Below, piece after piece: positions 1 to 58,558 of a stretch of DNA of 58,558 nt; positions within the stretch are counted from its first letter, which is position 1; every line of letters begins with the position of its first letter. Location: positions 1 to 58,558 of the IMG/VR virus record IMGVR_UViG_3300047550_005955; one strand, given 5' to 3'. The notes beneath the pieces are model-generated. The model saw only the letters and a program-made list of their open reading frames with translations. It searched no databases and had not been told where the DNA came from. Made by a program: the position numbers and the translations under genes. This DNA comes from a virus.

Positions 1-31
1 TTGTTTGTTGAAAAATAACCGGAGATAAACT

Positions 32-1483
32 GTGTCTTTTATTAAAAATGTAAGAACGCGCCGTGGTCCACAATTAAGTTTAAGCGCTTCCAGTGTGACA
101 ATAACTGGATCGTTGATCGGCACTTCTGTTTCTGGAACAACGGCACAGTTTTCTCAGATAACAAGTTCGGCAGTTCTGATCAATAATACGCTGTCGGTTA
201 TAGGTGTATCAACACTTGATGGTGTTTCAGGAACAACTGCACAGTTTACAAGCATAACAGGTTCTCATTCTGGTTCTGGTGCCGGCTTAACAGGTATACC
301 AAATGCTGCGCTCGTTAATAGTGCAATAACAATAGGAACAACCAGTGTTTCACTGGGTGGTTCTGCAACAACCATTCAGGGTGTGACAGTATTAACTGGC
401 TCAACGGTTACAGGTTCGACAGCGCTTTTTACAACAATAACTGGTTCAACTGTTACTGGGTCATCTGCGCAGTTTAATTATATTACCGGAACTGCATTTT
501 TTGCCAATTTTAATGGTTTCCCGTCTGGTGGCTTAAGCGCTCAAGAAAGGCTCAACATTGAGTCTTTTACAAAAATATATGCATCTGGATCTATAACGGC
601 TCAAAGTGGAACAGCGGCGAATCCTGCGTTCAATTTTGGTGTTCAACCTGGTAGTGGAATGTTTTGGGCTGCAAATGCTCAAATTGGTTTTTCTGCAGGA
701 GGCACCGAAGCAGTGCGCATAATAAGAAGTTCGGGCATACCTAGAATAGGAATCGGAGAAATATCTCCGACTGCTCTTGTTCATGCAACTTTAGGCACAG
801 CAGTATTTGATCAGTGTAAAGTGTTGGTAGAAAATACTACTGCTGGAAATACAAATGCGTCGTATGAACTTCAAAGTACGCAGGGTCTTAAGGCAAAATA
901 TTTTCTTGTTCCATATAATGCCAACACTATTGGAGAGTGGTTTAATGGTGGCGTAATACACGCTACCGGCTCAACATCATTGACAAAAGATACTAATCTA
1001 TATTATTCGGCTACCACTCACAGATGGTATAGAAACGCGGGATCTGGTTCTGCCGACAGAATAATGACACTAGACACCAGTGGAAATCTAGGTCTTGGAG
1101 TACTTAATCCATCCTTGAGATTAGATGTGAGCGGCTCTGCGGTAATATCTGGTTCGCTTATTGTAAGTGGTGCGTTTTATGGAAATCTTACACAGATATC
1201 TTCTTCAACAACAAACTACACACTTGTAGCGGCTGATACAGGTAAGACAATAACAATAAACTCTGGATCCGCTGTTACATTAACTGTGCCAACTGGATTG
1301 CCAGTCGGGTTTAATACCGATATAATACAACTTGGTGCAGGACAAATAACTGTGAGTGGCGCAGTAGGTGTTACAATAAATAATCGTCAATCACAAACAA
1401 AAACAGCAGGTCAATATGCTGTTGTGTCTCTACTCTCCAGAGCAGCAGATTTGTTTATATTATCTGGCGATACAGGAGCGTAG
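32..1483 (+). CDS. Phage fibre/adhesin-like structural protein
   Basis: A 483-aa protein starting at GTG 32 behind a GGAG Shine-Dalgarno. The first ~150 residues are tandem beta-repeats of the type TGSTVTGSTAQF, as in phage fibre shafts. The middle holds a module with PGSGMFWAANAQ and GTEAVRI motifs. The last ~85 residues are a small beta-rich end domain (VAADTGKTITIN, LGAGQITVSG). It is a paralogue of the 498-aa protein at 27363, sharing shaft and middle but ending in a different C-terminal domain. It probably forms a trimeric fibre used in host contact. No catalytic motif is visible. The gene starts close to the window edge but looks complete. Confidence 0.75.
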   Translation: MSFIKNVRTRRGPQLSLSASSVTITGSLIGTSVSGTTAQFSQITSSAVLINNTLSVIGVSTLDGVSGTTAQFTSITGSHSGSGAGLTGIPNAALVNSAITIGTTSVSLGGSATTIQGVTVLTGSTVTGSTALFTTITGSTVTGSSAQFNYITGTAFFANFNGFPSGGLSAQERLNIESFTKIYASGSITAQSGTAANPAFNFGVQPGSGMFWAANAQIGFSAGGTEAVRIIRSSGIPRIGIGEISPTALVHATLGTAVFDQCKVLVENTTAGNTNASYELQSTQGLKAKYFLVPYNANTIGEWFNGGVIHATGSTSLTKDTNLYYSATTHRWYRNAGSGSADRIMTLDTSGNLGLGVLNPSLRLDVSGSAVISGSLIVSGAFYGNLTQISSSTTNYTLVAADTGKTITINSGSAVTLTVPTGLPVGFNTDIIQLGAGQITVSGAVGVTINNRQSQTKTAGQYAVVSLLSRAADLFILSGDTGA

Positions 1484-1486
1484 TGT

Positions 1487-1744
1487 ATGGGAATATTTTT
1501 TTACAGACCTTCACGCGGACTTCAACTGGTTTTCTCAGAAAGTTTTGAATATCCAAATTGGGAACAGACATTTGATGTCAACAACCTTCCATCGCCGGCA
1601 TTTTCTGGTTCAGCAATATTTGCGGAAAGTTTTGAATATCCAAATTGGGAACAGACATTTGATGTCAACAACCTTCCATCGCCGGCATTTTCTGGTTCAG
1701 TAATATATACAGAAGATTTTGATTCTAGTTGGGATGACACTTGA
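1487..1744 (+). CDS. Small MFFY-family protein with an internal duplication
   Basis: An 85-aa protein with AGGAG nine bases before ATG 1487. It begins MGIFFYRP, matching the MFFY start of the small genes at 4543, 6900 and 35719. It contains two identical copies of a block with the ESFEYPNWEQTF motif, then EDFDSSWDDT. The E-x-F-(E/D)-x-x-W pattern recurs in the 4543 and 35719 proteins. It stands directly before a ~240-aa beta-rich protein, as do the 4543 and 35719 genes. Function unknown; probably an accessory of the virion surface. Confidence 0.6.
   Translation: MGIFFYRPSRGLQLVFSESFEYPNWEQTFDVNNLPSPAFSGSAIFAESFEYPNWEQTFDVNNLPSPAFSGSVIYTEDFDSSWDDT
1538..1700 (+). repeat. Tandem direct repeat, two 87-bp units (76 bp identical)
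   Basis: Bases 1538-1613 and 1625-1700 are identical over 76 bp, with an 87-bp period (29 codons), so the reading frame is kept. It duplicates the aromatic FEYPNW block of the small protein encoded here. The lack of synonymous differences points to a recent duplication, or to an assembly feature. Confidence 0.9.
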
Positions 1745-1778
1745 TTGATGCTTTTAGATTTACATAGGAGAAGTATTT

Positions 1779-2492
1779 ATGGCACAGACAGATTGGTTAA
1801 TATTAAGTTCTAGTAACAATATAGTTGGAGGCGGCGACGGTACTGCCACTTTGCATGCAAGTATGTCCAATCCGATTACAAGTTCTGGTGCCTTTTGCAG
1901 AACGTTTCAAAGTAACGATGAAAATCGGTGCTATTCTGTTTTTGTTCCAACTAGTTTGACCAGTTCTGTTTCTGGGTTTTCTCTCAATAAAGCCTACTCT
2001 TTGCGATGCTGGGCTAGAGTTACATTTGATTCAGACAATAGTGTTGCTTTGAGATTTAAAAGTACAACTGATTTAGATTTCAGTTTTAGCAATGAAAATT
2101 CGTACAAAGGAAGCGATGGTACCAGTAAAACAGGTTACGTTGCGTATCTTACGTATAATAGTCTCAAATTTACTGCGCAAAACGATCGCTCTGACGCCAG
2201 CAATATCGTTAACGAGACCGCTGTTGGTTCTTTGACAACAGATACGTGGTACCGAATAAGAATGGATGTTATACCATATAGTAGTTCTTATGATGTTATT
2301 AATATATACACCGGTAGCGAGAATGATACTTGGGGTCTTGTTTATACTAAATCGATTGCAAATTCGTCTATTAATGCTTATGTTCCATGGAATACTGGTT
2401 CACGAGGAGGCATAGGACTTACCGCTTATAGTCGAAGTTCTGCGCGCCCATCTCACTTTGACAAATTTGAATATTATGAGGAAAACATTTAA
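1779..2492 (+). CDS. Beta-rich surface protein of the MAxTDW family
   Basis: A 237-aa protein with AGGAG before ATG 1779. It starts MAQTDW and shares a family pattern with proteins at 5358, 6128 and 35849: an FCR motif near residue 45, a (V/L)R-W-A strand, a W-x-x-(I/L)R-x-DVIP segment two-thirds along and a C-terminal FDKFEYY strand. The pattern resembles concanavalin/LamG-type jelly rolls, which often bind sugars, but this is an inference from strand pattern only. The neighbour upstream is a small MFFY protein, and the pair recurs in the genome. No signal peptide or enzyme motif. Confidence 0.6.
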   Translation: MAQTDWLILSSSNNIVGGGDGTATLHASMSNPITSSGAFCRTFQSNDENRCYSVFVPTSLTSSVSGFSLNKAYSLRCWARVTFDSDNSVALRFKSTTDLDFSFSNENSYKGSDGTSKTGYVAYLTYNSLKFTAQNDRSDASNIVNETAVGSLTTDTWYRIRMDVIPYSSSYDVINIYTGSENDTWGLVYTKSIANSSINAYVPWNTGSRGGIGLTAYSRSSARPSHFDKFEYYEENI

Positions 2493-2502
2493 AGTATTTA
2501 CC

Positions 2503-2510
2503 CTATTTAT
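2503..2510 (+). promoter_or_regulatory. Candidate late promoter motif CTATTTAT
   Basis: The motif lies 22 bases before the start at 2533 in an AT-rich gap. The same (A/C)TATTTA motif precedes other structural genes here but not the early genes. A late-promoter role is an inference. Confidence 0.35.
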
Positions 2511-2532
2511 ATAAAAAGAAGAGGATAACAAA

Positions 2533-2937
2533 ATGTCGACAGATTTTATGAGTTTACACAGACCGGGTATAGGTAATGCTAGTTCTTATCAGGTATCTGG
2601 TATTCCTTGGGTATCTAGTTCTCTTGCTGTTCCGGCAACTAGCAGTGCTCCATTAGAAATATCTTTTCCGTTGGTTACTAAATCGATAATAGTAAAAAAT
2701 ATTTCTACGGGTAGTGTAAGTTTGAAAGTCGGATTTAGCGCCAATGGTGTATCCTCTGGATTTAACTATTTTTCTCTTTCTGCCGGTGAAAGTTTTTCGG
2801 CAGATCTAAAGATAACAAAACTATATCTTTTGTCAAGTACCGGTACACAACTGTCTGCTAGTGTGATTGCTGGATTAACAAACATCCCGGCAACAGAACT
2901 AGTAAGTAACTGGTCCGGTTCTGTGGGGGTCGGATGA
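2533..2937 (+). CDS. Small virion-associated protein, unknown
   Basis: A 134-aa protein with a GAGG ribosome site before ATG 2533. It is serine- and glycine-rich with alternating hydrophobic residues, which suggests beta structure. The segment SYQVSGIPWVSSS resembles the SIKGIPFVSPI segment near the start of the next protein, so the two may share a short N-terminal attachment element. It sits between fibre genes and its stop is two bases from the next start, so it is probably co-translated with that gene. I do not recognise a family. Confidence 0.55.
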   Translation: MSTDFMSLHRPGIGNASSYQVSGIPWVSSSLAVPATSSAPLEISFPLVTKSIIVKNISTGSVSLKVGFSANGVSSGFNYFSLSAGESFSADLKITKLYLLSSTGTQLSASVIAGLTNIPATELVSNWSGSVGVG

Positions 2938-2938
2938 T

Positions 2939-4531
2939 ATGAGTTTTAATGATGGCTTTTCTATAAAAGGTATTCCGTTTGTATCTCCAATCCCAAATAC
3001 CGCTTCTCTTCTAATCTCAAATCCTGAAGGAACGGGATGGATTGCTGGTGATCTTGTTGACAATGTTGCGAGTGCATCCATAAATATTATATCAACAGTA
3101 GAAACCTCGGGCAATATCGAAGGCAACGGATCCTCAGTAGATAAAGTCAGACTAAAAAACAACATATCTCTGAATAGTGTTACTTCTTCTTTTAAAGGTA
3201 ATCTAGACGGTACATCCAGTTTTTCAATAAACTCTGAAACCGCATCTTATGTTCCAACTGGATCCGCAATACCAACATTTACTTCTGATGTTCGTGCACA
3301 ACTAAGTGGCTCGCAATATGTAACATATGGCGCTGTCAGCGGTGTAATATCTTTGCCATTTACTGGATCTACTCTCGGAACAACGCCGGTTATTTTAGGT
3401 ACAACAGTTATCAACATAAGTGGTCTGACCAGCATAGAGTCCACAAGCATAACCGCGTCTTCTGTTACTGCCAGTAATCTTCTTTCAACAAGAGCAGAAC
3501 TTAACAGCCTAACAGCCTCTTTCATAACATCAAGTCAAATACTTGCAACAAAAGAGCAACTAAATGAATTGACTGCATCTTTCATAACATCAAGTCAAAT
3601 ACTGGCAACAAAATCTCAGGTTAATAATCTAACTGCATCTTTGATAACATCAAGTCAAATATTGGCAACAAACGAGCAACTAACTTATTTAACTGCCTCA
3701 TTCATAACAGGCACACAACTTACGATCGATTATATAGACTACAATACATTAGCACCGGTACCAGCATTTAAAACCGGTCGACTGCATTATAATCCTGATA
3801 CGGCAGATTTAGAATATGATACTGATATTTCTAACGTAACTGTTCAATATGGACAGCAAACAGTTATTAAAGTTAAAAATGAAAACATACAAACAATAAA
3901 CAAGGGAAAACTCGTTAGAATAGTGGGTGGCTCTGGTGCAAATCCACTTATACGCACTGCTAGTTGGGAAAACGATGCCAACTCAGCAAATACACTCGGC
4001 ATGGTAATGCAAACAGTGTCACCAAATGGATTTACGTATGTGTTGTTGAATGGCGTTATTAAAGATATTAATCTACCAACAGCCACTTATACCGCTGGTG
4101 ACATATTGTATCTTTCTTCTAGCGGAGACTATACAAACGTTAAACCCGCTGCTCCAATACACACAGTGAGAGTAGGCGAGGTGGTACGTGCCCAAACAAG
4201 TACTGGTGTTGCGTTTATAAAAATAGATAACGGATATGAACTCGATGAACTACATGATGTTGTGGCAAAAACAGCATCATTGGGTGATTTAATAGCATAT
4301 GACGAATCTAATATGGTCTGGAGAAGCACAAAAACACTAAGTGGCAGTTATGTTGTTACAGGAACACTGTCTGCATCAAATATAACAGTCAATACGTTGA
4401 CTGGTTCAAAAATGTTCTTTAGTGCCAGCAACCCATCAAACTGGACGTCGCCGGCACCAACAACCATAGCGGATGCGATTAATAGAATAGCAGCAGCAGT
4501 TAGTGGCATATTAACCGGCACAATACCATGA
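2939..4531 (+). CDS. Fibre-like structural protein with 20-residue repeats
   Basis: A 530-aa protein. Residues ~190-260 contain four 20-residue repeats of the form LTASFITSSQILATKEQ, likely an elongated shaft. It is followed by a domain with TAGDILYLSSSGDYT and VRVGEVVRA motifs, which I recognise from phage fibre and tail proteins as a compact beta domain. The C-terminus (NWTSPAPTTIADAINRIA) resembles short segments often found near fibre ends. It belongs to the adhesion cluster, with only one base between its start and the upstream stop codon. Receptor binding is inferred from context. Confidence 0.65.
   Translation: MSFNDGFSIKGIPFVSPIPNTASLLISNPEGTGWIAGDLVDNVASASINIISTVETSGNIEGNGSSVDKVRLKNNISLNSVTSSFKGNLDGTSSFSINSETASYVPTGSAIPTFTSDVRAQLSGSQYVTYGAVSGVISLPFTGSTLGTTPVILGTTVINISGLTSIESTSITASSVTASNLLSTRAELNSLTASFITSSQILATKEQLNELTASFITSSQILATKSQVNNLTASLITSSQILATNEQLTYLTASFITGTQLTIDYIDYNTLAPVPAFKTGRLHYNPDTADLEYDTDISNVTVQYGQQTVIKVKNENIQTINKGKLVRIVGGSGANPLIRTASWENDANSANTLGMVMQTVSPNGFTYVLLNGVIKDINLPTATYTAGDILYLSSSGDYTNVKPAAPIHTVRVGEVVRAQTSTGVAFIKIDNGYELDELHDVVAKTASLGDLIAYDESNMVWRSTKTLSGSYVVTGTLSASNITVNTLTGSKMFFSASNPSNWTSPAPTTIADAINRIAAAVSGILTGTIP
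3508..3720 (+). repeat. In-frame 60-bp tandem repeats (four units)
   Basis: The core TTCATAACATCAAGTCAAAT recurs at 3521, 3581 and, with one change, 3641; a degenerate fourth unit starts at 3701. The period is exactly 60 bp, coding for 20 residues of the fibre shaft. Copies two and three differ at several bases, so the array is not brand new. Confidence 0.85.
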
Positions 4532-4542
4532 GGTAAAATGTT

Positions 4543-5322
4543 TTGTTTTTTTATTCGTCACCAGATCCACAACAGATCACTGGAAGCAACAACAGTGGAC
4601 AAAATAGTGGTTCGCAAAACGCGTCCGGTTCAAGTGGCTCTGTATCACTAACATATTCTTTTCAGGAACAGTTTGAAGATAGTTCCTGGCCAGGCTCAAC
4701 AAGAATAGATTGGACCGGAGTTGCTGATCCTGCTTCCGAAGCAGCAAATCTAGACTTTTCTGGGCTCTGGAGCGAATATGTTATTTATACCAGCATCTTC
4801 TCTTCATCTTTTGATATTGGTTCGGAATCTATGCAAGAACTATATGAGTATGGTTTGTCCGGATATGTCGATCCGCAGTTTCTTTTGGAACCAAATATTG
4901 ACGAGCAGTTTGACGACAACTCTTGGGATGGATTAACAAAAATCGATTGGACAGGAGTAGAAGATCCTGCTTCTTCCGCTGCCGATTTAGAACTATACGG
5001 ATCGTGGAGTGGAACTGTTTTATATTCATCAGTACCACAGCCAGATTTTACTAGTGGAAGCGATGGTTTTACAGAAATATACGAATATATGTCGACATAT
5101 GTCGAACCACAGTTTCTTCTAGAACCACAGATTAACGAACAGTTTGAAGATGCTTCTTGGGGAGGCTTATCAAAGATTGATTGGACAGGAGTGGAAGATC
5201 CGTATTCTTCTGCTGGTAGTTTAGAACTATACGGTTTGTGGAGCGGTACCGTTCTTTATTCGTCTGTACCACAACCAGATTTTGGTAGCGGTGTCTCTAA
5301 TTTCACAGAGACATATGAATGA
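4543..5322 (+). CDS. MFFY-family protein with three E-Q-F-E-D-x-S-W repeats
   Basis: A 259-aa protein probably starting at TTG 4543, nine bases after AGG. The paralogues at 6900 and 35719 have ATG at the same place, so the TTG is likely a mutated ATG. An ATG at 4538 is in another frame. After MFFYSSPDPQQ and a Ser/Asn/Gly linker come three repeats of ~73 residues, each with EQFEDSSW, RIDWTGVADP and a Y-x-S strand. The repeats extend the FE..W motif found once or twice in other family members. Probably a virion surface or adhesin accessory protein; function unknown. Confidence 0.6.
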   Translation: MFFYSSPDPQQITGSNNSGQNSGSQNASGSSGSVSLTYSFQEQFEDSSWPGSTRIDWTGVADPASEAANLDFSGLWSEYVIYTSIFSSSFDIGSESMQELYEYGLSGYVDPQFLLEPNIDEQFDDNSWDGLTKIDWTGVEDPASSAADLELYGSWSGTVLYSSVPQPDFTSGSDGFTEIYEYMSTYVEPQFLLEPQINEQFEDASWGGLSKIDWTGVEDPYSSAGSLELYGLWSGTVLYSSVPQPDFGSGVSNFTETYE

Positions 5323-5329
5323 TAGTATT

Positions 5330-5337
5330 CTATTTAT
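5330..5337 (+). promoter_or_regulatory. Candidate late promoter motif CTATTTAT
   Basis: It lies 20 bases before GTG 5358, immediately after the previous stop codon, and matches the copy at 2503. Confidence 0.35.
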
Positions 5338-5357
5338 ATATACAAGGATAAAACGAC

Positions 5358-6104
5358 GTGGCTCTGACAGATTTTATATACGCTAGTAATCAAGGTTCTG
5401 GTGTTTTTACTACCGGCATTAGCGGTTCTACCGTTGCTCATAGTGCGCTCCCATCTCCACTACAAAACAATGGAAACTATTGCAGATACTGGAGAAGTAA
5501 CTACGGCTCAACCGGATATGTTAATCTTCTTGTCGCGGCAAATATATCGGGATTTAAATCGATTCCATCTACAAAAGCAGTGTCTGTGCGCGCTTGGCTT
5601 AGACCCGGCGCTGCTGCATCGGGTCGACCTGGTTATATTGGTTTGGTAGCGAAAGCGTCATCTGCAACGACACTAACTCCATCATGGGGATACAATTTTT
5701 ATATATTCGATAACACTAACTTTGCTGTTAATTTTGGTAGTATCATTAATACTGATTTTATTAGAAAATATGCAAATCCAACCGGAGGATCATTATACAG
5801 CAACTGGACACATATGAGAATGGACGTTATTCCGGTAAAAAACACGTCAAACAATATTGTTGCCGATAGAGTCAGGTGTTTTGTAGGAGACGGAAATATT
5901 AATGGCGAAACTTGGACTCTTGTTTCAGATCGATTTGCTGAAGCAACTGTACCATCTGGTATAACCCCACAATTTAAAAGTTGGGCTTCGGCAACTGACG
6001 CATATTACGGCTTTGGATCACACGGATCGGAACCAGGAAACGTTCAATTTAAAAACCTTGAGTTCTACGCGGACAACTTAGAGATATTGACAAAAACAAT
6101 ATAA
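5358..6104 (+). CDS. Beta-rich surface protein of the MAxTDW family
   Basis: A 248-aa paralogue of the proteins at 1779, 6128 and 35849, starting at GTG 5358 behind AAGGA. It begins MALTDF and has the family NYCRYW motif, a SVRAWLRPG strand, WTHMRMDVIP and a C-terminal F-x-N-L-E-F-Y strand. The adjacent member at 6128 is clearly diverged, so this is not a recent duplication. A lectin-like jelly roll is likely from the strand pattern but not shown. Confidence 0.6.
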   Translation: MALTDFIYASNQGSGVFTTGISGSTVAHSALPSPLQNNGNYCRYWRSNYGSTGYVNLLVAANISGFKSIPSTKAVSVRAWLRPGAAASGRPGYIGLVAKASSATTLTPSWGYNFYIFDNTNFAVNFGSIINTDFIRKYANPTGGSLYSNWTHMRMDVIPVKNTSNNIVADRVRCFVGDGNINGETWTLVSDRFAEATVPSGITPQFKSWASATDAYYGFGSHGSEPGNVQFKNLEFYADNLEILTKTI

Positions 6105-6127
6105 TATTTACACCAGAGGATAACATT

Positions 6128-6826
6128 GTGGCACAAACAGATTTTACATTTTATGCGGGTGGTGCTGGTGGCATGGATACCTATTTACCATCACAAGGAA
6201 AGGCAACTTTCAACTCTGCGCTGTCTTCCCCTTTTACTGATGGTGGTATGTTTTGTCGAGAATGGTATACAAGATATTCTTCTGGTGACACTGGTTTTTT
6301 TGCAAGAATCAATCAGACTGGTTCTGTTGATAAGTTTACTGGCATGTATGCTGTTTCTATGCGTTGTGCCATAAGACCCGCTACTGCATCAAACGGAGAA
6401 ATAGTAACAAAAGCCGGTTTAATAGGCAAGGGTACCGCTACATATACTGCGATCAATTCAAACTCTTATTATTTTAGAGTAGAAAACAATACACAGTTTA
6501 ATTTTATGGGAACATCCATCAATAATCCTCTTAATACATCTCTTATGAATAAATGGACAAACTTAAGATTAGATGTTATTCCTGTTTTGTCTAATGCGAC
6601 AGTTACATCTGATATTGTGACAGCGTATGTTGAAAGTGGCTCTTTTGGTTCTGGTGAGTGGACACAAGTAACATCAAGTACGCTGGAAGTTGGAAATGCT
6701 AAGTTTATTGCTTGGGATAAGACAACTAAATTTTTTGGATTTGGTTTCTATGGAAATCCAGTTGCTGCAGCAGTACAGACCTGTTACTTTGATAAGTTTC
6801 AAGTTTACATAGACCCTCTCTCGTGA
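6128..6826 (+). CDS. Beta-rich surface protein of the MAxTDW family
   Basis: A 232-aa protein starting at GTG 6128 behind GAGGA, beginning MAQTDFTFY. It carries the family MFCREW motif, the SMRCAIRP strand, WTNLRLDVIP and a final FDKFQVY strand. It follows the 5358 paralogue after a 23-base gap that contains an AATATTTA motif. Two family members in tandem may allow exchange of binding specificities or form a hetero-oligomer; this is inference. Confidence 0.6.
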   Translation: MAQTDFTFYAGGAGGMDTYLPSQGKATFNSALSSPFTDGGMFCREWYTRYSSGDTGFFARINQTGSVDKFTGMYAVSMRCAIRPATASNGEIVTKAGLIGKGTATYTAINSNSYYFRVENNTQFNFMGTSINNPLNTSLMNKWTNLRLDVIPVLSNATVTSDIVTAYVESGSFGSGEWTQVTSSTLEVGNAKFIAWDKTTKFFGFGFYGNPVAAAVQTCYFDKFQVYIDPLS

Positions 6827-6899
6827 TTTTTTTACTTGTCTTTTTATAACGACGAGAGACTATATAAAATATAAAGTCGATTAGACTGGGAAAGTAAAG

Positions 6900-7037
6900 A
6901 TGTTTTTTTATTCTGAACCAGCAACAGTCCAAGTACCAGAAAACAACACGCCTGAAGTTCCAAACGGGGCTATTATGATTGAAGAGGGACTGTATCTTGT
7001 TTCGGAAGAAAACGGACTTTATATTGTACTAGAATAA
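6900..7037 (+). CDS. 45-aa MFFY-family peptide with an LED-type tail
   Basis: ATG 6900 opens a 45-codon frame ending at TAA 7035. It starts MFFYSEPA, as in the genes at 4543 and 35719, which supports it being real despite its size. A GGGA about nine bases upstream may serve as a ribosome site. Its second half (IEEGLYLVSEENGLYIVLE) has the same E-(N/D)-G repeat pattern as the end of the tail-completion protein at 38989. It lacks the FE..W block found in three of its relatives. Function unknown. Confidence 0.55.
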   Translation: MFFYSEPATVQVPENNTPEVPNGAIMIEEGLYLVSEENGLYIVLE

Positions 7038-7054
7038 TCTAGGAGAGAGACAAA

Positions 7055-7615
7055 ATGACGATTGTTAAAATATCTGAACTTACTTCATCTGCCGGCGTTT
7101 CATCTGGTGATTTATTTATCACCGCAGTAAGTGGAGCGGGTGGTTTCTCAACAAGAAAAGCAACAGCAGCACAGATATCAACTTATGTTAACTCAAGCCT
7201 CGACTCCCGTATTGCTTCAGAAGAAAGCACAAGAAGTTCTTCAGACAGCAGTTTAACCAGTCGCTTATCAAGCGAAGAATCAACCCGTGTTAGTGCCGAT
7301 TCTAGCATCGAGGCTCTTTTGGGAACAGGTTTGGCAACAGCAGTAGCAACATTAAGTTCGAATACTACTCTGGATACCTCTCATCACGTAATATTGGTAG
7401 ATGCAACATCTGCAGAGGTTACATTAACTCTACCAAATGCAACAACAACATCTGCAAGACAATATATGATTAAAAAGAAAGATTCCAGTTCTAATGCTGT
7501 TGTTGTTTCTGCGTCCAACTCACAAACAATAGATGGTCAAGCATCTACGTCTTTCAATACACAATATGAAGCAATAATGGTTGTAAGTGACGGTAGCAAC
7601 TGGTTTATATTCTAA
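7055..7615 (+). CDS. Short fibre protein with coiled repeats and C-terminal knob
   Basis: A 186-aa protein with GGAGAGA before ATG 7055. Residues ~45-95 contain copies of the SRLSSEESTRVSADSS repeat that fills the 959-aa fibre at 28979. The last ~95 residues form a knob seen in several proteins here: a VILVDATSAEVTLTLP strand pair, YMIKKKDSSSN, and a final VSDGSNWFI. It looks like a miniature fibre made of the phage's standard parts. Probably trimeric and on the virion surface. Confidence 0.7.
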   Translation: MTIVKISELTSSAGVSSGDLFITAVSGAGGFSTRKATAAQISTYVNSSLDSRIASEESTRSSSDSSLTSRLSSEESTRVSADSSIEALLGTGLATAVATLSSNTTLDTSHHVILVDATSAEVTLTLPNATTTSARQYMIKKKDSSSNAVVVSASNSQTIDGQASTSFNTQYEAIMVVSDGSNWFIF

Positions 7616-7636
7616 TCTTGGAAATAGGAGAAAAAA

Positions 7637-9370
7637 ATGTCTTATAATCCAAGAATAAAAAATATATCAGGTGGAACTGTAGATATATCTGGCTCATTAG
7701 CAGCGACAAATGTTTCTACATATGTGAGCGCATCAAATGCCAATATAGCAACTGTTGTTGCAAACAGTATAAGCGCTTCAACGGTTGATTCCGGAACTTC
7801 TTTAGATATAACACTAAAATCAGTTAAATCTTCGATCAGAAAAGTTACTTCCGGTACCAGCGTGCAAACTACTGATAGCGTTATATTGGTTGATGCAGCA
7901 AGTGGAAGTGTGGGTTTAACTCTTCCATCTGCCTCCCTTGTTCCCGGACAAAGATTTACTGTGAAAAAAGTTGATTCTACTGGCAATATCGTGTCGATAT
8001 ATCCACAAAAATCATCTTCGTCTTCTTCTTATTATGAAACAGATATATTATCTGGAAGTTTAGCCGTCACCAGTGGTGACGGCTTTGGTTATTCTGTGTC
8101 CTTAAATGATACTGGAGACAAAATGGCTGTTGGAGCATATCAGGACGAGAGCACTGGTCGTGTTTATGTTTTTTCTATAATAAATAATATTTGGATACAA
8201 GAAAAAATACTTAGCGGCTCCTTGTCCACTAGTGATGATATGTTTGGATATAAAGTTCTTATGAATCCTAGTGGCAACACAATATTTGTGGGTGTTCCAT
8301 TTGACGAAAAAGCACTGGTATCATCAACAGGGTTGGTGTATGTTTTTACGAGTGGCAGTTTCGGTTGGACCGAAACTGCGGTGTTGAGTGGTTCGCGCGC
8401 AATTGATGCTAGCGATAGTTTTGGATACTCTATTTCTCTTAATTCCTCTGGCAATCGATTGGTTGTCGGCGCCCTTACTGACGATCGTGCATCTGGCGGA
8501 ACAGATTGCGGATTAGCGTATGTTTTTTCTAGTGGAAGCGGCGGATGGATTGAGACCGCAATATTAAGCGGCACTTTGGCGTCCGGATCCGGTGATTATT
8601 TTGGATTTTCTGTTTCGATTAACTCAAATGGAGATAGAGTGGTAGTCGGCGCGCGCCAAGATGAAAGAAGTAGCCAAGTAACTACCCGTAACGAAGGATT
8701 GGCCTATGTGTTTGTCAGTTCTAGTGGCGGATGGTCTCAAGATGCTATATTGAGCGGCACACTTGCAACAGATGCGAATGATTATTTTGGTTGTGCAGTA
8801 TCTATTAACTCTGTTGGCGATCGATTGGTTGTTGGTGCCTTGCAGGATGAAAGATCTGGTGGTGCTGCCTCCAGTGGACTTGCTTATGTTTATAATAGCG
8901 GAAGTACCGGCTGGACGCAAAACGGAATATTGAGCGGGACTTTAGCAACTGGATCGGCTGATTATTTCGGATATTCCGTTCTTATGAATTCAAGCGGCAA
9001 TAAAATAATCATAGGAGCACAGTCAGACGAAATACCAAGTGCATCAGCCGCATATCAAAACTCTGGTCTTGTTTATGTTTTCACTAGTGGAAGTTCTGGG
9101 TGGTTTCAGAGCGATATATTGAGTGGAAGCGGTATTCAAGTATCTGATTATTTTGGCTCATCTCTTGCCATCAATTCTAGTGGAGATAAAATTATTATTG
9201 GATCCTATGAAGACGAACCACTTACTGCATCAAATGCTGCTAGTTGGGGGACAGTTTATGTCTTTTCGCAAGTACAAACAGTTGACAGCGCTGGAAAAAA
9301 ATCACTATCTTCTCAAAACGAATCAGTAACGGTCATTAGCGATGGAACCGGAAGTTGGAGTATAATATGA
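7637..9370 (+). CDS. Knob protein with an inserted seven-bladed FG-GAP-type propeller
   Basis: A 577-aa protein with AGGAG before ATG 7637. Residues 1-130 match the 9367 protein: the MSYNPRIKN start, an IRKV segment, then VILVDAASGSVGLTLP and FTVKKVDSTGN. The knob is then interrupted. Residues ~135-545 are seven repeats of ~58 residues, each with (D/S)YFGYSVSINSSGD, (V/I)(V/I)(V/I)GA..D(E/D), a (V/A)YVF strand and a W before an ILSG spacer, as in FG-GAP/integrin-alpha-like propellers. The knob resumes with TVISDGTGSWSII. Seven blades would close one propeller. Probably a surface adhesin displaying the propeller from a loop. Confidence 0.75.
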   Translation: MSYNPRIKNISGGTVDISGSLAATNVSTYVSASNANIATVVANSISASTVDSGTSLDITLKSVKSSIRKVTSGTSVQTTDSVILVDAASGSVGLTLPSASLVPGQRFTVKKVDSTGNIVSIYPQKSSSSSSYYETDILSGSLAVTSGDGFGYSVSLNDTGDKMAVGAYQDESTGRVYVFSIINNIWIQEKILSGSLSTSDDMFGYKVLMNPSGNTIFVGVPFDEKALVSSTGLVYVFTSGSFGWTETAVLSGSRAIDASDSFGYSISLNSSGNRLVVGALTDDRASGGTDCGLAYVFSSGSGGWIETAILSGTLASGSGDYFGFSVSINSNGDRVVVGARQDERSSQVTTRNEGLAYVFVSSSGGWSQDAILSGTLATDANDYFGCAVSINSVGDRLVVGALQDERSGGAASSGLAYVYNSGSTGWTQNGILSGTLATGSADYFGYSVLMNSSGNKIIIGAQSDEIPSASAAYQNSGLVYVFTSGSSGWFQSDILSGSGIQVSDYFGSSLAINSSGDKIIIGSYEDEPLTASNAASWGTVYVFSQVQTVDSAGKKSLSSQNESVTVISDGTGSWSII

Positions 9371-9837
9371 CTTACAATCCAAGAATAAAAAACTCAGATA
9401 ATGGAACGGTAAGAGTATCAGGTAGTGTTGCTGTTAATAAAACAGGAACAAATATAAGTTGCAGTAACTTGACTGTAGATAACTCTTTAACTTTTTCTAA
9501 TGCAACTGGTAGTACTGGAAAACTATCTATATCTTCTTTTTCCGGAATAAAAACTCCAATAAGAAAAGTATCTGATAATACAAATATAAGTACCGATGAC
9601 TATGTTTTGCTGGTTAATGCTGGTAGCAAAACAATAAACATATCACTTCCTTCCTCATCTCAAGTTCCGGGGCAGTATTTTGTTGTCAAAAAAACAGATT
9701 CTAGTAATAACAATGTGATAATATCTGGTTCCTCAATAAGTGAAAAAATAGATGGGTCAAATGGACAAAGTTTGAAAACAAAAAATGAAACAATAAGACT
9801 TGTTAGTGATGGAAGTGGGAGTTGGAGCATAATATGA
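9367..9837 (+). CDS. Knob-domain structural protein
   Basis: A 156-aa protein. ATG 9367 overlaps the previous TGA (ATGA), and its product MTYNPRIKN aligns with the starts of both neighbours, so this start is preferred over an in-frame ATG 12 bases upstream. It has the short shaft plus the knob (YVLLVNAGSKTINISLP, YFVVKKTDSSNN, LVSDGSGSWSII) without insertion, so it shows what the 7637 knob looked like before the propeller. Translation is probably coupled to both neighbours. Likely a virion surface protein. Confidence 0.65.
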   Translation: MTYNPRIKNSDNGTVRVSGSVAVNKTGTNISCSNLTVDNSLTFSNATGSTGKLSISSFSGIKTPIRKVSDNTNISTDDYVLLVNAGSKTINISLPSSSQVPGQYFVVKKTDSSNNNVIISGSSISEKIDGSNGQSLKTKNETIRLVSDGSGSWSII

Positions 9838-10307
9838 CCTATAATCCAAGAATAACAAATCAACAAAGTGGAGTCGTTGCTGTATCTGGAAACATAGTAG
9901 TTGAGGGAGGTGGCTTGATAACTGCCAGCAATCTAACTTGTGATTCTGTAACTTCATCTAATGCTGTTGGCGGAAACCTTAAAATATCTTCTTATGATTA
10001 CGAACGAACAGTTCCAATAAAAGCGGGTGTTATAAAAACATCTACAAACCTAACATTGACATCCCAGCATCATACAATATTGGTTGAACCATCGTCTGCT
10101 AATGTTACAATAACTTTGCCGACCGCCGCAGATCATGTAGGGAGAAACTATGTTATCAAAAAAAATATTTCTTCTTCGTTTAATGTAACAGTAACAGCAT
10201 CCTTGGCAGCAAATGATATAGATACATCTTCTTCTGTTTCGCTATCTTCTTCTTATCAAACAGTTAGATTAATCAGCGATGGAACTGGTAGTTGGTACAT
10301 TATTTAA
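9834..10307 (+). CDS. Knob-domain structural protein
   Basis: A 157-aa paralogue of the 9367 protein, again starting with ATG inside the previous ATGA stop (9834). It begins MTYNPRITN, has a short beta shaft, then HHTILVEPSSANVTITLP, YVIKKNISSS and the terminal SDGTGSWYII. It is the third in a row of stop-start coupled knob proteins (7637, 9367, 9834), which suggests they are made in fixed ratio and may assemble together. Confidence 0.65.
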   Translation: MTYNPRITNQQSGVVAVSGNIVVEGGGLITASNLTCDSVTSSNAVGGNLKISSYDYERTVPIKAGVIKTSTNLTLTSQHHTILVEPSSANVTITLPTAADHVGRNYVIKKNISSSFNVTVTASLAANDIDTSSSVSLSSSYQTVRLISDGTGSWYII

Positions 10308-10339
10308 CAAAATAGAAAGTACGATATATTCTACCTAAA

Positions 10340-10855
10340 ATGATCTTGGGTTTAGATATAAGCACCAGCATAACTGGATATACTATTTTGGATGACAATG
10401 GTGTTGTCGTTGAGTGTGATCATATTGATTTAAAAAACTTTGAAGATACATTTAGCAAAGCAGAGAATGTTGATCTTAAGTTAAATCTACTTTTCCAAAA
10501 ATATAAGATAGAAAGTGTTTGGATAGAAGAAAGTCTACAAATGTTTTCTATGGGCAAGAGTAGCGCTAAAACAATTGCTACACTAACTAAGTTTAATGGC
10601 ATAGTTAGTTGGGTGATATACGATCGCTTTAGTATTGTTCCAAAGTATATACCATCTATTTCCGCAAGAAAGTTGTGCGGCATTAAAATGGAAAAAGGCA
10701 AAAAAGGCAAGGAATGTGTAATGGAACACATGGGAAAAAATGAAAAATGGTTCCAAATAGAGTATACAAAAAAAGATAATATAAAGCCATATTGTTATGA
10801 TCGTGCCGACAGTTGGGTTATAGCAATGGCTGGTCATTTAAAAACAGCAAAATAA
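10340..10855 (+). CDS. RuvC-like Holliday junction resolvase
   Basis: A 171-aa RNase H-fold nuclease. The N-terminus ILGLDISTSITGY gives the first catalytic Asp (residue 5), VWIEESL gives the Glu, and the C-terminal YDRADSWVIA supplies the final acidic residues, the usual RuvC order. Its role would be to cut branched DNA before packaging, the job done in T4 by endonuclease VII (gp49), which is unrelated. It is followed by the primase gene. No strong Shine-Dalgarno is visible. Confidence 0.75.
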   Translation: MILGLDISTSITGYTILDDNGVVVECDHIDLKNFEDTFSKAENVDLKLNLLFQKYKIESVWIEESLQMFSMGKSSAKTIATLTKFNGIVSWVIYDRFSIVPKYIPSISARKLCGIKMEKGKKGKECVMEHMGKNEKWFQIEYTKKDNIKPYCYDRADSWVIAMAGHLKTAK

Positions 10856-10896
10856 AGTAACTTGCAAGTTCATATCTGCCGTGATAGCGTTAGTTG

Positions 10897-11835
10897 ATGT
10901 TCGACAACCAAAAAGAAGAAATACTAAAAGACATCTTGGGAAATCCCCAGCACTCCGGTGAAGAGGTTCTTTTCTTCTGCAGAAAATGCAATCATCACAA
11001 GCCAAAACTAAGCGTAAATGTTCGTAAAAACTGTTTTAAATGTTGGGTTTGTAACTTTACCGGTACAAACTTGACGCGTCTTGTACGACGCTATGGAACT
11101 TATCGACACAAACAAGAATGGGCGAAGTATGATGATAAAGTAGACTTATCAGAAGGATCCTTTGTTGATACACTTTTTACAAAACAAGAAAGGGAACAAG
11201 TAAGCCTTTCTCTCCCAAAAGAGTTTATAACACTAACTGGAAAGCATAATCCACTATCTAATATACCGCTGCGATACTTGTATGAGCGCGGATTAAAAAG
11301 AGAAGATATATTAAAGTGGAAAATAGGTTATTGTCCTGATGGTGAATATGCTGGACGAATAGTGGTTCCAAGTTTTAATCTTGAAGGAAAAATAAATTAT
11401 TTTATTGCCCGATCATATCGGGACGATTGGATGAAATATAAAAATCCACCACTACATAAAAACTCAATTATCTTTAATGAACTATATGTTGATTGGTGCA
11501 GCGATGTTGTATTGACGGAAGGTGTGTTTGATGCTATTGTAGCAGGCAACGCAATACCGCTTCTCGGTTCAACACTTCCGGAGACAAGTAGATTGTTTCA
11601 AGAAATAGCAAAACACGATACTCCTATTTATATTGCTCTTGATCCGGACGCAGAAAAGAAAGCAAAACACTTGATTAACGACATGCTACATTACGGTATT
11701 GAACTCTATAAAATAGATGTAAGAGGCTTTCAGGATGTTGGTAGCATGAACAGGGAAGAGTTCTTAAAAAGAAAAAGTGCCTCTCTTCCTATGACGCCAG
11801 ACAATTTATTTAAATATCAATTACAGGGAATATAA
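10897..11835 (+). CDS. DnaG-type DNA primase (T4 gp61-like)
   Basis: A 312-aa protein; ATG 10897 is preferred over TTG 10894. An N-terminal zinc ribbon has Cys28-x2-Cys31 and Cys49-x2-Cys52. A TOPRIM domain follows, with the acidic motif LTEGVFDAIVAG near residue 205 and the metal-binding IALDPDAEKKA. It would make RNA primers for the lagging strand with a phage helicase not in this window. The stop overlaps the next start by one base (TAATG), so it is probably coupled to the recombination gene. The ribosome site is weak. Confidence 0.85.
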   Translation: MFDNQKEEILKDILGNPQHSGEEVLFFCRKCNHHKPKLSVNVRKNCFKCWVCNFTGTNLTRLVRRYGTYRHKQEWAKYDDKVDLSEGSFVDTLFTKQEREQVSLSLPKEFITLTGKHNPLSNIPLRYLYERGLKREDILKWKIGYCPDGEYAGRIVVPSFNLEGKINYFIARSYRDDWMKYKNPPLHKNSIIFNELYVDWCSDVVLTEGVFDAIVAGNAIPLLGSTLPETSRLFQEIAKHDTPIYIALDPDAEKKAKHLINDMLHYGIELYKIDVRGFQDVGSMNREEFLKRKSASLPMTPDNLFKYQLQGI

Positions 11836-14800
11836 TGATTAAACTCGCACATTTAGCGGACACACATATCCGCAACTTAAAATATCACGAAGAATACGAA
11901 ACTGTATTCAAGCAGATTTATAAAACTCTTGAAGAAGAAAAGCCAGATTACATAATCCACTGTGGGGATATAGCACACACAAAAACACAAATCTCACCAG
12001 AGTTTGTTGAAATGACTGCGCGGTTCTTGGAAAACTTATCCAAGATTGCTCCACTACATATTATTCTTGGAAACCATGACGGAAACTTAAAAAATAGTTC
12101 TCGTCAGGACAGTATTTCGCCTATTGTTAATGCGTTGAATAATAAAAATATTGTCCTTCATAAAGGTTCTGGAGAAAAAATAATTCAGGATGGATTAACA
12201 TTTAATGTTCTTTCTATCTTTGACGAAGAAAACTGGAAAAAGCCAACAAATCAAGACTGGATAAATATTGCTCTTTATCACGGAGCAATTGCTGGTGTAT
12301 CAACAGATATTGGCTATACGATGGAGCATTCAGATCATGACCTTTCTATTTTTTCTGGTTTCGATTATGCTCTTCTTGGAGATATTCATAAAACTAATCA
12401 GATTGTTGATACAGAAGGTCGTGTTCGCTACCCTGGATCAACTATCCAACAAAACCACGGCGAAACAGACGACAAAGGATTCCTAATTTGGGAAATTGAA
12501 GATAAAAATATTTTTAATGTCAGACACTTTGTTGTTCCTAATCCTCGCCCATTTATCACAATTAAATTGGACGAGTTCGGCAAGTTTGACGAGAGCATAC
12601 AGATAAAAGAAGGTGCGCGCGTTCGTGTAATGAGCGAGCACAATCTTGCCGTTCAGGATATTCGTAAGGCAACAGATGTTATTAAGGTAAAGTATAATCC
12701 AGAAAGCATCACGTTCTTAAACAAGGCAACAGAGCGCATCGATATTTCTGAAACATTGCAGAGAGTAAATGTAGAAGATTTGCGAAATCTTGCTACACAA
12801 GAAAAACTTATTACAGAATATCTTAAAGACTTTAATCCAACACAAGAAGTATTAACAAAGGTCTTTGAACTAAATAAAAAATATAACACTCTTGTCGAGG
12901 AAAACGAAGAAGTTTCCCGCAATGTTCGTTGGTCCCTAAAATCTCTTAAATGGGATCACTTATTTAACTATGGAAAAAATAACGTTATCAACTTTGCCGA
13001 TCTAAACGGTGTTGTTGGTATATTTGGCAAAAACTTTTCTGGCAAATCTAGCATTATTGATTCTCTGCTTTGGACAATGCAGAACTCAACAAGTAAAAAT
13101 GTTCGTAAAAATCTAAACATAATAAATCAAAATCAGCAAAGTTGTTCGGCAGAAGCAGAAATAGTTGTAAACAATAAACAATACTTGATTGAGCGCAGCG
13201 CCGAAAAATATACAAAGAAGTTAAACGGCGAAGAAACGGCAGAAGCCAAAACTGATGTTTGGTTTTCATCTTGCGAAATAGATCAACCTGAAGATTGCCG
13301 TAACTTTGAGCGCGGAAATCTAAATGGGCTCGATCGTAATGAAACGGATAAAAATATTCGAAAAGTATTTGGCACACTTGAAGATTTTCTTTTTACATCT
13401 ATGGCTTCACAACTTGGATCTCTTGATTTTATAAACGAAGGATCGACGCGTCGTAAGGAGATTCTTGGTAAGTTTATTGATCTGGATATATTTGCAAAAA
13501 AATATAAAATGGCAAATACCGATTCAACAGATCTAAAGGCTGCTTTAAAGCGCCTTGAAGGAAAAGACTACGATAAAGATATAAACGAAGCACAAGCAAA
13601 GGTCGCAGAACTAAAAGATAAATCACAAGTTCAAAGTTCTGAATGTGAACTAATAAAGGAAGAAACAAAAAAACTATCAGAGCAGATTACAGATATTGAT
13701 GTACAGATTGGTTCGCTTCCGAAAATAGAAGTCGTAGATCTTTATGAAGCAAACAATGCTTTGGAGAAGATAAAACAGGAAATCCAATCTTTTACCGAAA
13801 CAATCGGTAAGAATAATAAGTTTGTCGAGGAAAAGCAGGAGGCGCTCGATAAAGCGGCTAAACTTTTAGAAGAAATAAACATAAAAGAAGTAAGTGGACG
13901 CAAAGAAGCACTTGAAAAGGCAAACAAGGCTTTAGATAAACTTTTGCACGATGTTGTAGATCAGGAAAAAGAACTTAAAAAGGCAAATAAAGAAATAAAA
14001 ATCCTAGAAGAAGTGCCTTGCGGTGATGGGTATTTGACGACTTGCAAGTTCTTGACCAATGCAAACTCTACAAAAGAAAACATTCCAGGAACAGAACTAT
14101 CTATTAACTTGCTAAAGAAGAAAAAAGTTGAACTAGAAAAGGAAATAGAGTCCCTTAATCCAGAAGAAATAGAAAAATCTATTAGTGTTCACAGTGTCCT
14201 TCTCGAAAAACGAAGAAATATGGAGTCTCTTATTTCAGGTAAGCGGCTTGAGACAGAAAAACTAAACAATAAACTTATTCTCTCTTCAGCAAATGCCGAT
14301 AAACTAGAAAAAAATATAGAAGATTATTTCAAGAATGAACAAGTAGCGCTGAAGTTAAAAGATTTGAAGTCTAAAAAGTCTGATTTACTCAATGAAAAGC
14401 AGTCTTTGACAAAAAAACTAACAGATTGCGAAGCAAATATATTAAAAATGCATCGCGAGATAGGTTCTCTTGAACAAAAGGTGCAAACCTTGGAAGAATC
14501 AAAGAGCGAACTGTTTAAGTTGAGAGAAGAATATACCGCGATTGCTATGTTTGAAAAGGCTATGCACAGTAATGGCATTAGTTATGACATAATCCGCAAA
14601 AAACTGCCAGTCATAAACGAAGAAATAGCAAAAATACTTGCTAACGTAGTTAACTTTGAAGTATTTTTTGAGGATGATGGTAAAAAACTAGATATTCTTA
14701 TTAAGCATCCGAAGTACGATCCTCGTCCGATTGAACTTGGTAGTGGTGCCGAAAAGAGTTTGGCTGCTATGGCTATTCGTTTGGCGTTAACCAAGATCAG

Positions 14801-15011
14801 TTCATTACCGATCGGGGATATTATGATCTTAGACGAACCAGCAACCGCGCTTGATGAAGAAAATATGGAAGGTTTTATGAGAATATTAGATATGCTAAAA
14901 AGTCATTTTAAGACTATTATTTTGATTTCTCATCTTCCAGAACTAAAAGATGTTGCTGATGTTCAAATAACTATTGATAATATAGATGGATATGCTTGTG
15001 TGAAAATATAA
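11835..15011 (+). CDS. Fused SbcD-SbcC (gp47-gp46) recombination nuclease
   Basis: A 1058-aa protein joining two proteins that are separate in T4. Residues 1-~340 are an Mre11/SbcD phosphoesterase: LADTH (Asp9, His11), CGD (Asp45), GNHD (79-82). From ~375 it is an SbcC/Rad50 ATPase: Walker A GKNFSGKSS near 398, a long coiled coil with a central CGDGYLTTC turn as a likely hook, and signature ELGSGAEKS with Walker B IMILDEP near 996. It would process DNA ends for recombination-dependent replication with UvsX. The 3' end is followed by a homing endonuclease and then a second copy of its last ~61 codons. Confidence 0.9.
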   Translation: MIKLAHLADTHIRNLKYHEEYETVFKQIYKTLEEEKPDYIIHCGDIAHTKTQISPEFVEMTARFLENLSKIAPLHIILGNHDGNLKNSSRQDSISPIVNALNNKNIVLHKGSGEKIIQDGLTFNVLSIFDEENWKKPTNQDWINIALYHGAIAGVSTDIGYTMEHSDHDLSIFSGFDYALLGDIHKTNQIVDTEGRVRYPGSTIQQNHGETDDKGFLIWEIEDKNIFNVRHFVVPNPRPFITIKLDEFGKFDESIQIKEGARVRVMSEHNLAVQDIRKATDVIKVKYNPESITFLNKATERIDISETLQRVNVEDLRNLATQEKLITEYLKDFNPTQEVLTKVFELNKKYNTLVEENEEVSRNVRWSLKSLKWDHLFNYGKNNVINFADLNGVVGIFGKNFSGKSSIIDSLLWTMQNSTSKNVRKNLNIINQNQQSCSAEAEIVVNNKQYLIERSAEKYTKKLNGEETAEAKTDVWFSSCEIDQPEDCRNFERGNLNGLDRNETDKNIRKVFGTLEDFLFTSMASQLGSLDFINEGSTRRKEILGKFIDLDIFAKKYKMANTDSTDLKAALKRLEGKDYDKDINEAQAKVAELKDKSQVQSSECELIKEETKKLSEQITDIDVQIGSLPKIEVVDLYEANNALEKIKQEIQSFTETIGKNNKFVEEKQEALDKAAKLLEEINIKEVSGRKEALEKANKALDKLLHDVVDQEKELKKANKEIKILEEVPCGDGYLTTCKFLTNANSTKENIPGTELSINLLKKKKVELEKEIESLNPEEIEKSISVHSVLLEKRRNMESLISGKRLETEKLNNKLILSSANADKLEKNIEDYFKNEQVALKLKDLKSKKSDLLNEKQSLTKKLTDCEANILKMHREIGSLEQKVQTLEESKSELFKLREEYTAIAMFEKAMHSNGISYDIIRKKLPVINEEIAKILANVVNFEVFFEDDGKKLDILIKHPKYDPRPIELGSGAEKSLAAMAIRLALTKISSLPIGDIMILDEPATALDEENMEGFMRILDMLKSHFKTIILISHLPELKDVADVQITIDNIDGYACVKI

Positions 15012-15018
15012 AAATAAA

Positions 15019-15063
15019 ATATTTATTTTAGATGAGCCATCTATTTATTGTAGATGAACCTAT
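15019..15063 (+). repeat. Two short degenerate copies of the SbcC Walker B site
   Basis: Bases 15019-15040 read as IFILDEP and 15041-15063 as LFIVDEP(M), in one frame or another, and both match the DNA encoding the SbcC Walker B. The first is 18/20 identical to the sequence at 15787, on the far side of the endonuclease. They look like footprints of homing-site cleavage and repair. Confidence 0.65.
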
Positions 15064-15073
15064 GTGGGTGTCT

Positions 15074-15787
15074 ATGATGATTAGTGGAATATATAAAATA
15101 TTAAATAAAATAAATGGTAAATTTTATATTGGTAGTAGTATTAATATAAAAACCAGATGGTCTAAGCACAAAAGTTTATTAAGAAACAATAAACACGACA
15201 ACGAACATTTACAAAATGCTTGGAATATATATGGTGAAGATAGTTTTGAGTTTATAATATTGTATGAAGTTGAACAATGTCTTTTGTTGCAAGAAGAAGA
15301 AAATATTATAAAAAATTTAAATTGTTGCGATAGACAGATTGGATATAACAAAACAGAAAATACTCTTTGTCCGATGAGAGGAAAGAAGTTGAGCGAAGAA
15401 ACGATCTGCAAACTAAGAGCCGCATCTACAGGGAAAAAACATACCGAAGAAACAAAACACAAGATTAGTCAATCAAATAAAAACAAAGTTGTTTCAGAAG
15501 AAACTAGAAGAAAAATGAGTGATGCTAAAAAAGGAAAAGAAATCTTACACAAAGAAAAACTTGATAATTCAAAAAAAACAAAACAATTTAGAGAAAAAAT
15601 AAGTAAATTTGCAAAAACAAGAACTGGTATTAAAAATCCTAACTCTAGATTAAACTTGCAACAGATAGAGACTATAATGCAAGACTTAGAACAAAATATT
15701 TTAAAAATTCAAGAAATAGCAAACAAATTTAATGTTTCTCGCTCAACAATAAAAAGAATTAAATATAAACAAACTTACGTAGATTGA
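15074..15787 (+). CDS. GIY-YIG homing endonuclease with NUMOD3 repeats
   Basis: A 237-aa free-standing endonuclease. SGIYKI and FYIGSS near the start are the GIY-YIG motifs; R and K follow in KTRWSKHKS, and the catalytic Glu is probably in the LLLQEEEN segment. Two or three NUMOD3 repeats (GKKLSEETICKL, GKKHTEETKHKI) and a C-terminal helix-turn-helix (IANKFNVSRSTIKRI) would bind DNA. The frame is open from ATG 15032, but the extra residues are translated Walker B remnants, so ATG 15074 or 15077 is preferred. The gene is AT-rich compared with SbcC, as expected of a mobile gene. It likely targets phages lacking it at the SbcC Walker B region. Confidence 0.85.
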   Translation: MMISGIYKILNKINGKFYIGSSINIKTRWSKHKSLLRNNKHDNEHLQNAWNIYGEDSFEFIILYEVEQCLLLQEEENIIKNLNCCDRQIGYNKTENTLCPMRGKKLSEETICKLRAASTGKKHTEETKHKISQSNKNKVVSEETRRKMSDAKKGKEILHKEKLDNSKKTKQFREKISKFAKTRTGIKNPNSRLNLQQIETIMQDLEQNILKIQEIANKFNVSRSTIKRIKYKQTYVD

Positions 15788-15978
15788 TATTTATATTAGA
15801 CGAGCCTGCAACTGCTCTTGACGAAGAAAATATGGAAGGATTTGTAAGAATCATTGATATGCTAAAGACACAGTTCAAGACAATCATACTTATTTCTCAC
15901 CTAGCAGAGTTAAAAGATGTTGCTGACGTACAAATAACCATTGATAACGTTGATGGTTATGCACATGTGGAGGCATAA
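15784..15978 (+). pseudogene. Displaced 3' end of the SbcC gene (second copy)
   Basis: Codes for 61 residues from ILDEPATALDEENM to the stop, differing at 9 positions from the C-terminus of the intact SbcC upstream. Many synonymous sites also differ, so this is not a fresh duplication. It lacks any start other than TTG 15784, which overlaps the endonuclease TGA. Its stop abuts the next gene without a gap, as expected for the native gene end. The most likely reading is that it is the original SbcC tail, cut off when the endonuclease arrived with a replacement tail. A small separately translated peptide cannot be excluded. Confidence 0.8.
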
Positions 15979-16215
15979 ATGAATATGGGGAAGATAAAAC
16001 AACAACTATTAGACCGATTGGTCGGAAAAGTGGTCAGCAGAAAACTTCTTGTATGGATAGTTGCTACTGTTGGTGTGCCGCTCCATTTTATTGACGGTGA
16101 TCAGTGGATGCAGATTAGCATTATTTATATCGGATCACAGGCTGTTATAACGGGCATTACTGAATATGTTAGAGCCAGCAAAGGTTTACCGTCACGGGCT
16201 TCCGAAGAGGGATGA
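15979..16215 (+). CDS. Small membrane protein, possible holin
   Basis: A 78-aa protein starting one base after the preceding stop. Two hydrophobic segments (around LLVWIVATVGVPL and ISIIYIGSQAVIT) are separated by a short charged loop, with a basic N-terminus, which fits a class II holin. It is followed by other small membrane genes, which supports a lysis role, but no endolysin is recognised nearby. GAGG lies within the upstream coding end. Confidence 0.5.
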   Translation: MNMGKIKQQLLDRLVGKVVSRKLLVWIVATVGVPLHFIDGDQWMQISIIYIGSQAVITGITEYVRASKGLPSRASEEG

Positions 16216-16313
16216 ATATTCAAGCAGATATTATAGACGTAATCTTAACTTCACTAGGAATAGTGTTTATAATCTCTTATGCATTGGAGATGTTATATGG
16301 TGAAAAGAAATAA
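16212..16313 (+). CDS. 33-aa single-span membrane peptide
   Basis: ATG 16212 overlaps the previous TGA (ATGA) with GAGG just upstream. The product has an acidic start, one hydrophobic helix (VILTSLGIVFIISYALEML) and a basic end (GEKK). It overlaps the start of the next gene by 17 bases in another frame. Tight coupling on both sides and the clean membrane helix support a real gene. It may modulate the neighbouring holin-like protein; this is a guess. Confidence 0.55.
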   Translation: MNIQADIIDVILTSLGIVFIISYALEMLYGEKK

Positions 16314-16689
16314 AGTTGGATTTTTTAATAGAATATTGAACACAATAAAAAGAAACTGGTATTTATTTGTTATAGCCGCTCTAGGAATAGTAATATTCGG
16401 CATGACATATATTCACGGTGGGAAACTGTCTGGATTAATCAACTCTCTTGGAACTTTATCCGATAACTATAGAAAACAAGTTAAAACAATCGATAAGTTA
16501 TCTGAAAAAAAATCTGCTAGCGACAAGAAGGCAATAAAAGATAGTAAAAAAAATCTGAAAGAGATAGAGGCAAGAGGAAAAGAAAGTTTAGAAAATATTG
16601 AAAAAGAAAAGCAGAAAACGGTTGATAATCTGAAGAAGAAGAAATCAAAAGAACTAGCCAAAAAAGTAAAAGACGAGTTTAAGTTATAA
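16297..16689 (+). CDS. Membrane-anchored coiled-coil protein (i-spanin-like)
   Basis: A 130-aa protein; GGAG eight bases before ATG 16297 picks this start over TTG 16279. One transmembrane helix lies near residues 17-40 (WYLFVIAALGIVIFG), then a long Lys/Glu-rich coiled coil to the end. N-terminal anchor plus periplasmic coiled coil is the layout of inner-membrane spanins (Rz). A partner outer-membrane lipoprotein is not obvious. Alternatively a generic membrane scaffold. Confidence 0.55.
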   Translation: MVKRNKVGFFNRILNTIKRNWYLFVIAALGIVIFGMTYIHGGKLSGLINSLGTLSDNYRKQVKTIDKLSEKKSASDKKAIKDSKKNLKEIEARGKESLENIEKEKQKTVDNLKKKKSKELAKKVKDEFKL

Positions 16690-16691
16690 AA

Positions 16692-17036
16692 ATGAACACA
16701 AATGAATATATCTACAGAGCGTTCGTTATAGATGTCCACGATGGCGATACATGTACCGTTGATATTGACTTAGGTTTTGGTATATGGATGCGAAATCAAA
16801 AATTAAGATTTTATGGAATAAATGCTCCGGAGTTAACGGGAGAGCAAAAGCAATCCGGTTTAAAATCCCGCGATTACGTTAGTTCTCTCATATTAAACAA
16901 AGAAGTGCTGATAGAGACTCAAAAAGACAAAAGTGAAAAGTATGGCAGATGGTTAGCGACAATATGGATAGATGGAACTAATCTAAACAAAAAGTTGGTA
17001 GAGGAAGGCTTTGCAAGAGAATATCTTGTAAAATAA
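16692..17036 (+). CDS. Staphylococcal nuclease-like (SNase) protein
   Basis: A 114-aa OB-fold nuclease. VIDVHDGDTCTVDID holds the Asp pair that binds calcium, LRFYGINAPEL holds the first catalytic Arg, and KYGRWLATIW holds the second Arg. No signal peptide is visible, so it would act in the cytoplasm, perhaps on host nucleic acid. It starts two bases after the upstream stop and lies within the cluster of small membrane genes. Confidence 0.8.
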   Translation: MNTNEYIYRAFVIDVHDGDTCTVDIDLGFGIWMRNQKLRFYGINAPELTGEQKQSGLKSRDYVSSLILNKEVLIETQKDKSEKYGRWLATIWIDGTNLNKKLVEEGFAREYLVK

Positions 17037-17040
17037 AAAA

Positions 17041-17457
17041 ATGAAAACATTATGCTTAATAATATCATTAACGTTATCTTCAGTTTGTTTCGCTCAAACA
17101 GCAGTAGAAAAAGGACAACCATCCCCAGACGATGGTGTGTTTCTAACAAATGAAGAAGCAGCAAAAATACTCGCAGAAAAAGAAGCATGCGAAAAAAGAT
17201 GTCAAGTTAATATTAAAACAGAAGTAGAAAAACAGAAAACAAACTGCGAAACTGAAAAAAATCTTTTAAAAAATGAACTCGACTTTCAGAAAAATAAGTT
17301 TGACGAAATAATCGCTCTTCGCGACAAACAGGAAGAAGAGTTGATCCGAAAAATAAAAGAGCAAAACAACGGACTATATTGGTTTCTTGGTGGTGCTGCT
17401 GTTGGAATAGCAGTGGCAGCCGGAACTGTATTAGTGGTTGATTTTATACAAAAATAA
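17041..17457 (+). CDS. Exported coiled-coil protein with C-terminal membrane helix
   Basis: A 138-aa protein with a signal peptide (residues 1-19, probable cut after CFA), a cysteine-containing coiled coil (about 40-108) and a C-terminal helix (WFLGGAAVGIAVAAGTVLVV). This order resembles unimolecular spanins, but Cys16 is preceded by SSV, a poor lipobox. It may be a periplasmic, inner-membrane-anchored lysis or envelope protein. The next gene starts two bases after its stop. Confidence 0.55.
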   Translation: MKTLCLIISLTLSSVCFAQTAVEKGQPSPDDGVFLTNEEAAKILAEKEACEKRCQVNIKTEVEKQKTNCETEKNLLKNELDFQKNKFDEIIALRDKQEEELIRKIKEQNNGLYWFLGGAAVGIAVAAGTVLVVDFIQK

Positions 17458-17458
17458 T

Positions 17459-17860
17459 ATGGATAAAGATTGGGATTACATAGCGGGAGTTGAGCGCGCC
17501 ATAAAAGAAAAATATGGCGACGCAGCAATACACAACCCAAAAGCAAACTGGAATGAAGAAAAAGAAAAAAAGTACGTTGAACAAGTAAAAGAAAGAGCCG
17601 ATTCAATCAAGGAAAAAGCCGAAAAACAAGAAACAATCCAAGAAAATGGGTTTTTATTAAAGAAAAAACTAGTTATTAGCAAAACTACTCGGGTTTGTCC
17701 CGTCACAAACTGTAACCGTTATTCTTTTAGTATAAAAGATGATGTTTACATGAACAAGTTTGGGTGTTGCCATGAGTGCTACATTCAACATGTGGAAGGA
17801 CGAGAGGACCTGTGGGGCGAAAGAAAGAAGGTGATTACAAATGATACTAGCAAAACTTGA
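17459..17860 (+). CDS. Unknown protein with a four-cysteine zinc site
   Basis: A 133-aa protein starting at ATG 17459, two bases after the previous stop. The first half is helical and charged, beginning MDKDWDYIAGVERAI. The second half has CPVTNC followed by CCHEC, a likely zinc ribbon. It probably binds nucleic acid or protein. I do not recognise a named family. Confidence 0.55.
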   Translation: MDKDWDYIAGVERAIKEKYGDAAIHNPKANWNEEKEKKYVEQVKERADSIKEKAEKQETIQENGFLLKKKLVISKTTRVCPVTNCNRYSFSIKDDVYMNKFGCCHECYIQHVEGREDLWGERKKVITNDTSKT

Positions 17861-18038
17861 AGAGGCACTTAAGGCGCTAGAAGGCTGCAAAGAAGATTGT
17901 GCAAAAGTTCAAAAAGGCAATCGTTCTGCTGCAACTCGTTTGCGTAAAGATGTAGCCGTTGTTGCAAAACTATTAAAAGAACTACGTGCCGCAGCACTTG
18001 AAACTGTTAAAGAAGCAAAAGCAGCAAAAGAAGAGTGA
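17841..18038 (+). CDS. Histone H1-like (Hc1-type) small protein
   Basis: A 65-aa helical, Lys/Ala-rich protein. The segment KVQKGNRSAATRLRKD matches the conserved core of the Hc1 family of bacterial histone H1-like proteins as I remember it (KAERGNKAAAQRVRTD). Unlike Hc1 it has no long basic tail. It overlaps the upstream gene by 20 bases. It could bind phage or host DNA. The assignment rests on a short motif. Confidence 0.55.
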   Translation: MILAKLEEALKALEGCKEDCAKVQKGNRSAATRLRKDVAVVAKLLKELRAAALETVKEAKAAKEE

Positions 18039-18057
18039 TTCACTCGGAGGTTCAACG

Positions 18058-18606
18058 ATGTCCGCAGAACTTATGGAAATAATAAAAGGCATATCACAGG
18101 TAATGGCAAATACCTATGATGGTGCGCGTGATGAAAAAGGTGAAAAGATCAAAGCCGGTTTACGCCGCGAAGAAGGTGTTGATTTCCACAAGTTTAATGG
18201 AACCTCTGCAGAGTGTCGTCTCCTAGATGGATTCAGGGCTCGTGTTGGATTTTATGCAGACAAAGATGGTGCATGGCCATGTTTAAATGTGAGTTATCAC
18301 ACCGAAGTTAAACTTGAAGAAGCACACGATCCAAAACTAGAAGAAGAAGTGGAAGAACGTATTGCTGATGCTGTTAAATATCTTAAAAAAGAGTTTAAGA
18401 AAGTAACAGGTAAAGAACTGGTCGCCGATAAACAGGGCGATCCTGAAATGCGTTTAGAACAAACTTCGCGGATCCGCACCTTTGTTACGGCAAAGTGTTG
18501 CTACAAAATCGGCGGTGTTGAAATGCCTAAGTTAGAAAATCCGTCAGACGTTAAACGCTCCGAAGAACTTCAAAAATGGTTAGCATTAGGTGGGCTTAAA
18601 AAATGA
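18058..18606 (+). CDS. Conserved hypothetical protein
   Basis: A 182-aa protein with a perfect GGAGG eight bases before ATG 18058, which decides against a frame open from 17986. It has alternating helices and strands, a WPCLNVSYHTEV strand and a CCYKIGG segment. No known domain recognised. The stop overlaps the next start. Confidence 0.55.
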   Translation: MSAELMEIIKGISQVMANTYDGARDEKGEKIKAGLRREEGVDFHKFNGTSAECRLLDGFRARVGFYADKDGAWPCLNVSYHTEVKLEEAHDPKLEEEVEERIADAVKYLKKEFKKVTGKELVADKQGDPEMRLEQTSRIRTFVTAKCCYKIGGVEMPKLENPSDVKRSEELQKWLALGGLKK

Positions 18607-19106
18607 AAATAACTAAATCAAGATTATTAGAAATCATAAAAGAAGAAGTTGCTTTATATACAAAAAGCAAACAACAAAGTTTATATGAGTTTAATGTTGT
18701 TGATTTAATGGAGATGCTCAATGAAGAGCCAGCCGATAAAGACGATGATGGACAAATATCGAAAAAAGAGTTTGAAGAAATAGTCGACTCGGAAGAAGAA
18801 CATGCTGGATTAGAAGAAGTGGAACAGGTCAAACACAAAGGTAAAACCTATAAAGCGTCGGCATCCACAATGAAGGCTATTAGAGGTGGTGGCGGTGGAC
18901 CTGGAAAAGTAACACCAGCCGAGTTTAAAAAAGCAGTTGATCAAGCAAAAAGTTGGGCAGATGATCCGGAAGCGGTTGCAGCAGCAGGAAGATTAATCGC
19001 AAAGAAAAAAGCCGGCACCATGGAAGAATCAGATGTAGAAGAAGACAAACTGCTAGATCCAAAAACCAAAGAACCACTCAACAAACATAAAAAGCCAAAG
19101 CATTGA
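18603..19106 (+). CDS. EF-hand protein with a KE-rich N-terminal helix
   Basis: A 167-aa protein. The N-terminus MKITKSRLLEIIKEE resembles those of proteins at 24702, 25282 and 26655. Residues 45-57 (DKDDDGQISKKEF) fit the canonical EF-hand loop at positions 1, 3, 5, 6, 8 and 12, so calcium binding is likely. It lies just upstream of the large terminase, where T4 has the small terminase gp16, but nothing in it looks like gp16. It may be an internal head protein. Confidence 0.6.
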   Translation: MKITKSRLLEIIKEEVALYTKSKQQSLYEFNVVDLMEMLNEEPADKDDDGQISKKEFEEIVDSEEEHAGLEEVEQVKHKGKTYKASASTMKAIRGGGGGPGKVTPAEFKKAVDQAKSWADDPEAVAAAGRLIAKKKAGTMEESDVEEDKLLDPKTKEPLNKHKKPKH

Positions 19107-19114
19107 TATGAAAT

Positions 19115-20707
19115 ATGGGACATTCTCTTACAAAAGAACAGGTAAAGGAAGAAATAAAAAAGTGTGGTAGAGATCCCACATATTTTATAAGCAACTATTG
19201 TAAGATATCTCACCCAGAAAAAGGCTTAATACCATTCGGTCTTTATGGATATCAAGAGCAAACCATAAAAGATTTCGAAGATTATCGATTTAATATCGTA
19301 TTAAAAGCGCGACAACTTGGTTTATCGACAGCAGTAGCCGGATATATTGCTTGGATGCTTCTTTTCCGCAGACAAAAGAGCGTTCTTGTAATAGCAACAA
19401 AACTTGATGTTGCGGCAAACCTTGTAAAAAAAGTTAAAAAAATGATCAAATACGTTCCAGAGTGGTTGCGTATTGCTGAAATAAGTATTGATAATAGAAA
19501 CAGTTTCGAGTTAAACAACGGTTCGTGGATCAAGGCTTCCTCAACAAGTGAAAGCGCTGGTCGTTCAGAAGCACTATCTTTGCTGGTGATAGATGAAGCG
19601 GCATTCGTAGATGGCATGGATGAACTTTGGAAAAGTATATTTCCCACGCTATCAACTGGTGGTCGCTGTGTCGCTATATCAACACCAAATGGTGTTGGTA
19701 ACTGGTTTCACGAAACATATACAAACGCTGAAAACAAAACAAACGATTTTCATGCGATAAAACTAAACTGGGATGCGCACCCTGAACGCGATCGTGCTTG
19801 GTTTGAAGCAACCACGCGAAATATGAACAGGCGAGACGTCGCGCAAGAGTTGGAATGTTCATTTAATGCTTCTGGTGAAGGCGTAATCCATCCAGAAGAT
19901 ATGGAAAAGTTGCGCTCAATAACAGTTGAACCAAAATATCGTACCGGATTTGATCGCAACTATTGGATATGGGAAGAACACAGACCAGAGTTTAAATACT
20001 TAATGGTTGCCGACGTTGCTCGCGGCGATGGAAAAGACTATTCTGCCTTCCATATTATTAAAATCGAAACAATGGAACAAGTAGCAGAGTATCAAGGCAA
20101 AATAGCGCCAGATATATATGCAGATATGTTGTTTCAAACAGGAAAAGAATATGGAAATGCTCTTCTTGTTGTAGAAAATAATAATATTGGTTATAATGTT
20201 CTTGGAAAACTAATAGAAAGAAACTATCCAAATCTTTATTATTCTGTTAAATCAACTCACGAATACATAGAGCAAGTTCAAGCGGAATATATGAACAATT
20301 CTATCCCAGGTTTCTCAACAACCCCAAAAACCCGTCCAATGATTGTTGCTAAGTTGGAAGAATTTATCAGAAATAGTATAATTAAAATATATTCATCGCG
20401 CACAATAGAAGAATTGTCGACTTTTATATGGAACAACGGAAGACCGGAGGCGATGAGAGGAAGAAACGACGATTTAACAATGTCTCTTGCTATTGCTTGT
20501 TGGGTAAGAGATACCGCTTTAACTGTTGCAAAAACTGATGTAGAATATACAAAGGCAATGTTTAACTCTATTATGGTAGCAAATACACGAGTTCAAACAA
20601 AAATACCCGGGCAGGTAGGATATGATAGAAAATATAGCAATGATTCGGTAGACACCAAGCAGTTAAAAGAGTTCTATAATATGTATAACTGGCTTTATAA
20701 GGGATAA
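19115..20707 (+). CDS. 17: Terminase large subunit (gp17-like)
   Basis: A 530-aa DNA-packaging motor. The ATPase has a Walker A-like ARQLGLST, Walker B LLVIDEAAF and a following SGG coupling region. The nuclease domain has VADVARGDGKDYSA, with the first metal-binding Asp, and a later DDLTMSLAIA. It pumps DNA into the prohead through the portal encoded next. The small subunit is not recognised in the window. Confidence 0.95.
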   Translation: MGHSLTKEQVKEEIKKCGRDPTYFISNYCKISHPEKGLIPFGLYGYQEQTIKDFEDYRFNIVLKARQLGLSTAVAGYIAWMLLFRRQKSVLVIATKLDVAANLVKKVKKMIKYVPEWLRIAEISIDNRNSFELNNGSWIKASSTSESAGRSEALSLLVIDEAAFVDGMDELWKSIFPTLSTGGRCVAISTPNGVGNWFHETYTNAENKTNDFHAIKLNWDAHPERDRAWFEATTRNMNRRDVAQELECSFNASGEGVIHPEDMEKLRSITVEPKYRTGFDRNYWIWEEHRPEFKYLMVADVARGDGKDYSAFHIIKIETMEQVAEYQGKIAPDIYADMLFQTGKEYGNALLVVENNNIGYNVLGKLIERNYPNLYYSVKSTHEYIEQVQAEYMNNSIPGFSTTPKTRPMIVAKLEEFIRNSIIKIYSSRTIEELSTFIWNNGRPEAMRGRNDDLTMSLAIACWVRDTALTVAKTDVEYTKAMFNSIMVANTRVQTKIPGQVGYDRKYSNDSVDTKQLKEFYNMYNWLYKG

Positions 20708-20710
20708 TAA

Positions 20711-22798
20711 ATGGCTGACAACTCAAAACCAATAAATCGTAGTGATATGAGAAACATTAATCCACGCGGGTCAAGGATTAACAGCGATAGAAACCCATAT
20801 AATCCGGATAATAATCTTTTTAAGCGTTTAACAAGACTTTTCTCTGGTCCAATAGTAAACCGTCGTCAGCAACAATATAAAAGTGAGCGACGTCGCAGAC
20901 TGGATAAATATCAGTTTCAATCTGCACAAGGTCAACAGTTCAAGAAGTCATCATATAACCCATTTGATTATGTCCACTCACAGAGTATGGCGAATCAAAA
21001 CCGTGCTGAAAGATATGTTGATTTTGAACAAATGGAATACACACCAGAAATTGCCTCTGCATTAGACATATACGCAGATGAAATGACCACTAGCAACGAA
21101 CTAGAAAAACTTTTATCAATCGATTGCCCAAATGAAGAAATAAAAAGCGTTCTACATGGGTTATATTATGACATTTTAAATGTAGAGTTCAACCTATTTG
21201 GTTGGTGCCGAACGATGTGCAAGTTTGGTGATTTCTTTCTTTATCTAGATATCGATGAGCGAGATGGAATAAAGAATGCTATTGGTATTCCACCATATGA
21301 AATCGAGCGCATTGAGGGCGAGGATGAGAAAAACCCAAACTATGTCCAGTTCCAGTGGAATAGTGGCGGTATGACTTTTGAAAACTGGCAACTAGCCCAT
21401 TTCCGTATTCTTGGAAACGATAAATATGCTCCATATGGAACAAGCACATTAGAAGCCGCACGCCGCATATGGCGACAGTTGACACTACTAGAAGATGCAA
21501 TGATGGCTTATCGCATTGTACGTTCAGCAGAACGCCGTGTGTTTTATATTGATGTTGGAAATGTCGCTCCAAACGATGTTGAACAGTTCATGCAAAAAGC
21601 AATGACCCAACTTAAACGCAATCAAGTTGTTGACGAAAAGACCGGACGTGTTGATTTAAGATACAATCCGTTGTCAATTGAAGAAGATTATTTTATTCCT
21701 ATCCGTGGTCAGGCATCAACAAAGATTGAAAGTTTGGCTGGTGGTCAATATACTGGCGATATCGATGATGTTAAATATTTGCGCGATAAGTTATTCAGTG
21801 CACTAAAAATACCACAAAGTTATTTATCTCGTGGTGAGGGTAGCGAAGAAGATAAGACAACCTTGGCACAAAAAGATATTCGTTTTGCTCGTACAATACA
21901 ACGCTTGCAGCGCTCGGTAATAAGCGAACTGGAGAAGATAGGGATTATACATCTTTTCGTTCTTGGATATAGAAACGAAGATTTAGTCAAGTTTAAACTA
22001 AAACTGAATAATCCATCAAAGATTGCAGAACTTCAAGAGTTGGAAACTTGGAAAACGCGTTTTGAAGTTGCAAGTGGCGCAACAGAAGGATATTTCAGTC
22101 GTCGTTGGGTAGCCAAGAAAATCTTCAACATGACTGATGAAGAGTTCTTACGCAATCAGCGTGAAATGTTCTATGATAGTAAGTTTAAGGCTGCAGTAGA
22201 AAAAGCAGGAGCAGATGTAGAAGCCGCAGCAGGAGATCAAGATAGTGGATTAGGTGGAATGGCACCATCAACGGGTGGAGAAGAAACCCCGCCAGTCGAC
22301 TTAGGTGCATTAACGGCAGAACCAGAAGGTGCTGCTACAACACCAGATAATGCGGCGGCAGAAGCACCTGCTGAAACACCAGCAGGTGGCGGAGGAGAAA
22401 GTTCACTATTGGCAGCACCAGGTAAACGCGATGATCGCATGACAACTACGCCTGCTTCTAGGGGAAAACTATATCTTCCAGCCAAATATAAAGGTGGAGA
22501 TCATAGACCACAAGGGGCACGTACAAGAAGTTATCAATCAAAGTTCAGTAAAGAATTGAGCGGAGGCTCAGAAAGAAACGTTTGGGGATCTGGCGCGCAA
22601 GAAATAATGGGCTTGTCTAATGGAATTTACGAAGAATATGAAAATAGTTATACTAAAGAGATACTTAGTGAAGGAAAAGAAACAAAAGAAGTGCCACTAG
22701 AACAAAAAATACTTCAGAACAATGATGATCTAAAAAAGTTACTCAAATCTTTGGAGATTAAGGATGCAGGAAAAAAAGATGATAAAAACAAAGCATAA
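20711..22798 (+). CDS. 20: Portal protein (gp20-like)
   Basis: A 695-aa dodecameric head-tail vertex protein. The core is typical: YTPEIASALDIYADE, FRILGNDKYAPYGTS, RIVRSAERRVFYIDVG and PQSYLSRGEG. Residues ~490-590 are a low-complexity Gly/Ala/Pro/Glu-rich tail, longer than I expect for gp20, ending in a charged helical region. Three bases follow the terminase stop. The 3' end overlaps the next gene by 20 bases. Confidence 0.95.
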   Translation: MADNSKPINRSDMRNINPRGSRINSDRNPYNPDNNLFKRLTRLFSGPIVNRRQQQYKSERRRRLDKYQFQSAQGQQFKKSSYNPFDYVHSQSMANQNRAERYVDFEQMEYTPEIASALDIYADEMTTSNELEKLLSIDCPNEEIKSVLHGLYYDILNVEFNLFGWCRTMCKFGDFFLYLDIDERDGIKNAIGIPPYEIERIEGEDEKNPNYVQFQWNSGGMTFENWQLAHFRILGNDKYAPYGTSTLEAARRIWRQLTLLEDAMMAYRIVRSAERRVFYIDVGNVAPNDVEQFMQKAMTQLKRNQVVDEKTGRVDLRYNPLSIEEDYFIPIRGQASTKIESLAGGQYTGDIDDVKYLRDKLFSALKIPQSYLSRGEGSEEDKTTLAQKDIRFARTIQRLQRSVISELEKIGIIHLFVLGYRNEDLVKFKLKLNNPSKIAELQELETWKTRFEVASGATEGYFSRRWVAKKIFNMTDEEFLRNQREMFYDSKFKAAVEKAGADVEAAAGDQDSGLGGMAPSTGGEETPPVDLGALTAEPEGAATTPDNAAAEAPAETPAGGGGESSLLAAPGKRDDRMTTTPASRGKLYLPAKYKGGDHRPQGARTRSYQSKFSKELSGGSERNVWGSGAQEIMGLSNGIYEEYENSYTKEILSEGKETKEVPLEQKILQNNDDLKKLLKSLEIKDAGKKDDKNKA

Positions 22799-23624
22799 CA
22801 AAAAAAGAAACACTGCATTTCTTTATGAAGTTATTATTCGTGAAATAACTTCATCAATCATTGAAAAGAACAATGATAAAAAGAACTTCTTAATCGGCGT
22901 TCTCAAAGAGTTTTTTGGGACAAATAAGATATTAAAAAAAGAGTTAGATCTATATGGTGCCATCAACCAAACTCACGGAATGGATAAAGAGGTGGCAGAA
23001 AAACTTCTTCGCGAAGCAAAGTTTCAATACGAAACTCTAGATAAAAAAAATATTTTTAATCAACAAACAAAACTCATTAATGTGTTAAGCAGGTACTCAA
23101 ACGGAAAAATATTTTCCAGATTTGTACCAGATTATAAAAATCTAGCAACAATATCTCAGGTTTTTAATAATAGTGTGCCAATAAAAGAAAAAATATTATT
23201 GGAAACGACGCTGGTTAATAAAATGGTATCTTCACAGGAAGAATCAGAAAAAGAAAAACTCCAGACAATTGACAGTCTAACTTATAAACTATTTGTTAAA
23301 AAGTTTAATGAACAATACAGCGCATCTTTATTGTCTGAACAAAAACAACTAATAACAAAATATGTTATGAGTTTTGCCGATAGTGGAATAGAGTTTAAAC
23401 TTTTCCTAAACGAAGAGATAGAAAGAATAAAAAATGCACTGAAAAGTTCTGCAGGCAACAAAGAAATATCTGGCGATCCAGTGATGGCTAAAAAAACAAA
23501 TCTCGTTCTTGAAAAAGTTGAAAAATATAAAGAGCGTCAAATAGATGTTGACATGATAAAGGAAGTGTTAAAAATCCAAAGTCTTCTTGGTGAGATGTCT
23601 AATGAAACAGAGGGAACCGTATAA
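22779..23624 (+). CDS. Helical head-region protein, unknown
   Basis: A 281-aa, highly charged helical protein. AGGA nine bases upstream favours ATG 22779 over ATG 22764. It lies between portal and protease genes, where T4 has the small core genes 67 and 68, but it is larger. It could be a prohead core or packaging factor. No motif recognised. Confidence 0.5.
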   Translation: MIKTKHNKKRNTAFLYEVIIREITSSIIEKNNDKKNFLIGVLKEFFGTNKILKKELDLYGAINQTHGMDKEVAEKLLREAKFQYETLDKKNIFNQQTKLINVLSRYSNGKIFSRFVPDYKNLATISQVFNNSVPIKEKILLETTLVNKMVSSQEESEKEKLQTIDSLTYKLFVKKFNEQYSASLLSEQKQLITKYVMSFADSGIEFKLFLNEEIERIKNALKSSAGNKEISGDPVMAKKTNLVLEKVEKYKERQIDVDMIKEVLKIQSLLGEMSNETEGTV

Positions 23625-24197
23625 ATGGCTGATATAGAAGTTAAACTTGACGATCAAGACACGTCATCAGACTTTACTTCCGATATGGATACTGCCGATA
23701 AACAAGAAAAATCGGTTAAGTTTAACATTAAGTTGAAAGCAAGAAAAACGATTGATGGAAACATTATTGTGTCCGATCATCCGGATATCGATATCGTTAT
23801 AATGCCAGAAAAAATGAAAGTTATTACATTTGCCAAAGATAATTTTGACGACACTGTTTATGAAACACAAAATCGAATGTTTAAATATCTTTTCAGAAAA
23901 GGTGTATTAGTACCAGATAGCGTTTGTGGTAGCAATGTTTATGGTTCTTTGGAAGGAAAAATCCAGCAACCAAAACAAGAAATACCAATCGATGACCTCA
24001 TGTTGATGTTGGTTGGAAAGTTTATAGAACAAGAAAAACCATCATACATGTACCAAAAATCACTTGAAGACGTGTTTGTTGATAATGTAACAAATCCAGG
24101 CGAAGAAAACAGTACAGAGTTGGGAGAAGTCCCAGCGGCAACAGAAAAAGGTTCTGTACCAATTCATCAAGTTCGTCGTTATGCGTACGGTCTATGA
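23625..24197 (+). CDS. Conserved hypothetical head-region protein
   Basis: A 190-aa acidic protein whose ATG directly follows the upstream TAA. A Ser/Asp-rich start leads into strands (SVKFNIKLKAR, DIDIVIMPEK) and a helical end. Its stop overlaps the next start (ATGA). Unknown role within the portal-to-protease operon. Confidence 0.5.
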   Translation: MADIEVKLDDQDTSSDFTSDMDTADKQEKSVKFNIKLKARKTIDGNIIVSDHPDIDIVIMPEKMKVITFAKDNFDDTVYETQNRMFKYLFRKGVLVPDSVCGSNVYGSLEGKIQQPKQEIPIDDLMLMLVGKFIEQEKPSYMYQKSLEDVFVDNVTNPGEENSTELGEVPAATEKGSVPIHQVRRYAYGL

Positions 24198-24535
24198 TGA
24201 ACTTAATAGTTTTTATTCTTGCTTGTGCGGGACTAACACAAATACTTTGCTATGCAAAGATATTTGACAATATCAGACCACAAAAAGGGTTCTTTGGTGA
24301 ACTCTTTTCTTGTTCTATGTGTATTGGTTTTCATGTAGGATATTCTCTCTTTTTGTTGTTTTGGCATTTTGATATAGTGCTGTTTCCAAATATATTTGCC
24401 GGGTCATTTATATTTGCCGCTATATCATCTTTTACAAGTTATTTCTTAGATAAAGCGATAAGCGATGAAGGAATCGCAATAAAAGCGGGCAATAAAGCAA
24501 ATATTAAAGACTATCCATATGATAAATGGGTATGA
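24194..24535 (+). CDS. DUF1360-like membrane protein
   Basis: A 113-aa protein starting in the previous stop. Three hydrophobic helices and the motif LFSCSMCIGFHVG, which matches the C-x2-C-x-G-F-x-x-G signature of DUF1360 membrane proteins found in phages and bacteria. Function of the family is unknown. Confidence 0.6.
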   Translation: MMNLIVFILACAGLTQILCYAKIFDNIRPQKGFFGELFSCSMCIGFHVGYSLFLLFWHFDIVLFPNIFAGSFIFAAISSFTSYFLDKAISDEGIAIKAGNKANIKDYPYDKWV

Positions 24536-24563
24536 GCAGCATATTTATTGTGAAGAGGTGTAT

Positions 24564-24650
24564 ATGCGAAATACTGGTTTAACAAACATTTCGATTCGTA
24601 AATGGTTTCTACCTTCAACAAACGTAAGGCGTTGCTGTAAGGGAAGTTAA
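24564..24650 (+). CDS. Possible 28-aa basic peptide
   Basis: GAGG precedes ATG 24564 and an ATATTTAT motif lies 15 bases upstream. The product is basic and ends in RRCCKGS. The remainder of the 24536-24701 gap has only a short GCAGG/CCTGC hairpin near 24655. No family recognised; it may be chance. Confidence 0.3.
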   Translation: MRNTGLTNISIRKWFLPSTNVRRCCKGS

Positions 24651-24701
24651 GTCGTGCAGGTTGCGCCTGCTTATATATTTATAAACTGGGAAACTTTTAA
24701 A

Positions 24702-25289
24702 ATGAAGATATCAAGAGAAGAACTACAAGAAATCATCAAAGAAGAGTTAACAAAACTTATTAGTGAAGAAAAACTCGATGAAGGTTTTTTAGATAAACTA
24801 TTGGGAAAAGATTCTGTTAAGTTTGGTGATTTTGTAACTGGAGATGAAATAAAGAAAAAACTTGATGTTGTCCAACAAGCGCTCGGACAACTACGTGGCT
24901 TGGCTGCAAAACAAGACAATAAGCAACTCGCCCTAGGAATAACAAATATTTCAGACAACGTTGCACAGTTATATGGCATGACAACCCCAGCCGGCGAAAA
25001 ACTTCAAACGATTGACTCTGAGTTTCTAAAAAACTTAAAAGATAGACTCGAATCTGGTAGCAAGAAGGATAGCAGAGCAAGACTTATGAGTGTTTTAGCA
25101 AAAATATCCCCAGAAACAAAAAATGTTCCAGAAAACACAGAACAGTTAAGGGCTCTTGTGTTAAGTAAACTACGTGGCATGCCAGATCCAGAAATGTATG
25201 GAAAAAAGAAGTTTAGCCCAGCAGTTGGAAGAGCGTCATCTGTTGCTTCATCTGCAAAACTTGAAGAAGGCGAAGCAGAAGATGAGTAA
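24702..25289 (+). CDS. Helical protein with KE-rich N-terminal tag, likely internal head protein
   Basis: A 195-aa protein. ATG 24702 is chosen over an upstream in-frame GTG because MKISREELQEIIKEE matches the starts at 18603 and 25282. A second acidic helix (KLISEEKLDEGFLDKL) follows. The rest is helical with a Ser/Ala-rich tail. It overlaps the next gene by eight bases. Such N-termini resemble the short capsid-targeting peptides of T4 internal proteins, cleaved by gp21, whose homologue is two genes downstream. Internal head location is inferred. Confidence 0.55.
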   Translation: MKISREELQEIIKEELTKLISEEKLDEGFLDKLLGKDSVKFGDFVTGDEIKKKLDVVQQALGQLRGLAAKQDNKQLALGITNISDNVAQLYGMTTPAGEKLQTIDSEFLKNLKDRLESGSKKDSRARLMSVLAKISPETKNVPENTEQLRALVLSKLRGMPDPEMYGKKKFSPAVGRASSVASSAKLEEGEAEDE

Positions 25290-26049
25290 AATATCCGAAC
25301 AACAACTAAAAGAAATAATACGCGAGGAACTGCAAGAACAGGGTATTCTTTCTAAAATAGGCAAATGGTTCAAAAAAACCCCACAGCCGGGAGTGACAGA
25401 TCCTGGAGTTTTTGATAAACCAACTGCCGTTTCAAAACCACCAGAAGCCACAACTTCTCCGGTACCTACACTAGACGAACCAGAAAAGGAAAAGCAGTCT
25501 GCTGCTTCTTCTGTGTCCGCCGAACCACAACAACCAGCAGCAGGACAGCCAGAACAACAGCCACAAGAGCCCAGAAGTATTAAGCCACCTAAAGGCGCTA
25601 GAGACATTAAAGGCAGTGTTGAGTACAAAAAATCTATGTCTGATTTATCTTCAATTTTATCAAAAGCAGAATTTATTAAAAGCGACATAGCACAAAAAAT
25701 AGTTAATGATATACACTCATTAATGGGTAATGGAAAATTTAGCACTCTCGTACTAAAAGAACAAGAACATATATTAAATATTTCACAAATCTTGGATAAA
25801 AATGGCATAAAAGGAACTTTTAAAATCAAGTTGTTAAAATTAATAAGTGATTGGGCTGCAGCCAATAGTAAAATAGTAAAAAATGAAATTGGAAAGTCCT
25901 TAAGTCAAGTTCCTACTGTACAAACAACACAGCCGGCAAAACCAGTTACTGCTCCTTTGCAAAAAGGGATGGAAAAAGCAGGTGGAAGACTTGGCGAGTC
26001 TGTAGAAAATAAAATATATGATAAATGGAAAAGATTAGTAAAAGGTTAA
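25282..26049 (+). CDS. KE-tagged protein with Pro/Gln-rich linker
   Basis: A 255-aa protein starting at ATG 25282 inside the end of the previous gene. It begins MSKISEQQLKEIIREEL, then has a Pro/Gln/Ser-rich linker (about 45-110) and a helical domain (about 118-205). A second Pro-rich stretch precedes a helical tail ending DKWKRLVKG. It is directly upstream of the prohead protease, so a core or internal head protein is likely. No enzymatic motif. Confidence 0.55.
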   Translation: MSKISEQQLKEIIREELQEQGILSKIGKWFKKTPQPGVTDPGVFDKPTAVSKPPEATTSPVPTLDEPEKEKQSAASSVSAEPQQPAAGQPEQQPQEPRSIKPPKGARDIKGSVEYKKSMSDLSSILSKAEFIKSDIAQKIVNDIHSLMGNGKFSTLVLKEQEHILNISQILDKNGIKGTFKIKLLKLISDWAAANSKIVKNEIGKSLSQVPTVQTTQPAKPVTAPLQKGMEKAGGRLGESVENKIYDKWKRLVKG

Positions 26050-26052
26050 TAT

Positions 26053-26658
26053 ATGAACAAGTTTCTATTACGCGAATACTTTGAACTTTGTGAAGGCGGT
26101 GTTTGTCAGGATTTATTGACAGAAGCCGAAAAAGTATTTGTTAAAAGCGGCGGAATGATGCTTACAGGTGTGATGCAACGCGCTGATGCAAAAAATGGAA
26201 ATGGTCGTGTATATCCAGAAAATATATTACGCCGCGAAGTAGAAAACTATAAAAAACTAGTTTCTGAAAATCGTGCCCTTGGAGAACTAGATCATCCAGA
26301 TGAAAGCGTGATCAATCTTAAAAATGCCTCGCATATTGTTACAGACATATGGTGGAACGGCAAAGATGTAATGGGTAAAGTAAAAGTATTATCAACACCA
26401 TCTGGGCAAATATTAAAATCACTTGTTGAAAGTGGAGTTAAACTTGGTATATCATCGCGCGGCTTGGGCAGTGTAAAAGAAAGAGTGGGATTAACCATGG
26501 TTGAAGATGATTTTCAACTTATATGTTTTGACTTTGTAAGCGAGCCATCAACAATTGGGGCTTTTATGAACTTAAGTGAGAGTAAAAAATCTCCAAATAT
26601 TTTTACAAAAGCGGATAGAATAAACCGTTTACTAAACGATATTGTGGGTGTTGAATGA
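26053..26658 (+). CDS. 21: Prohead core protease (gp21-like)
   Basis: A 201-aa serine protease of the T4 gp21 type. Typical segments are GRVYPENILRREV, LGELDHPDE with the catalytic His, GISSRGLGS with the catalytic Ser, and FDFVSEPSTIGAFM. It trims scaffold, capsid and internal proteins after prohead assembly. Its stop overlaps the next start (ATGA). Confidence 0.93.
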   Translation: MNKFLLREYFELCEGGVCQDLLTEAEKVFVKSGGMMLTGVMQRADAKNGNGRVYPENILRREVENYKKLVSENRALGELDHPDESVINLKNASHIVTDIWWNGKDVMGKVKVLSTPSGQILKSLVESGVKLGISSRGLGSVKERVGLTMVEDDFQLICFDFVSEPSTIGAFMNLSESKKSPNIFTKADRINRLLNDIVGVE

Positions 26659-27113
26659 AAAAAAGTGAGTTAAAGGAACTGATCAAGCCGATTGTAAAAG
26701 AATGTGTTGAAGAAAGTGTGCGCGAAATAGTGTTAGAAAGCGGGCTTCTTTCTTCTGTTATTAATGAGGTTGTTAGGGGAACGTTACCGCTATTAGTTGA
26801 AGCGGCAAGCAAACAAGAAGCCAGAATAGAAACCCCAAAACAAAAACAACCACCAAAAAATAACGAGTTGATGGAACAACTAAAACGAGAAAGACAGCAA
26901 ACGGCATCAGAATATGCACAGCAAAATGCTGCTGTTGCAAGTTCTCTTTCAATGAAGGTGGGTAATATAGATGTATTTAAAGGTACAAAACCTGCTCCAG
27001 CAGAAACAGTTAATGAGGGAGTTGCAAATCCGCTCGGTGGAGTTGACCCTCGTGACCCCGGTGTTGATATTAGCCGCCTACTTGGTGGCAAAAAGTTTAT
27101 TAATGTAAAATAA
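26655..27113 (+). CDS. Helical KE-tagged head-region protein
   Basis: A 152-aa protein coupled to the protease by a 4-base overlap. It starts MKKSELKELIKPIVKE, a variant of the tag on the 18603, 24702 and 25282 proteins. A Lys/Gln/Pro linker, a short coiled coil and a C-terminal VDPRDPGVDISRLLGG segment follow. Candidate internal or core protein; family unknown. Confidence 0.5.
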   Translation: MKKSELKELIKPIVKECVEESVREIVLESGLLSSVINEVVRGTLPLLVEAASKQEARIETPKQKQPPKNNELMEQLKRERQQTASEYAQQNAAVASSLSMKVGNIDVFKGTKPAPAETVNEGVANPLGGVDPRDPGVDISRLLGGKKFINVK

Positions 27114-27123
27114 CGAGGCAAAA

Positions 27124-27327
27124 ATGAAAGTAAGTTTAGACGAAGTCGGTGGAAATGTAGATAAAATGATAAAGCGTTTTCTTAAAAAAACAAAGAAAAT
27201 GCGAATCGTAGAAGGATGTCTAGAAAGAAGATATTATATGAAGCCTTCTGCTAGAAAAAACGAAGAACGTAGACGCCGCGCAAGGATATTGGAAAAAGAA
27301 AAACAAGCGCTTCCAAAAGAAGATTGA
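27124..27327 (+). CDS. rpsU: Phage ribosomal protein bS21 homologue
   Basis: A 67-aa basic helical protein matching bS21 along its length: an N-terminal strand (MKVSLDEVGG), the FLKK.KK.MRIVEGC helix, RRYYMKPSARK, and a basic C-terminal helix. bS21 binds the small subunit platform near the anti-Shine-Dalgarno and helps initiation. Phage copies are known and are thought to swap into host ribosomes to favour phage mRNA. It has a weak ribosome site (GAGG) and follows the head genes. Confidence 0.85.
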   Translation: MKVSLDEVGGNVDKMIKRFLKKTKKMRIVEGCLERRYYMKPSARKNEERRRRARILEKEKQALPKED

Positions 27328-27362
27328 AGAATCTAATTAATAGATTGTAAACTGGAGGCTGG

Positions 27363-28859
27363 ATGGCTAAAATAGTTGTCAAAACCAATGGTGAAATATC
27401 CAGTTCCGCTGGTATTATTATACCCAGCGGTTTAACTATTTCTGGAAATGTAATAATTGGCGACAATTTTACAGACACATTAACAGTTAATGCAGCCGCC
27501 ACTTTCAATGACGACTTAACAGTTATCGATACTATTTCTGGATCGATTGGTAGGTATACATCGATAACTGGCTCGATTGTTACCGGCTCAACAGCACAGT
27601 TTACAACTGTAACTGGTTCAATTGTTACTGGATCGTCTGCTAGATTCAATAATATCACAGGAACAATACTGTTGGCGAATGCAACAGAGTTTGTTACTGG
27701 GAGTTTAAGTGCTGGTGAGAGAACGAATTTACAAAATAATACAAAAATATATTCTTTTGGTTCAATAACTGCACAAAGTGGCACAGCAGCAGCACCGGCA
27801 TTTAATTTTGGCGCACAACCTGGCAGTGGAATGTTCTGGGCTGCAAATGCTCAAGTGGGATTTTCTGCCAATGGAACAGAAGTTATGCGTTATGTTAATG
27901 ACGCAAATAGTCCAAAATTAGGAATCAATCAAAACTCTCCAACAGGTCTTTTACACGCTACTTTATCAACATCAACGCCAAATCTAGCAAAAATCATAGT
28001 AAGCAACCCAACTGCGGGAAACACAAATATTTCTTATGATCTGCAAGGTGATCAAAGTCTCAATATAAGGCTATTAAATATTCCACATAATGCAACTGCT
28101 TTTGGAGAGTGGACTCGCGGTGGAGTTTTGCATGCCAGTGGTTCAACAGCGCTATCAAATGATTCTAATCTGCATTATTCTGCTGTAACTCATAAGTGGT
28201 ATAGAAACGCGGGATCTGGTTCTGCTGATAGGACAATGACACTAAATTCAAGTGGCAACCTTGGGATAGGAAACTCATCGCCAAATGCAAAACTAGATGT
28301 CAATGGAAACGCAATAGTTTCCGGAAATCTTACCATAACTGGTTCAACGGCGCTAGCAACAATAAGTGGAACAACTGCACAGTTTACAACTATAACTTCT
28401 TCATTTACTGGATCTGGTGCCGGTCTATATAACCTAACTGCATCTGGTATATCTAACTTTACAAATGATGTGCGCGCACAGTTTAGTGCTGGTACAAACA
28501 TAACAATCGCTAATGGTATTATATCATCAACCGGCGGTGGTGGTGGCGGAGGATCTGCTGATCTTGGATTAGTTAAGAATGTCGTATTTGTTACTGGATC
28601 TACGGTTTTAACAAATGACAATCACGTTGTTTTAGTTAACTGCAGTACGCAATCTATAACCTTAACTCTTCCCTCTGCTTCTTCTGCCGGCATTAGAAAT
28701 TTTATCGTGAAGAAAATAGACTCTACCAGCAATAACGTTACAATATCCGGCTCAACAACAAGTGAAAAAATAGATGGAAATAATAGTATTTCTTTCTATA
28801 CTCAATATGAGTGTTTTACGATAATCAGCGACGCAACTTCTAGTTGGTACATCGTCTAA
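27363..28859 (+). CDS. Fibre protein, paralogue of the 32-1483 product
   Basis: A 498-aa protein with GGAGG before ATG 27363. The shaft repeats (TGSIVTGSTAQF), the PGSGMFWAANAQ module and the WYRNAGSGSADR segment match the first gene of the window, with 29 identical bases at 28197-28225 and 1025-1053. After a Gly-rich linker it ends with the knob shared with 7055, 7637, 9367 and 9834 (VVLVNCSTQSITLTLP, FIVKKIDSTSNN, IISDATSSWYIV). It probably forms a trimeric fibre with an exchangeable tip. Confidence 0.75.
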   Translation: MAKIVVKTNGEISSSAGIIIPSGLTISGNVIIGDNFTDTLTVNAAATFNDDLTVIDTISGSIGRYTSITGSIVTGSTAQFTTVTGSIVTGSSARFNNITGTILLANATEFVTGSLSAGERTNLQNNTKIYSFGSITAQSGTAAAPAFNFGAQPGSGMFWAANAQVGFSANGTEVMRYVNDANSPKLGINQNSPTGLLHATLSTSTPNLAKIIVSNPTAGNTNISYDLQGDQSLNIRLLNIPHNATAFGEWTRGGVLHASGSTALSNDSNLHYSAVTHKWYRNAGSGSADRTMTLNSSGNLGIGNSSPNAKLDVNGNAIVSGNLTITGSTALATISGTTAQFTTITSSFTGSGAGLYNLTASGISNFTNDVRAQFSAGTNITIANGIISSTGGGGGGGSADLGLVKNVVFVTGSTVLTNDNHVVLVNCSTQSITLTLPSASSAGIRNFIVKKIDSTSNNVTISGSTTSEKIDGNNSISFYTQYECFTIISDATSSWYIV

Positions 28860-28904
28860 AATCCTCTTGATATAACACACTATATCTATTTGTCTTTAGA
28901 TCGA

Positions 28905-28925
28905 TTGCTAACTATTTACTAGCAA
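28905..28925 (+). promoter_or_regulatory. Inverted repeat around an ACTATTTA motif
   Basis: TTGCTA (28905-28910) and TAGCAA (28920-28925) flank ACTATTTAC. The motif matches the candidate late promoter seen elsewhere; the gene start is 60 bases downstream at 28979. Confidence 0.4.
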
Positions 28926-28978
28926 CGCAACCAGTGTATCGCTGGTATGTTGTATTTTTATAAGGGAGATAAATAAAT

Positions 28979-31858
28979 ATGTCAAAACAGAAAGGTTTTG
29001 CAGTTATATCTGGCTCTAGCACAGTAGTAGCCAAGATAATGGAAAATGGGACCGTAGTATTCGGTCAGGATAAGCCAGTAAATCTACGCGTAAGCGGTAC
29101 ACTGGTTCTTGATCTTTCCGGTTCAGCAGGTGGTACTGGTAAGGTACTACACGTAGACGCAGCCGGCAGTGCTTCTTTAAGCAAAGTTGCTGCTAGTAAT
29201 GTAACGGTAAATGCAGTTGGTGGTGTATCTGGTGATAACGTCCAAGCAATATTGGAAGGTTTACAGAGCAATATTAGTGCTCTAGATACTGGTGCGAGCC
29301 AGGATCTTTCTAGCCTCGAGGCTCGCCTCTCTGGTGAAGAAGTTTCACGTTCTTCTGGCGACACTAGTCTCACTAGTAGACTTTCAGGTGAAGAAAGCAC
29401 CCGCGCTGCAGCAGTTAGTAGTTTAAACACTGCTTTAAGTACTGAAGTAGCAAGTTTAGATACTGTTATTTCTAACGAAGTTTCTAGTTTAGAAAGCAAA
29501 ATTAACGACGACATTAGCAGTCTAGTTAATGGTGCACCAAGCGTACTAGATACCCTCAAAGAACTCGCTGATGCGATTAGCGGCGACGCAAGTTTCGTAT
29601 CAACAGTATTCAGCAAGGATTCTAGTCTAGAAGCAGCCATTTCTTCAGAAGTGTCTGCCCGTGAAAGTGCAGTAACCTCATTGCAATCGGCTCTTGAATC
29701 ATCGGCATCTACCGATTTTGCAAGTGTTGATACACGTTTAAGTGCAGCAGAATCTACCGAAGCAGCAGATGTAGATAGTCTTGATTCAAGATTGTCAACT
29801 GCCGAAGCGGATCACGATTCAGACGTACTCAGCATTGATAATAGACTTTCAACTGAAGAAAATGCTCGCGGTTCAGCAGATACCAGCCTAACCAGCCGCC
29901 TATCAACTGAAGAAAATGCCCGCGCTAGCGCAGATTCTTCATTAGAATCTAAACTTAGTGCTGACATGTCTGCCGAAGCAAGTATTCGTGCAAGTGCTGA
30001 TAGCAGTCTAACCAGCCGCTTGTCAACCGAAGAAAGCGCTCGTTCAAGTGCCGATGGTAGTATCGACGCTCGTGTAAGTGCAGAAGAAAGTACACGCGCT
30101 GCAGCAGATACCAGCCTAACAAGCCGTTTATCAACTGAAGAAAGTGCACGTACAAGTGCAGTATCAAGTGTTGATAGTCGCGTTTCATCCGAAGAAAGCG
30201 CTCGTGCAAGTGGAGACAGCAGTCTCGCTTCCGCTCTCTCGGCTGAATCTTCGACACGCGCAAGTGCAGACAGCAGTCTAGCATCTGCCGTTTCAGCCGC
30301 AGAAAGTTCTGCTAACAGTTATACCGATTCAGCAGTTGCTGCATTGGTTGATAGTGCACCAGAACTTCTCAACACACTAAATGAACTTGCTGCAGCACTA
30401 GGCGATGACGCAAACTTCGCTACAACCGTAACAAGTACCATTGCTTCTAACGTTGCAAGTATAGAGGCAGTAGTATCAGGTGAAGCAAGTACTCGTGCAA
30501 GTGCAGATTCTTCATTAGAATCGAAACTTAGTGCCGATATGTCTACCGAAGCCAGCACCCGTGCAAGTGCTGACAGTAGCCTAACAAGTCGCTTATCATC
30601 TGAAGAAAGTGCCCGTGCAAGTGCAGATTCTTCACTTGAATCAAAACTAAGCGCTGACATGTCAACTGAAGCCAGTACTCGTGCAAGTGCTGACAGCAGT
30701 TTGACCAGTCGTTTGTCATCTGAAGAAAGTACTCGTACAGCAGCAGTTTCAAGTGTTGATTCTCGTGTTTCAACCGAAGAAAGTGCTCGTGCAAGTGCTG
30801 ATAGCAGCCTAACAAGCCGCTTATCAACCGAAGAAAGTGCACGTACAAGTGCAGATTCCAGTATTGATGCTCGTGTCAGCACTGAAGAATCAACACGCGC
30901 TTCCGCTGATAGTAGTCTAACAAGTCGTCTATCAACTGAAGAAAGTGCACGCGCAAGTGCAGACAGTAGTCTATCAAGCGCTCTATCAAGTGAAGAATCA
31001 TCCCGTGTTTCTGGCGATGCATCCGTATTAACGTCTGCAAACAGTTACACAGATTCTGCTGTAGCGGCTCTTGTTGATTCTGCTCCAGCACTTCTTGATA
31101 CACTAAATGAACTTGCTGCAGCACTGGGCGATGATCCAAACTTTGCTACAACTGTAACAAGTACGATCGCCAGCCACAACGCAGCGTTGTCAAGCGATAT
31201 TTCAACCGAAGCAAGTACTCGTGCTTCTGCTGATAGCAGCCTAACAAGTCGCTTATCAACCGAAGAAAGTGCACGTTCCTCTGCTGATAGTAGTCTAACA
31301 AGTCGCCTATCAACTGAAGAAAGTACTCGCGATTCAGCCGATAGTAGCCTAACAAGCCGTCTATCAACTGAAGAGAGTGCTCGTACTTCTGCTGATAGTA
31401 GCCTAACAAGCCGTCTATCAAGCGAAGAATCAGCGCGCGCGGCAGGAGATGATTCTCTTGATACTCGCCTCGATAATGTTGAAGCAACCACTCTTGTAAT
31501 CAATGGCACAGCCAATGAAGTTACAGTAACTGGTTCATTCGCATTTGGTGTTGCAAATACGTTCACAATCGGTCTACCAGATGATGTAACCGTTGCTGGT
31601 AACCTAACTGTAAATGGAAACGCAACACTAGGTGATAGTTCTGCTGATCAAGTGACTGTTAACGGTAAGTTCCAGGCTCCTAAGTTTACCGCTCTAACAA
31701 TCCCAGCAGCATACACCTCTGGTGATCAGTCGGCTAATAATGGACATATGTTCTATCTTGATGCCGCTGATGATGCTGTAGCCGCCTTCCCACAGGGACA
31801 GAAATGGTACTTCTGTGAAGACGGTGAATGGCATGCAAGTCCATTCTTTGCTGAATGA
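28979..31858 (+). CDS. Long repetitive fibre shaft protein
   Basis: A 959-aa protein with GGGAG before ATG 28979. The N-terminus (GFAVISGSSTV, NGTVVFG) matches that of the 32000 protein and probably attaches to the same site. Residues ~110-835 hold more than twenty 18-residue repeats of the SRLSTEESARASADSS type, probably a trimeric coiled or triple-stranded shaft, broken by two copies of a module with SAPALLDTLNELAAALGDD and a diverged third. The end has TVAGNLTVNGNATLGD and a GQKWYFCEDGEWH tip. A terminator follows. Likely a long tail or head fibre. Confidence 0.8.
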   Translation: MSKQKGFAVISGSSTVVAKIMENGTVVFGQDKPVNLRVSGTLVLDLSGSAGGTGKVLHVDAAGSASLSKVAASNVTVNAVGGVSGDNVQAILEGLQSNISALDTGASQDLSSLEARLSGEEVSRSSGDTSLTSRLSGEESTRAAAVSSLNTALSTEVASLDTVISNEVSSLESKINDDISSLVNGAPSVLDTLKELADAISGDASFVSTVFSKDSSLEAAISSEVSARESAVTSLQSALESSASTDFASVDTRLSAAESTEAADVDSLDSRLSTAEADHDSDVLSIDNRLSTEENARGSADTSLTSRLSTEENARASADSSLESKLSADMSAEASIRASADSSLTSRLSTEESARSSADGSIDARVSAEESTRAAADTSLTSRLSTEESARTSAVSSVDSRVSSEESARASGDSSLASALSAESSTRASADSSLASAVSAAESSANSYTDSAVAALVDSAPELLNTLNELAAALGDDANFATTVTSTIASNVASIEAVVSGEASTRASADSSLESKLSADMSTEASTRASADSSLTSRLSSEESARASADSSLESKLSADMSTEASTRASADSSLTSRLSSEESTRTAAVSSVDSRVSTEESARASADSSLTSRLSTEESARTSADSSIDARVSTEESTRASADSSLTSRLSTEESARASADSSLSSALSSEESSRVSGDASVLTSANSYTDSAVAALVDSAPALLDTLNELAAALGDDPNFATTVTSTIASHNAALSSDISTEASTRASADSSLTSRLSTEESARSSADSSLTSRLSTEESTRDSADSSLTSRLSTEESARTSADSSLTSRLSSEESARAAGDDSLDTRLDNVEATTLVINGTANEVTVTGSFAFGVANTFTIGLPDDVTVAGNLTVNGNATLGDSSADQVTVNGKFQAPKFTALTIPAAYTSGDQSANNGHMFYLDAADDAVAAFPQGQKWYFCEDGEWHASPFFAE
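29830..31480 (+). repeat. In-frame 54-bp repeat array of the fibre shaft
   Basis: Units of 54 bp encode the 18-residue SRLSTEESARASADSS repeat. Copies differ by synonymous and some coding changes, and two ~130-bp modules interrupt the array (about 30310 and 31035). Slippage or recombination could change shaft length. Confidence 0.85.
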
Positions 31859-31890
31859 TAGTATAATATAAACTACTTGTTTTAGTTTAG

Positions 31891-31918
31891 CCGGCGCCTT
31901 AGTGGCGCCGGTTTTTTT
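31891..31918 (+). terminator. Rho-independent terminator
   Basis: CCGGCGCC (31891-31898), loop TTAGT, GGCGCCGG (31904-31911) and a run of seven T. It ends the fibre transcript 33 bases after the stop. Confidence 0.9.
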
Positions 31919-31969
31919 GTGTTTATTAAAAAAAATGCTGTTTTTTTGGCTAAAATAGCATTTTGTTCC

Positions 31970-31977
31970 ATATTTAT
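31970..31977 (+). promoter_or_regulatory. Candidate late promoter motif ATATTTAT
   Basis: It lies between the strong terminator at 31891 and the start at 32000, where a new promoter is needed. Confidence 0.4.
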
Positions 31978-31999
31978 AAGCGTAGCAAGCGAGTAATAT

Positions 32000-32551
32000 A
32001 TGTCTAAAGGGCTTTCTGTAGTAAGCGGTTCAACTCACGTACACAAACTATTAAGCGACGGAACAGTAAGTTTTAGTGGTTCTGTACAAATCACCGGAAC
32101 AATAATACCGGAAGGTGATGGCGCGCGTTCATTAGGTTCTGACGAAAAAAGATGGTCAGATGTTTATGCAATACAAACAACAGTTGGTGCGGTTTTCGAA
32201 ACTGGTCTTACAACTATTGGATTGGGAGAGTATCCAACTGGAACTGTTGTTATTTGGGAAAGTGGAAAAGTAAAGCCATGTAATACAAAAGAAGACTGCA
32301 GAGTTGTTGGAGCAACAAAGCATGGAAAAGATCAACCTATTATATTAGGCGCAGAATATGTGTTGGTAACAGGAAAAGTCAAAGAGGGAGACTGGATAGT
32401 TACCAGCGAAACGGCGGGACATGGTTGTGCTGCAAAAATATACGGCTTTTTTGGCAAAAGACGTGATTTATTTGGAAAAGTAATAGGTCAAGCGCTTGAA
32501 GATTCTGATGCTGAAAGTGCACTTATTAAATGCTTTATAAAGAAAATCTAG
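32000..32551 (+). CDS. Short fibre-like protein sharing the long fibre's anchor
   Basis: A 183-aa protein. Its start (SVVSGSTHVHKLL, DGTVSFSG) aligns with the N-terminus of the 959-aa fibre. The middle (GARSLGSDEKRWSDVYA) is a segment common near fibre ends, followed by a beta-rich domain with GTVVIWESGKV, VLVTGKVKEGDWIV and a C-terminal IGQALEDSDAE. It sits between fibre and scaffold genes. Possibly an alternative or capping structure at the same attachment site. Confidence 0.6.
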   Translation: MSKGLSVVSGSTHVHKLLSDGTVSFSGSVQITGTIIPEGDGARSLGSDEKRWSDVYAIQTTVGAVFETGLTTIGLGEYPTGTVVIWESGKVKPCNTKEDCRVVGATKHGKDQPIILGAEYVLVTGKVKEGDWIVTSETAGHGCAAKIYGFFGKRRDLFGKVIGQALEDSDAESALIKCFIKKI

Positions 32552-32587
32552 TTTTTAACGCAAAAATGGCATCTTATAAAAAATAAA

Positions 32588-32595
32588 ACTATTTA
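32588..32595 (+). promoter_or_regulatory. Candidate late promoter motif ACTATTTA
   Basis: In the AT-rich gap 38 bases before the scaffold gene, a gene expected to be expressed late. Confidence 0.4.
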
Positions 32596-32633
32596 TTTCA
32601 GATAAAAGTGTATTTTCTCTAGGAGTATGTTTA

Positions 32634-33851
32634 ATGAGTAGTTCAAAATTATTAGAACAAGCAATAGTTGACGCACAAGCATTACGTGATGCCGCGTTTA
32701 AAAGTGCGCAAGAAACTCTTTTGGAAAAATACGCCCCACAAATAAAAGAAGCAGTTCAGCAACTGCTAGAACAAGAAGAAGAGACGCCAGATGCCGATAC
32801 TGCTAGTCCAACAGATGCATTGGCCGGTGGGCAATCTGATATGCCATTAACTGATTTTGGTGGAAGCGCTGAAACATCGATGGGTAAAGGCAAAGTTGCT
32901 GGAACAGCAAATGAGTTACCATTAGCGGCTACTGACGGTGAAAAACTATGTCCTTGCCCAGATGATGACAAAGAAGTCGAAGTAGAACTAGATTTAGGCG
33001 CTCTTGCCGATCAACTAAGCGATGAAGCAGAAGAGGAAGAAGCACCTGGATTAGAATCCGGTCCAGCAACAGGTATGATGGGTTCTCCACAGGCTGCTGG
33101 TGGTGCTACCGCTCTTCAAGAAGATATTGAAGAAGTAGCCGGTGATAAGATGATGTCATTAGGCGAAGAAGAACTTCTTGAAGTTTCATTAGACGAACTT
33201 TTGACCACAGAAGAACAGTTAGAAGAAGATGAAGTCGAAGAAGCGAAAGATGGCGTTCCTGAAACCGAAAGGGAAAAAGAACTTGCAGCAATGGCGCCAC
33301 CAAAAAACAAGATCACACGCGGCGATGTAGTTGCAGCAAAAATAGCAAGCGGCAAAAAAGAAGAATCATTAAGCGAATCAAAAGCAAAACAACTATTAAC
33401 CGCATCTACCGAACTATTAAAAGAACACAAGTCTCTCCTGAAATCAGTCGAGAGCAAAGATGAAAAAATCAAACAACTGTTGGATGAGAACAAAAAATTC
33501 GCATCCACTATAGAAGAAATGTCGCAAGCATTTAAGAAACTTGAAGAAGTTAATCTTACAAATGCCCGACTCTTCTATTCAAATCAGGTCTTGAAAAGCG
33601 CCTCCTTGAATGAGCGACAAAAAAATCACATTGTCGATGCTGTTTCAAAGGCTGATTCTGTAAATGAGGCAAAAACGGTATATGAAACACTGGTCAATTC
33701 AGTGGGTGCACCATTAGACAAAGAAAGGTCACCAAAATCACTGAATGAAGCAATCAGCAAAAAGAGTTCATTCCGTCTGCCTCACAAGCAAGCAGAACAA
33801 CCCGCAGATCCAAATAAAGATCGCTGGTTAAAATTAGCCGGTATTAAATAA
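32634..33851 (+). CDS. 22: Prohead scaffold protein (gp22-like)
   Basis: A 405-aa, strongly acidic, helical protein with AGGAG before the start, directly upstream of the capsid gene and downstream of the protease, as for gp22. The Glu-rich middle (about 40-210) and a long coiled coil (about 250-320) fit a core that the protease degrades. The C-terminus (DRWLKLAGIK) resembles other T4-like scaffolds. Confidence 0.82.
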   Translation: MSSSKLLEQAIVDAQALRDAAFKSAQETLLEKYAPQIKEAVQQLLEQEEETPDADTASPTDALAGGQSDMPLTDFGGSAETSMGKGKVAGTANELPLAATDGEKLCPCPDDDKEVEVELDLGALADQLSDEAEEEEAPGLESGPATGMMGSPQAAGGATALQEDIEEVAGDKMMSLGEEELLEVSLDELLTTEEQLEEDEVEEAKDGVPETEREKELAAMAPPKNKITRGDVVAAKIASGKKEESLSESKAKQLLTASTELLKEHKSLLKSVESKDEKIKQLLDENKKFASTIEEMSQAFKKLEEVNLTNARLFYSNQVLKSASLNERQKNHIVDAVSKADSVNEAKTVYETLVNSVGAPLDKERSPKSLNEAISKKSSFRLPHKQAEQPADPNKDRWLKLAGIK

Positions 33852-33879
33852 TACCAAATATACTTTAAGGAGTTTAAAA

Positions 33880-35550
33880 ATGTCAGTTATCAAACGTTTA
33901 ACAGAAGGCGTAGTAAAACGTGACCTCGAAAAAGAAGGTGGCGCTCTACTATCAAAATGGTCAGAAACAGGTCTATTAGAAGGTATTGGCGATGAAAAAG
34001 CCAAGGCTTCAATGGCTCGTCTATTAGAAAATCAGGCTCAGGAACTACTCCGCGAAGCCAATACAATGACAGGAGGTGATGTAGAAGGTTTTGCCGCCGT
34101 AGCGTTCCCAATTGTACGCCGCGTGTTCGGTCAGTTGATTGCTAATGAACTCGTTAGCGTACAGCCAATGAGTTTACCAAGTGGACTTATCTTCTTCCTA
34201 GACTTCACCTTTGATCGTACACGTTCAGGTGCAGTAGTAAGTTCATCACTATTCGGTGGTGGCGTAGTAGGTTCACAGTTAACCGGTGGTGTTAGTCTTT
34301 CCGGTCTTAATGCTGAAAACTCACTTCGTGCATTAAACAACGGTTATTCACTCGATACCGGTTCGAACAGTGTCACATGTACATTGGTTGCCAGTGGTAC
34401 TTTTGGTACCGGCGATGTTGCTCTAGATAAACTTTGCAAGTTTGATCCAGATGTTGCCGTAAGTTCGTCCGTAGCAGTGTTTACTGTTTTGGCAAGTGCA
34501 CTTTCACAACTAGATCGCACCAATCTTATTGCGATCTCGGGTACCTTTGAAAGTGGTTCATTAGTACGTCGTTTAAGTACTGCCGCTGATTCAACTGGTG
34601 CTGCAATGGGTGGAGAAGCATTTACCCATGTTCGTCTAGTTGTAGTTGGTACTGGTGCTGCAAGTCTAGCAACTGGTGCTCGTGCATTAACTTGGCCATT
34701 ACGTGATGCTCTTGGTAATGTTGGTGCTGGTGCAATCGGTGCTATCGTCGCCTCACAGGTAACCTTTGAAGGCGAAGCAAACATTCCAGAAATCGACATC
34801 AAAGTTGACAGTGTCGCTGTAACTGCTAAGAGTCGCAAACTCAAAGCCAAGTGGACACCAGAACTTGGTCAAGATCTCAATGCTTACCACAATCTAGATG
34901 CAGAAGTTGAGTTGACCTCAATTCTCAGCGAACAGATTGGTCTTGAAATCGATCAGGAAATGTTAGGTGAACTAGTACGTGGTGCAACTGCTGCAACCCT
35001 ATACTGGTCACGTCGTCCGGGTAAGTTCCTTGATCGTACAACCGGTGTAGCAATCGCCAACGGTTCAACCGATCTAAATGGCGCTGACTTTACCGGTAAC
35101 GTAAGTATGTGGTATGAAACCCTCGTTGAAACAATCAACGATGTATCAGCCGCTATCCACCGTAAGACACTTCGTGGTGGTGCAAACTTCGTTGTTTGCG
35201 GACCAGAAGTTGCTAACATCCTTGAGTTCACCACTGGATTCCGTGCAAACGTAGTCCATGATGATGCCAAGGGTACAATCGGTGCAGTCAAAGCCGGTTC
35301 ACTAAGCAAGAAATGGGATGTATTTGTTGATCCGTACTTCCCACGTAACATCGTGCTCGTAGGTCGTAAAGGTTCCAGTTTCCTTGAAAGTGGATTCGTT
35401 TACGCTCCATACGTACCACTACAAGTTACGCCAACCATCTTTGGTACCGAAGACTTCGTACCACGTAAGGGTGTTATGACTCGTTATGCCAAGAAGATGG
35501 TACGTCCAGATATGTATGGCTTGGTGGTAGTCGAAGATCTTCTAGGTTGA
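33880..35550 (+). CDS. 23: Major capsid protein (gp23-like)
   Basis: A 556-aa HK97-fold capsid protein with AAGGAG before ATG. The N-terminal ~65 residues are a helical scaffold-interacting propeptide; removal by gp21 probably occurs near GGDVE. PIVRRVFGQLIANEL and VSVQPMSLPSG start the mature protein. LKAKWTPELGQDL and FVDPYFPRN are family-typical. Codon choice looks more biased than in neighbours, as expected for a highly expressed gene. A terminator follows. Confidence 0.95.
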   Translation: MSVIKRLTEGVVKRDLEKEGGALLSKWSETGLLEGIGDEKAKASMARLLENQAQELLREANTMTGGDVEGFAAVAFPIVRRVFGQLIANELVSVQPMSLPSGLIFFLDFTFDRTRSGAVVSSSLFGGGVVGSQLTGGVSLSGLNAENSLRALNNGYSLDTGSNSVTCTLVASGTFGTGDVALDKLCKFDPDVAVSSSVAVFTVLASALSQLDRTNLIAISGTFESGSLVRRLSTAADSTGAAMGGEAFTHVRLVVVGTGAASLATGARALTWPLRDALGNVGAGAIGAIVASQVTFEGEANIPEIDIKVDSVAVTAKSRKLKAKWTPELGQDLNAYHNLDAEVELTSILSEQIGLEIDQEMLGELVRGATAATLYWSRRPGKFLDRTTGVAIANGSTDLNGADFTGNVSMWYETLVETINDVSAAIHRKTLRGGANFVVCGPEVANILEFTTGFRANVVHDDAKGTIGAVKAGSLSKKWDVFVDPYFPRNIVLVGRKGSSFLESGFVYAPYVPLQVTPTIFGTEDFVPRKGVMTRYAKKMVRPDMYGLVVVEDLLG

Positions 35551-35570
35551 TCTTAAAATAATCTAGATGA

Positions 35571-35605
35571 GAAAGCCCGCCTGAAATATGGCGGGTTTCT
35601 TTTTC
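35571..35605 (+). terminator. Rho-independent terminator after the capsid gene
   Basis: GAAA(G)CCCGCC pairs with GGCGGGTTTC around an 8-base loop, with one bulged G, then a T-rich tract. The rest of the gap to 35718 is AT-rich and shows no clear gene. Confidence 0.85.
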
Positions 35606-35718
35606 TATCGTCGTCATATCATCTTGTCAACAAAAACATAAAAGAATATTCAGAGTTTTTAGAACTATATATATGTGTTACGCTGTTATCTAGCAGCACA
35701 TTAATGGAGACATAAAAT

Positions 35719-35811
35719 ATGTTTTTTTATAAAGAAGTTGTAGTAGAGAATCCTTTTGAACTAATCACTACTGGTGTTGAAGATTTTGAGGCTGCCGGTG
35801 GATGGTTATAA
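35719..35811 (+). CDS. 30-aa MFFY-family peptide
   Basis: GGAGA precedes ATG 35719. The product begins MFFYKEV and ends VEDFEAAGGWL, so it has both family marks: the MFFY start and an (E)xFE..W block. A member of the MAxTDW family follows 37 bases later, the same pairing as at 1487/1779 and 4543/5358. Function unknown. Confidence 0.55.
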   Translation: MFFYKEVVVENPFELITTGVEDFEAAGGWL

Positions 35812-35848
35812 AGAATTTTGCTTTTTAAAATATAAGGAGAAATAAAAA

Positions 35849-36496
35849 ATGGCTTATTCAGATTGGAGTATTTATTTGCCAAACAATGGCTATGCGGCAC
35901 AAAGCGCTAAGGCGTATGGCAATGATTTTCCAGCACCAACTGGCAACAGCGGCTATTATTGTCGTGAATTAGTAGAGAGTGCAGAAATATATGCATCTGG
36001 TTCGCAATTTATCAATGTTAGCAGTGAATATGCGATAAGAGTTCAGGCGCTTGTCAAGGGCAATATAATGTTGTATATAAATGCCGGCACGATTAATGGC
36101 TACCAGCATAATGGATTTACTTTCCGAGTGGGTGCATATTACTGGATGTCGCAAGTAGTGATGGAGGGTGCGCAAGGAAACAGTGTTAATGTGCACAGTA
36201 TATCAGATGGTACTATTCAATTTCCAAATACTAACTGGAACAGCATTAGATTTACTTTATATCCAATAAATGAAACCCAAGACAGGGTTATTGGAGAAGT
36301 AGAACAGGGAATTGGAAGCGGCATATGGCTTAAATCATTTACCGGATCAAACGGGATGACGGCTACAATGGATGCCGTTATGAACAACCAACCGGGTGTC
36401 GCTGGACGTCGAGTCGGTGTGCGCGCTGGTGGTGGCACAGGATATGTTGATCAACTAAGTGTGTCCTTGGCGGCATTACCAGTTGCTATACCCTGA
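35849..36496 (+). CDS. Beta-rich surface protein of the MAxTDW family
   Basis: A 215-aa protein with AGGAG before ATG. It begins MAYSDWSIY and has the YYCREL motif, a YAIRVQALVKG strand and the WNSIRFTLYPI segment that matches W-x-x-(I/L)R-x-D-V-I-P in its paralogues at 1779, 5358 and 6128. It lies between capsid and neck genes, far from the other members, and a terminator follows. Possibly a head or tail decoration. Confidence 0.55.
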   Translation: MAYSDWSIYLPNNGYAAQSAKAYGNDFPAPTGNSGYYCRELVESAEIYASGSQFINVSSEYAIRVQALVKGNIMLYINAGTINGYQHNGFTFRVGAYYWMSQVVMEGAQGNSVNVHSISDGTIQFPNTNWNSIRFTLYPINETQDRVIGEVEQGIGSGIWLKSFTGSNGMTATMDAVMNNQPGVAGRRVGVRAGGGTGYVDQLSVSLAALPVAIP

Positions 36497-36518
36497 TAAA
36501 AATAAAATATATTATTTT

Positions 36519-36549
36519 CAAGAGCATCCAGAAATGGGTGCTTTTGTTT
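36519..36549 (+). terminator. Rho-independent terminator
   Basis: CAAGAGCATCC pairs with GGGTGCTTTTG (two G-U pairs) around a 6-base loop, followed by TTTTATT. Confidence 0.75.
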
Positions 36550-36572
36550 TATTGAACAAAGAATATGTTTAA

Positions 36573-36580
36573 ACTATTTA
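36573..36580 (+). promoter_or_regulatory. Candidate late promoter motif ACTATTTA
   Basis: Located after a terminator and 28 bases before the neck gene at 36609. Confidence 0.4.
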
Positions 36581-36608
36581 TATTAAGTCGCGCGAGGTAA
36601 TAACATAG

Positions 36609-37925
36609 ATGTCTGTTCCTATTTTAACTCCTAAAAGTCAAACAAGTGCAATAGCGTTGCCGATAACTGGTACATATGAAAATGTTACTGCAAGTTTGCC
36701 ACTTGGCGTATACGCTGATAGTGCTGATTTTGTTAGTGGAGCAGTAGATCAAGTTGCTTATACCTATAAAATGATAGGTGGAGACGTTCTTGATATCGAA
36801 ATAACAGAAGGACAAGTATATGCCAGTTATGAAGACGCTGTGCTAACATATTCTTATCTTGTCAACTTGCATCAAGCAAAAAACTCAATAGGTTCTCTAC
36901 TTGGTTCTCCAACTGGAAGTTTTGATAGTGATGGCGAAATAAAAAGCGGAAGCGCACTTTATGATCTTGTAAGCGGCTCTGGACCATTAAATCTAACTTA
37001 TCCGATGTATGATATTACCGCTGTTCGCGATATTGCGGACGCATTCTCACACGAGGCTGGAGTTGGTGGCAAGATAGATATTTACTCGGCATCTTTTGAT
37101 GCATTACCAACAATACAAGATTATGATTTACAGGCTGTTGTTGAAAACTTATCAACAAATCCAAGTTCTTCTCTTTACGGAAAGATACCTGCTGGCTCTA
37201 GAATAACAGTTAGAAAAGTTTATTATAAATCTGCGCGTGCTATGTGGAGATTTTATGGTTATTATGGTGGCTTAAACGCAGTAGGAAATCTTTCAACATA
37301 CGGTCAATATGCAGATGACAGTACTTTTGAGATTATTCCTGCCTGGCACAACAAGTTACAAGCCATGGCTTACGAAGATAACATCTATACCAGAATATCG
37401 CATTATTCTTATGAAATAAAAAACAATAAGTTAAGAATATATCCACAGCCAGATTCTACTGATATTCATCAATATTGGTTTGAGTTTTCTGTTTCTGCCG
37501 GCAATGGAGCAAACGTCGGAATAGGTGCACTTTCTGGTTCATCTTATTTGTCCGTGCAGGGCAAAGATGCAAGAATCGGTGGCGTTAATAACATAAACAG
37601 CCTGCCTTTTTCAAATATACCTTTTGATAAAATAAATGCGATCGGTAAGCACTGGATTCGTCGCTATGCTCTTGCGGTTGCGAAAGGAATGCTAGCAGAA
37701 GTTCGTTCAAAGTTTGCAAACATTCCTATTCCCGGTGAGAGCATAACGTTAAATGGCGCTGATTTGCGCGCGCAAAGTAAAGAAGAAAAAGATGCATTAA
37801 AAGAAGAACTATTGAAGATTCTTGAAGACACAGATTATGCAATATTAGCAGAGAAGAGAGCATCGATCAACGATAATGCGAATAAGATACTTTCTTCCAT
37901 TCCGAATGCTATATTTGTGGGGTAG
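36609..37925 (+). CDS. 13: Neck protein (gp13-like)
   Basis: A 438-aa protein first in the neck-tail run. The YPMYDITAVRDIADAF segment, the VRKVYYKSARAMWRFYG stretch and the C-terminal WIRRYALAVAKGMLAEVRSKF helix fit the T4 gp13 family, which sits on the portal after packaging. Larger than T4 gp13, with inserts of unknown role in the N-terminal half. Four bases separate it from the gp14-like gene. Confidence 0.75.
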   Translation: MSVPILTPKSQTSAIALPITGTYENVTASLPLGVYADSADFVSGAVDQVAYTYKMIGGDVLDIEITEGQVYASYEDAVLTYSYLVNLHQAKNSIGSLLGSPTGSFDSDGEIKSGSALYDLVSGSGPLNLTYPMYDITAVRDIADAFSHEAGVGGKIDIYSASFDALPTIQDYDLQAVVENLSTNPSSSLYGKIPAGSRITVRKVYYKSARAMWRFYGYYGGLNAVGNLSTYGQYADDSTFEIIPAWHNKLQAMAYEDNIYTRISHYSYEIKNNKLRIYPQPDSTDIHQYWFEFSVSAGNGANVGIGALSGSSYLSVQGKDARIGGVNNINSLPFSNIPFDKINAIGKHWIRRYALAVAKGMLAEVRSKFANIPIPGESITLNGADLRAQSKEEKDALKEELLKILEDTDYAILAEKRASINDNANKILSSIPNAIFVG

Positions 37926-37929
37926 TTAA

Positions 37930-38721
37930 ATGAGTGATGATAACAAGTGGAAGCAACCAGAACAACCACCGCCACCACTTTTTCTTGGTAAAAAAGAAAG
38001 AGATCTAACCAAACAAATCAATGATGAAATCATTGAAAGAGTTATTGGTCAAACTATTATATATTTTCCAATAAATGTAAAAAATACTCATTTTCATCCA
38101 CTGTATGGTGAAGCAATAGAAAAAGTTTTTCTTCGTCCAGTAGTTATAAAGGCTCTTGTAAAACTTGATTCAGACGAAACATCAACAGAGATATATGGTC
38201 TAGATAAAGATTCTCAGTTGACAATAAACTTCCACAAAAGAAGACTTACAGAAGATCAGGATCTTTTTGTAAGAGAAGGTGATGTTGTTTTTTATGGTAC
38301 AAAGTTTTATGAAATAATGAAACTTGCAGAACCACGTCCATTATTTGGACAAATAGAGCACAAGTTTGAGATACAAGCAACCTGCAAGCGTGCACGACAA
38401 GGTTTCTTTGATGAGCCGATTGCAATATTGCAAATAAGAGAAAAATATAGACAAACCCAAAGAAGCATATATGACATTATTGCAGAAACAGATGTAGACG
38501 GCGCTTGTGACGGAAAAATACAACTCATATCTGGCAAAAGAACAAGTTCTCAAAGAAGTCAGTTTTTGGATTATGTATTAAATGCAGACAAGTATGATGG
38601 TTGTGTTGTTTATTTAACAGAAATAGATGAAGATGAGACATATGGTGATTTTGATCAAATAGATAAGTTTTATTTCAACGAAAGCGGTGTTTGGTACCCA
38701 AGTCAGTTTTTCGCGATATAG
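37930..38721 (+). CDS. 14: Neck protein (gp14-like) with extra C-terminal domain
   Basis: A 263-aa protein. LFLGKKERDLTKQINDE, ERVIGQTIIYFPI and THFHPLYGEAIEK mark the gp14 neck family. The last ~65 residues (ISGKRTSSQRSQFLDYV to FNESGVWYPSQFF) form an extra domain that matches the whole small protein encoded next, so one arose from the other. Works with gp13 to close the head. Confidence 0.75.
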   Translation: MSDDNKWKQPEQPPPPLFLGKKERDLTKQINDEIIERVIGQTIIYFPINVKNTHFHPLYGEAIEKVFLRPVVIKALVKLDSDETSTEIYGLDKDSQLTINFHKRRLTEDQDLFVREGDVVFYGTKFYEIMKLAEPRPLFGQIEHKFEIQATCKRARQGFFDEPIAILQIREKYRQTQRSIYDIIAETDVDGACDGKIQLISGKRTSSQRSQFLDYVLNADKYDGCVVYLTEIDEDETYGDFDQIDKFYFNESGVWYPSQFFAI

Positions 38722-38731
38722 GAAAACAAAT

Positions 38732-38977
38732 ATGAAATCTAAAACATTTGACAAGTTTAAGCACATATCTGGCAAAAGAGACTGGAAAAAACGCGAACTA
38801 TTTCTGGATATGGTTAATAATCCGGAAAAATATAAAGGTTTTATTGTGTTTTTAAAAGAAGTAGATGAAGATGAACTATATGAGCCATTTGTTTCTGTAA
38901 AAAAATATTATTTCAACGAAGGCGGCGTATGGCAAACCGGAGATATGTTCGGTGCACCAACATTTTTTGAAGAATAG
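38732..38977 (+). CDS. Stand-alone copy of the gp14-like C-terminal domain
   Basis: An 81-aa protein starting at ATG 38732. HISGKRDWKKRELFLDM, the VDEDELY turn and YYFNEGGVWQTGDMF align end to end with the C-terminal domain of the preceding protein. Probably a neck component or adaptor. Function unknown. Confidence 0.6.
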   Translation: MKSKTFDKFKHISGKRDWKKRELFLDMVNNPEKYKGFIVFLKEVDEDELYEPFVSVKKYYFNEGGVWQTGDMFGAPTFFEE

Positions 38978-38988
38978 GCTATAATAAA

Positions 38989-39927
38989 ATGAAAAAGAAC
39001 ACAGAATACGAAAGGATTGGTTTAGAAAGCAAGAATCAGGCTTCCATTGAGCCATCTACAATAGAAACAATCGATCTAGCGATCTATGAATGGCTAGACA
39101 AACAGATGAATATTCATACGCATTCAAATCGCGGATGGAAAAAAACACCGGTTATCTGGGTAAACGGCGAAAGAGCACATCAAATAAAGTTTGACAGAAC
39201 ACTGCGAGATGTCAATGGAAACTTTATATTGCCAGTCATAACGCTGCAAAGAGAAACAATAGTAAAAAGTCTCACAAAAAAGGGAACATTCTATGCAAAT
39301 GTTCCACCCGATGATTTTCGTGGTGGCACCGTCACTGTAACTAAGTTGATATCCCAAGAAAAATCGGGAAACTATGCAAAAAACAACAATAACAAAAAGT
39401 TTGTACAATATAATGTAAAAGAAAAAAATAATAAAAAAATATATGAAGTTACAAAAATACCATTGCCCGTATATGTTGATGTAAAATACACAATAACGGT
39501 TAGTACAGAATATCAGCAACAAATGAATGAAATAATCCAGCCATTTATGACGTATTCTTCTGGTATAAACTATTTTAAAATATCAAAAGAACAGCACATA
39601 TACGAGGCTTTTTTTGATAAAGATTCAACTTTTAAAAATGATGGAAATGTAACAAAACTAGAAAACGAAAATCGCCTATTTAAAACCGAGTTTTCTGTTA
39701 ATGTATTAGGATATTTGCTTGGTGGCGGCGCAAATAATGACAGACCAAAGGTTACAACAACAGAAACAATAGTTGAGGTTAAGTTTCCGCGTGAAAGAGA
39801 ATGGTTTGGCGAAAAAGAAGATGTTGAGCCACTGCCAGTTATACCGCCAGTTGTAGAAGAATATCTGCTATTAGAGGATGGACAAGTATTGTTGGCAGAA
39901 AATGGAGAACCTCTTCTCTTTGAGTGA
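38989..39927 (+). CDS. Tail completion/sheath terminator-like protein (gp15- or gp3-like)
   Basis: A 312-aa protein between neck and sheath genes. The central VDVKYTITVSTEYQQQMNEI and QPFMTYSSGINYF segments resemble the T4 gp15/gp3 tail terminator family. The C-terminus (EEYLLLEDGQVLLAENGEP) has an acidic E-D/N-G repeat also seen in the small 6900 peptide. Position in the operon supports gp15, but the family choice is uncertain. Confidence 0.65.
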   Translation: MKKNTEYERIGLESKNQASIEPSTIETIDLAIYEWLDKQMNIHTHSNRGWKKTPVIWVNGERAHQIKFDRTLRDVNGNFILPVITLQRETIVKSLTKKGTFYANVPPDDFRGGTVTVTKLISQEKSGNYAKNNNNKKFVQYNVKEKNNKKIYEVTKIPLPVYVDVKYTITVSTEYQQQMNEIIQPFMTYSSGINYFKISKEQHIYEAFFDKDSTFKNDGNVTKLENENRLFKTEFSVNVLGYLLGGGANNDRPKVTTTETIVEVKFPREREWFGEKEDVEPLPVIPPVVEEYLLLEDGQVLLAENGEPLLFE

Positions 39928-39992
39928 ACAAATATTTTGAGATGATATATTCTCTAAATTGGCTTTATTACTTTCTTTTGAGGAAAAAACTT

Positions 39993-40000
39993 ACTATTTA
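39993..40000 (+). promoter_or_regulatory. Candidate late promoter motif ACTATTTA
   Basis: Lies 36 bases before the sheath gene in a ~110-base gap with no gene. Confidence 0.4.
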
Positions 40001-40036
40001 CATTAGAAATACAACGTTGTATAGGAGTATCATATA

Positions 40037-42904
40037 ATGAGTGGTGCAAATAAGTTCAAATTTATATCTCCAGGTGTTCAGATCAAGGAAATTGATCGCT
40101 CCCAGATTAATAACGTAAGTGACGCCGTAGGACCAGTTATAGTTGGTCGTTCTCGTCGCGGTCCCGGCATGGTACCCGTTAAAGTTCGCTCATACGAAGA
40201 GTTCGTAAGTATATTCGGTGAGCCAGTTCGTGGTTCTAGCGAAGGGGATATTTGGAGAGAAGGAAATCTAACTGCACCAATGTATAGTACTTGGGCTGCA
40301 AAAGCATATTTAGCAAACTCAAATCCAGTAACATTCATACGCCTCATGGGTTCATCACATCCACAATTAGTTGAAGGAGCGGGCGAGGCTGGTTGGAAAA
40401 CCTCAAAATCACTATCAGGTTCTGTCGGTGATAATGGTGGTGGTGCATATGGTTTATTTATAGTTCCATCTGGCTCTAACTCAGTTACCGGCGCTCTTGC
40501 TGCCGTATTTTATGTTGATAGTGGCGTAGGTCTTGCATTAGCCGGTGCTACTTCAGATGGCTCAAGTGTGACTGGTTCTGCTACACTCGTTAAGTCGATT
40601 GGTAATGAACTAGAGTTTAGAATGAAGATTCTTTCCTCTGACAATCTGAACGGAACACCAGTATTAGATACGTCATTTAATTTTGACAAAAACTCAGACA
40701 AATATATTCGTAAAGTATTTAATACAAATCCAACTTTAGTCAATTCAAGTATTACATCTACAGAAAACAGAGAAAAATACTGGCTAGGTGAAACCTTCGC
40801 TGATTTCATGCGCGATACAGTTGGATCCTCTGCGCTTGTTTCCGGTGCTTATGCATTTATTGCCGGATTAAAGAGTACAACTGCAGGCGTAGATTTATCA
40901 AACTTCCAAGTAGAAGCACAGCCAGCAAAAACCGGCTGGATTCTAGGACAGGATTTAAGTACTGTAACCGGCTCTTTCAATCCAGAAAACATGCCAAAAC
41001 TCTTTAGATTTGTCGCTCTTGGTGGCGAAGGTTCTGGCGACTGGACACAAAGAAACATAAAGATTTCTATTAGTAATGTAAAATATTCTCCATCTACTTA
41101 TGAAAAATATGGCTCATTTACCGTAGAAGTCCGCAATACCGCCGATACAGATGCAAGTCCGGCAGTATTGGAAGTGTACACTAATGTAAATTTAAATCCA
41201 GAATCAGAAAATTACATCGCGAAAAGAATCGGCGATAAATATCTAGAATGGACCGATGATACAGTCACTGGAGAAAAGAGACACAGAGTGTTTGGTACAT
41301 TTGATAACGTATCTAAACTAGTTCGTGTTGAAATGAGTCCATTAGTAGAAGAAAATGGCATCGATCCAGAATCATTACCATTCGGATTTTTGGGACCAGT
41401 CAGATACAAGAAGACCGTACTTTCTGCTGGTAGTTTAAGTGGAAACGATATGGTGAAGGCTAGTGGTTCCATTCCGCTTGTACCAACATCATTTAGCGGC
41501 GACGTATATATGCCTGGCTTAAGCGGCAGTTTGTCGGCAGATTTGTTGTTCCCACAGGTTAAACTACGTGTTTCAAGTTCAGATGCGGGTGTATTAAACG
41601 ATCGTGACGCATATTATGGTGTTGTTACAAATCAAGGCACATTATCAAAACTGAATGAAGATTTAGTAGATCTAACTCGCGTCAGACCATCCGATCTGGA
41701 TACATTCGTACCATCTGGTAGTATCACAGAGTATTCAACCATCTTTACTCTTGATGACGTCAGACAAGTATCTGGATCCGGTGGATTGGTTAATGGAAAA
41801 TATTTCTGGGAAAATGGAAGCCGTGTTGCTGGAAGATCAATAAGCGCAACAGAAGGTTCATACAAAGATGTGTTGGATATGGGTGTCGACAAGTTTAGCA
41901 TACCAATGTTTGGTGGCTTCGATGGTTTAAATATAAAAGAAAAAGAACCATTTGCAAATCGTGTACTTGGTGTATCTTCCGATCCAACAGAAAACTACGC
42001 ACAGTATAGTATCCAGAAATCACTAGACATGATTTCGGATCCAGAAGTGGTTGAAATGAATCTTTTGACTGTTCCCGGTGTTACAAACACTACAATAACC
42101 AACAAGGTTCTAGATGTAGCAAGATCAAGAAACGATGCATTGGCAATAGTAGATCTTGAAGGTGGCTATCAGCCAACAACTGAAAATGCAAATCCAGAAC
42201 GTCAAAGACTTGGAAATGTAAATACAGTTGTTTCAAACATCAAGGCTAGAAACCTAAACAATAGTTTTGGTTGTGCTTACTACCCATGGGTATCAATTGA
42301 TGGCGGAAATAGTGTACCACTATGGGTACCACCATCAGTCGTTGCCCTTGGAACAATGGCAAGCAGTCAAGAATCAACTGCAGTTTGGTTTGCTCCAGCC
42401 GGCTTTAATCGCGGTGGATTATCAAACGGTTCAGCGGGTTTGACTGTTCTCGATGTACGTGAAAAACTATCACTCAAGCAGCGCGATGCATTGTATGAAG
42501 TAAATGTAAATCCGATTGCTTCTTTCCCAAGTGAAGGAATTGTAATCTTTGGTCAAAAGACATTACAGGCAACTGCTTCTGCACTTGATCGCATCAATGT
42601 ACGTCGTCTTGTTATCTATCTCAAGGATAAAGTTGGCAAGATTTCAAATGGAGTATTGTTTGATCCAAACTTACAGGTAACTTGGGATCGATTCTTAGCA
42701 CAAGTAAACCCATTAATGGCTGACACCAAGGCTCGTTTTGGTTTAAGTGACTATAAAGTCGTTCTAGATAGTACAACTACTACGCCAGATTTAGTAGATC
42801 GCAACATAATGTATGCCAAGATCTACATCAAGCCCGCGCGTGCAATTGAATTTATCGCGATTGACTTTATCATAACAAATACTGGTGCAAGTTTTGACGA
42901 ATGA
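40037..42904 (+). CDS. 18: Tail sheath protein (gp18-like)
   Basis: A 955-aa contractile sheath protein with GGAG before ATG. FISPGVQIKEIDRS, VGPVIVGRSRRGPG and SYEEFVSIFGEP are typical of sheath N-termini. The C-terminal domain has NPIASFPSEGIVIFGQKT and INVRRLVIYLKDKVG, the conserved sheath core. It is longer than T4 gp18 (about 660 residues), with the extra length in surface domains. Confidence 0.95.
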   Translation: MSGANKFKFISPGVQIKEIDRSQINNVSDAVGPVIVGRSRRGPGMVPVKVRSYEEFVSIFGEPVRGSSEGDIWREGNLTAPMYSTWAAKAYLANSNPVTFIRLMGSSHPQLVEGAGEAGWKTSKSLSGSVGDNGGGAYGLFIVPSGSNSVTGALAAVFYVDSGVGLALAGATSDGSSVTGSATLVKSIGNELEFRMKILSSDNLNGTPVLDTSFNFDKNSDKYIRKVFNTNPTLVNSSITSTENREKYWLGETFADFMRDTVGSSALVSGAYAFIAGLKSTTAGVDLSNFQVEAQPAKTGWILGQDLSTVTGSFNPENMPKLFRFVALGGEGSGDWTQRNIKISISNVKYSPSTYEKYGSFTVEVRNTADTDASPAVLEVYTNVNLNPESENYIAKRIGDKYLEWTDDTVTGEKRHRVFGTFDNVSKLVRVEMSPLVEENGIDPESLPFGFLGPVRYKKTVLSAGSLSGNDMVKASGSIPLVPTSFSGDVYMPGLSGSLSADLLFPQVKLRVSSSDAGVLNDRDAYYGVVTNQGTLSKLNEDLVDLTRVRPSDLDTFVPSGSITEYSTIFTLDDVRQVSGSGGLVNGKYFWENGSRVAGRSISATEGSYKDVLDMGVDKFSIPMFGGFDGLNIKEKEPFANRVLGVSSDPTENYAQYSIQKSLDMISDPEVVEMNLLTVPGVTNTTITNKVLDVARSRNDALAIVDLEGGYQPTTENANPERQRLGNVNTVVSNIKARNLNNSFGCAYYPWVSIDGGNSVPLWVPPSVVALGTMASSQESTAVWFAPAGFNRGGLSNGSAGLTVLDVREKLSLKQRDALYEVNVNPIASFPSEGIVIFGQKTLQATASALDRINVRRLVIYLKDKVGKISNGVLFDPNLQVTWDRFLAQVNPLMADTKARFGLSDYKVVLDSTTTTPDLVDRNIMYAKIYIKPARAIEFIAIDFIITNTGASFDE

Positions 42905-42905
42905 T

Positions 42906-42913
42906 AATATTTA
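42906..42913 (+). promoter_or_regulatory. Candidate late promoter motif AATATTTA
   Basis: Immediately after the sheath stop, 28 bases before the tube gene; could give extra tube mRNA. Confidence 0.3.
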
Positions 42914-42941
42914 TTAATATAACTTAAAGAGGAATTTTAAA

Positions 42942-43574
42942 ATGAGTTTAATTTGGACAAATGCTGCGTTGGAGCCAAAAAGAAAGTTTAAATATTTATT
43001 ATCTTTTACCGGTCTACCAGATTTTCAATTTCTGGCACAAACATGTGATCGTCCGGGGGTTAAAGTTGGCGCGAGCGAGCATAAATATTTTGACAAAACT
43101 TATTATCACCCTGGTAAAGTAACTTGGGATCCAAATCCGCTTAGTGTTAAATTAGTTGATATACAAAAAATAGGAGCAGACACATCAGTAGTTGATACAA
43201 ATGATGGCTTAATGGATCTTTTTGTTAGATCTGGTCTTAGCGGATTAATCGCTGTCGGAGGAGAAGTAAGAACAATAGGCAAATTCTCTGCTGTCAATGC
43301 TTTAGGTACTGTTAATATAAGAGTACTAAACTCTGCATTAAATTCAGAGAATATTGCTCTAAACACATCAGATAATGTTGCAATCACAAGTAATGGCGTT
43401 ACGGAACAATGGATTCTACAAAATGCTTGGCTAGAGTCATTTAAGCCAGATGCTCTAGATTATGCAAGTGAAGACATATTAACAGTCACAATGCAAATAA
43501 GATATGATTGGGCAGAACTCAAAACTGGCGCCGCCGTTGATGATAATACTCCAATTGTTAATAAGTTCGGTTGA
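42942..43574 (+). CDS. 19: Tail tube protein (gp19-like)
   Basis: A 210-aa protein with GAGGA before ATG. KFKYLLSFTGLPDFQF, CDRPGVKVGASEHKYFDKTYYHPGK (split here by position: residues ~34-60) and the ending LTVTMQIRYDWAEL are typical of T4-like tube proteins. It polymerises inside the sheath. Confidence 0.92.
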   Translation: MSLIWTNAALEPKRKFKYLLSFTGLPDFQFLAQTCDRPGVKVGASEHKYFDKTYYHPGKVTWDPNPLSVKLVDIQKIGADTSVVDTNDGLMDLFVRSGLSGLIAVGGEVRTIGKFSAVNALGTVNIRVLNSALNSENIALNTSDNVAITSNGVTEQWILQNAWLESFKPDALDYASEDILTVTMQIRYDWAELKTGAAVDDNTPIVNKFG

Positions 43575-43586
43575 TAGAGGTGATTA

Positions 43587-44456
43587 ATGAATGATAGAGA
43601 CAATGAACGTAGGCTCCAAATAGCAGCCGAAGATACAGTCTCTACAAATGCAGTTGCAAGCGGCGGGCTTAAGTCAAAGTTAGACTTGGCTTTTGCCGCT
43701 CCAACTCTTTTTGTAGAACTACCATCAAAAGGGCGATTCTATAAACAAGGCAGTCCTTTACATGGAAAAGAAACTTTAGAAATAAAGTTCATGACAGCCA
43801 AAGAAGAAGATATACTTACTTCTAGGGCTCTTATTAAAAAGGGTATAGTTTTAGATCGATTAATCGAAAGTGTTTTGGTTGATAAGAACATCAACCCGGC
43901 AGAACTACTAATAGGCGATCGCAATGCCATATTGGTTGACGCGCGAATAAGTGGATTTGGCAGTAAATATATTACAAATGTTACTTGTCCATCTTGTAAT
44001 ACAACTGCTAAATTTTCTTTCTTGCTAGATGAAAATAAGAAAGTATTTGATGGCGCTATCCCAGAAAATCTTGCTGATAAAGTTCGCCATGTTAGCGGAA
44101 AGACTTTTTCAATCAAGTTGCCACAAACAGATGTAGATATACATATTCGTCTTATGGATGGTAATGATGAAAAAGCAGTACTGCAAATATCAGAGGCAAA
44201 TAAAAATAACACCATCGATAGCAGTAACACACAGCAACTTAAGTTACTTATTGAGTCAGCCGAAGGCGAAACAGATAAAAAATTAATATCACAGTTCATA
44301 GATGTTATGCCATTGAGGGATTCAAAGTTCCTAAAAGAAACATACAAAGCGTTAACTCCAAATGTTGATTTAACTCAACAGTTCTCCTGTAAAGCCTGTG
44401 ACTTCAGTGCAGACATGGAGGTGCCATTTAATATGGAGTTTTTTTGGGTTAAATGA
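43587..44456 (+). CDS. Baseplate hub/tail chaperone protein (gp26-like)
   Basis: A 289-aa protein of the T4 baseplate gp26 type: PTLFVELPSKGRFY, FMTAKEEDILTSRAL and LIGDRNAILVDARISGFG. It has a zinc site made of CPSC (about 132-135) and CKAC near the end, which T4 gp26 lacks as far as I recall. The frame closes three codons after a TTTTTTT run (44439-44445), where a shift would extend the protein by ~60 residues. Lies between tube and tape measure genes, the usual place for tail chaperones. Confidence 0.75.
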   Translation: MNDRDNERRLQIAAEDTVSTNAVASGGLKSKLDLAFAAPTLFVELPSKGRFYKQGSPLHGKETLEIKFMTAKEEDILTSRALIKKGIVLDRLIESVLVDKNINPAELLIGDRNAILVDARISGFGSKYITNVTCPSCNTTAKFSFLLDENKKVFDGAIPENLADKVRHVSGKTFSIKLPQTDVDIHIRLMDGNDEKAVLQISEANKNNTIDSSNTQQLKLLIESAEGETDKKLISQFIDVMPLRDSKFLKETYKALTPNVDLTQQFSCKACDFSADMEVPFNMEFFWVK

Positions 44457-44628
44457 TGAATATATCGAAAGTGTATATGAAGCATTTTTTGCCTTAAAAT
44501 ATCATGGTGGATGGAGTTTTACGGAAGCATACAACTTACCAATACCGATTCGCGATTGGTTTGTCAAGCGTCTGGTAAAGCAGAAAAAAGAAGAAGCAGA
44601 ACAAATAGAAAAAGCATCTAAAAGGTAA
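44446..44628 (+). CDS. Frameshift extension of the gp26-like gene
   Basis: The frame from GGG 44446 encodes GLNDEYIESVYEAFFALKY, then SFTEAYNLPIPIRDWF and a Lys/Glu-rich helix. It has no good start of its own; the only upstream starts are GTG 44398 and 44407 without ribosome sites, inside the previous gene. Losing one U from the U7 run, or a +1/-2 ribosomal shift, gives MEFFGLNDEY in place of MEFFWVK-stop. This parallels the G/GT chaperone pair upstream of lambda's tape measure. Confidence 0.65.
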   Translation, partial: GLNDEYIESVYEAFFALKYHGGWSFTEAYNLPIPIRDWFVKRLVKQKKEEAEQIEKASKR

Positions 44629-44644
44629 AAATATAAATTTATGT

Positions 44645-44673
44645 GCTTGTTACTAAATACTATAGTAACAGGC
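44645..44673 (+). terminator. Strong hairpin before the tape measure gene
   Basis: GCTTGTTACTA pairs with TAGTAACAGGC (one G-U) around a 7-base loop, followed by a weak T-rich stretch. It may be a leaky terminator or an RNA-stability element controlling tape measure levels. Confidence 0.5.
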
Positions 44674-44698
44674 ATATATTATTTTAGGATCCTATTAA

Positions 44699-47143
44699 AT
44701 GGCTGACAATCCAAAGACACTAGAAGAAGCACTCGAGAGAATACGGGCTCTTGAAGAACAAAATGCCAAAAAAGATAAAATTACTTATGAAAACGCACAA
44801 GATGCACTAGCAATAGAAAGACAAATATTACAACAACTTGAATCAATAAAAGATAAAAAAGATGAAATAGCAGATTCGGATAAAATTATATCAGATCTCG
44901 AACAACAGTTAAATAAAACACAGATTGCTAGATTTAATCTTTTACAAAAAGAATATTTACAACTTCTAGAAAAACAAAAATTAGGAAAAGACTTTTCTAA
45001 GCAAGACGAAGAAAGACTTAAAGATTTAAAAGATCAAACGTTCGAACTTGGTAAACATTTAGAAAATCAAAAACAACAAAAAAAATCACAAGAAGAAATA
45101 AAATCTCTCGGCAACGACATACTTCAGAACATAAAACAACAAACGTTATCACTAGAACAACACATAATGAAAATAAGTGTTGCAACTGGTGGATATGCAG
45201 CGATTAACAGCAACATCAGAGAAGCCGGAAGACTGTCGCAAGCAGCAACAATTGGCACCGGTATAACTGGAGAAGAAAATCTAAAAGCACTGGAATCACT
45301 GTCAAGTGGTTTTATTGGCTTGACAACAAACAGTGCAGAATCTATATCATCAATGCAGGTCGCTTCTGCTCAGTTAAATAAACTAGGTGTAGATCTGGCA
45401 ACCAGTACAAAAGGTTTTGACAGTCTTGTTAATGCGATGGGAAAAACACCACAACAAGCAGCAAAAATACAAGAAAGTTTTGTACAAATGTCTGCAAAAA
45501 ATAGATTGGCGCTAGGAGAAGTAACAAAGGCTTTTTCTGAAAATTCTTCACGTTTTGTTGGCTATGGCGAACAAATGACAAAAGTGTTAGATGGTTTAGC
45601 AGAGCAGTCTCTTAAAACCAGCATTTCAATAAACGGTTTGGTTAAAATTGCCCAGGGATTTGATACCTTTGATGATGCAAGTAAAAAAGTTGGAAGCCTA
45701 AATGCATTATTGGGCGGAGATTATTTTAACAGCGTTGAAATGCTAACTGCCAGCGACGAAGAAAGAATAAGACTTCTTAAAGACGGTGTGGCTGCGTCCG
45801 GAATGCAATGGGAAAGCATGAATCGTTTCCAGAAAATGGCTATTGCAAATGCTGCTGGTATCAGTGATCTAAATGAAGCATCAAAAATGTTTGGAAAAAC
45901 TTCATTAGAAAATACAAAACAACAGGCAGAAGCAGCGCAGGTTCAAAAGACACTTGCCGAACAAGCAGAAAGTGTTAGCCTTGCAACAGATAAGATGAAA
46001 AGTGGATTAAATGGTTTAATGATAGCGGTTGAACCACTTGTTAGTGGCTTGGTAACTTTAGGCGGCTTGCTAGGAGAAGTTATACAAAAATTAAACTGGT
46101 TTTTTAGTGTCGGTGGAAGTTTTCCAACGTTTGGAGCAATTGCTACTAGTGTTATTGTTTTTATAGCAACCAAAGCCAGTTTACTTGGGAAAGCCTTTGG
46201 ATATGTGGGAAGTAAAATAGGGAACGTATTTTCGAAATTTAAATTATTTGCTGCCGAAGCGGCGCCGGCAGATGCGGCTATGACAAAAAGTGGTACCACG
46301 ATATCTTCTTCCCTGAAAACAATAGGTGTCGCCGCGACTAAAGCAGCAATTGGAATATTGGCAATTGGAGCAGCCGCTTTAATGACCGGCGTCGGTATTG
46401 GTCTGGCTGCGCTGGGAATGTCAAAATTGGTTGCATCATTTAAAGATTTAACGGGAAAACAAATACTTGGTGGGCTAGCGGCGATGATTATAGTTATGGG
46501 TGGTTTTATATTGGTAATTGGTTCTTTGGCGGCAGTCGCAATATTTGCTGCAGCCCCAATCGCTGGATTAGCCGGCGCTTTAATGGCTATTGGAGCAGCC
46601 GCCGCGCTAATAGGCGCGGGAATGGGAGCGGCTGCTGCTGGAATTGGCTATATGGTAAATGGTGTTGCTAATCTGGTGGTTGCTTTAGACAATTTAAAAA
46701 CAGACAGTGTCAGCAAGTTGCTTGACATATTCAGTGAAGAAAATATAGAAAAAGTTAATAATTTTGCATCTGCCATAGCAAAACTTAGTGTATCAATGCA
46801 GAGTTTAGGAGATAATCTATCTGCGATTGAACTTCGTCAGCCAACACTTAAATCTGTGGTAGAAAATATTGGAAATGTAAATGTCGATATTAAATCTCCA
46901 GAAAGTTCAGCAGCGCCGACTGCCGGTAGAACAACAGAAAAATCTCTTATCCCAGCAGCACAAACAATGGTTGTGCCAATGGTTGTACAAATAGACGGAA
47001 AGAATTTTATAGAAATATTTAAGAAAGATATTGAAAAGATAGCACAAAAAATTGCAGGAGCAGAAGCGCTTAAAACGCTTGAAACAACCGGGTTTACTCG
47101 ATCTGGCGAATTTGCAGTTGATTTGACAGAACGCGCGCGCTAA
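44699..47143 (+). CDS. Tape measure protein
   Basis: An 814-aa protein with AGGA before ATG. The N-terminal ~170 residues are a charged coiled coil (ALERIRALEEQNAKK). A Ser/Ala/Gly-rich helical middle follows, then several hydrophobic Gly/Ala segments (residues ~465-660) that could cross the host membrane during DNA injection. The place after the chaperone frameshift is diagnostic. It sets tail length. Confidence 0.85.
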   Translation: MADNPKTLEEALERIRALEEQNAKKDKITYENAQDALAIERQILQQLESIKDKKDEIADSDKIISDLEQQLNKTQIARFNLLQKEYLQLLEKQKLGKDFSKQDEERLKDLKDQTFELGKHLENQKQQKKSQEEIKSLGNDILQNIKQQTLSLEQHIMKISVATGGYAAINSNIREAGRLSQAATIGTGITGEENLKALESLSSGFIGLTTNSAESISSMQVASAQLNKLGVDLATSTKGFDSLVNAMGKTPQQAAKIQESFVQMSAKNRLALGEVTKAFSENSSRFVGYGEQMTKVLDGLAEQSLKTSISINGLVKIAQGFDTFDDASKKVGSLNALLGGDYFNSVEMLTASDEERIRLLKDGVAASGMQWESMNRFQKMAIANAAGISDLNEASKMFGKTSLENTKQQAEAAQVQKTLAEQAESVSLATDKMKSGLNGLMIAVEPLVSGLVTLGGLLGEVIQKLNWFFSVGGSFPTFGAIATSVIVFIATKASLLGKAFGYVGSKIGNVFSKFKLFAAEAAPADAAMTKSGTTISSSLKTIGVAATKAAIGILAIGAAALMTGVGIGLAALGMSKLVASFKDLTGKQILGGLAAMIIVMGGFILVIGSLAAVAIFAAAPIAGLAGALMAIGAAAALIGAGMGAAAAGIGYMVNGVANLVVALDNLKTDSVSKLLDIFSEENIEKVNNFASAIAKLSVSMQSLGDNLSAIELRQPTLKSVVENIGNVNVDIKSPESSAAPTAGRTTEKSLIPAAQTMVVPMVVQIDGKNFIEIFKKDIEKIAQKIAGAEALKTLETTGFTRSGEFAVDLTERAR

Positions 47144-47157
47144 TAAGGTATTATATA

Positions 47158-47880
47158 ATGGTATTATATCCAAATCCAAATGAAAGAGCGAGAGTTGTCA
47201 TAACATCTTTGGCACATAAAGATACTGTAGAATTTTTTCCTTATGATTTTGAATTCGACGACAACTACAAGCCAGATTGGAATTCGTATGATGCATTTGG
47301 ACGAATGGATCCTATAATGGTTTACAAAAGGACTTCCCGGGAAGCAAATTTAAACTTTAATTTAGTTGCAGAAGAAAGCATGTTCGATAACGTAGCAAAA
47401 CCACCAGAGCTGGGTCAAGCAGAATATAATTTTAATCAATTACAAAACTTGATCAAATTTCTATATCCGGTATATGACAATCCGGTTGGAAATGTAGATC
47501 AGATAATAAAAAATAAATTTGACAAATTAATTGATCAACAAATAAGAGATCCAAATATTACGCCAGAACAGTTTACGGCAACCTCTCAAGAAGTTCAAAG
47601 AACTACAGATATTCTGACACAAGCAAGACAAGAAGCGATAGATTATGGTATTCAAACAATAAAAAAATCGCCACTTATAACAATAAGCTTTATGAACTTG
47701 TTAAACAATCAACAATATGTTGCTGCTATAACCAGTTTTAAACATAAAATGAAGTTTGATGTTGGAAATTCGAGGTTTATGGAAAGAGGTATGGCTTATC
47801 CGGGTGAAATCAATATTAATATCGGCTTCAGAATTGTACACACTTCGATACCAGGACAATATATTAACTATGAAATTTAA
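47158..47880 (+). CDS. Baseplate/tube initiator-like protein
   Basis: A 240-aa protein after the tape measure gene. DPIMVYKRTSREANLNFNL, LIKFLYPVYD and SPLITISFMNLLNNQQYV resemble the family of proteins that cap or initiate the tube at the baseplate (T4 gp48/gp54 zone). The assignment is by pattern and gene order; gp54 versus gp48 is not resolved. Confidence 0.5.
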   Translation: MVLYPNPNERARVVITSLAHKDTVEFFPYDFEFDDNYKPDWNSYDAFGRMDPIMVYKRTSREANLNFNLVAEESMFDNVAKPPELGQAEYNFNQLQNLIKFLYPVYDNPVGNVDQIIKNKFDKLIDQQIRDPNITPEQFTATSQEVQRTTDILTQARQEAIDYGIQTIKKSPLITISFMNLLNNQQYVAAITSFKHKMKFDVGNSRFMERGMAYPGEININIGFRIVHTSIPGQYINYEI

Positions 47881-47891
47881 TTGAGATTTTT

Positions 47892-48233
47892 ATGACTATT
47901 AAAAGATATACAAATAGAACCTTAAAATACAATTCCAATCAACTAATACAGAAAATATTGGAACGTAAAAATATTATTGGTATAAAACATTACAACTCCC
48001 CAGTTATTGAGATACCAACTTATTTGGATAGAGTAAATATAAAAACCACCACTGAAGTTTGGAAACGCGGCGATAGACTGTACAAATATGCAGAAAAATA
48101 TTACTCTAATCCAGAATTGTGGTGGATTATTGCTATGTACAACAATAAGCCAACAGATGCGCACTTTGCAATTGGCGATGTTTTTTACATTCCGATTGAT
48201 TTGGCGAATTTATTTGAATATGCAAAAATCTAG
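47892..48233 (+). CDS. LysM-like baseplate protein (gp53-like)
   Basis: A 113-aa protein. KRGDRLYKYAEKYYSNPELWWIIA followed by IGDVFYIPID is a LysM-type fold as in the baseplate wedge protein gp53 and in tail adaptor proteins. Probably links hub and wedge. In the run above, the motif is given by position (residues ~58-100). Confidence 0.65.
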   Translation: MTIKRYTNRTLKYNSNQLIQKILERKNIIGIKHYNSPVIEIPTYLDRVNIKTTTEVWKRGDRLYKYAEKYYSNPELWWIIAMYNNKPTDAHFAIGDVFYIPIDLANLFEYAKI

Positions 48234-48246
48234 TGAGTGAAACGTT

Positions 48247-50913
48247 ATGAGATGGCCATGGCAAACAAAAGAAGAATCAGACGAAAAATCAAACTATAGA
48301 CGCATTAATGATCAGTCTATACTCATAGCGAATATAGAAAAAATAATAGAGAGTGAAGCCTACTATAGTTTGCAAAGCGGTCCTTTAATGCTTGGCTATA
48401 ATATACAAGAGCCAGAAACTAGCATAAATAGTGTTTATAATTTTAAAGATTTCATAGAGACATATAGTAAGCTATCGCCGGCTGATTTATCCAACCTTGT
48501 ACCATTTATTGAAATATACAAGGTATATCCAGATGAAGATAATCAGGAAACTTATAGAATTCCATTTAATAACTATTATCCGTCAAAAGCAAAAGATTCG
48601 ATTTTGTTAAACGGCTCAGATCGAGGATATCAAGCAAATATTGTTAATGTTGAATTTGTTTCTCAGGGTAAAGATACTGCGACAATGTATCTTTATACGG
48701 TAAAAATTAATTTTATATTTGATTCTGTTGCAACACTTTTTAATCAAAACTCTAGATATATAGAACTCTTTAATCCACCAAAAAAACACAAAGACAAAGT
48801 TAGAAATGCCGATGATAAATATTATCAATTAATTTTAAAATTTGGATGGGATGTTAATACGGATTTTCCTTCTGAAATAGCAACAGCGCTTCATCCAAAA
48901 GAATTGACTAGATTTGCAGATGCATCTAAAAGCACTGTTTATATTAACTATACAAAACATAATTTAGTTTTCAATGAGGATGGTAGTGTCTCGCTTTCTG
49001 TAGAGTACATTGGTAGCATAGAATCTGAAGCACGAAATGCTGATAAGATTAATGCTTTCGAAAGTCCAGATGTGACCGAAATTAAACAAGTACAGAGTGA
49101 TATCGATTTTAAAGAGCAAAAACTCAAAGAAGTGTATGGTGAAAAATTAGAAATTAATGTTACCAAGGACGACAAAGATGATAATGTAGAAATTAAATTT
49201 TTAATTGATGGAAAAAACATTGAAAACATTTCGCGCGCCGACGTCGATTATCTAATCGAAAAATATAAACAAAAATATAAATTAGAGAAAAACTCACTAG
49301 ACAGTTTGATGGCAACCCTAATTGAAAACATAATTGTACAATATGGAGAAATGCCATACATACGTATGAATAAAAGTCGTTATGATGAAGCAGTAAAGAT
49401 ACTGGAGCAGTATTCATCTTACAATGAAGCAGAGCAAGTTGAAAAAGAAAAAGAAAAGAATCGGTTGTATTCAGCCGATCAAAAAACCACAATACTAAAA
49501 AGATCTTTGGCTGCAATAAAGCCTGATCCTTCGATGGGAAATCGATATCAAAGAAACGAAGACGAAGAATATCTTCGAGATCGCATAAAAAAAGATCAAA
49601 CAGTTTCTAAACTTATTTCACAAAATAAATTATCAAACGACGACACACTCGATGTCTATGACATAAGATACTTTACATTTGGCACTCTCATAAAATCTCT
49701 TACGTCCATGGATTCGGAATATTTTACAATCGCAACAAATTGCAATATTAATTTAGCTGGCGATCTTATAAGTGCAAAGCAGTTTATTGAGGCAAACGGA
49801 AAATTAATTGTAGAATCTGGAATAAAAATCGATGAATCAAATTTGATAATAGAAAATAAAACTCACACAATTAATATATTTGATATTCCGATAGCAATAT
49901 CTACATTTAAATACTGGTTTACAAAAAACGTTACCAGCCAGAATTTAACATCGATGACATTAATTAATTTTTTGAATCTTTGTGTCAATGATTTGCTGAT
50001 GTTGGCGGTAAGGAGTGATAATCGAGATTATGTTCCAAAACAAAATGTCAGATTTAAATTCTTTTTTGATAAAGTTGATATTAATAATGAGAATGAACTT
50101 TTAAAAAAGGCTCTGTTGCAAGCAAATGAAAAAGAATATAGTATCTTTTCTAGAGATAGAAAGTATCCATCATCGATTGATCCCATTTTGTTGCAAAATA
50201 ATAAAAATATTTCTTTTTCTGACAATTCAGTGAATTCTCAAAAAACAACAAAAAAAATTATTATTTTTTATGCTATCCCAACTTTTGTTTCAAGAAAATA
50301 TAATGCTAAAAAAGATTTACAAGATGGAATCCCTCACTTCTTCTATGGTGCTTCAAATAGTATTGCAAACAAAATAACGTTCAGAGATGAAAACATACCA
50401 TTCTACAAAGAAGCAAATATCCAGTCTCAAGTCGATAGAAAACCGTGGAGTCCGGGAATATTTTTGCGTGGTAAGTATAACGTTATCATAGATACAATTG
50501 GCACTGTTAATTTTAAGGTTGGTAGTATGTTTTACGTTTCACCATCATTTACCGGCGTTGTCGATATTAGTGAGCCAATAGAGTATGGAATAGGTGGATA
50601 TTTTAATCTAGTATCAATTAAAATATCGATTGATTCGGGAAAATATACAACTTCACTAGAGGGAAATTGGGTTGCAACAGGTACTGGAGAATATACCGAT
50701 CTTACACACAAGGGAATCAGTTTAATTAAACTATCAAAACCACTGGAAATCCTGCAAACGATTCAACAACAGCAGATATCTGAACAACAAGACATATTGG
50801 CAGAACTCTTAAATCAGGGTACTGCTCGCCCGGGTGAAAATTTACAAGATGTTGTCAATAGAACTGGAGTTGTCTATACTGGAAGCGGCAAAAGGGTACC
50901 ACGCAGTGGATAG
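48247..50913 (+). CDS. Baseplate hub-like protein
   Basis: An 888-aa protein. The C-terminal third (GSMFYVSPSFTG, then GGYFNLVSIKISIDSGK and TTSLEGNWVA) matches the end of gp27/gpD-type hub domains. The centre (~270-450) is a coiled coil. Long for a hub, so extra domains are probably inserted. No lysozyme motif is visible. Confidence 0.55.
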   Translation: MRWPWQTKEESDEKSNYRRINDQSILIANIEKIIESEAYYSLQSGPLMLGYNIQEPETSINSVYNFKDFIETYSKLSPADLSNLVPFIEIYKVYPDEDNQETYRIPFNNYYPSKAKDSILLNGSDRGYQANIVNVEFVSQGKDTATMYLYTVKINFIFDSVATLFNQNSRYIELFNPPKKHKDKVRNADDKYYQLILKFGWDVNTDFPSEIATALHPKELTRFADASKSTVYINYTKHNLVFNEDGSVSLSVEYIGSIESEARNADKINAFESPDVTEIKQVQSDIDFKEQKLKEVYGEKLEINVTKDDKDDNVEIKFLIDGKNIENISRADVDYLIEKYKQKYKLEKNSLDSLMATLIENIIVQYGEMPYIRMNKSRYDEAVKILEQYSSYNEAEQVEKEKEKNRLYSADQKTTILKRSLAAIKPDPSMGNRYQRNEDEEYLRDRIKKDQTVSKLISQNKLSNDDTLDVYDIRYFTFGTLIKSLTSMDSEYFTIATNCNINLAGDLISAKQFIEANGKLIVESGIKIDESNLIIENKTHTINIFDIPIAISTFKYWFTKNVTSQNLTSMTLINFLNLCVNDLLMLAVRSDNRDYVPKQNVRFKFFFDKVDINNENELLKKALLQANEKEYSIFSRDRKYPSSIDPILLQNNKNISFSDNSVNSQKTTKKIIIFYAIPTFVSRKYNAKKDLQDGIPHFFYGASNSIANKITFRDENIPFYKEANIQSQVDRKPWSPGIFLRGKYNVIIDTIGTVNFKVGSMFYVSPSFTGVVDISEPIEYGIGGYFNLVSIKISIDSGKYTTSLEGNWVATGTGEYTDLTHKGISLIKLSKPLEILQTIQQQQISEQQDILAELLNQGTARPGENLQDVVNRTGVVYTGSGKRVPRSG

Positions 50914-50940
50914 TACTGCAACACACTCATCAACTAAAAT

Positions 50941-52218
50941 ATGATTATCAATAACTTAAACGACAAATATCTAGATAAACTAAATGACAACTCACAGACA
51001 CAAGATGATGTGAACTCTCAAAATTATCGTATATTGCCAGTGGGAAAAAATGGACAGGGTAGTTTTAAACTTTTTTATCAAAGAAAAAACTATGAAAAAG
51101 CATTAAACAACTTTTTAGAAGAACGCTCAATAAGTGTCTCTAGTTTTAAAGATTTAATATATTCTCATTCTTTGTATGGAAAAATAAACAATAAAAAAGA
51201 AGTGGTAATAGTTAAAAAGCAAAAGTTAAAACAACTTGTTTGTGAAAAGAAAGTTACACTTATAAATATTGTCGCTGATGCATATGATGATTTATATAAA
51301 AAACACAAATCGATTGTCGATCGAAAACAAATATCTACAAAAAGCAAATTTTACGATATAACGCCAAAAGTAGGATATATATCAGCAAACCTAGAACACA
51401 GTAGATATGTTAATACGTATTTTAATGATTTCTTAAACTTTATAAAAGCACAAGCAACACAAGATGATATTATTAACTTGCCGAGTCTTATTAAAAATTT
51501 TGTGTATTTCTATAATCGCGAAACTACCTCGACGCTAATCAACAAGAGCACTTTTATATCGACCACTTTATGCTCGCCATTTTCAACTGGTTTAATGGTT
51601 CAGTTTACAGAAGACAAGCACGATGACGATAAAAACAAGTTTGAAAAATATATATCAGATCCATCTTTTGTTGCCTTTGATAATCTTGTTAAAGAGTTTG
51701 GCTTTGTTTTGGATCGCCATGCACCATGGAGACTTGTATTTGATTTGGCTAGCCCGACAGCAGAAAAATATTTAAGCAAATACAATATAACAGATATTGG
51801 ACAATATTTTGAAGAATATTATGATATGGCTGATAAGTTTGATTACGATACCCTTAAGGTTAATCTGGTAAACTTGTACAACTTCATTGCTAATGGACAA
51901 CCAGAGATAAAAGAGATAAAGTTTAAATCAAAAAATAATAATATATGTGTATCACAAAAAACAATAACAAGAAAGTTGTTGGATATAAAAAACTTGAACA
52001 AAGAAATAACAGAAGAAGAGATGATAAAACTATTTTTTTATTTCAAATCTGTTGAGAATATGTTGATATCATCCGAACAGCAATATATGGATGAAGTAAG
52101 TGAAATATTGTCGATATACAAGTTCAGAAATATTTCTGAATGTTTAAAAATAATATCAGAAAAAACAAAACTAAATATGGGCAAAGGAAATAAAGCATTT
52201 CGTATATTTTTGCCATAA
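50941..52218 (+). CDS. Tail-region structural protein, unknown
   Basis: A 425-aa, Lys/Asn-rich helical protein at the end of the tail operon, with no clear ribosome site. No domain recognised. By position it may be a baseplate component or virion-packaged protein. The next transcription unit begins right after its stop with a sigma-70-like promoter. Confidence 0.45.
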   Translation: MIINNLNDKYLDKLNDNSQTQDDVNSQNYRILPVGKNGQGSFKLFYQRKNYEKALNNFLEERSISVSSFKDLIYSHSLYGKINNKKEVVIVKKQKLKQLVCEKKVTLINIVADAYDDLYKKHKSIVDRKQISTKSKFYDITPKVGYISANLEHSRYVNTYFNDFLNFIKAQATQDDIINLPSLIKNFVYFYNRETTSTLINKSTFISTTLCSPFSTGLMVQFTEDKHDDDKNKFEKYISDPSFVAFDNLVKEFGFVLDRHAPWRLVFDLASPTAEKYLSKYNITDIGQYFEEYYDMADKFDYDTLKVNLVNLYNFIANGQPEIKEIKFKSKNNNICVSQKTITRKLLDIKNLNKEITEEEMIKLFFYFKSVENMLISSEQQYMDEVSEILSIYKFRNISECLKIISEKTKLNMGKGNKAFRIFLP

Positions 52219-52225
52219 AAGTTGC

Positions 52226-52254
52226 TTGACACTTGGAGCCTGCCGGGCTAAACT
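52226..52254 (+). promoter_or_regulatory. Sigma-70-like early promoter
   Basis: TTGACA (52226-52231), 17 bases, TAAACT (52249-52254). Transcription would start about 52260-52262, one or two bases before ATG 52263, so the mRNA would be nearly leaderless. Confidence 0.75.
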
Positions 52255-52262
52255 GTTGCGTT

Positions 52263-53447
52263 ATGACCTTTTTAACGCTAGACGATAAAGAAGAGTGTAT
52301 TGGATATTATTGTGACGGCAAGTTGATTTTTGGCGAAAAACCATCAACTAATGAAAACAAAACCTGGAAATACTCGCCTCAACACTCTGGCGATCAGATG
52401 CTATATGCAAGTCTGTTTTGTGCTGGTAAAGACTTTGATGAAGTGTGTCCTGAGAGACTTCAGGAAACTTGGATCAAACTAAACTCGTTGGCAAAAGCAT
52501 ACATTAGATCGTTTTTGGAGGCAAAAGTCTCGTTGAAAGAAAACTGTTTTTATGATTTGGTTCCAAAACAGTTTTTGATCGATTATTGTGATATTAAGTG
52601 TCAAATAATCGACGATGTGTTGAATACTTGTGAGAAACCAAATAACTACGACTTCTTGCTTGATCTGGACAAACTTATCCATCAGATAAGAAGAACAAAA
52701 ATGAACTTAAAGTTTGATGTTCTCAAAAAAGAACAGCACGATCAAAAAACAAGAGATTTTGTACAAAAATATACAAACAAAGAAAGTAGCATTGTCTACA
52801 ATCAGTTTTCAAGCAAGACAGGCAGGCTAACAACTGAAGAAAATAGTTTTCCCATTTTGAATCTAAGCAAACAATACAGAAAAGTTATTCATCCAAAAAA
52901 TGATTTTTTCCTAGAACTAGATTATAATGCCGCTGAAGTGCGCGTATTTCTTGCTCTTAGTGGATTTAAGCAGCCGGAAACAGATATCCATGAATGGAAT
53001 CGCATTAAGTTTGGATATGATGATAGAAGCGAAGCAAAAAATAATATTATTTCTTGGTTGTATGGAAAGAAAAACAAAAAAGAACAAGATTTTAAAAAGT
53101 TTTATAATACAGAACTAATAAAATCTAAATATTGGGATGGATATCTTGTAACCAATCATTATGGTAGAAAGATTGCCGCTGATGACTTTCACTGTGTGAA
53201 CTATATTGTACAAAGCACGGCAGCAGATTTAGCATTGAGGCAGGCAATCGAAGTCAACAAAGTCTTAAATGGATGTCAATCTAAGATTAGTATGATAATC
53301 CACGATAGTATTTTGATTGATATGAAAAAAGAAGAAAAAGAAAAAATCAACAGCATAATAGATACATATAGTAAAACAGAGTTTGGAAAGTTTCTTTGTT
53401 CCGTTAAGGTCGGAAAAAATTTTGGAGAAATGAAAAAAATCCTATGA
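52263..53447 (+). CDS. Short family A DNA polymerase
   Basis: A 394-aa polymerase domain without a 3'-5' exonuclease. Motif A is LELDYNAAEVRVFLALSG, motif B RSEAKNNIISWLYG, motif C MIIHDSILID; TGRLTTEENSFPILNL precedes motif A as in Pol I. The residue aligned to E. coli Phe762 is Ile (codon 53049-53051). ATG 52263 is chosen over an earlier in-frame non-ATG start because the promoter -10 ends at 52254. T4 uses a family B polymerase, so this is either a replacement or an accessory enzyme. The stop overlaps the next start. Confidence 0.85.
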   Translation: MTFLTLDDKEECIGYYCDGKLIFGEKPSTNENKTWKYSPQHSGDQMLYASLFCAGKDFDEVCPERLQETWIKLNSLAKAYIRSFLEAKVSLKENCFYDLVPKQFLIDYCDIKCQIIDDVLNTCEKPNNYDFLLDLDKLIHQIRRTKMNLKFDVLKKEQHDQKTRDFVQKYTNKESSIVYNQFSSKTGRLTTEENSFPILNLSKQYRKVIHPKNDFFLELDYNAAEVRVFLALSGFKQPETDIHEWNRIKFGYDDRSEAKNNIISWLYGKKNKKEQDFKKFYNTELIKSKYWDGYLVTNHYGRKIAADDFHCVNYIVQSTAADLALRQAIEVNKVLNGCQSKISMIIHDSILIDMKKEEKEKINSIIDTYSKTEFGKFLCSVKVGKNFGEMKKIL

Positions 53448-54286
53448 TATCCGTGGTTGGTATTGGAAATTTTTGTTCCAAAATAGTGGATGCGCTAAAG
53501 CAATATCCGCAATATAATGTCTATAAAATCATCAGCACCCCAGAGCATTCCGAAAACATGCTGAGTGTCGGAGATTTAAAAAACTCAGAAATGTATGAGC
53601 AGTTACAAGTTGATTATCCCACATTTATTAAAGATACAAACTCTTTTGTTACTGTTTTTATTGATGGCTCGGAACCAATAAGTGGCGTTGTATTGAAGTT
53701 TCTTGAAGGTTTAAAAACAAGACAAATAAAAATCGTATATATCTGTTCAGATTTACAGTTGATGTCTTCGTTGGAAAAAACGCAAGACAAAATATGCTTC
53801 AATGTTTTGCAAGAGTATGCAAGATCTGGATTGTTTAAAAATATAACACTGATAGACAAAACCAAACTAGAAAACATACTTGGCAATGTATCAATATTGG
53901 AATATGAAGAAAAAATAATCAACTTGGTTGTTTCTACGTATCACATGACCAATGTTTATGCGAATACAAAACCGGTCCTTACTAACTCTATTGAAAACAA
54001 TACCGTGTGCCGTATATCTACTTATGGCTTATCCGATATCGGAGGCGACGCAATACGTTGGTTCTTCGATATAAATAATATTGATAATATTGTATATTAT
54101 TTTGCTATCAATTCAGATACTCTGAAAAAGGAACAAAAACTTCTTCAAAGCATTAAAAAGCAGGTAAAAGATAAGCAAGTCGATAATATGAAGGTAATGT
54201 TTGGCGTTTATGAAACCACATATATGCAAAACTATGTCTATTGCGAAGCAAACACCAAAATCATCCAGACGCGCAGCAGTGCTTGA
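53444..54286 (+). CDS. Conserved hypothetical with a Rossmann/tubulin-like start
   Basis: A 280-aa protein starting in the polymerase stop (ATGA). MISVVGIGNFCSKIVDALK is a beta-loop-helix typical of nucleotide-binding folds, and the first ~100 residues alternate strands and helices as in tubulin/FtsZ-type or Rossmann proteins. The tubulin GGGTGTG loop is missing. Seen here between polymerase and gp32 genes, it may act in replication or DNA positioning. Unproven. Confidence 0.5.
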   Translation: MISVVGIGNFCSKIVDALKQYPQYNVYKIISTPEHSENMLSVGDLKNSEMYEQLQVDYPTFIKDTNSFVTVFIDGSEPISGVVLKFLEGLKTRQIKIVYICSDLQLMSSLEKTQDKICFNVLQEYARSGLFKNITLIDKTKLENILGNVSILEYEEKIINLVVSTYHMTNVYANTKPVLTNSIENNTVCRISTYGLSDIGGDAIRWFFDINNIDNIVYYFAINSDTLKKEQKLLQSIKKQVKDKQVDNMKVMFGVYETTYMQNYVYCEANTKIIQTRSSA

Positions 54287-54311
54287 CATGTGATCTGATC
54301 TGTGCTATGAT
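54283..54311 (+). promoter_or_regulatory. Sigma-70-like early promoter
   Basis: TTGACA (54283-54288), 17 bases, TATGAT (54306-54311). The -35 box contains the stop codon of the previous gene. Confidence 0.85.
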
Positions 54312-54369
54312 GCATCAACACCTGTTGATCCTTCGGATCTTAACAGAAACAACAAAGGATGAAAAACGT

Positions 54370-54702
54370 ATGTCAAAGATCAATGTAAATCGTCGCGGAC
54401 CAACAGCAGATGCTGGGCTTACACTTGAAAGTCTCCGTCCAGGAGAAACTTTCCGCTTCCCACGCTCCACTACCGGAGTAGTATATCAACTACTCACTGT
54501 AAGTAATAGCATGCAGAAGCGAAGCCTACGTTCCAATTGGGAGTTTATTTTTGTTAATGTCTCTAATGGACGCGTATTTGGCACCGATGATCCGCGCAGC
54601 GTAGTACTAGTTGACTGTTCGCTTACTGCTCGTGAACGTACTCCATCTACTAGTACTTCACGAAGGCGTACACGAAAACTTGCTCGCCGTCGCTCACGTT
54701 GA
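54370..54702 (+). CDS. Small basic protein, unknown
   Basis: A 110-aa protein. AAAGGA ten bases before ATG 54370 picks this start; the frame is open from 54241 but that would precede the promoter. The body has strands around VVYQLLTVSNS and WEFIFVNV; the last ~20 residues are nearly all Arg/Lys/Ser/Thr (RRRTRKLARRRSR), so it likely binds nucleic acid. It has its own promoter and terminator, so it is probably an early single-gene unit. It may target host functions; that is a guess. Confidence 0.6.
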   Translation: MSKINVNRRGPTADAGLTLESLRPGETFRFPRSTTGVVYQLLTVSNSMQKRSLRSNWEFIFVNVSNGRVFGTDDPRSVVLVDCSLTARERTPSTSTSRRRTRKLARRRSR

Positions 54703-54726
54703 TTAAAAACTGAATAACTTATAGTA

Positions 54727-54757
54727 AAAGGGCAGATTTTCTGCCCTTTACTTTTTT
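54727..54757 (+). terminator. Rho-independent terminator
   Basis: AAAGGGCAG (54727-54735), loop ATTTT, CTGCCCTTT (54741-54749), then ACTTTTTT. Confidence 0.9.
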
Positions 54758-54778
54758 ATAGAAGGATGATAAGTATTA

Positions 54779-54856
54779 ATGAAGGTCAGCGTTGAAACAG
54801 ATTTGACAGAAGGATCGCTGACTGCTATGCTTGGTTTTGATAGAGCCAACATTTAA
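54779..54856 (+). CDS. Possible 25-aa ORF overlapping the gp32 promoter
   Basis: AAGGA lies ten bases before ATG 54779, and the frame runs 25 codons. It overlaps the promoter at 54803, so its own mRNA would have to come from read-through of the terminator. Likely chance or a relic. Confidence 0.2.
   Translation: MKVSVETDLTEGSLTAMLGFDRANI
54803..54831 (+). promoter_or_regulatory. Sigma-70-like early promoter for gp32
   Basis: TTGACA (54803-54808), 17 bases, TATGCT (54826-54831). The ~60-base leader before gp32 holds a small TCAAC/GTTGA hairpin (54865-54879), a possible autoregulation site by analogy to T4 gp32. Confidence 0.8.
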
Positions 54857-54899
54857 CGGTTCACTCAACAATAAGTTGAAGTACCACAGGAGAAATAAA

Positions 54900-55637
54900 A
54901 TGGGTATTGATATTCGCGCAATGCAAAAGAAACTTGAAAAACTGAATAATAAAGGTAAGTCATCTTCAGATTCTGCGTTCTGGAAACCAGAAGATGGCTC
55001 ACACGAAGTAAGGGTTCTCCCAACTTCAGATGGAGATCCATTTAAAGAATATTGGTTTCACTATAATGTAGGCACAGGTGGTATTCTTTGTCCAAAACGA
55101 AACTATGGCGAAGATTGTCCGATCTGTGAGTTTGCTACAAAACTCTTTAAGGAAGGCGATCCAGAGAGTGTTGCAAGTGCAAAAGAACTGTTTGTTCGCC
55201 AGCGTTTCTGTTCCCCGATTCTTGTTCGTGGATCAGAAAAAGATGGGGTAAAGATTTGGTCATACAGCAAGACTGTTTATGAAGAACTGCTTAAGACCGT
55301 TCTTGATCCAGATTATGGCGACATTACTGATCTAGAAAACGGATTTGATCTAAAGGTTGATAAAGGCAAGAAGAATGGTGCTCGTTATTCAACCATGACG
55401 GTCAAGCCAAAACCAAAATCAGGTCCAATGTGTAAGGGTCTTGGAACAGAAGAATGCAAGGAACTGCTCGATAGCATTCCAGATTTCTCGACACTATTTA
55501 CACGTTCATCATCATCAGAAGTTCAGGTTGCTTTGGATAAACATCTAGCAGAACCAGATGAAACAACTGTTGGTGTCGAAAAGGGTGGTGGCGCCGAAAA
55601 TGCTGTTGACGCAGCCATTCGAGAGTTAGATCTCTGA
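54900..55637 (+). CDS. 32: Single-stranded DNA-binding protein (gp32-like)
   Basis: A 245-aa protein with AGGAG before ATG 54900. An N-terminal basic arm, then an OB-fold containing the zinc site His54, Cys64, Cys73, Cys76 (CPKRNYGEDCPIC). The C-terminus is acidic (AAIRELDL). It coats single strands in replication and recombination. Shorter than T4 gp32 (301 aa). It has its own promoter and terminator. Confidence 0.9.
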   Translation: MGIDIRAMQKKLEKLNNKGKSSSDSAFWKPEDGSHEVRVLPTSDGDPFKEYWFHYNVGTGGILCPKRNYGEDCPICEFATKLFKEGDPESVASAKELFVRQRFCSPILVRGSEKDGVKIWSYSKTVYEELLKTVLDPDYGDITDLENGFDLKVDKGKKNGARYSTMTVKPKPKSGPMCKGLGTEECKELLDSIPDFSTLFTRSSSSEVQVALDKHLAEPDETTVGVEKGGGAENAVDAAIRELDL

Positions 55638-55650
55638 TAAAGATTCTTAC

Positions 55651-55679
55651 TTGACTTGAGCGACCAAAGAGGCTAAAAT
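55651..55679 (+). promoter_or_regulatory. Sigma-70-like promoter for uvsX inside the gp32 terminator
   Basis: TTGACT (55651-55656), 17 bases, TAAAAT (55674-55679). The -10 box falls in the 8-base loop of the terminator at 55661-55690. Confidence 0.75.
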
Positions 55680-55695
55680 CTCTTTGGTCGTTTTT
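55661..55695 (+). terminator. Rho-independent terminator of gp32
   Basis: CGACCAAAGAG (55661-55671), loop GCTAAAAT, CTCTTTGGTCG (55680-55690), then TTTTT. A perfect 11-bp stem. Confidence 0.92.
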
Positions 55696-55734
55696 ATTTT
55701 CTATCACGGATCTTTCTAAAAAAGGAGCACAACA

Positions 55735-56889
55735 ATGGCGGCACAAAAAGAAGTAAAAGCAGGTAAGTTAGATGTAGGTGAACTAAGAAAATCTCTTAAT
55801 CAAAAACTAAAGGGAAATGTGTTCGATCTACGTGAACAAAATCCAACAGACGTAAAAGAATGGATCCCAACAGGGGCAACATGGCTTGATGGTATTGTGG
55901 CAAAAGGAAAAATGGGAGGAATACCGGTAGGAAAAATAATCGAGATTGCCGGTATTCAAGCAACAGGTAAAAGTTATCTTGCAGCCGTTATCGCTGGAAA
56001 TGCACAACGTCAAGGAATCGTACCGGTATATTTTGATGCCGAAAGCGCAATCAATAGCGAGTTTCTACAAAAAGCCGGCTGTGATCTAGAAAACCTGATC
56101 TACATCCAACCATCAGATCTTGAAACCGTGTTTGAAACCATGGAATCATTAATGGCAGGTAATACACATAAGTTCCTGTTTATTATCGATAGTCTGGCAG
56201 CAACTCCAACAAAAGTTGATGTTGAGGGAACTTTTAATCCAAATGAGCGTATCGGCGTGAAAGCAGCCCTATTAGCAAAAGCATTTCAAAAAATCACAAC
56301 ACCTCTTGCTCAACATGAATCAACCTTGATCATACTTAATCAGTTGAAGGTTAATATCAAAGCAACAAGCGAAGCCCCTATGGGTGGAAAGTATTTAACT
56401 GATAGTCAAAAGTATGGAACTCCAGGTGGTTCATCGCCAGATTTCTTTACAAGTTTGCGTATTTGGCTTACTAAATCATTTGCCAAAGATAGTATGGTAT
56501 ATGATGAAAAAGGCTACCAGATTGGTTCGCATGTTCGTGCTCGTATAGAAAAATCACGGTTTGGAACACAAAATCGTATTGCTGAGTTTAAGATTCTATG
56601 GGGCGATCAAGTTGGTGTAATGAATGAAGAAAGTGTCCTTGAGGCAATCAAGGGTAAAACCGAACATCTTGAAACGGGAACTTGGAATAAACTAACATAT
56701 GCTGATGGAAGCGTAGAAAAGTGGCAAGGTCTTGAAGAAGGTTTCGTTAATCTAATGAAAATAAATGAAAAGTTTCGTAATCGTGTAATGGAAATATTTG
56801 ATTATGAAGTTATTCAGAAGTTTGATAAAAAACTTGGGGATGCAAAGGACTTTTTGAATGATGGAAAAGGAGAAGATGTGCAGACTTGA
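55735..56889 (+). CDS. uvsX: RecA-like recombinase UvsX
   Basis: A 384-aa strand-exchange protein with AAGGAG before ATG. Walker A AGIQATGKS (residues ~72-80), Walker B FLFIIDSLA and an SSPDFF loop follow the T4 UvsX pattern. It acts with gp32 and the SbcD-SbcC fusion in recombination-dependent replication. Its stop lies within the -35 box of the next promoter. Confidence 0.93.
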   Translation: MAAQKEVKAGKLDVGELRKSLNQKLKGNVFDLREQNPTDVKEWIPTGATWLDGIVAKGKMGGIPVGKIIEIAGIQATGKSYLAAVIAGNAQRQGIVPVYFDAESAINSEFLQKAGCDLENLIYIQPSDLETVFETMESLMAGNTHKFLFIIDSLAATPTKVDVEGTFNPNERIGVKAALLAKAFQKITTPLAQHESTLIILNQLKVNIKATSEAPMGGKYLTDSQKYGTPGGSSPDFFTSLRIWLTKSFAKDSMVYDEKGYQIGSHVRARIEKSRFGTQNRIAEFKILWGDQVGVMNEESVLEAIKGKTEHLETGTWNKLTYADGSVEKWQGLEEGFVNLMKINEKFRNRVMEIFDYEVIQKFDKKLGDAKDFLNDGKGEDVQT

Positions 56890-56914
56890 CAGCCTGCCGA
56901 TCGCATGCTAATCT
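56886..56914 (+). promoter_or_regulatory. Sigma-70-like early promoter
   Basis: TTGACA (56886-56891), 17 bases, TAATCT (56909-56914). The -35 box contains the uvsX stop. Confidence 0.8.
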
Positions 56915-56955
56915 GTGATCTCTAACGCCCTTGTGGCACAACAGGAGGGACGAGT

Positions 56956-57451
56956 ATGAAGTATTCGTCGTTTGTAGGAGTTCGCTGAGTCTATCGCCAC
57001 GGAGTTTCGTGACGATTCGCTACAGCATCAGATTGTTGCCCTTGCCGTAAAGGGTGGAAAGATTGTTAGTTTTGGCGTCAATAAGCGACGTTATGCTCGC
57101 AATAAGAGTGTTTTTAAGTGTTCTATGCATGCTGAAATTGACTTGATGGATAAGATGGGAGACAAGGCACGAGGTAGTAAAATCTATCTCTACCGTTTCA
57201 ATAATACTTCTTCTCCTTGTGCTCGGGAGAATAAGAATGGCAAGCCTTGTCCGCTTTGTCAGCATGCCTTGAAGAAGGCAGGAGTTTCTCGCGTTGTGTA
57301 TATTGATGATTCGGGAGATATTCAGACACTTAAGAATCGTGATATGATCGGTCTTGTTGGTGAGCCATCCAAGATTACCAATCATTTTCTTGATCGGCAC
57401 GGTGATGATCACCATGGTAAGTTTATTGTAATGCAGTTTGTTGCTGCCTGA
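56956..57451 (+). CDS. Cytidine/dCMP deaminase-like protein with a +1 frame break
   Basis: GGAGG seven bases before ATG 56956 starts a frame that ends after 10 codons at TGA 56986. The +1 frame, open from 56978, encodes a complete deaminase-like protein of ~158 aa: HQIVALAVKGGKIVSFG, the zinc-binding MHAEID and PCPLCQHALKKAG, and VVYIDDSG. No ATG, GTG or TTG starts this frame before 57125, which would lose the first strands. Joining the frames near GTA-GGA gives MKYSSFVEFAESIA, a natural-looking helix. Either an indel, or a programmed shift at CGC-TGA behind TAGGAG. It would act in nucleotide metabolism or base editing. Confidence 0.65.
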
Positions 57452-57461
57452 AAGGAAAATT

Positions 57462-57650
57462 GTGCGTTCCGATTTCAACAAAGAAACAGGCGAAGGTTAT
57501 TACGCATTTGATAGAAGTGATGTTTTTGAAGCATTATCTCTATGGTGCGCTAATAAAGGAATCAATCTAAAGGATAGACAAATTGTATCTTTTGATTGTT
57601 CTGGCGATCCACATTTTACTGTAGAGTTAGAGTTCGTAACGAAAAAATAA
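57462..57650 (+). CDS. Small hypothetical protein
   Basis: A 62-aa protein starting at GTG 57462 behind AAAGGA; a TTG at 57438 would lack a ribosome site. It contains an aromatic YYAFDRSDVFEAL helix and a C-terminal FTVELEFV strand. Unknown function within the early cluster. Confidence 0.5.
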   Translation: MRSDFNKETGEGYYAFDRSDVFEALSLWCANKGINLKDRQIVSFDCSGDPHFTVELEFVTKK

Positions 57651-57660
57651 GGAGAAACAA

Positions 57661-57753
57661 ATGGCCCATCCACATAAGAACAGACCTCGAAAAGGCCGAC
57701 GAAAAATTGGAAGCAAAAAACGTAAAGCCCGTAAAAAAGGTCGTAAAGCCTGA
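57661..57753 (+). CDS. 30-aa extremely basic peptide
   Basis: AAGGAG lies seven bases before ATG 57661, a perfect site. Most of the 30 residues are Lys or Arg (for example RKGRRKIGSKKRKARKK), with a His-Pro start. A terminator begins 7 bases after the stop. The codons and strong ribosome site suggest high expression. It resembles tiny ribosomal proteins in charge but not clearly in sequence. Probably binds RNA or DNA. Confidence 0.6.
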   Translation: MAHPHKNRPRKGRRKIGSKKRKARKKGRKA

Positions 57754-57759
57754 TTTTAG

Positions 57760-57786
57760 AATCCCCCGAAAGGGGGATTTTTTTTG
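57760..57786 (+). terminator. Rho-independent terminator with GAAA tetraloop
   Basis: AATCCCCC (57760-57767), GAAA, GGGGGATT (57772-57779) then a run of T to 57786. Confidence 0.93.
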
Positions 57787-57789
57787 CCT

Positions 57790-57818
57790 TGTGATCTCAA
57801 CTTAACAATGTTAGAGTA
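57790..57818 (+). promoter_or_regulatory. Possible sigma-70-like promoter
   Basis: TTGTGA (57790-57795), 17 bases, TAGAGT (57813-57818). It is weaker than the others and only 5 bases before ATG 57824, so the mRNA would begin at or just after the start codon. A promoter is nonetheless needed after the terminator. Confidence 0.45.
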
Positions 57819-57823
57819 ACTTA

Positions 57824-58558
57824 TGAAGAAAATTCTTGTAATAGATTTTCAAAATCTTTTTATACGCTCCTATGTAACAAATCCATCTATCTCTAAAAAT
57901 GGAGATCCAATTGGTGGAATTGCCGGCACTTTTAAATCAATACAAAAAGTTTGTCGGGAAACAAAAGCAGACAAAATTATTGTATGTCATGATGGTGCTG
58001 GTGGAAGTAGAAAAAAGAAAGCACTAAACAAAAACTATAAAGAAGGACGCAATCCTCTACGATTAAACAGAAACATAAAAGTTCTTGATGAAAAGCAAGA
58101 ATATGATAATCGTATATGGCAGCAGTTAAGAACGTTTGAATATCTTAATCTATGCCCGATTATACAGATTATGGAAGAGAATGTAGAAGCAGATGACATA
58201 ATCTCCTATGTCTGCCAATATGGAGCATTTAAAGACGATATAAAGATGATTTTATCAAGTGACAAGGACTTTATCCAGTTGCTGGATGATAAAACAATAT
58301 TGCTTCGTCCAGTTCAAGAAGAAATATTAAACAAGAATCGTGTATTAGAGGAATATAAAATACATCCAAAGAACTTTGCTCTTGCCCGATCAATTGCCGG
58401 CGATAAGAGTGATAATCTTGATGGCGTTAGGGGTGTTGGACTAATAACATTGGCAAAAAAGTTTCCATTATTAGCAGAAAATCAATCTTATTGTGTTGAT
58501 GATATACTTGAAAAATGTAAAGAGAATATTGCAGAAGGAAAAGTCTTTCAAAGTATTC
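57824..58558 (+). CDS. 5'-3' exonuclease/RNase H (T4 rnh-like), partial
   Basis: The first 245 codons of a FEN-family nuclease; the window ends inside it. ILVIDFQNLFIRSY has the first metal-binding Asp, then KIIVCHDG, VEADDIISYV, SSDKDFIQLL and SIAGDKSDNLDGVRGVG, the acidic cluster and helix-hairpin-helix. It removes RNA primers from Okazaki fragments. No Shine-Dalgarno is visible before ATG. Confidence 0.85.

What the first reader, a model, noticed from the sequence alone, without database searches (positions are those of the whole stretch)
14818..15978. Homing endonuclease carrying a replacement 3' end for the SbcC gene, with the displaced end left behind
Seen: an intact SbcC end, then a GIY-YIG endonuclease, then a second in-frame copy of the last ~61 SbcC codons, 52 of 61 residues the same but with many synonymous differences, whose stop abuts the next gene. 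Known: some fungal mitochondrial homing genes invade by bringing their own copy of the host gene's 3' end so the gene stays intact. Inference: the same strategy operates here without an intron. I know of no described phage case, though I cannot search.
Basis: partly seen in the sequence, partly recalled or inferred. Interest (0 to 1): 0.9.

Follow-up and report, generated by a model that had tools for sequence, protein, structure and literature searches.

The report
Phage homing gene replacing gene ends
A DNA-cutting selfish gene has inserted itself inside an important DNA-repair gene of a virus of bacteria and carries its own substitute for the end it cuts off, so the gene still works; related viruses show the same trick at the end of this gene and, mirrored, at the beginning of another, a strategy known until now, as far as I could find, only from fungal mitochondria.

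Summary
A fused SbcD-SbcC gene ends intact (tail 1), then come a GIY-YIG endonuclease gene and a second in-frame tail (tail 2). No group I intron was found. A second phage (L004, SbcC 69% identical) has the same order, while 12 further near-lineage loci lack the endonuclease and hold one tail. In L004, tail 2 differs from the empty relative L030 at 7/186 nt, tail 1 at 37/186; tail 1's first half follows another lineage. In the window, tail 2 has the gene body's GC3, tail 1 the endonuclease's. The strategy is wider: in primase genes, other GIY-YIG genes carry replacement 5' ends and leave the native 5' end upstream. One metagenome holds both states, with flanks identical over 102 and 120 nt. 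Two more genes show duplicated ends. A 19-bp site at the right junction recurs twice before the endonuclease start (expected 0.06 hits in the window), resembling I-TevI's operator; tail 1 has lost the site. Fungal mitochondrial mobile ORFs work alike. No phage case turned up in the papers searched. Cleavage and homing themselves are untested.

The parts
11835..14819 (+). SbcD-SbcC fusion gene up to the Walker B codons (native body)
   Evidence: Pfam and PHROG hits; 31 relatives
14820..15011 (+). tail 1: replacement 3' end of SbcC (Walker B to stop), proposed element cargo
   Evidence: GC3 0.177, below every 186-nt body window; 5 mismatches to the 19-bp site; groups with another lineage in the tail tree, 88/87
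15020..15038 (+). first degenerate copy of the 19-bp Walker B site (2 mismatches), possible operator
   Evidence: conserved in L004
15042..15060 (+). second copy of the site (2 mismatches), 22 bp further on, possible operator
   Evidence: the double copy occurs in only two viral contigs, both with this endonuclease
15009..15090 (+). leader with predicted RNA hairpins (z -3.5)
   Evidence: in L004 the hairpin pairs the ribosome-binding site
15077..15787 (+). GIY-YIG homing endonuclease gene (236 aa; the longest ORF opens at 15032)
   Evidence: PF01541, NUMOD3, HTH_7; PHROG homing endonuclease 7e-33; Y6, Y17, R27, E74 conserved
15787..15978 (+). tail 2: displaced native 3' end of SbcC; its end holds the GGAGG (15969-15973) before the next gene
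   Evidence: GC3 0.290, body 0.297; groups with empty relatives
15788..15806 (+). 19-bp site TATTTATATTAGAYGARCC at the right junction, proposed recognition half-site
   Evidence: perfect in empty L003, L008, L030 and L031
15979..16215 (+). next gene, unknown function; follows the single tail directly in most near empty relatives

Best explanation
The stretch 14820-15787 is a mobile element made of a substitute SbcC 3' end plus a free-standing GIY-YIG homing endonuclease. In an empty phage the endonuclease would bind the Walker B codons (TATTTATATTAGATGAACC) and cut near or upstream of them. The broken gene would be repaired from an element-bearing genome: the left end pairs with the SbcC body, the right end with the donor's own displaced tail (tail 2). 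Repair copies in tail 1 and the endonuclease, so the recipient's SbcC is completed in frame by tail 1, and the recipient's own end is left downstream as tail 2, where it still supplies the ribosome-binding site of the next gene. Tail 1 encodes nearly the same protein but has lost the recognition sequence, which would protect the occupied allele. Two degenerate site copies before the endonuclease start may be operators for self-repression. Shown: anatomy, recurrence, chimeric tails, sharp insertion point, composition, loss of the site. Inferred: binding, cleavage, homing, repression.
For: Same order in a second phage lineage; L004 differs from empty L030 by a 966-nt insert at Walker B. L004 tail 2 vs L030 7/186 differences, tail 1 vs L030 37/186 (Fisher 1e-6); informative sites in tail 2 go 37:5 to L030, in the first 90 nt of tail 1 15:1 to L013. 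Tail tree separates tail 1 from tail 2 in both phages. GC3: tail 1 like the endonuclease, tail 2 like the body. Third-position identity window-L004: endonuclease 65%, body 49%. Site mismatches: empty L003, L008, L030, L031 0; tail 1 5-6; tail 2 0-2. Mirror cases at primase 5' ends: L003 vs empty L204 of the same metagenome, 102 and 120 identical nt flanking the change; displaced 5' ends of L209 and L211 98% and 96% identical to empty L216.
Against: Only two phage lineages carry the SbcC element. The window has no close empty relative (tail 2 best match 85.5% nt), so the sharpest evidence comes from L004. Tail tree support is moderate (88/87) on 186 nt. dS values are near saturation, and the endonuclease's low GC raises chance identity. 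L013, the nearest match to L004 tail 1, lacks the endonuclease and could be donor lineage or a post-loss product. No cleavage, expression or homing data.
Confidence: 0.87

Rival explanations
1. Ordinary duplication: the SbcC end was duplicated within one genome and an endonuclease gene landed between the copies; the copies then drifted apart.
For: Both tails are open and similar.
Against: L004 tail 2 is closer to another phage (L030, 96%) than to its own tail 1 (81%); composition differs between the window tails; the arrangement recurs with related endonucleases at other genes.
Confidence: 0.04
2. Chance recombination between phages left a partial second gene end, and the endonuclease is a bystander or merely sits at a recombination boundary.
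For: Endonuclease genes are reported at boundaries of phage genetic exchange (PMC10448857).
Against: The insert begins and ends at the same codons in two lineages; the recurring site lies at the junction and in the leader; the same architecture is found in primase genes, and possibly in two other genes.
Confidence: 0.05
3. The endonuclease sits in a group I intron and the duplicated tail is an alternative 3' exon.
For: GIY-YIG endonucleases are often intron-borne; several cultured-phage relatives lie between the pieces of split genes.
Against: No intron family near Rfam thresholds; tail 1 has its own stop codon and completes the ORF without splicing; the stretch before the endonuclease is short.
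Confidence: 0.02
4. Tail 2 is translated as a separate small protein with its own role.
For: In the window a TTG overlaps the endonuclease stop; the frame is open in both phages.
Against: No such start in L004; no relative without the endonuclease has a separate tail ORF; conservation can be explained by recent displacement, homology needed for homing, and the ribosome-binding site of the next gene.
Confidence: 0.04

Closest known systems
Fungal mitochondrial mobile ORFs with gene hybrids (Allomyces atp6, Paquin 1994; Glomus atp6, atp9, cox2, nad3, PMC3630166)
   Same: Intron-less endonuclease insertion, foreign in-frame 3' end, displaced native 3' end downstream that matches close relatives; the Glomus atp9 case has a GIY-YIG enzyme.
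   Different: Phage, not mitochondrion; different host gene; here also mirrored at 5' ends, with operator-like site copies. No relatedness of the elements was shown.
I-TevI (intron-encoded GIY-YIG of T4 td)
   Same: GIY-YIG catalytic domain, DNA-binding end, operator upstream resembling the homing site (15/20 in I-TevI; 16-17/19 here), leader hairpin (PMC2988022).
   Different: I-TevI lies in a self-splicing intron; here there is no intron and the host gene is saved by a substitute end.
Gene-splitting phage endonucleases (mobE in Aeh1 nrdA, mobA in the T4 topoisomerase gene)
   Same: Intron-less insertion into a critical part of an essential phage gene.
   Different: Those leave two gene pieces that must assemble (PMC2988022); here one complete gene remains plus a spare end.
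Intergenic free-standing phage endonucleases (T4 seg genes)
   Same: Free-standing GIY-YIG gene beside a conserved gene.
   Different: From general knowledge they cut next to themselves and convert the flank without leaving a displaced gene end.

Membership tests
GIY-YIG homing endonucleases | GIY-YIG domain with catalytic Tyr, Arg, Glu | tested here: met
   PF01541 1.6e-9; Y6, Y17, R27, E74 invariant with L004 and L003
GIY-YIG homing endonucleases | DNA-binding NUMOD/HTH part | tested here: met
   NUMOD3 3.6e-10, HTH_7 3.2e-5
GIY-YIG homing endonucleases | Presence/absence polymorphism at one homologous site | tested here: met
   L004 vs L030
GIY-YIG homing endonucleases | Site-specific cleavage of the empty allele and super-Mendelian spread | not testable with these tools
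   needs enzyme assays and crosses
Group I intron with endonuclease | Self-splicing intron core interrupting the gene | tested here: not met
   No Rfam intron at 14500-16300; the ORF is complete without splicing
Gene-hybrid mobile ORFs (fungal type, as a mode of working) | Foreign end fused in frame to the host gene | tested here: met
Gene-hybrid mobile ORFs (fungal type, as a mode of working) | Displaced native end beyond the endonuclease, closer to empty relatives | tested here: met
   L004 tail 2 96% to L030
Gene-hybrid mobile ORFs (fungal type, as a mode of working) | Hybrid gene expressed | not testable with these tools
   no RNA data
Gene-splitting phage endonucleases | Host gene left in two separate coding pieces | tested here: not met
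   SbcC complete, 1058 aa, aligning end to end with empty relatives
I-TevI-type autorepression | Site-like operator before the endonuclease gene | tested here: met
   Two copies, expected 0.06 hits in the window; same in L004. This is sequence only; binding not tested

The most novel reading that the evidence does not exclude
Phages hold a general class of intron-less GIY-YIG homing elements that invade conserved motifs inside essential genes (SbcC Walker B, primase zinc finger, perhaps a late sigma factor and a zinc-ribbon protein) and carry a recoded, site-free substitute for the 3' or the 5' end of the host gene. The native end is left as a displaced copy, and the substitute end can persist after the endonuclease is lost.
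Probability: 0.72. Interest if true: 0.82.

Novelty: new variant of a known kind. Interest (0 to 1): 0.75.

Why it matters
It shows how a selfish endonuclease without an intron or intein can live inside an essential gene: it brings the missing piece. It extends a strategy known from fungal mitochondria to phages and adds the mirror version at gene starts. It gives occupied and empty alleles, one pair within a single metagenome, on which homing can be tested directly. It also offers a route by which essential phage genes become chimeric at their most conserved motifs, and SbcC is itself a DNA-end-processing gene of the type that phage recombination relies on.

Tried and rejected
Megablast in phage records: no match, so no cultured relative helps. 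Group I intron: none. Recent internal duplication: contradicted by L004. Fourteen endonuclease loci of cultured phages showed no convincing gene-end duplication; they lie in split genes or between genes. Operator-like site copies were not found in the primase elements. The codon alignment with L027 was out of register and was not used. Several literature searches for a phage precedent gave nothing relevant.

Full report
What is there. The window is a 58,558-base IMG/VR virus record. A fused SbcD-SbcC gene (11835-15011, 1058 aa) is followed by a GIY-YIG endonuclease gene (15032-15787; start by homology 15077) and a second in-frame copy of the last 62 or so codons of SbcC (15787-15978), whose stop abuts the next gene. 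The copies share 85.5% of residues but only 77% of bases and 50% of third positions. An identical contig (L002) supports the assembly.

Relatives. A search of viral contigs gave 31 relatives, a tail-centred search four further contigs. L004 (SbcC 69% identical) has the same order: SbcC with tail 1, endonuclease (67% identical), tail 2, next gene. The other near-lineage loci (L003, L005, L007, L008, L013, L027, L030, L031, L032, L120/L121, L126, L127) have a single tail and no endonuclease there.

Which tail is native. L004 against the empty L030 is collinear except for a 966-nt insert at Walker B. L004 tail 2 differs from L030 at 7/186 positions, tail 1 at 37/186 (Fisher 1e-6); informative sites between L030 and L013 fall 37:5 to L030 in tail 2, but 15:1 to L013 in the first 90 nt of tail 1, with the switch within about 10-30 nt upstream of Walker B. 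In the tail tree both tail 2 copies fall with the empty FILDEPATAL group and both tail 1 copies with the MILDEPATSL group (88/87). In the window GC3 is 0.297 for the body, 0.290 for tail 2, 0.177 for tail 1 (lower than every body window) and 0.191 for the endonuclease; L004 leans the same way but less strongly. Tail 1 thus belongs with the endonuclease and tail 2 with the host gene. Tail 2 also keeps GGAGG before the next gene, which is absent from tail 1 in both phages.

The site. TATTTATATTAGATGAACC, the codons of IFILDEP, begins right at the endonuclease stop. It is perfect in empty L003, L008, L030 and L031 and in L004 tail 2, has 2 mismatches in window tail 2, and 5-6 in the tail 1 copies. 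With up to 3 mismatches it occurs three times in the window (expected 0.06) and three times in L004: at the right junction and twice, 22 bp apart, before the endonuclease start. The double copy occurs in only two contigs of the collection, L002 (identical to the window) and L004. I-TevI has an operator with 15/20 identity to its homing site and a hairpin over its ribosome-binding site (PMC2988022); the leaders here also fold better than shuffles (z -3.5 and -3.2). Operator function is inference.

The same strategy elsewhere. A scan of 80 endonuclease loci for duplicated peptides on both sides found mirror cases at primase 5' ends. In L003 a truncated native primase start is followed by a GIY-YIG gene and a complete primase with a divergent start. 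L204, from the same metagenome (3300023184), holds the empty allele: L003 is identical to it over 102 nt on the left and 120 nt on the right, and only the part between was changed. In a second primase group, displaced starts of L209 and L211 are 98% and 96% identical to empty L216, whereas their working starts form a separate group. L210 has no endonuclease but its first 138 nt are identical to the substitute start of L209, followed by 186 differences in 795 nt and close identity to empty L214: the substitute end moved on its own, or stayed after loss of the endonuclease, or L210 is of the donor lineage. L083 (late sigma factor, 3' end) and L094 (zinc-ribbon protein, 5' end) look alike but were not tested against empty relatives.

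Possible loss in SbcC. L013 has tail 1-like sequence in the first part of its tail and native-type sequence at the end. Recombination between the two tails would delete the endonuclease and leave such a gene; L013 could equally be of the donor lineage.

Mechanism. Shown: anatomy, recurrence, chimeric tails, insertion point, composition, site loss in tail 1. Inferred: the enzyme binds the Walker B codons, cuts an empty SbcC, and repair from an occupied genome, using the body on the left and tail 2 on the right, copies in tail 1 and the endonuclease.

Known or new. Fungal mitochondrial mobile ORFs do the same at 3' ends (PMC3630166; Paquin 1994 is cited there). The T4 review describes split genes, not substitute ends, in the passages read, and the study of phage nucleases at exchange boundaries shows none in the passages read. 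The open-access library gave no phage case; subscription papers could not be searched. I rate it a new variant of a known kind.

Limits. Two lineages for the SbcC element, no close empty relative of the window itself, moderate tree support, near-saturated synonymous distances, and no experiment.

Noticed in passing
L003 1-2100 with L204 2501-2746: Primase gene with a GIY-YIG gene, displaced native 5' end and substitute 5' end; the empty allele is in the same metagenome.
   Followed up: yes
L209, L211, L213, L236 (same contigs as L037, L042, L046, L038) and L210: Second group of primase 5'-end replacements; L210 has the substitute end without an endonuclease.
   Followed up: yes
L083 4218-5680: GIY-YIG gene behind a late sigma factor gene whose last 26 codons are repeated after it, identical in protein but with synonymous changes.
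   Followed up: partly
L094 2000-3907: Short 5' fragment, GIY-YIG gene, then complete zinc-ribbon protein gene with a similar start: possible further 5'-end case.
   Followed up: partly
window 37930-38980: The C-terminal 77 residues of the 263-aa gene recur (44% identity) directly downstream without an endonuclease; possibly an old displaced end or a plain duplication.
   Followed up: no
window 11835-15011: SbcD and SbcC are fused into one protein; closest annotated phage is Microcystis phage Mel-JY01 (28% identity).
   Followed up: no
L209 740-1880: Several small genes, including repeated MKLTK-type ORFs, lie between the displaced primase start and the endonuclease, so these elements may carry cargo.
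   Followed up: no
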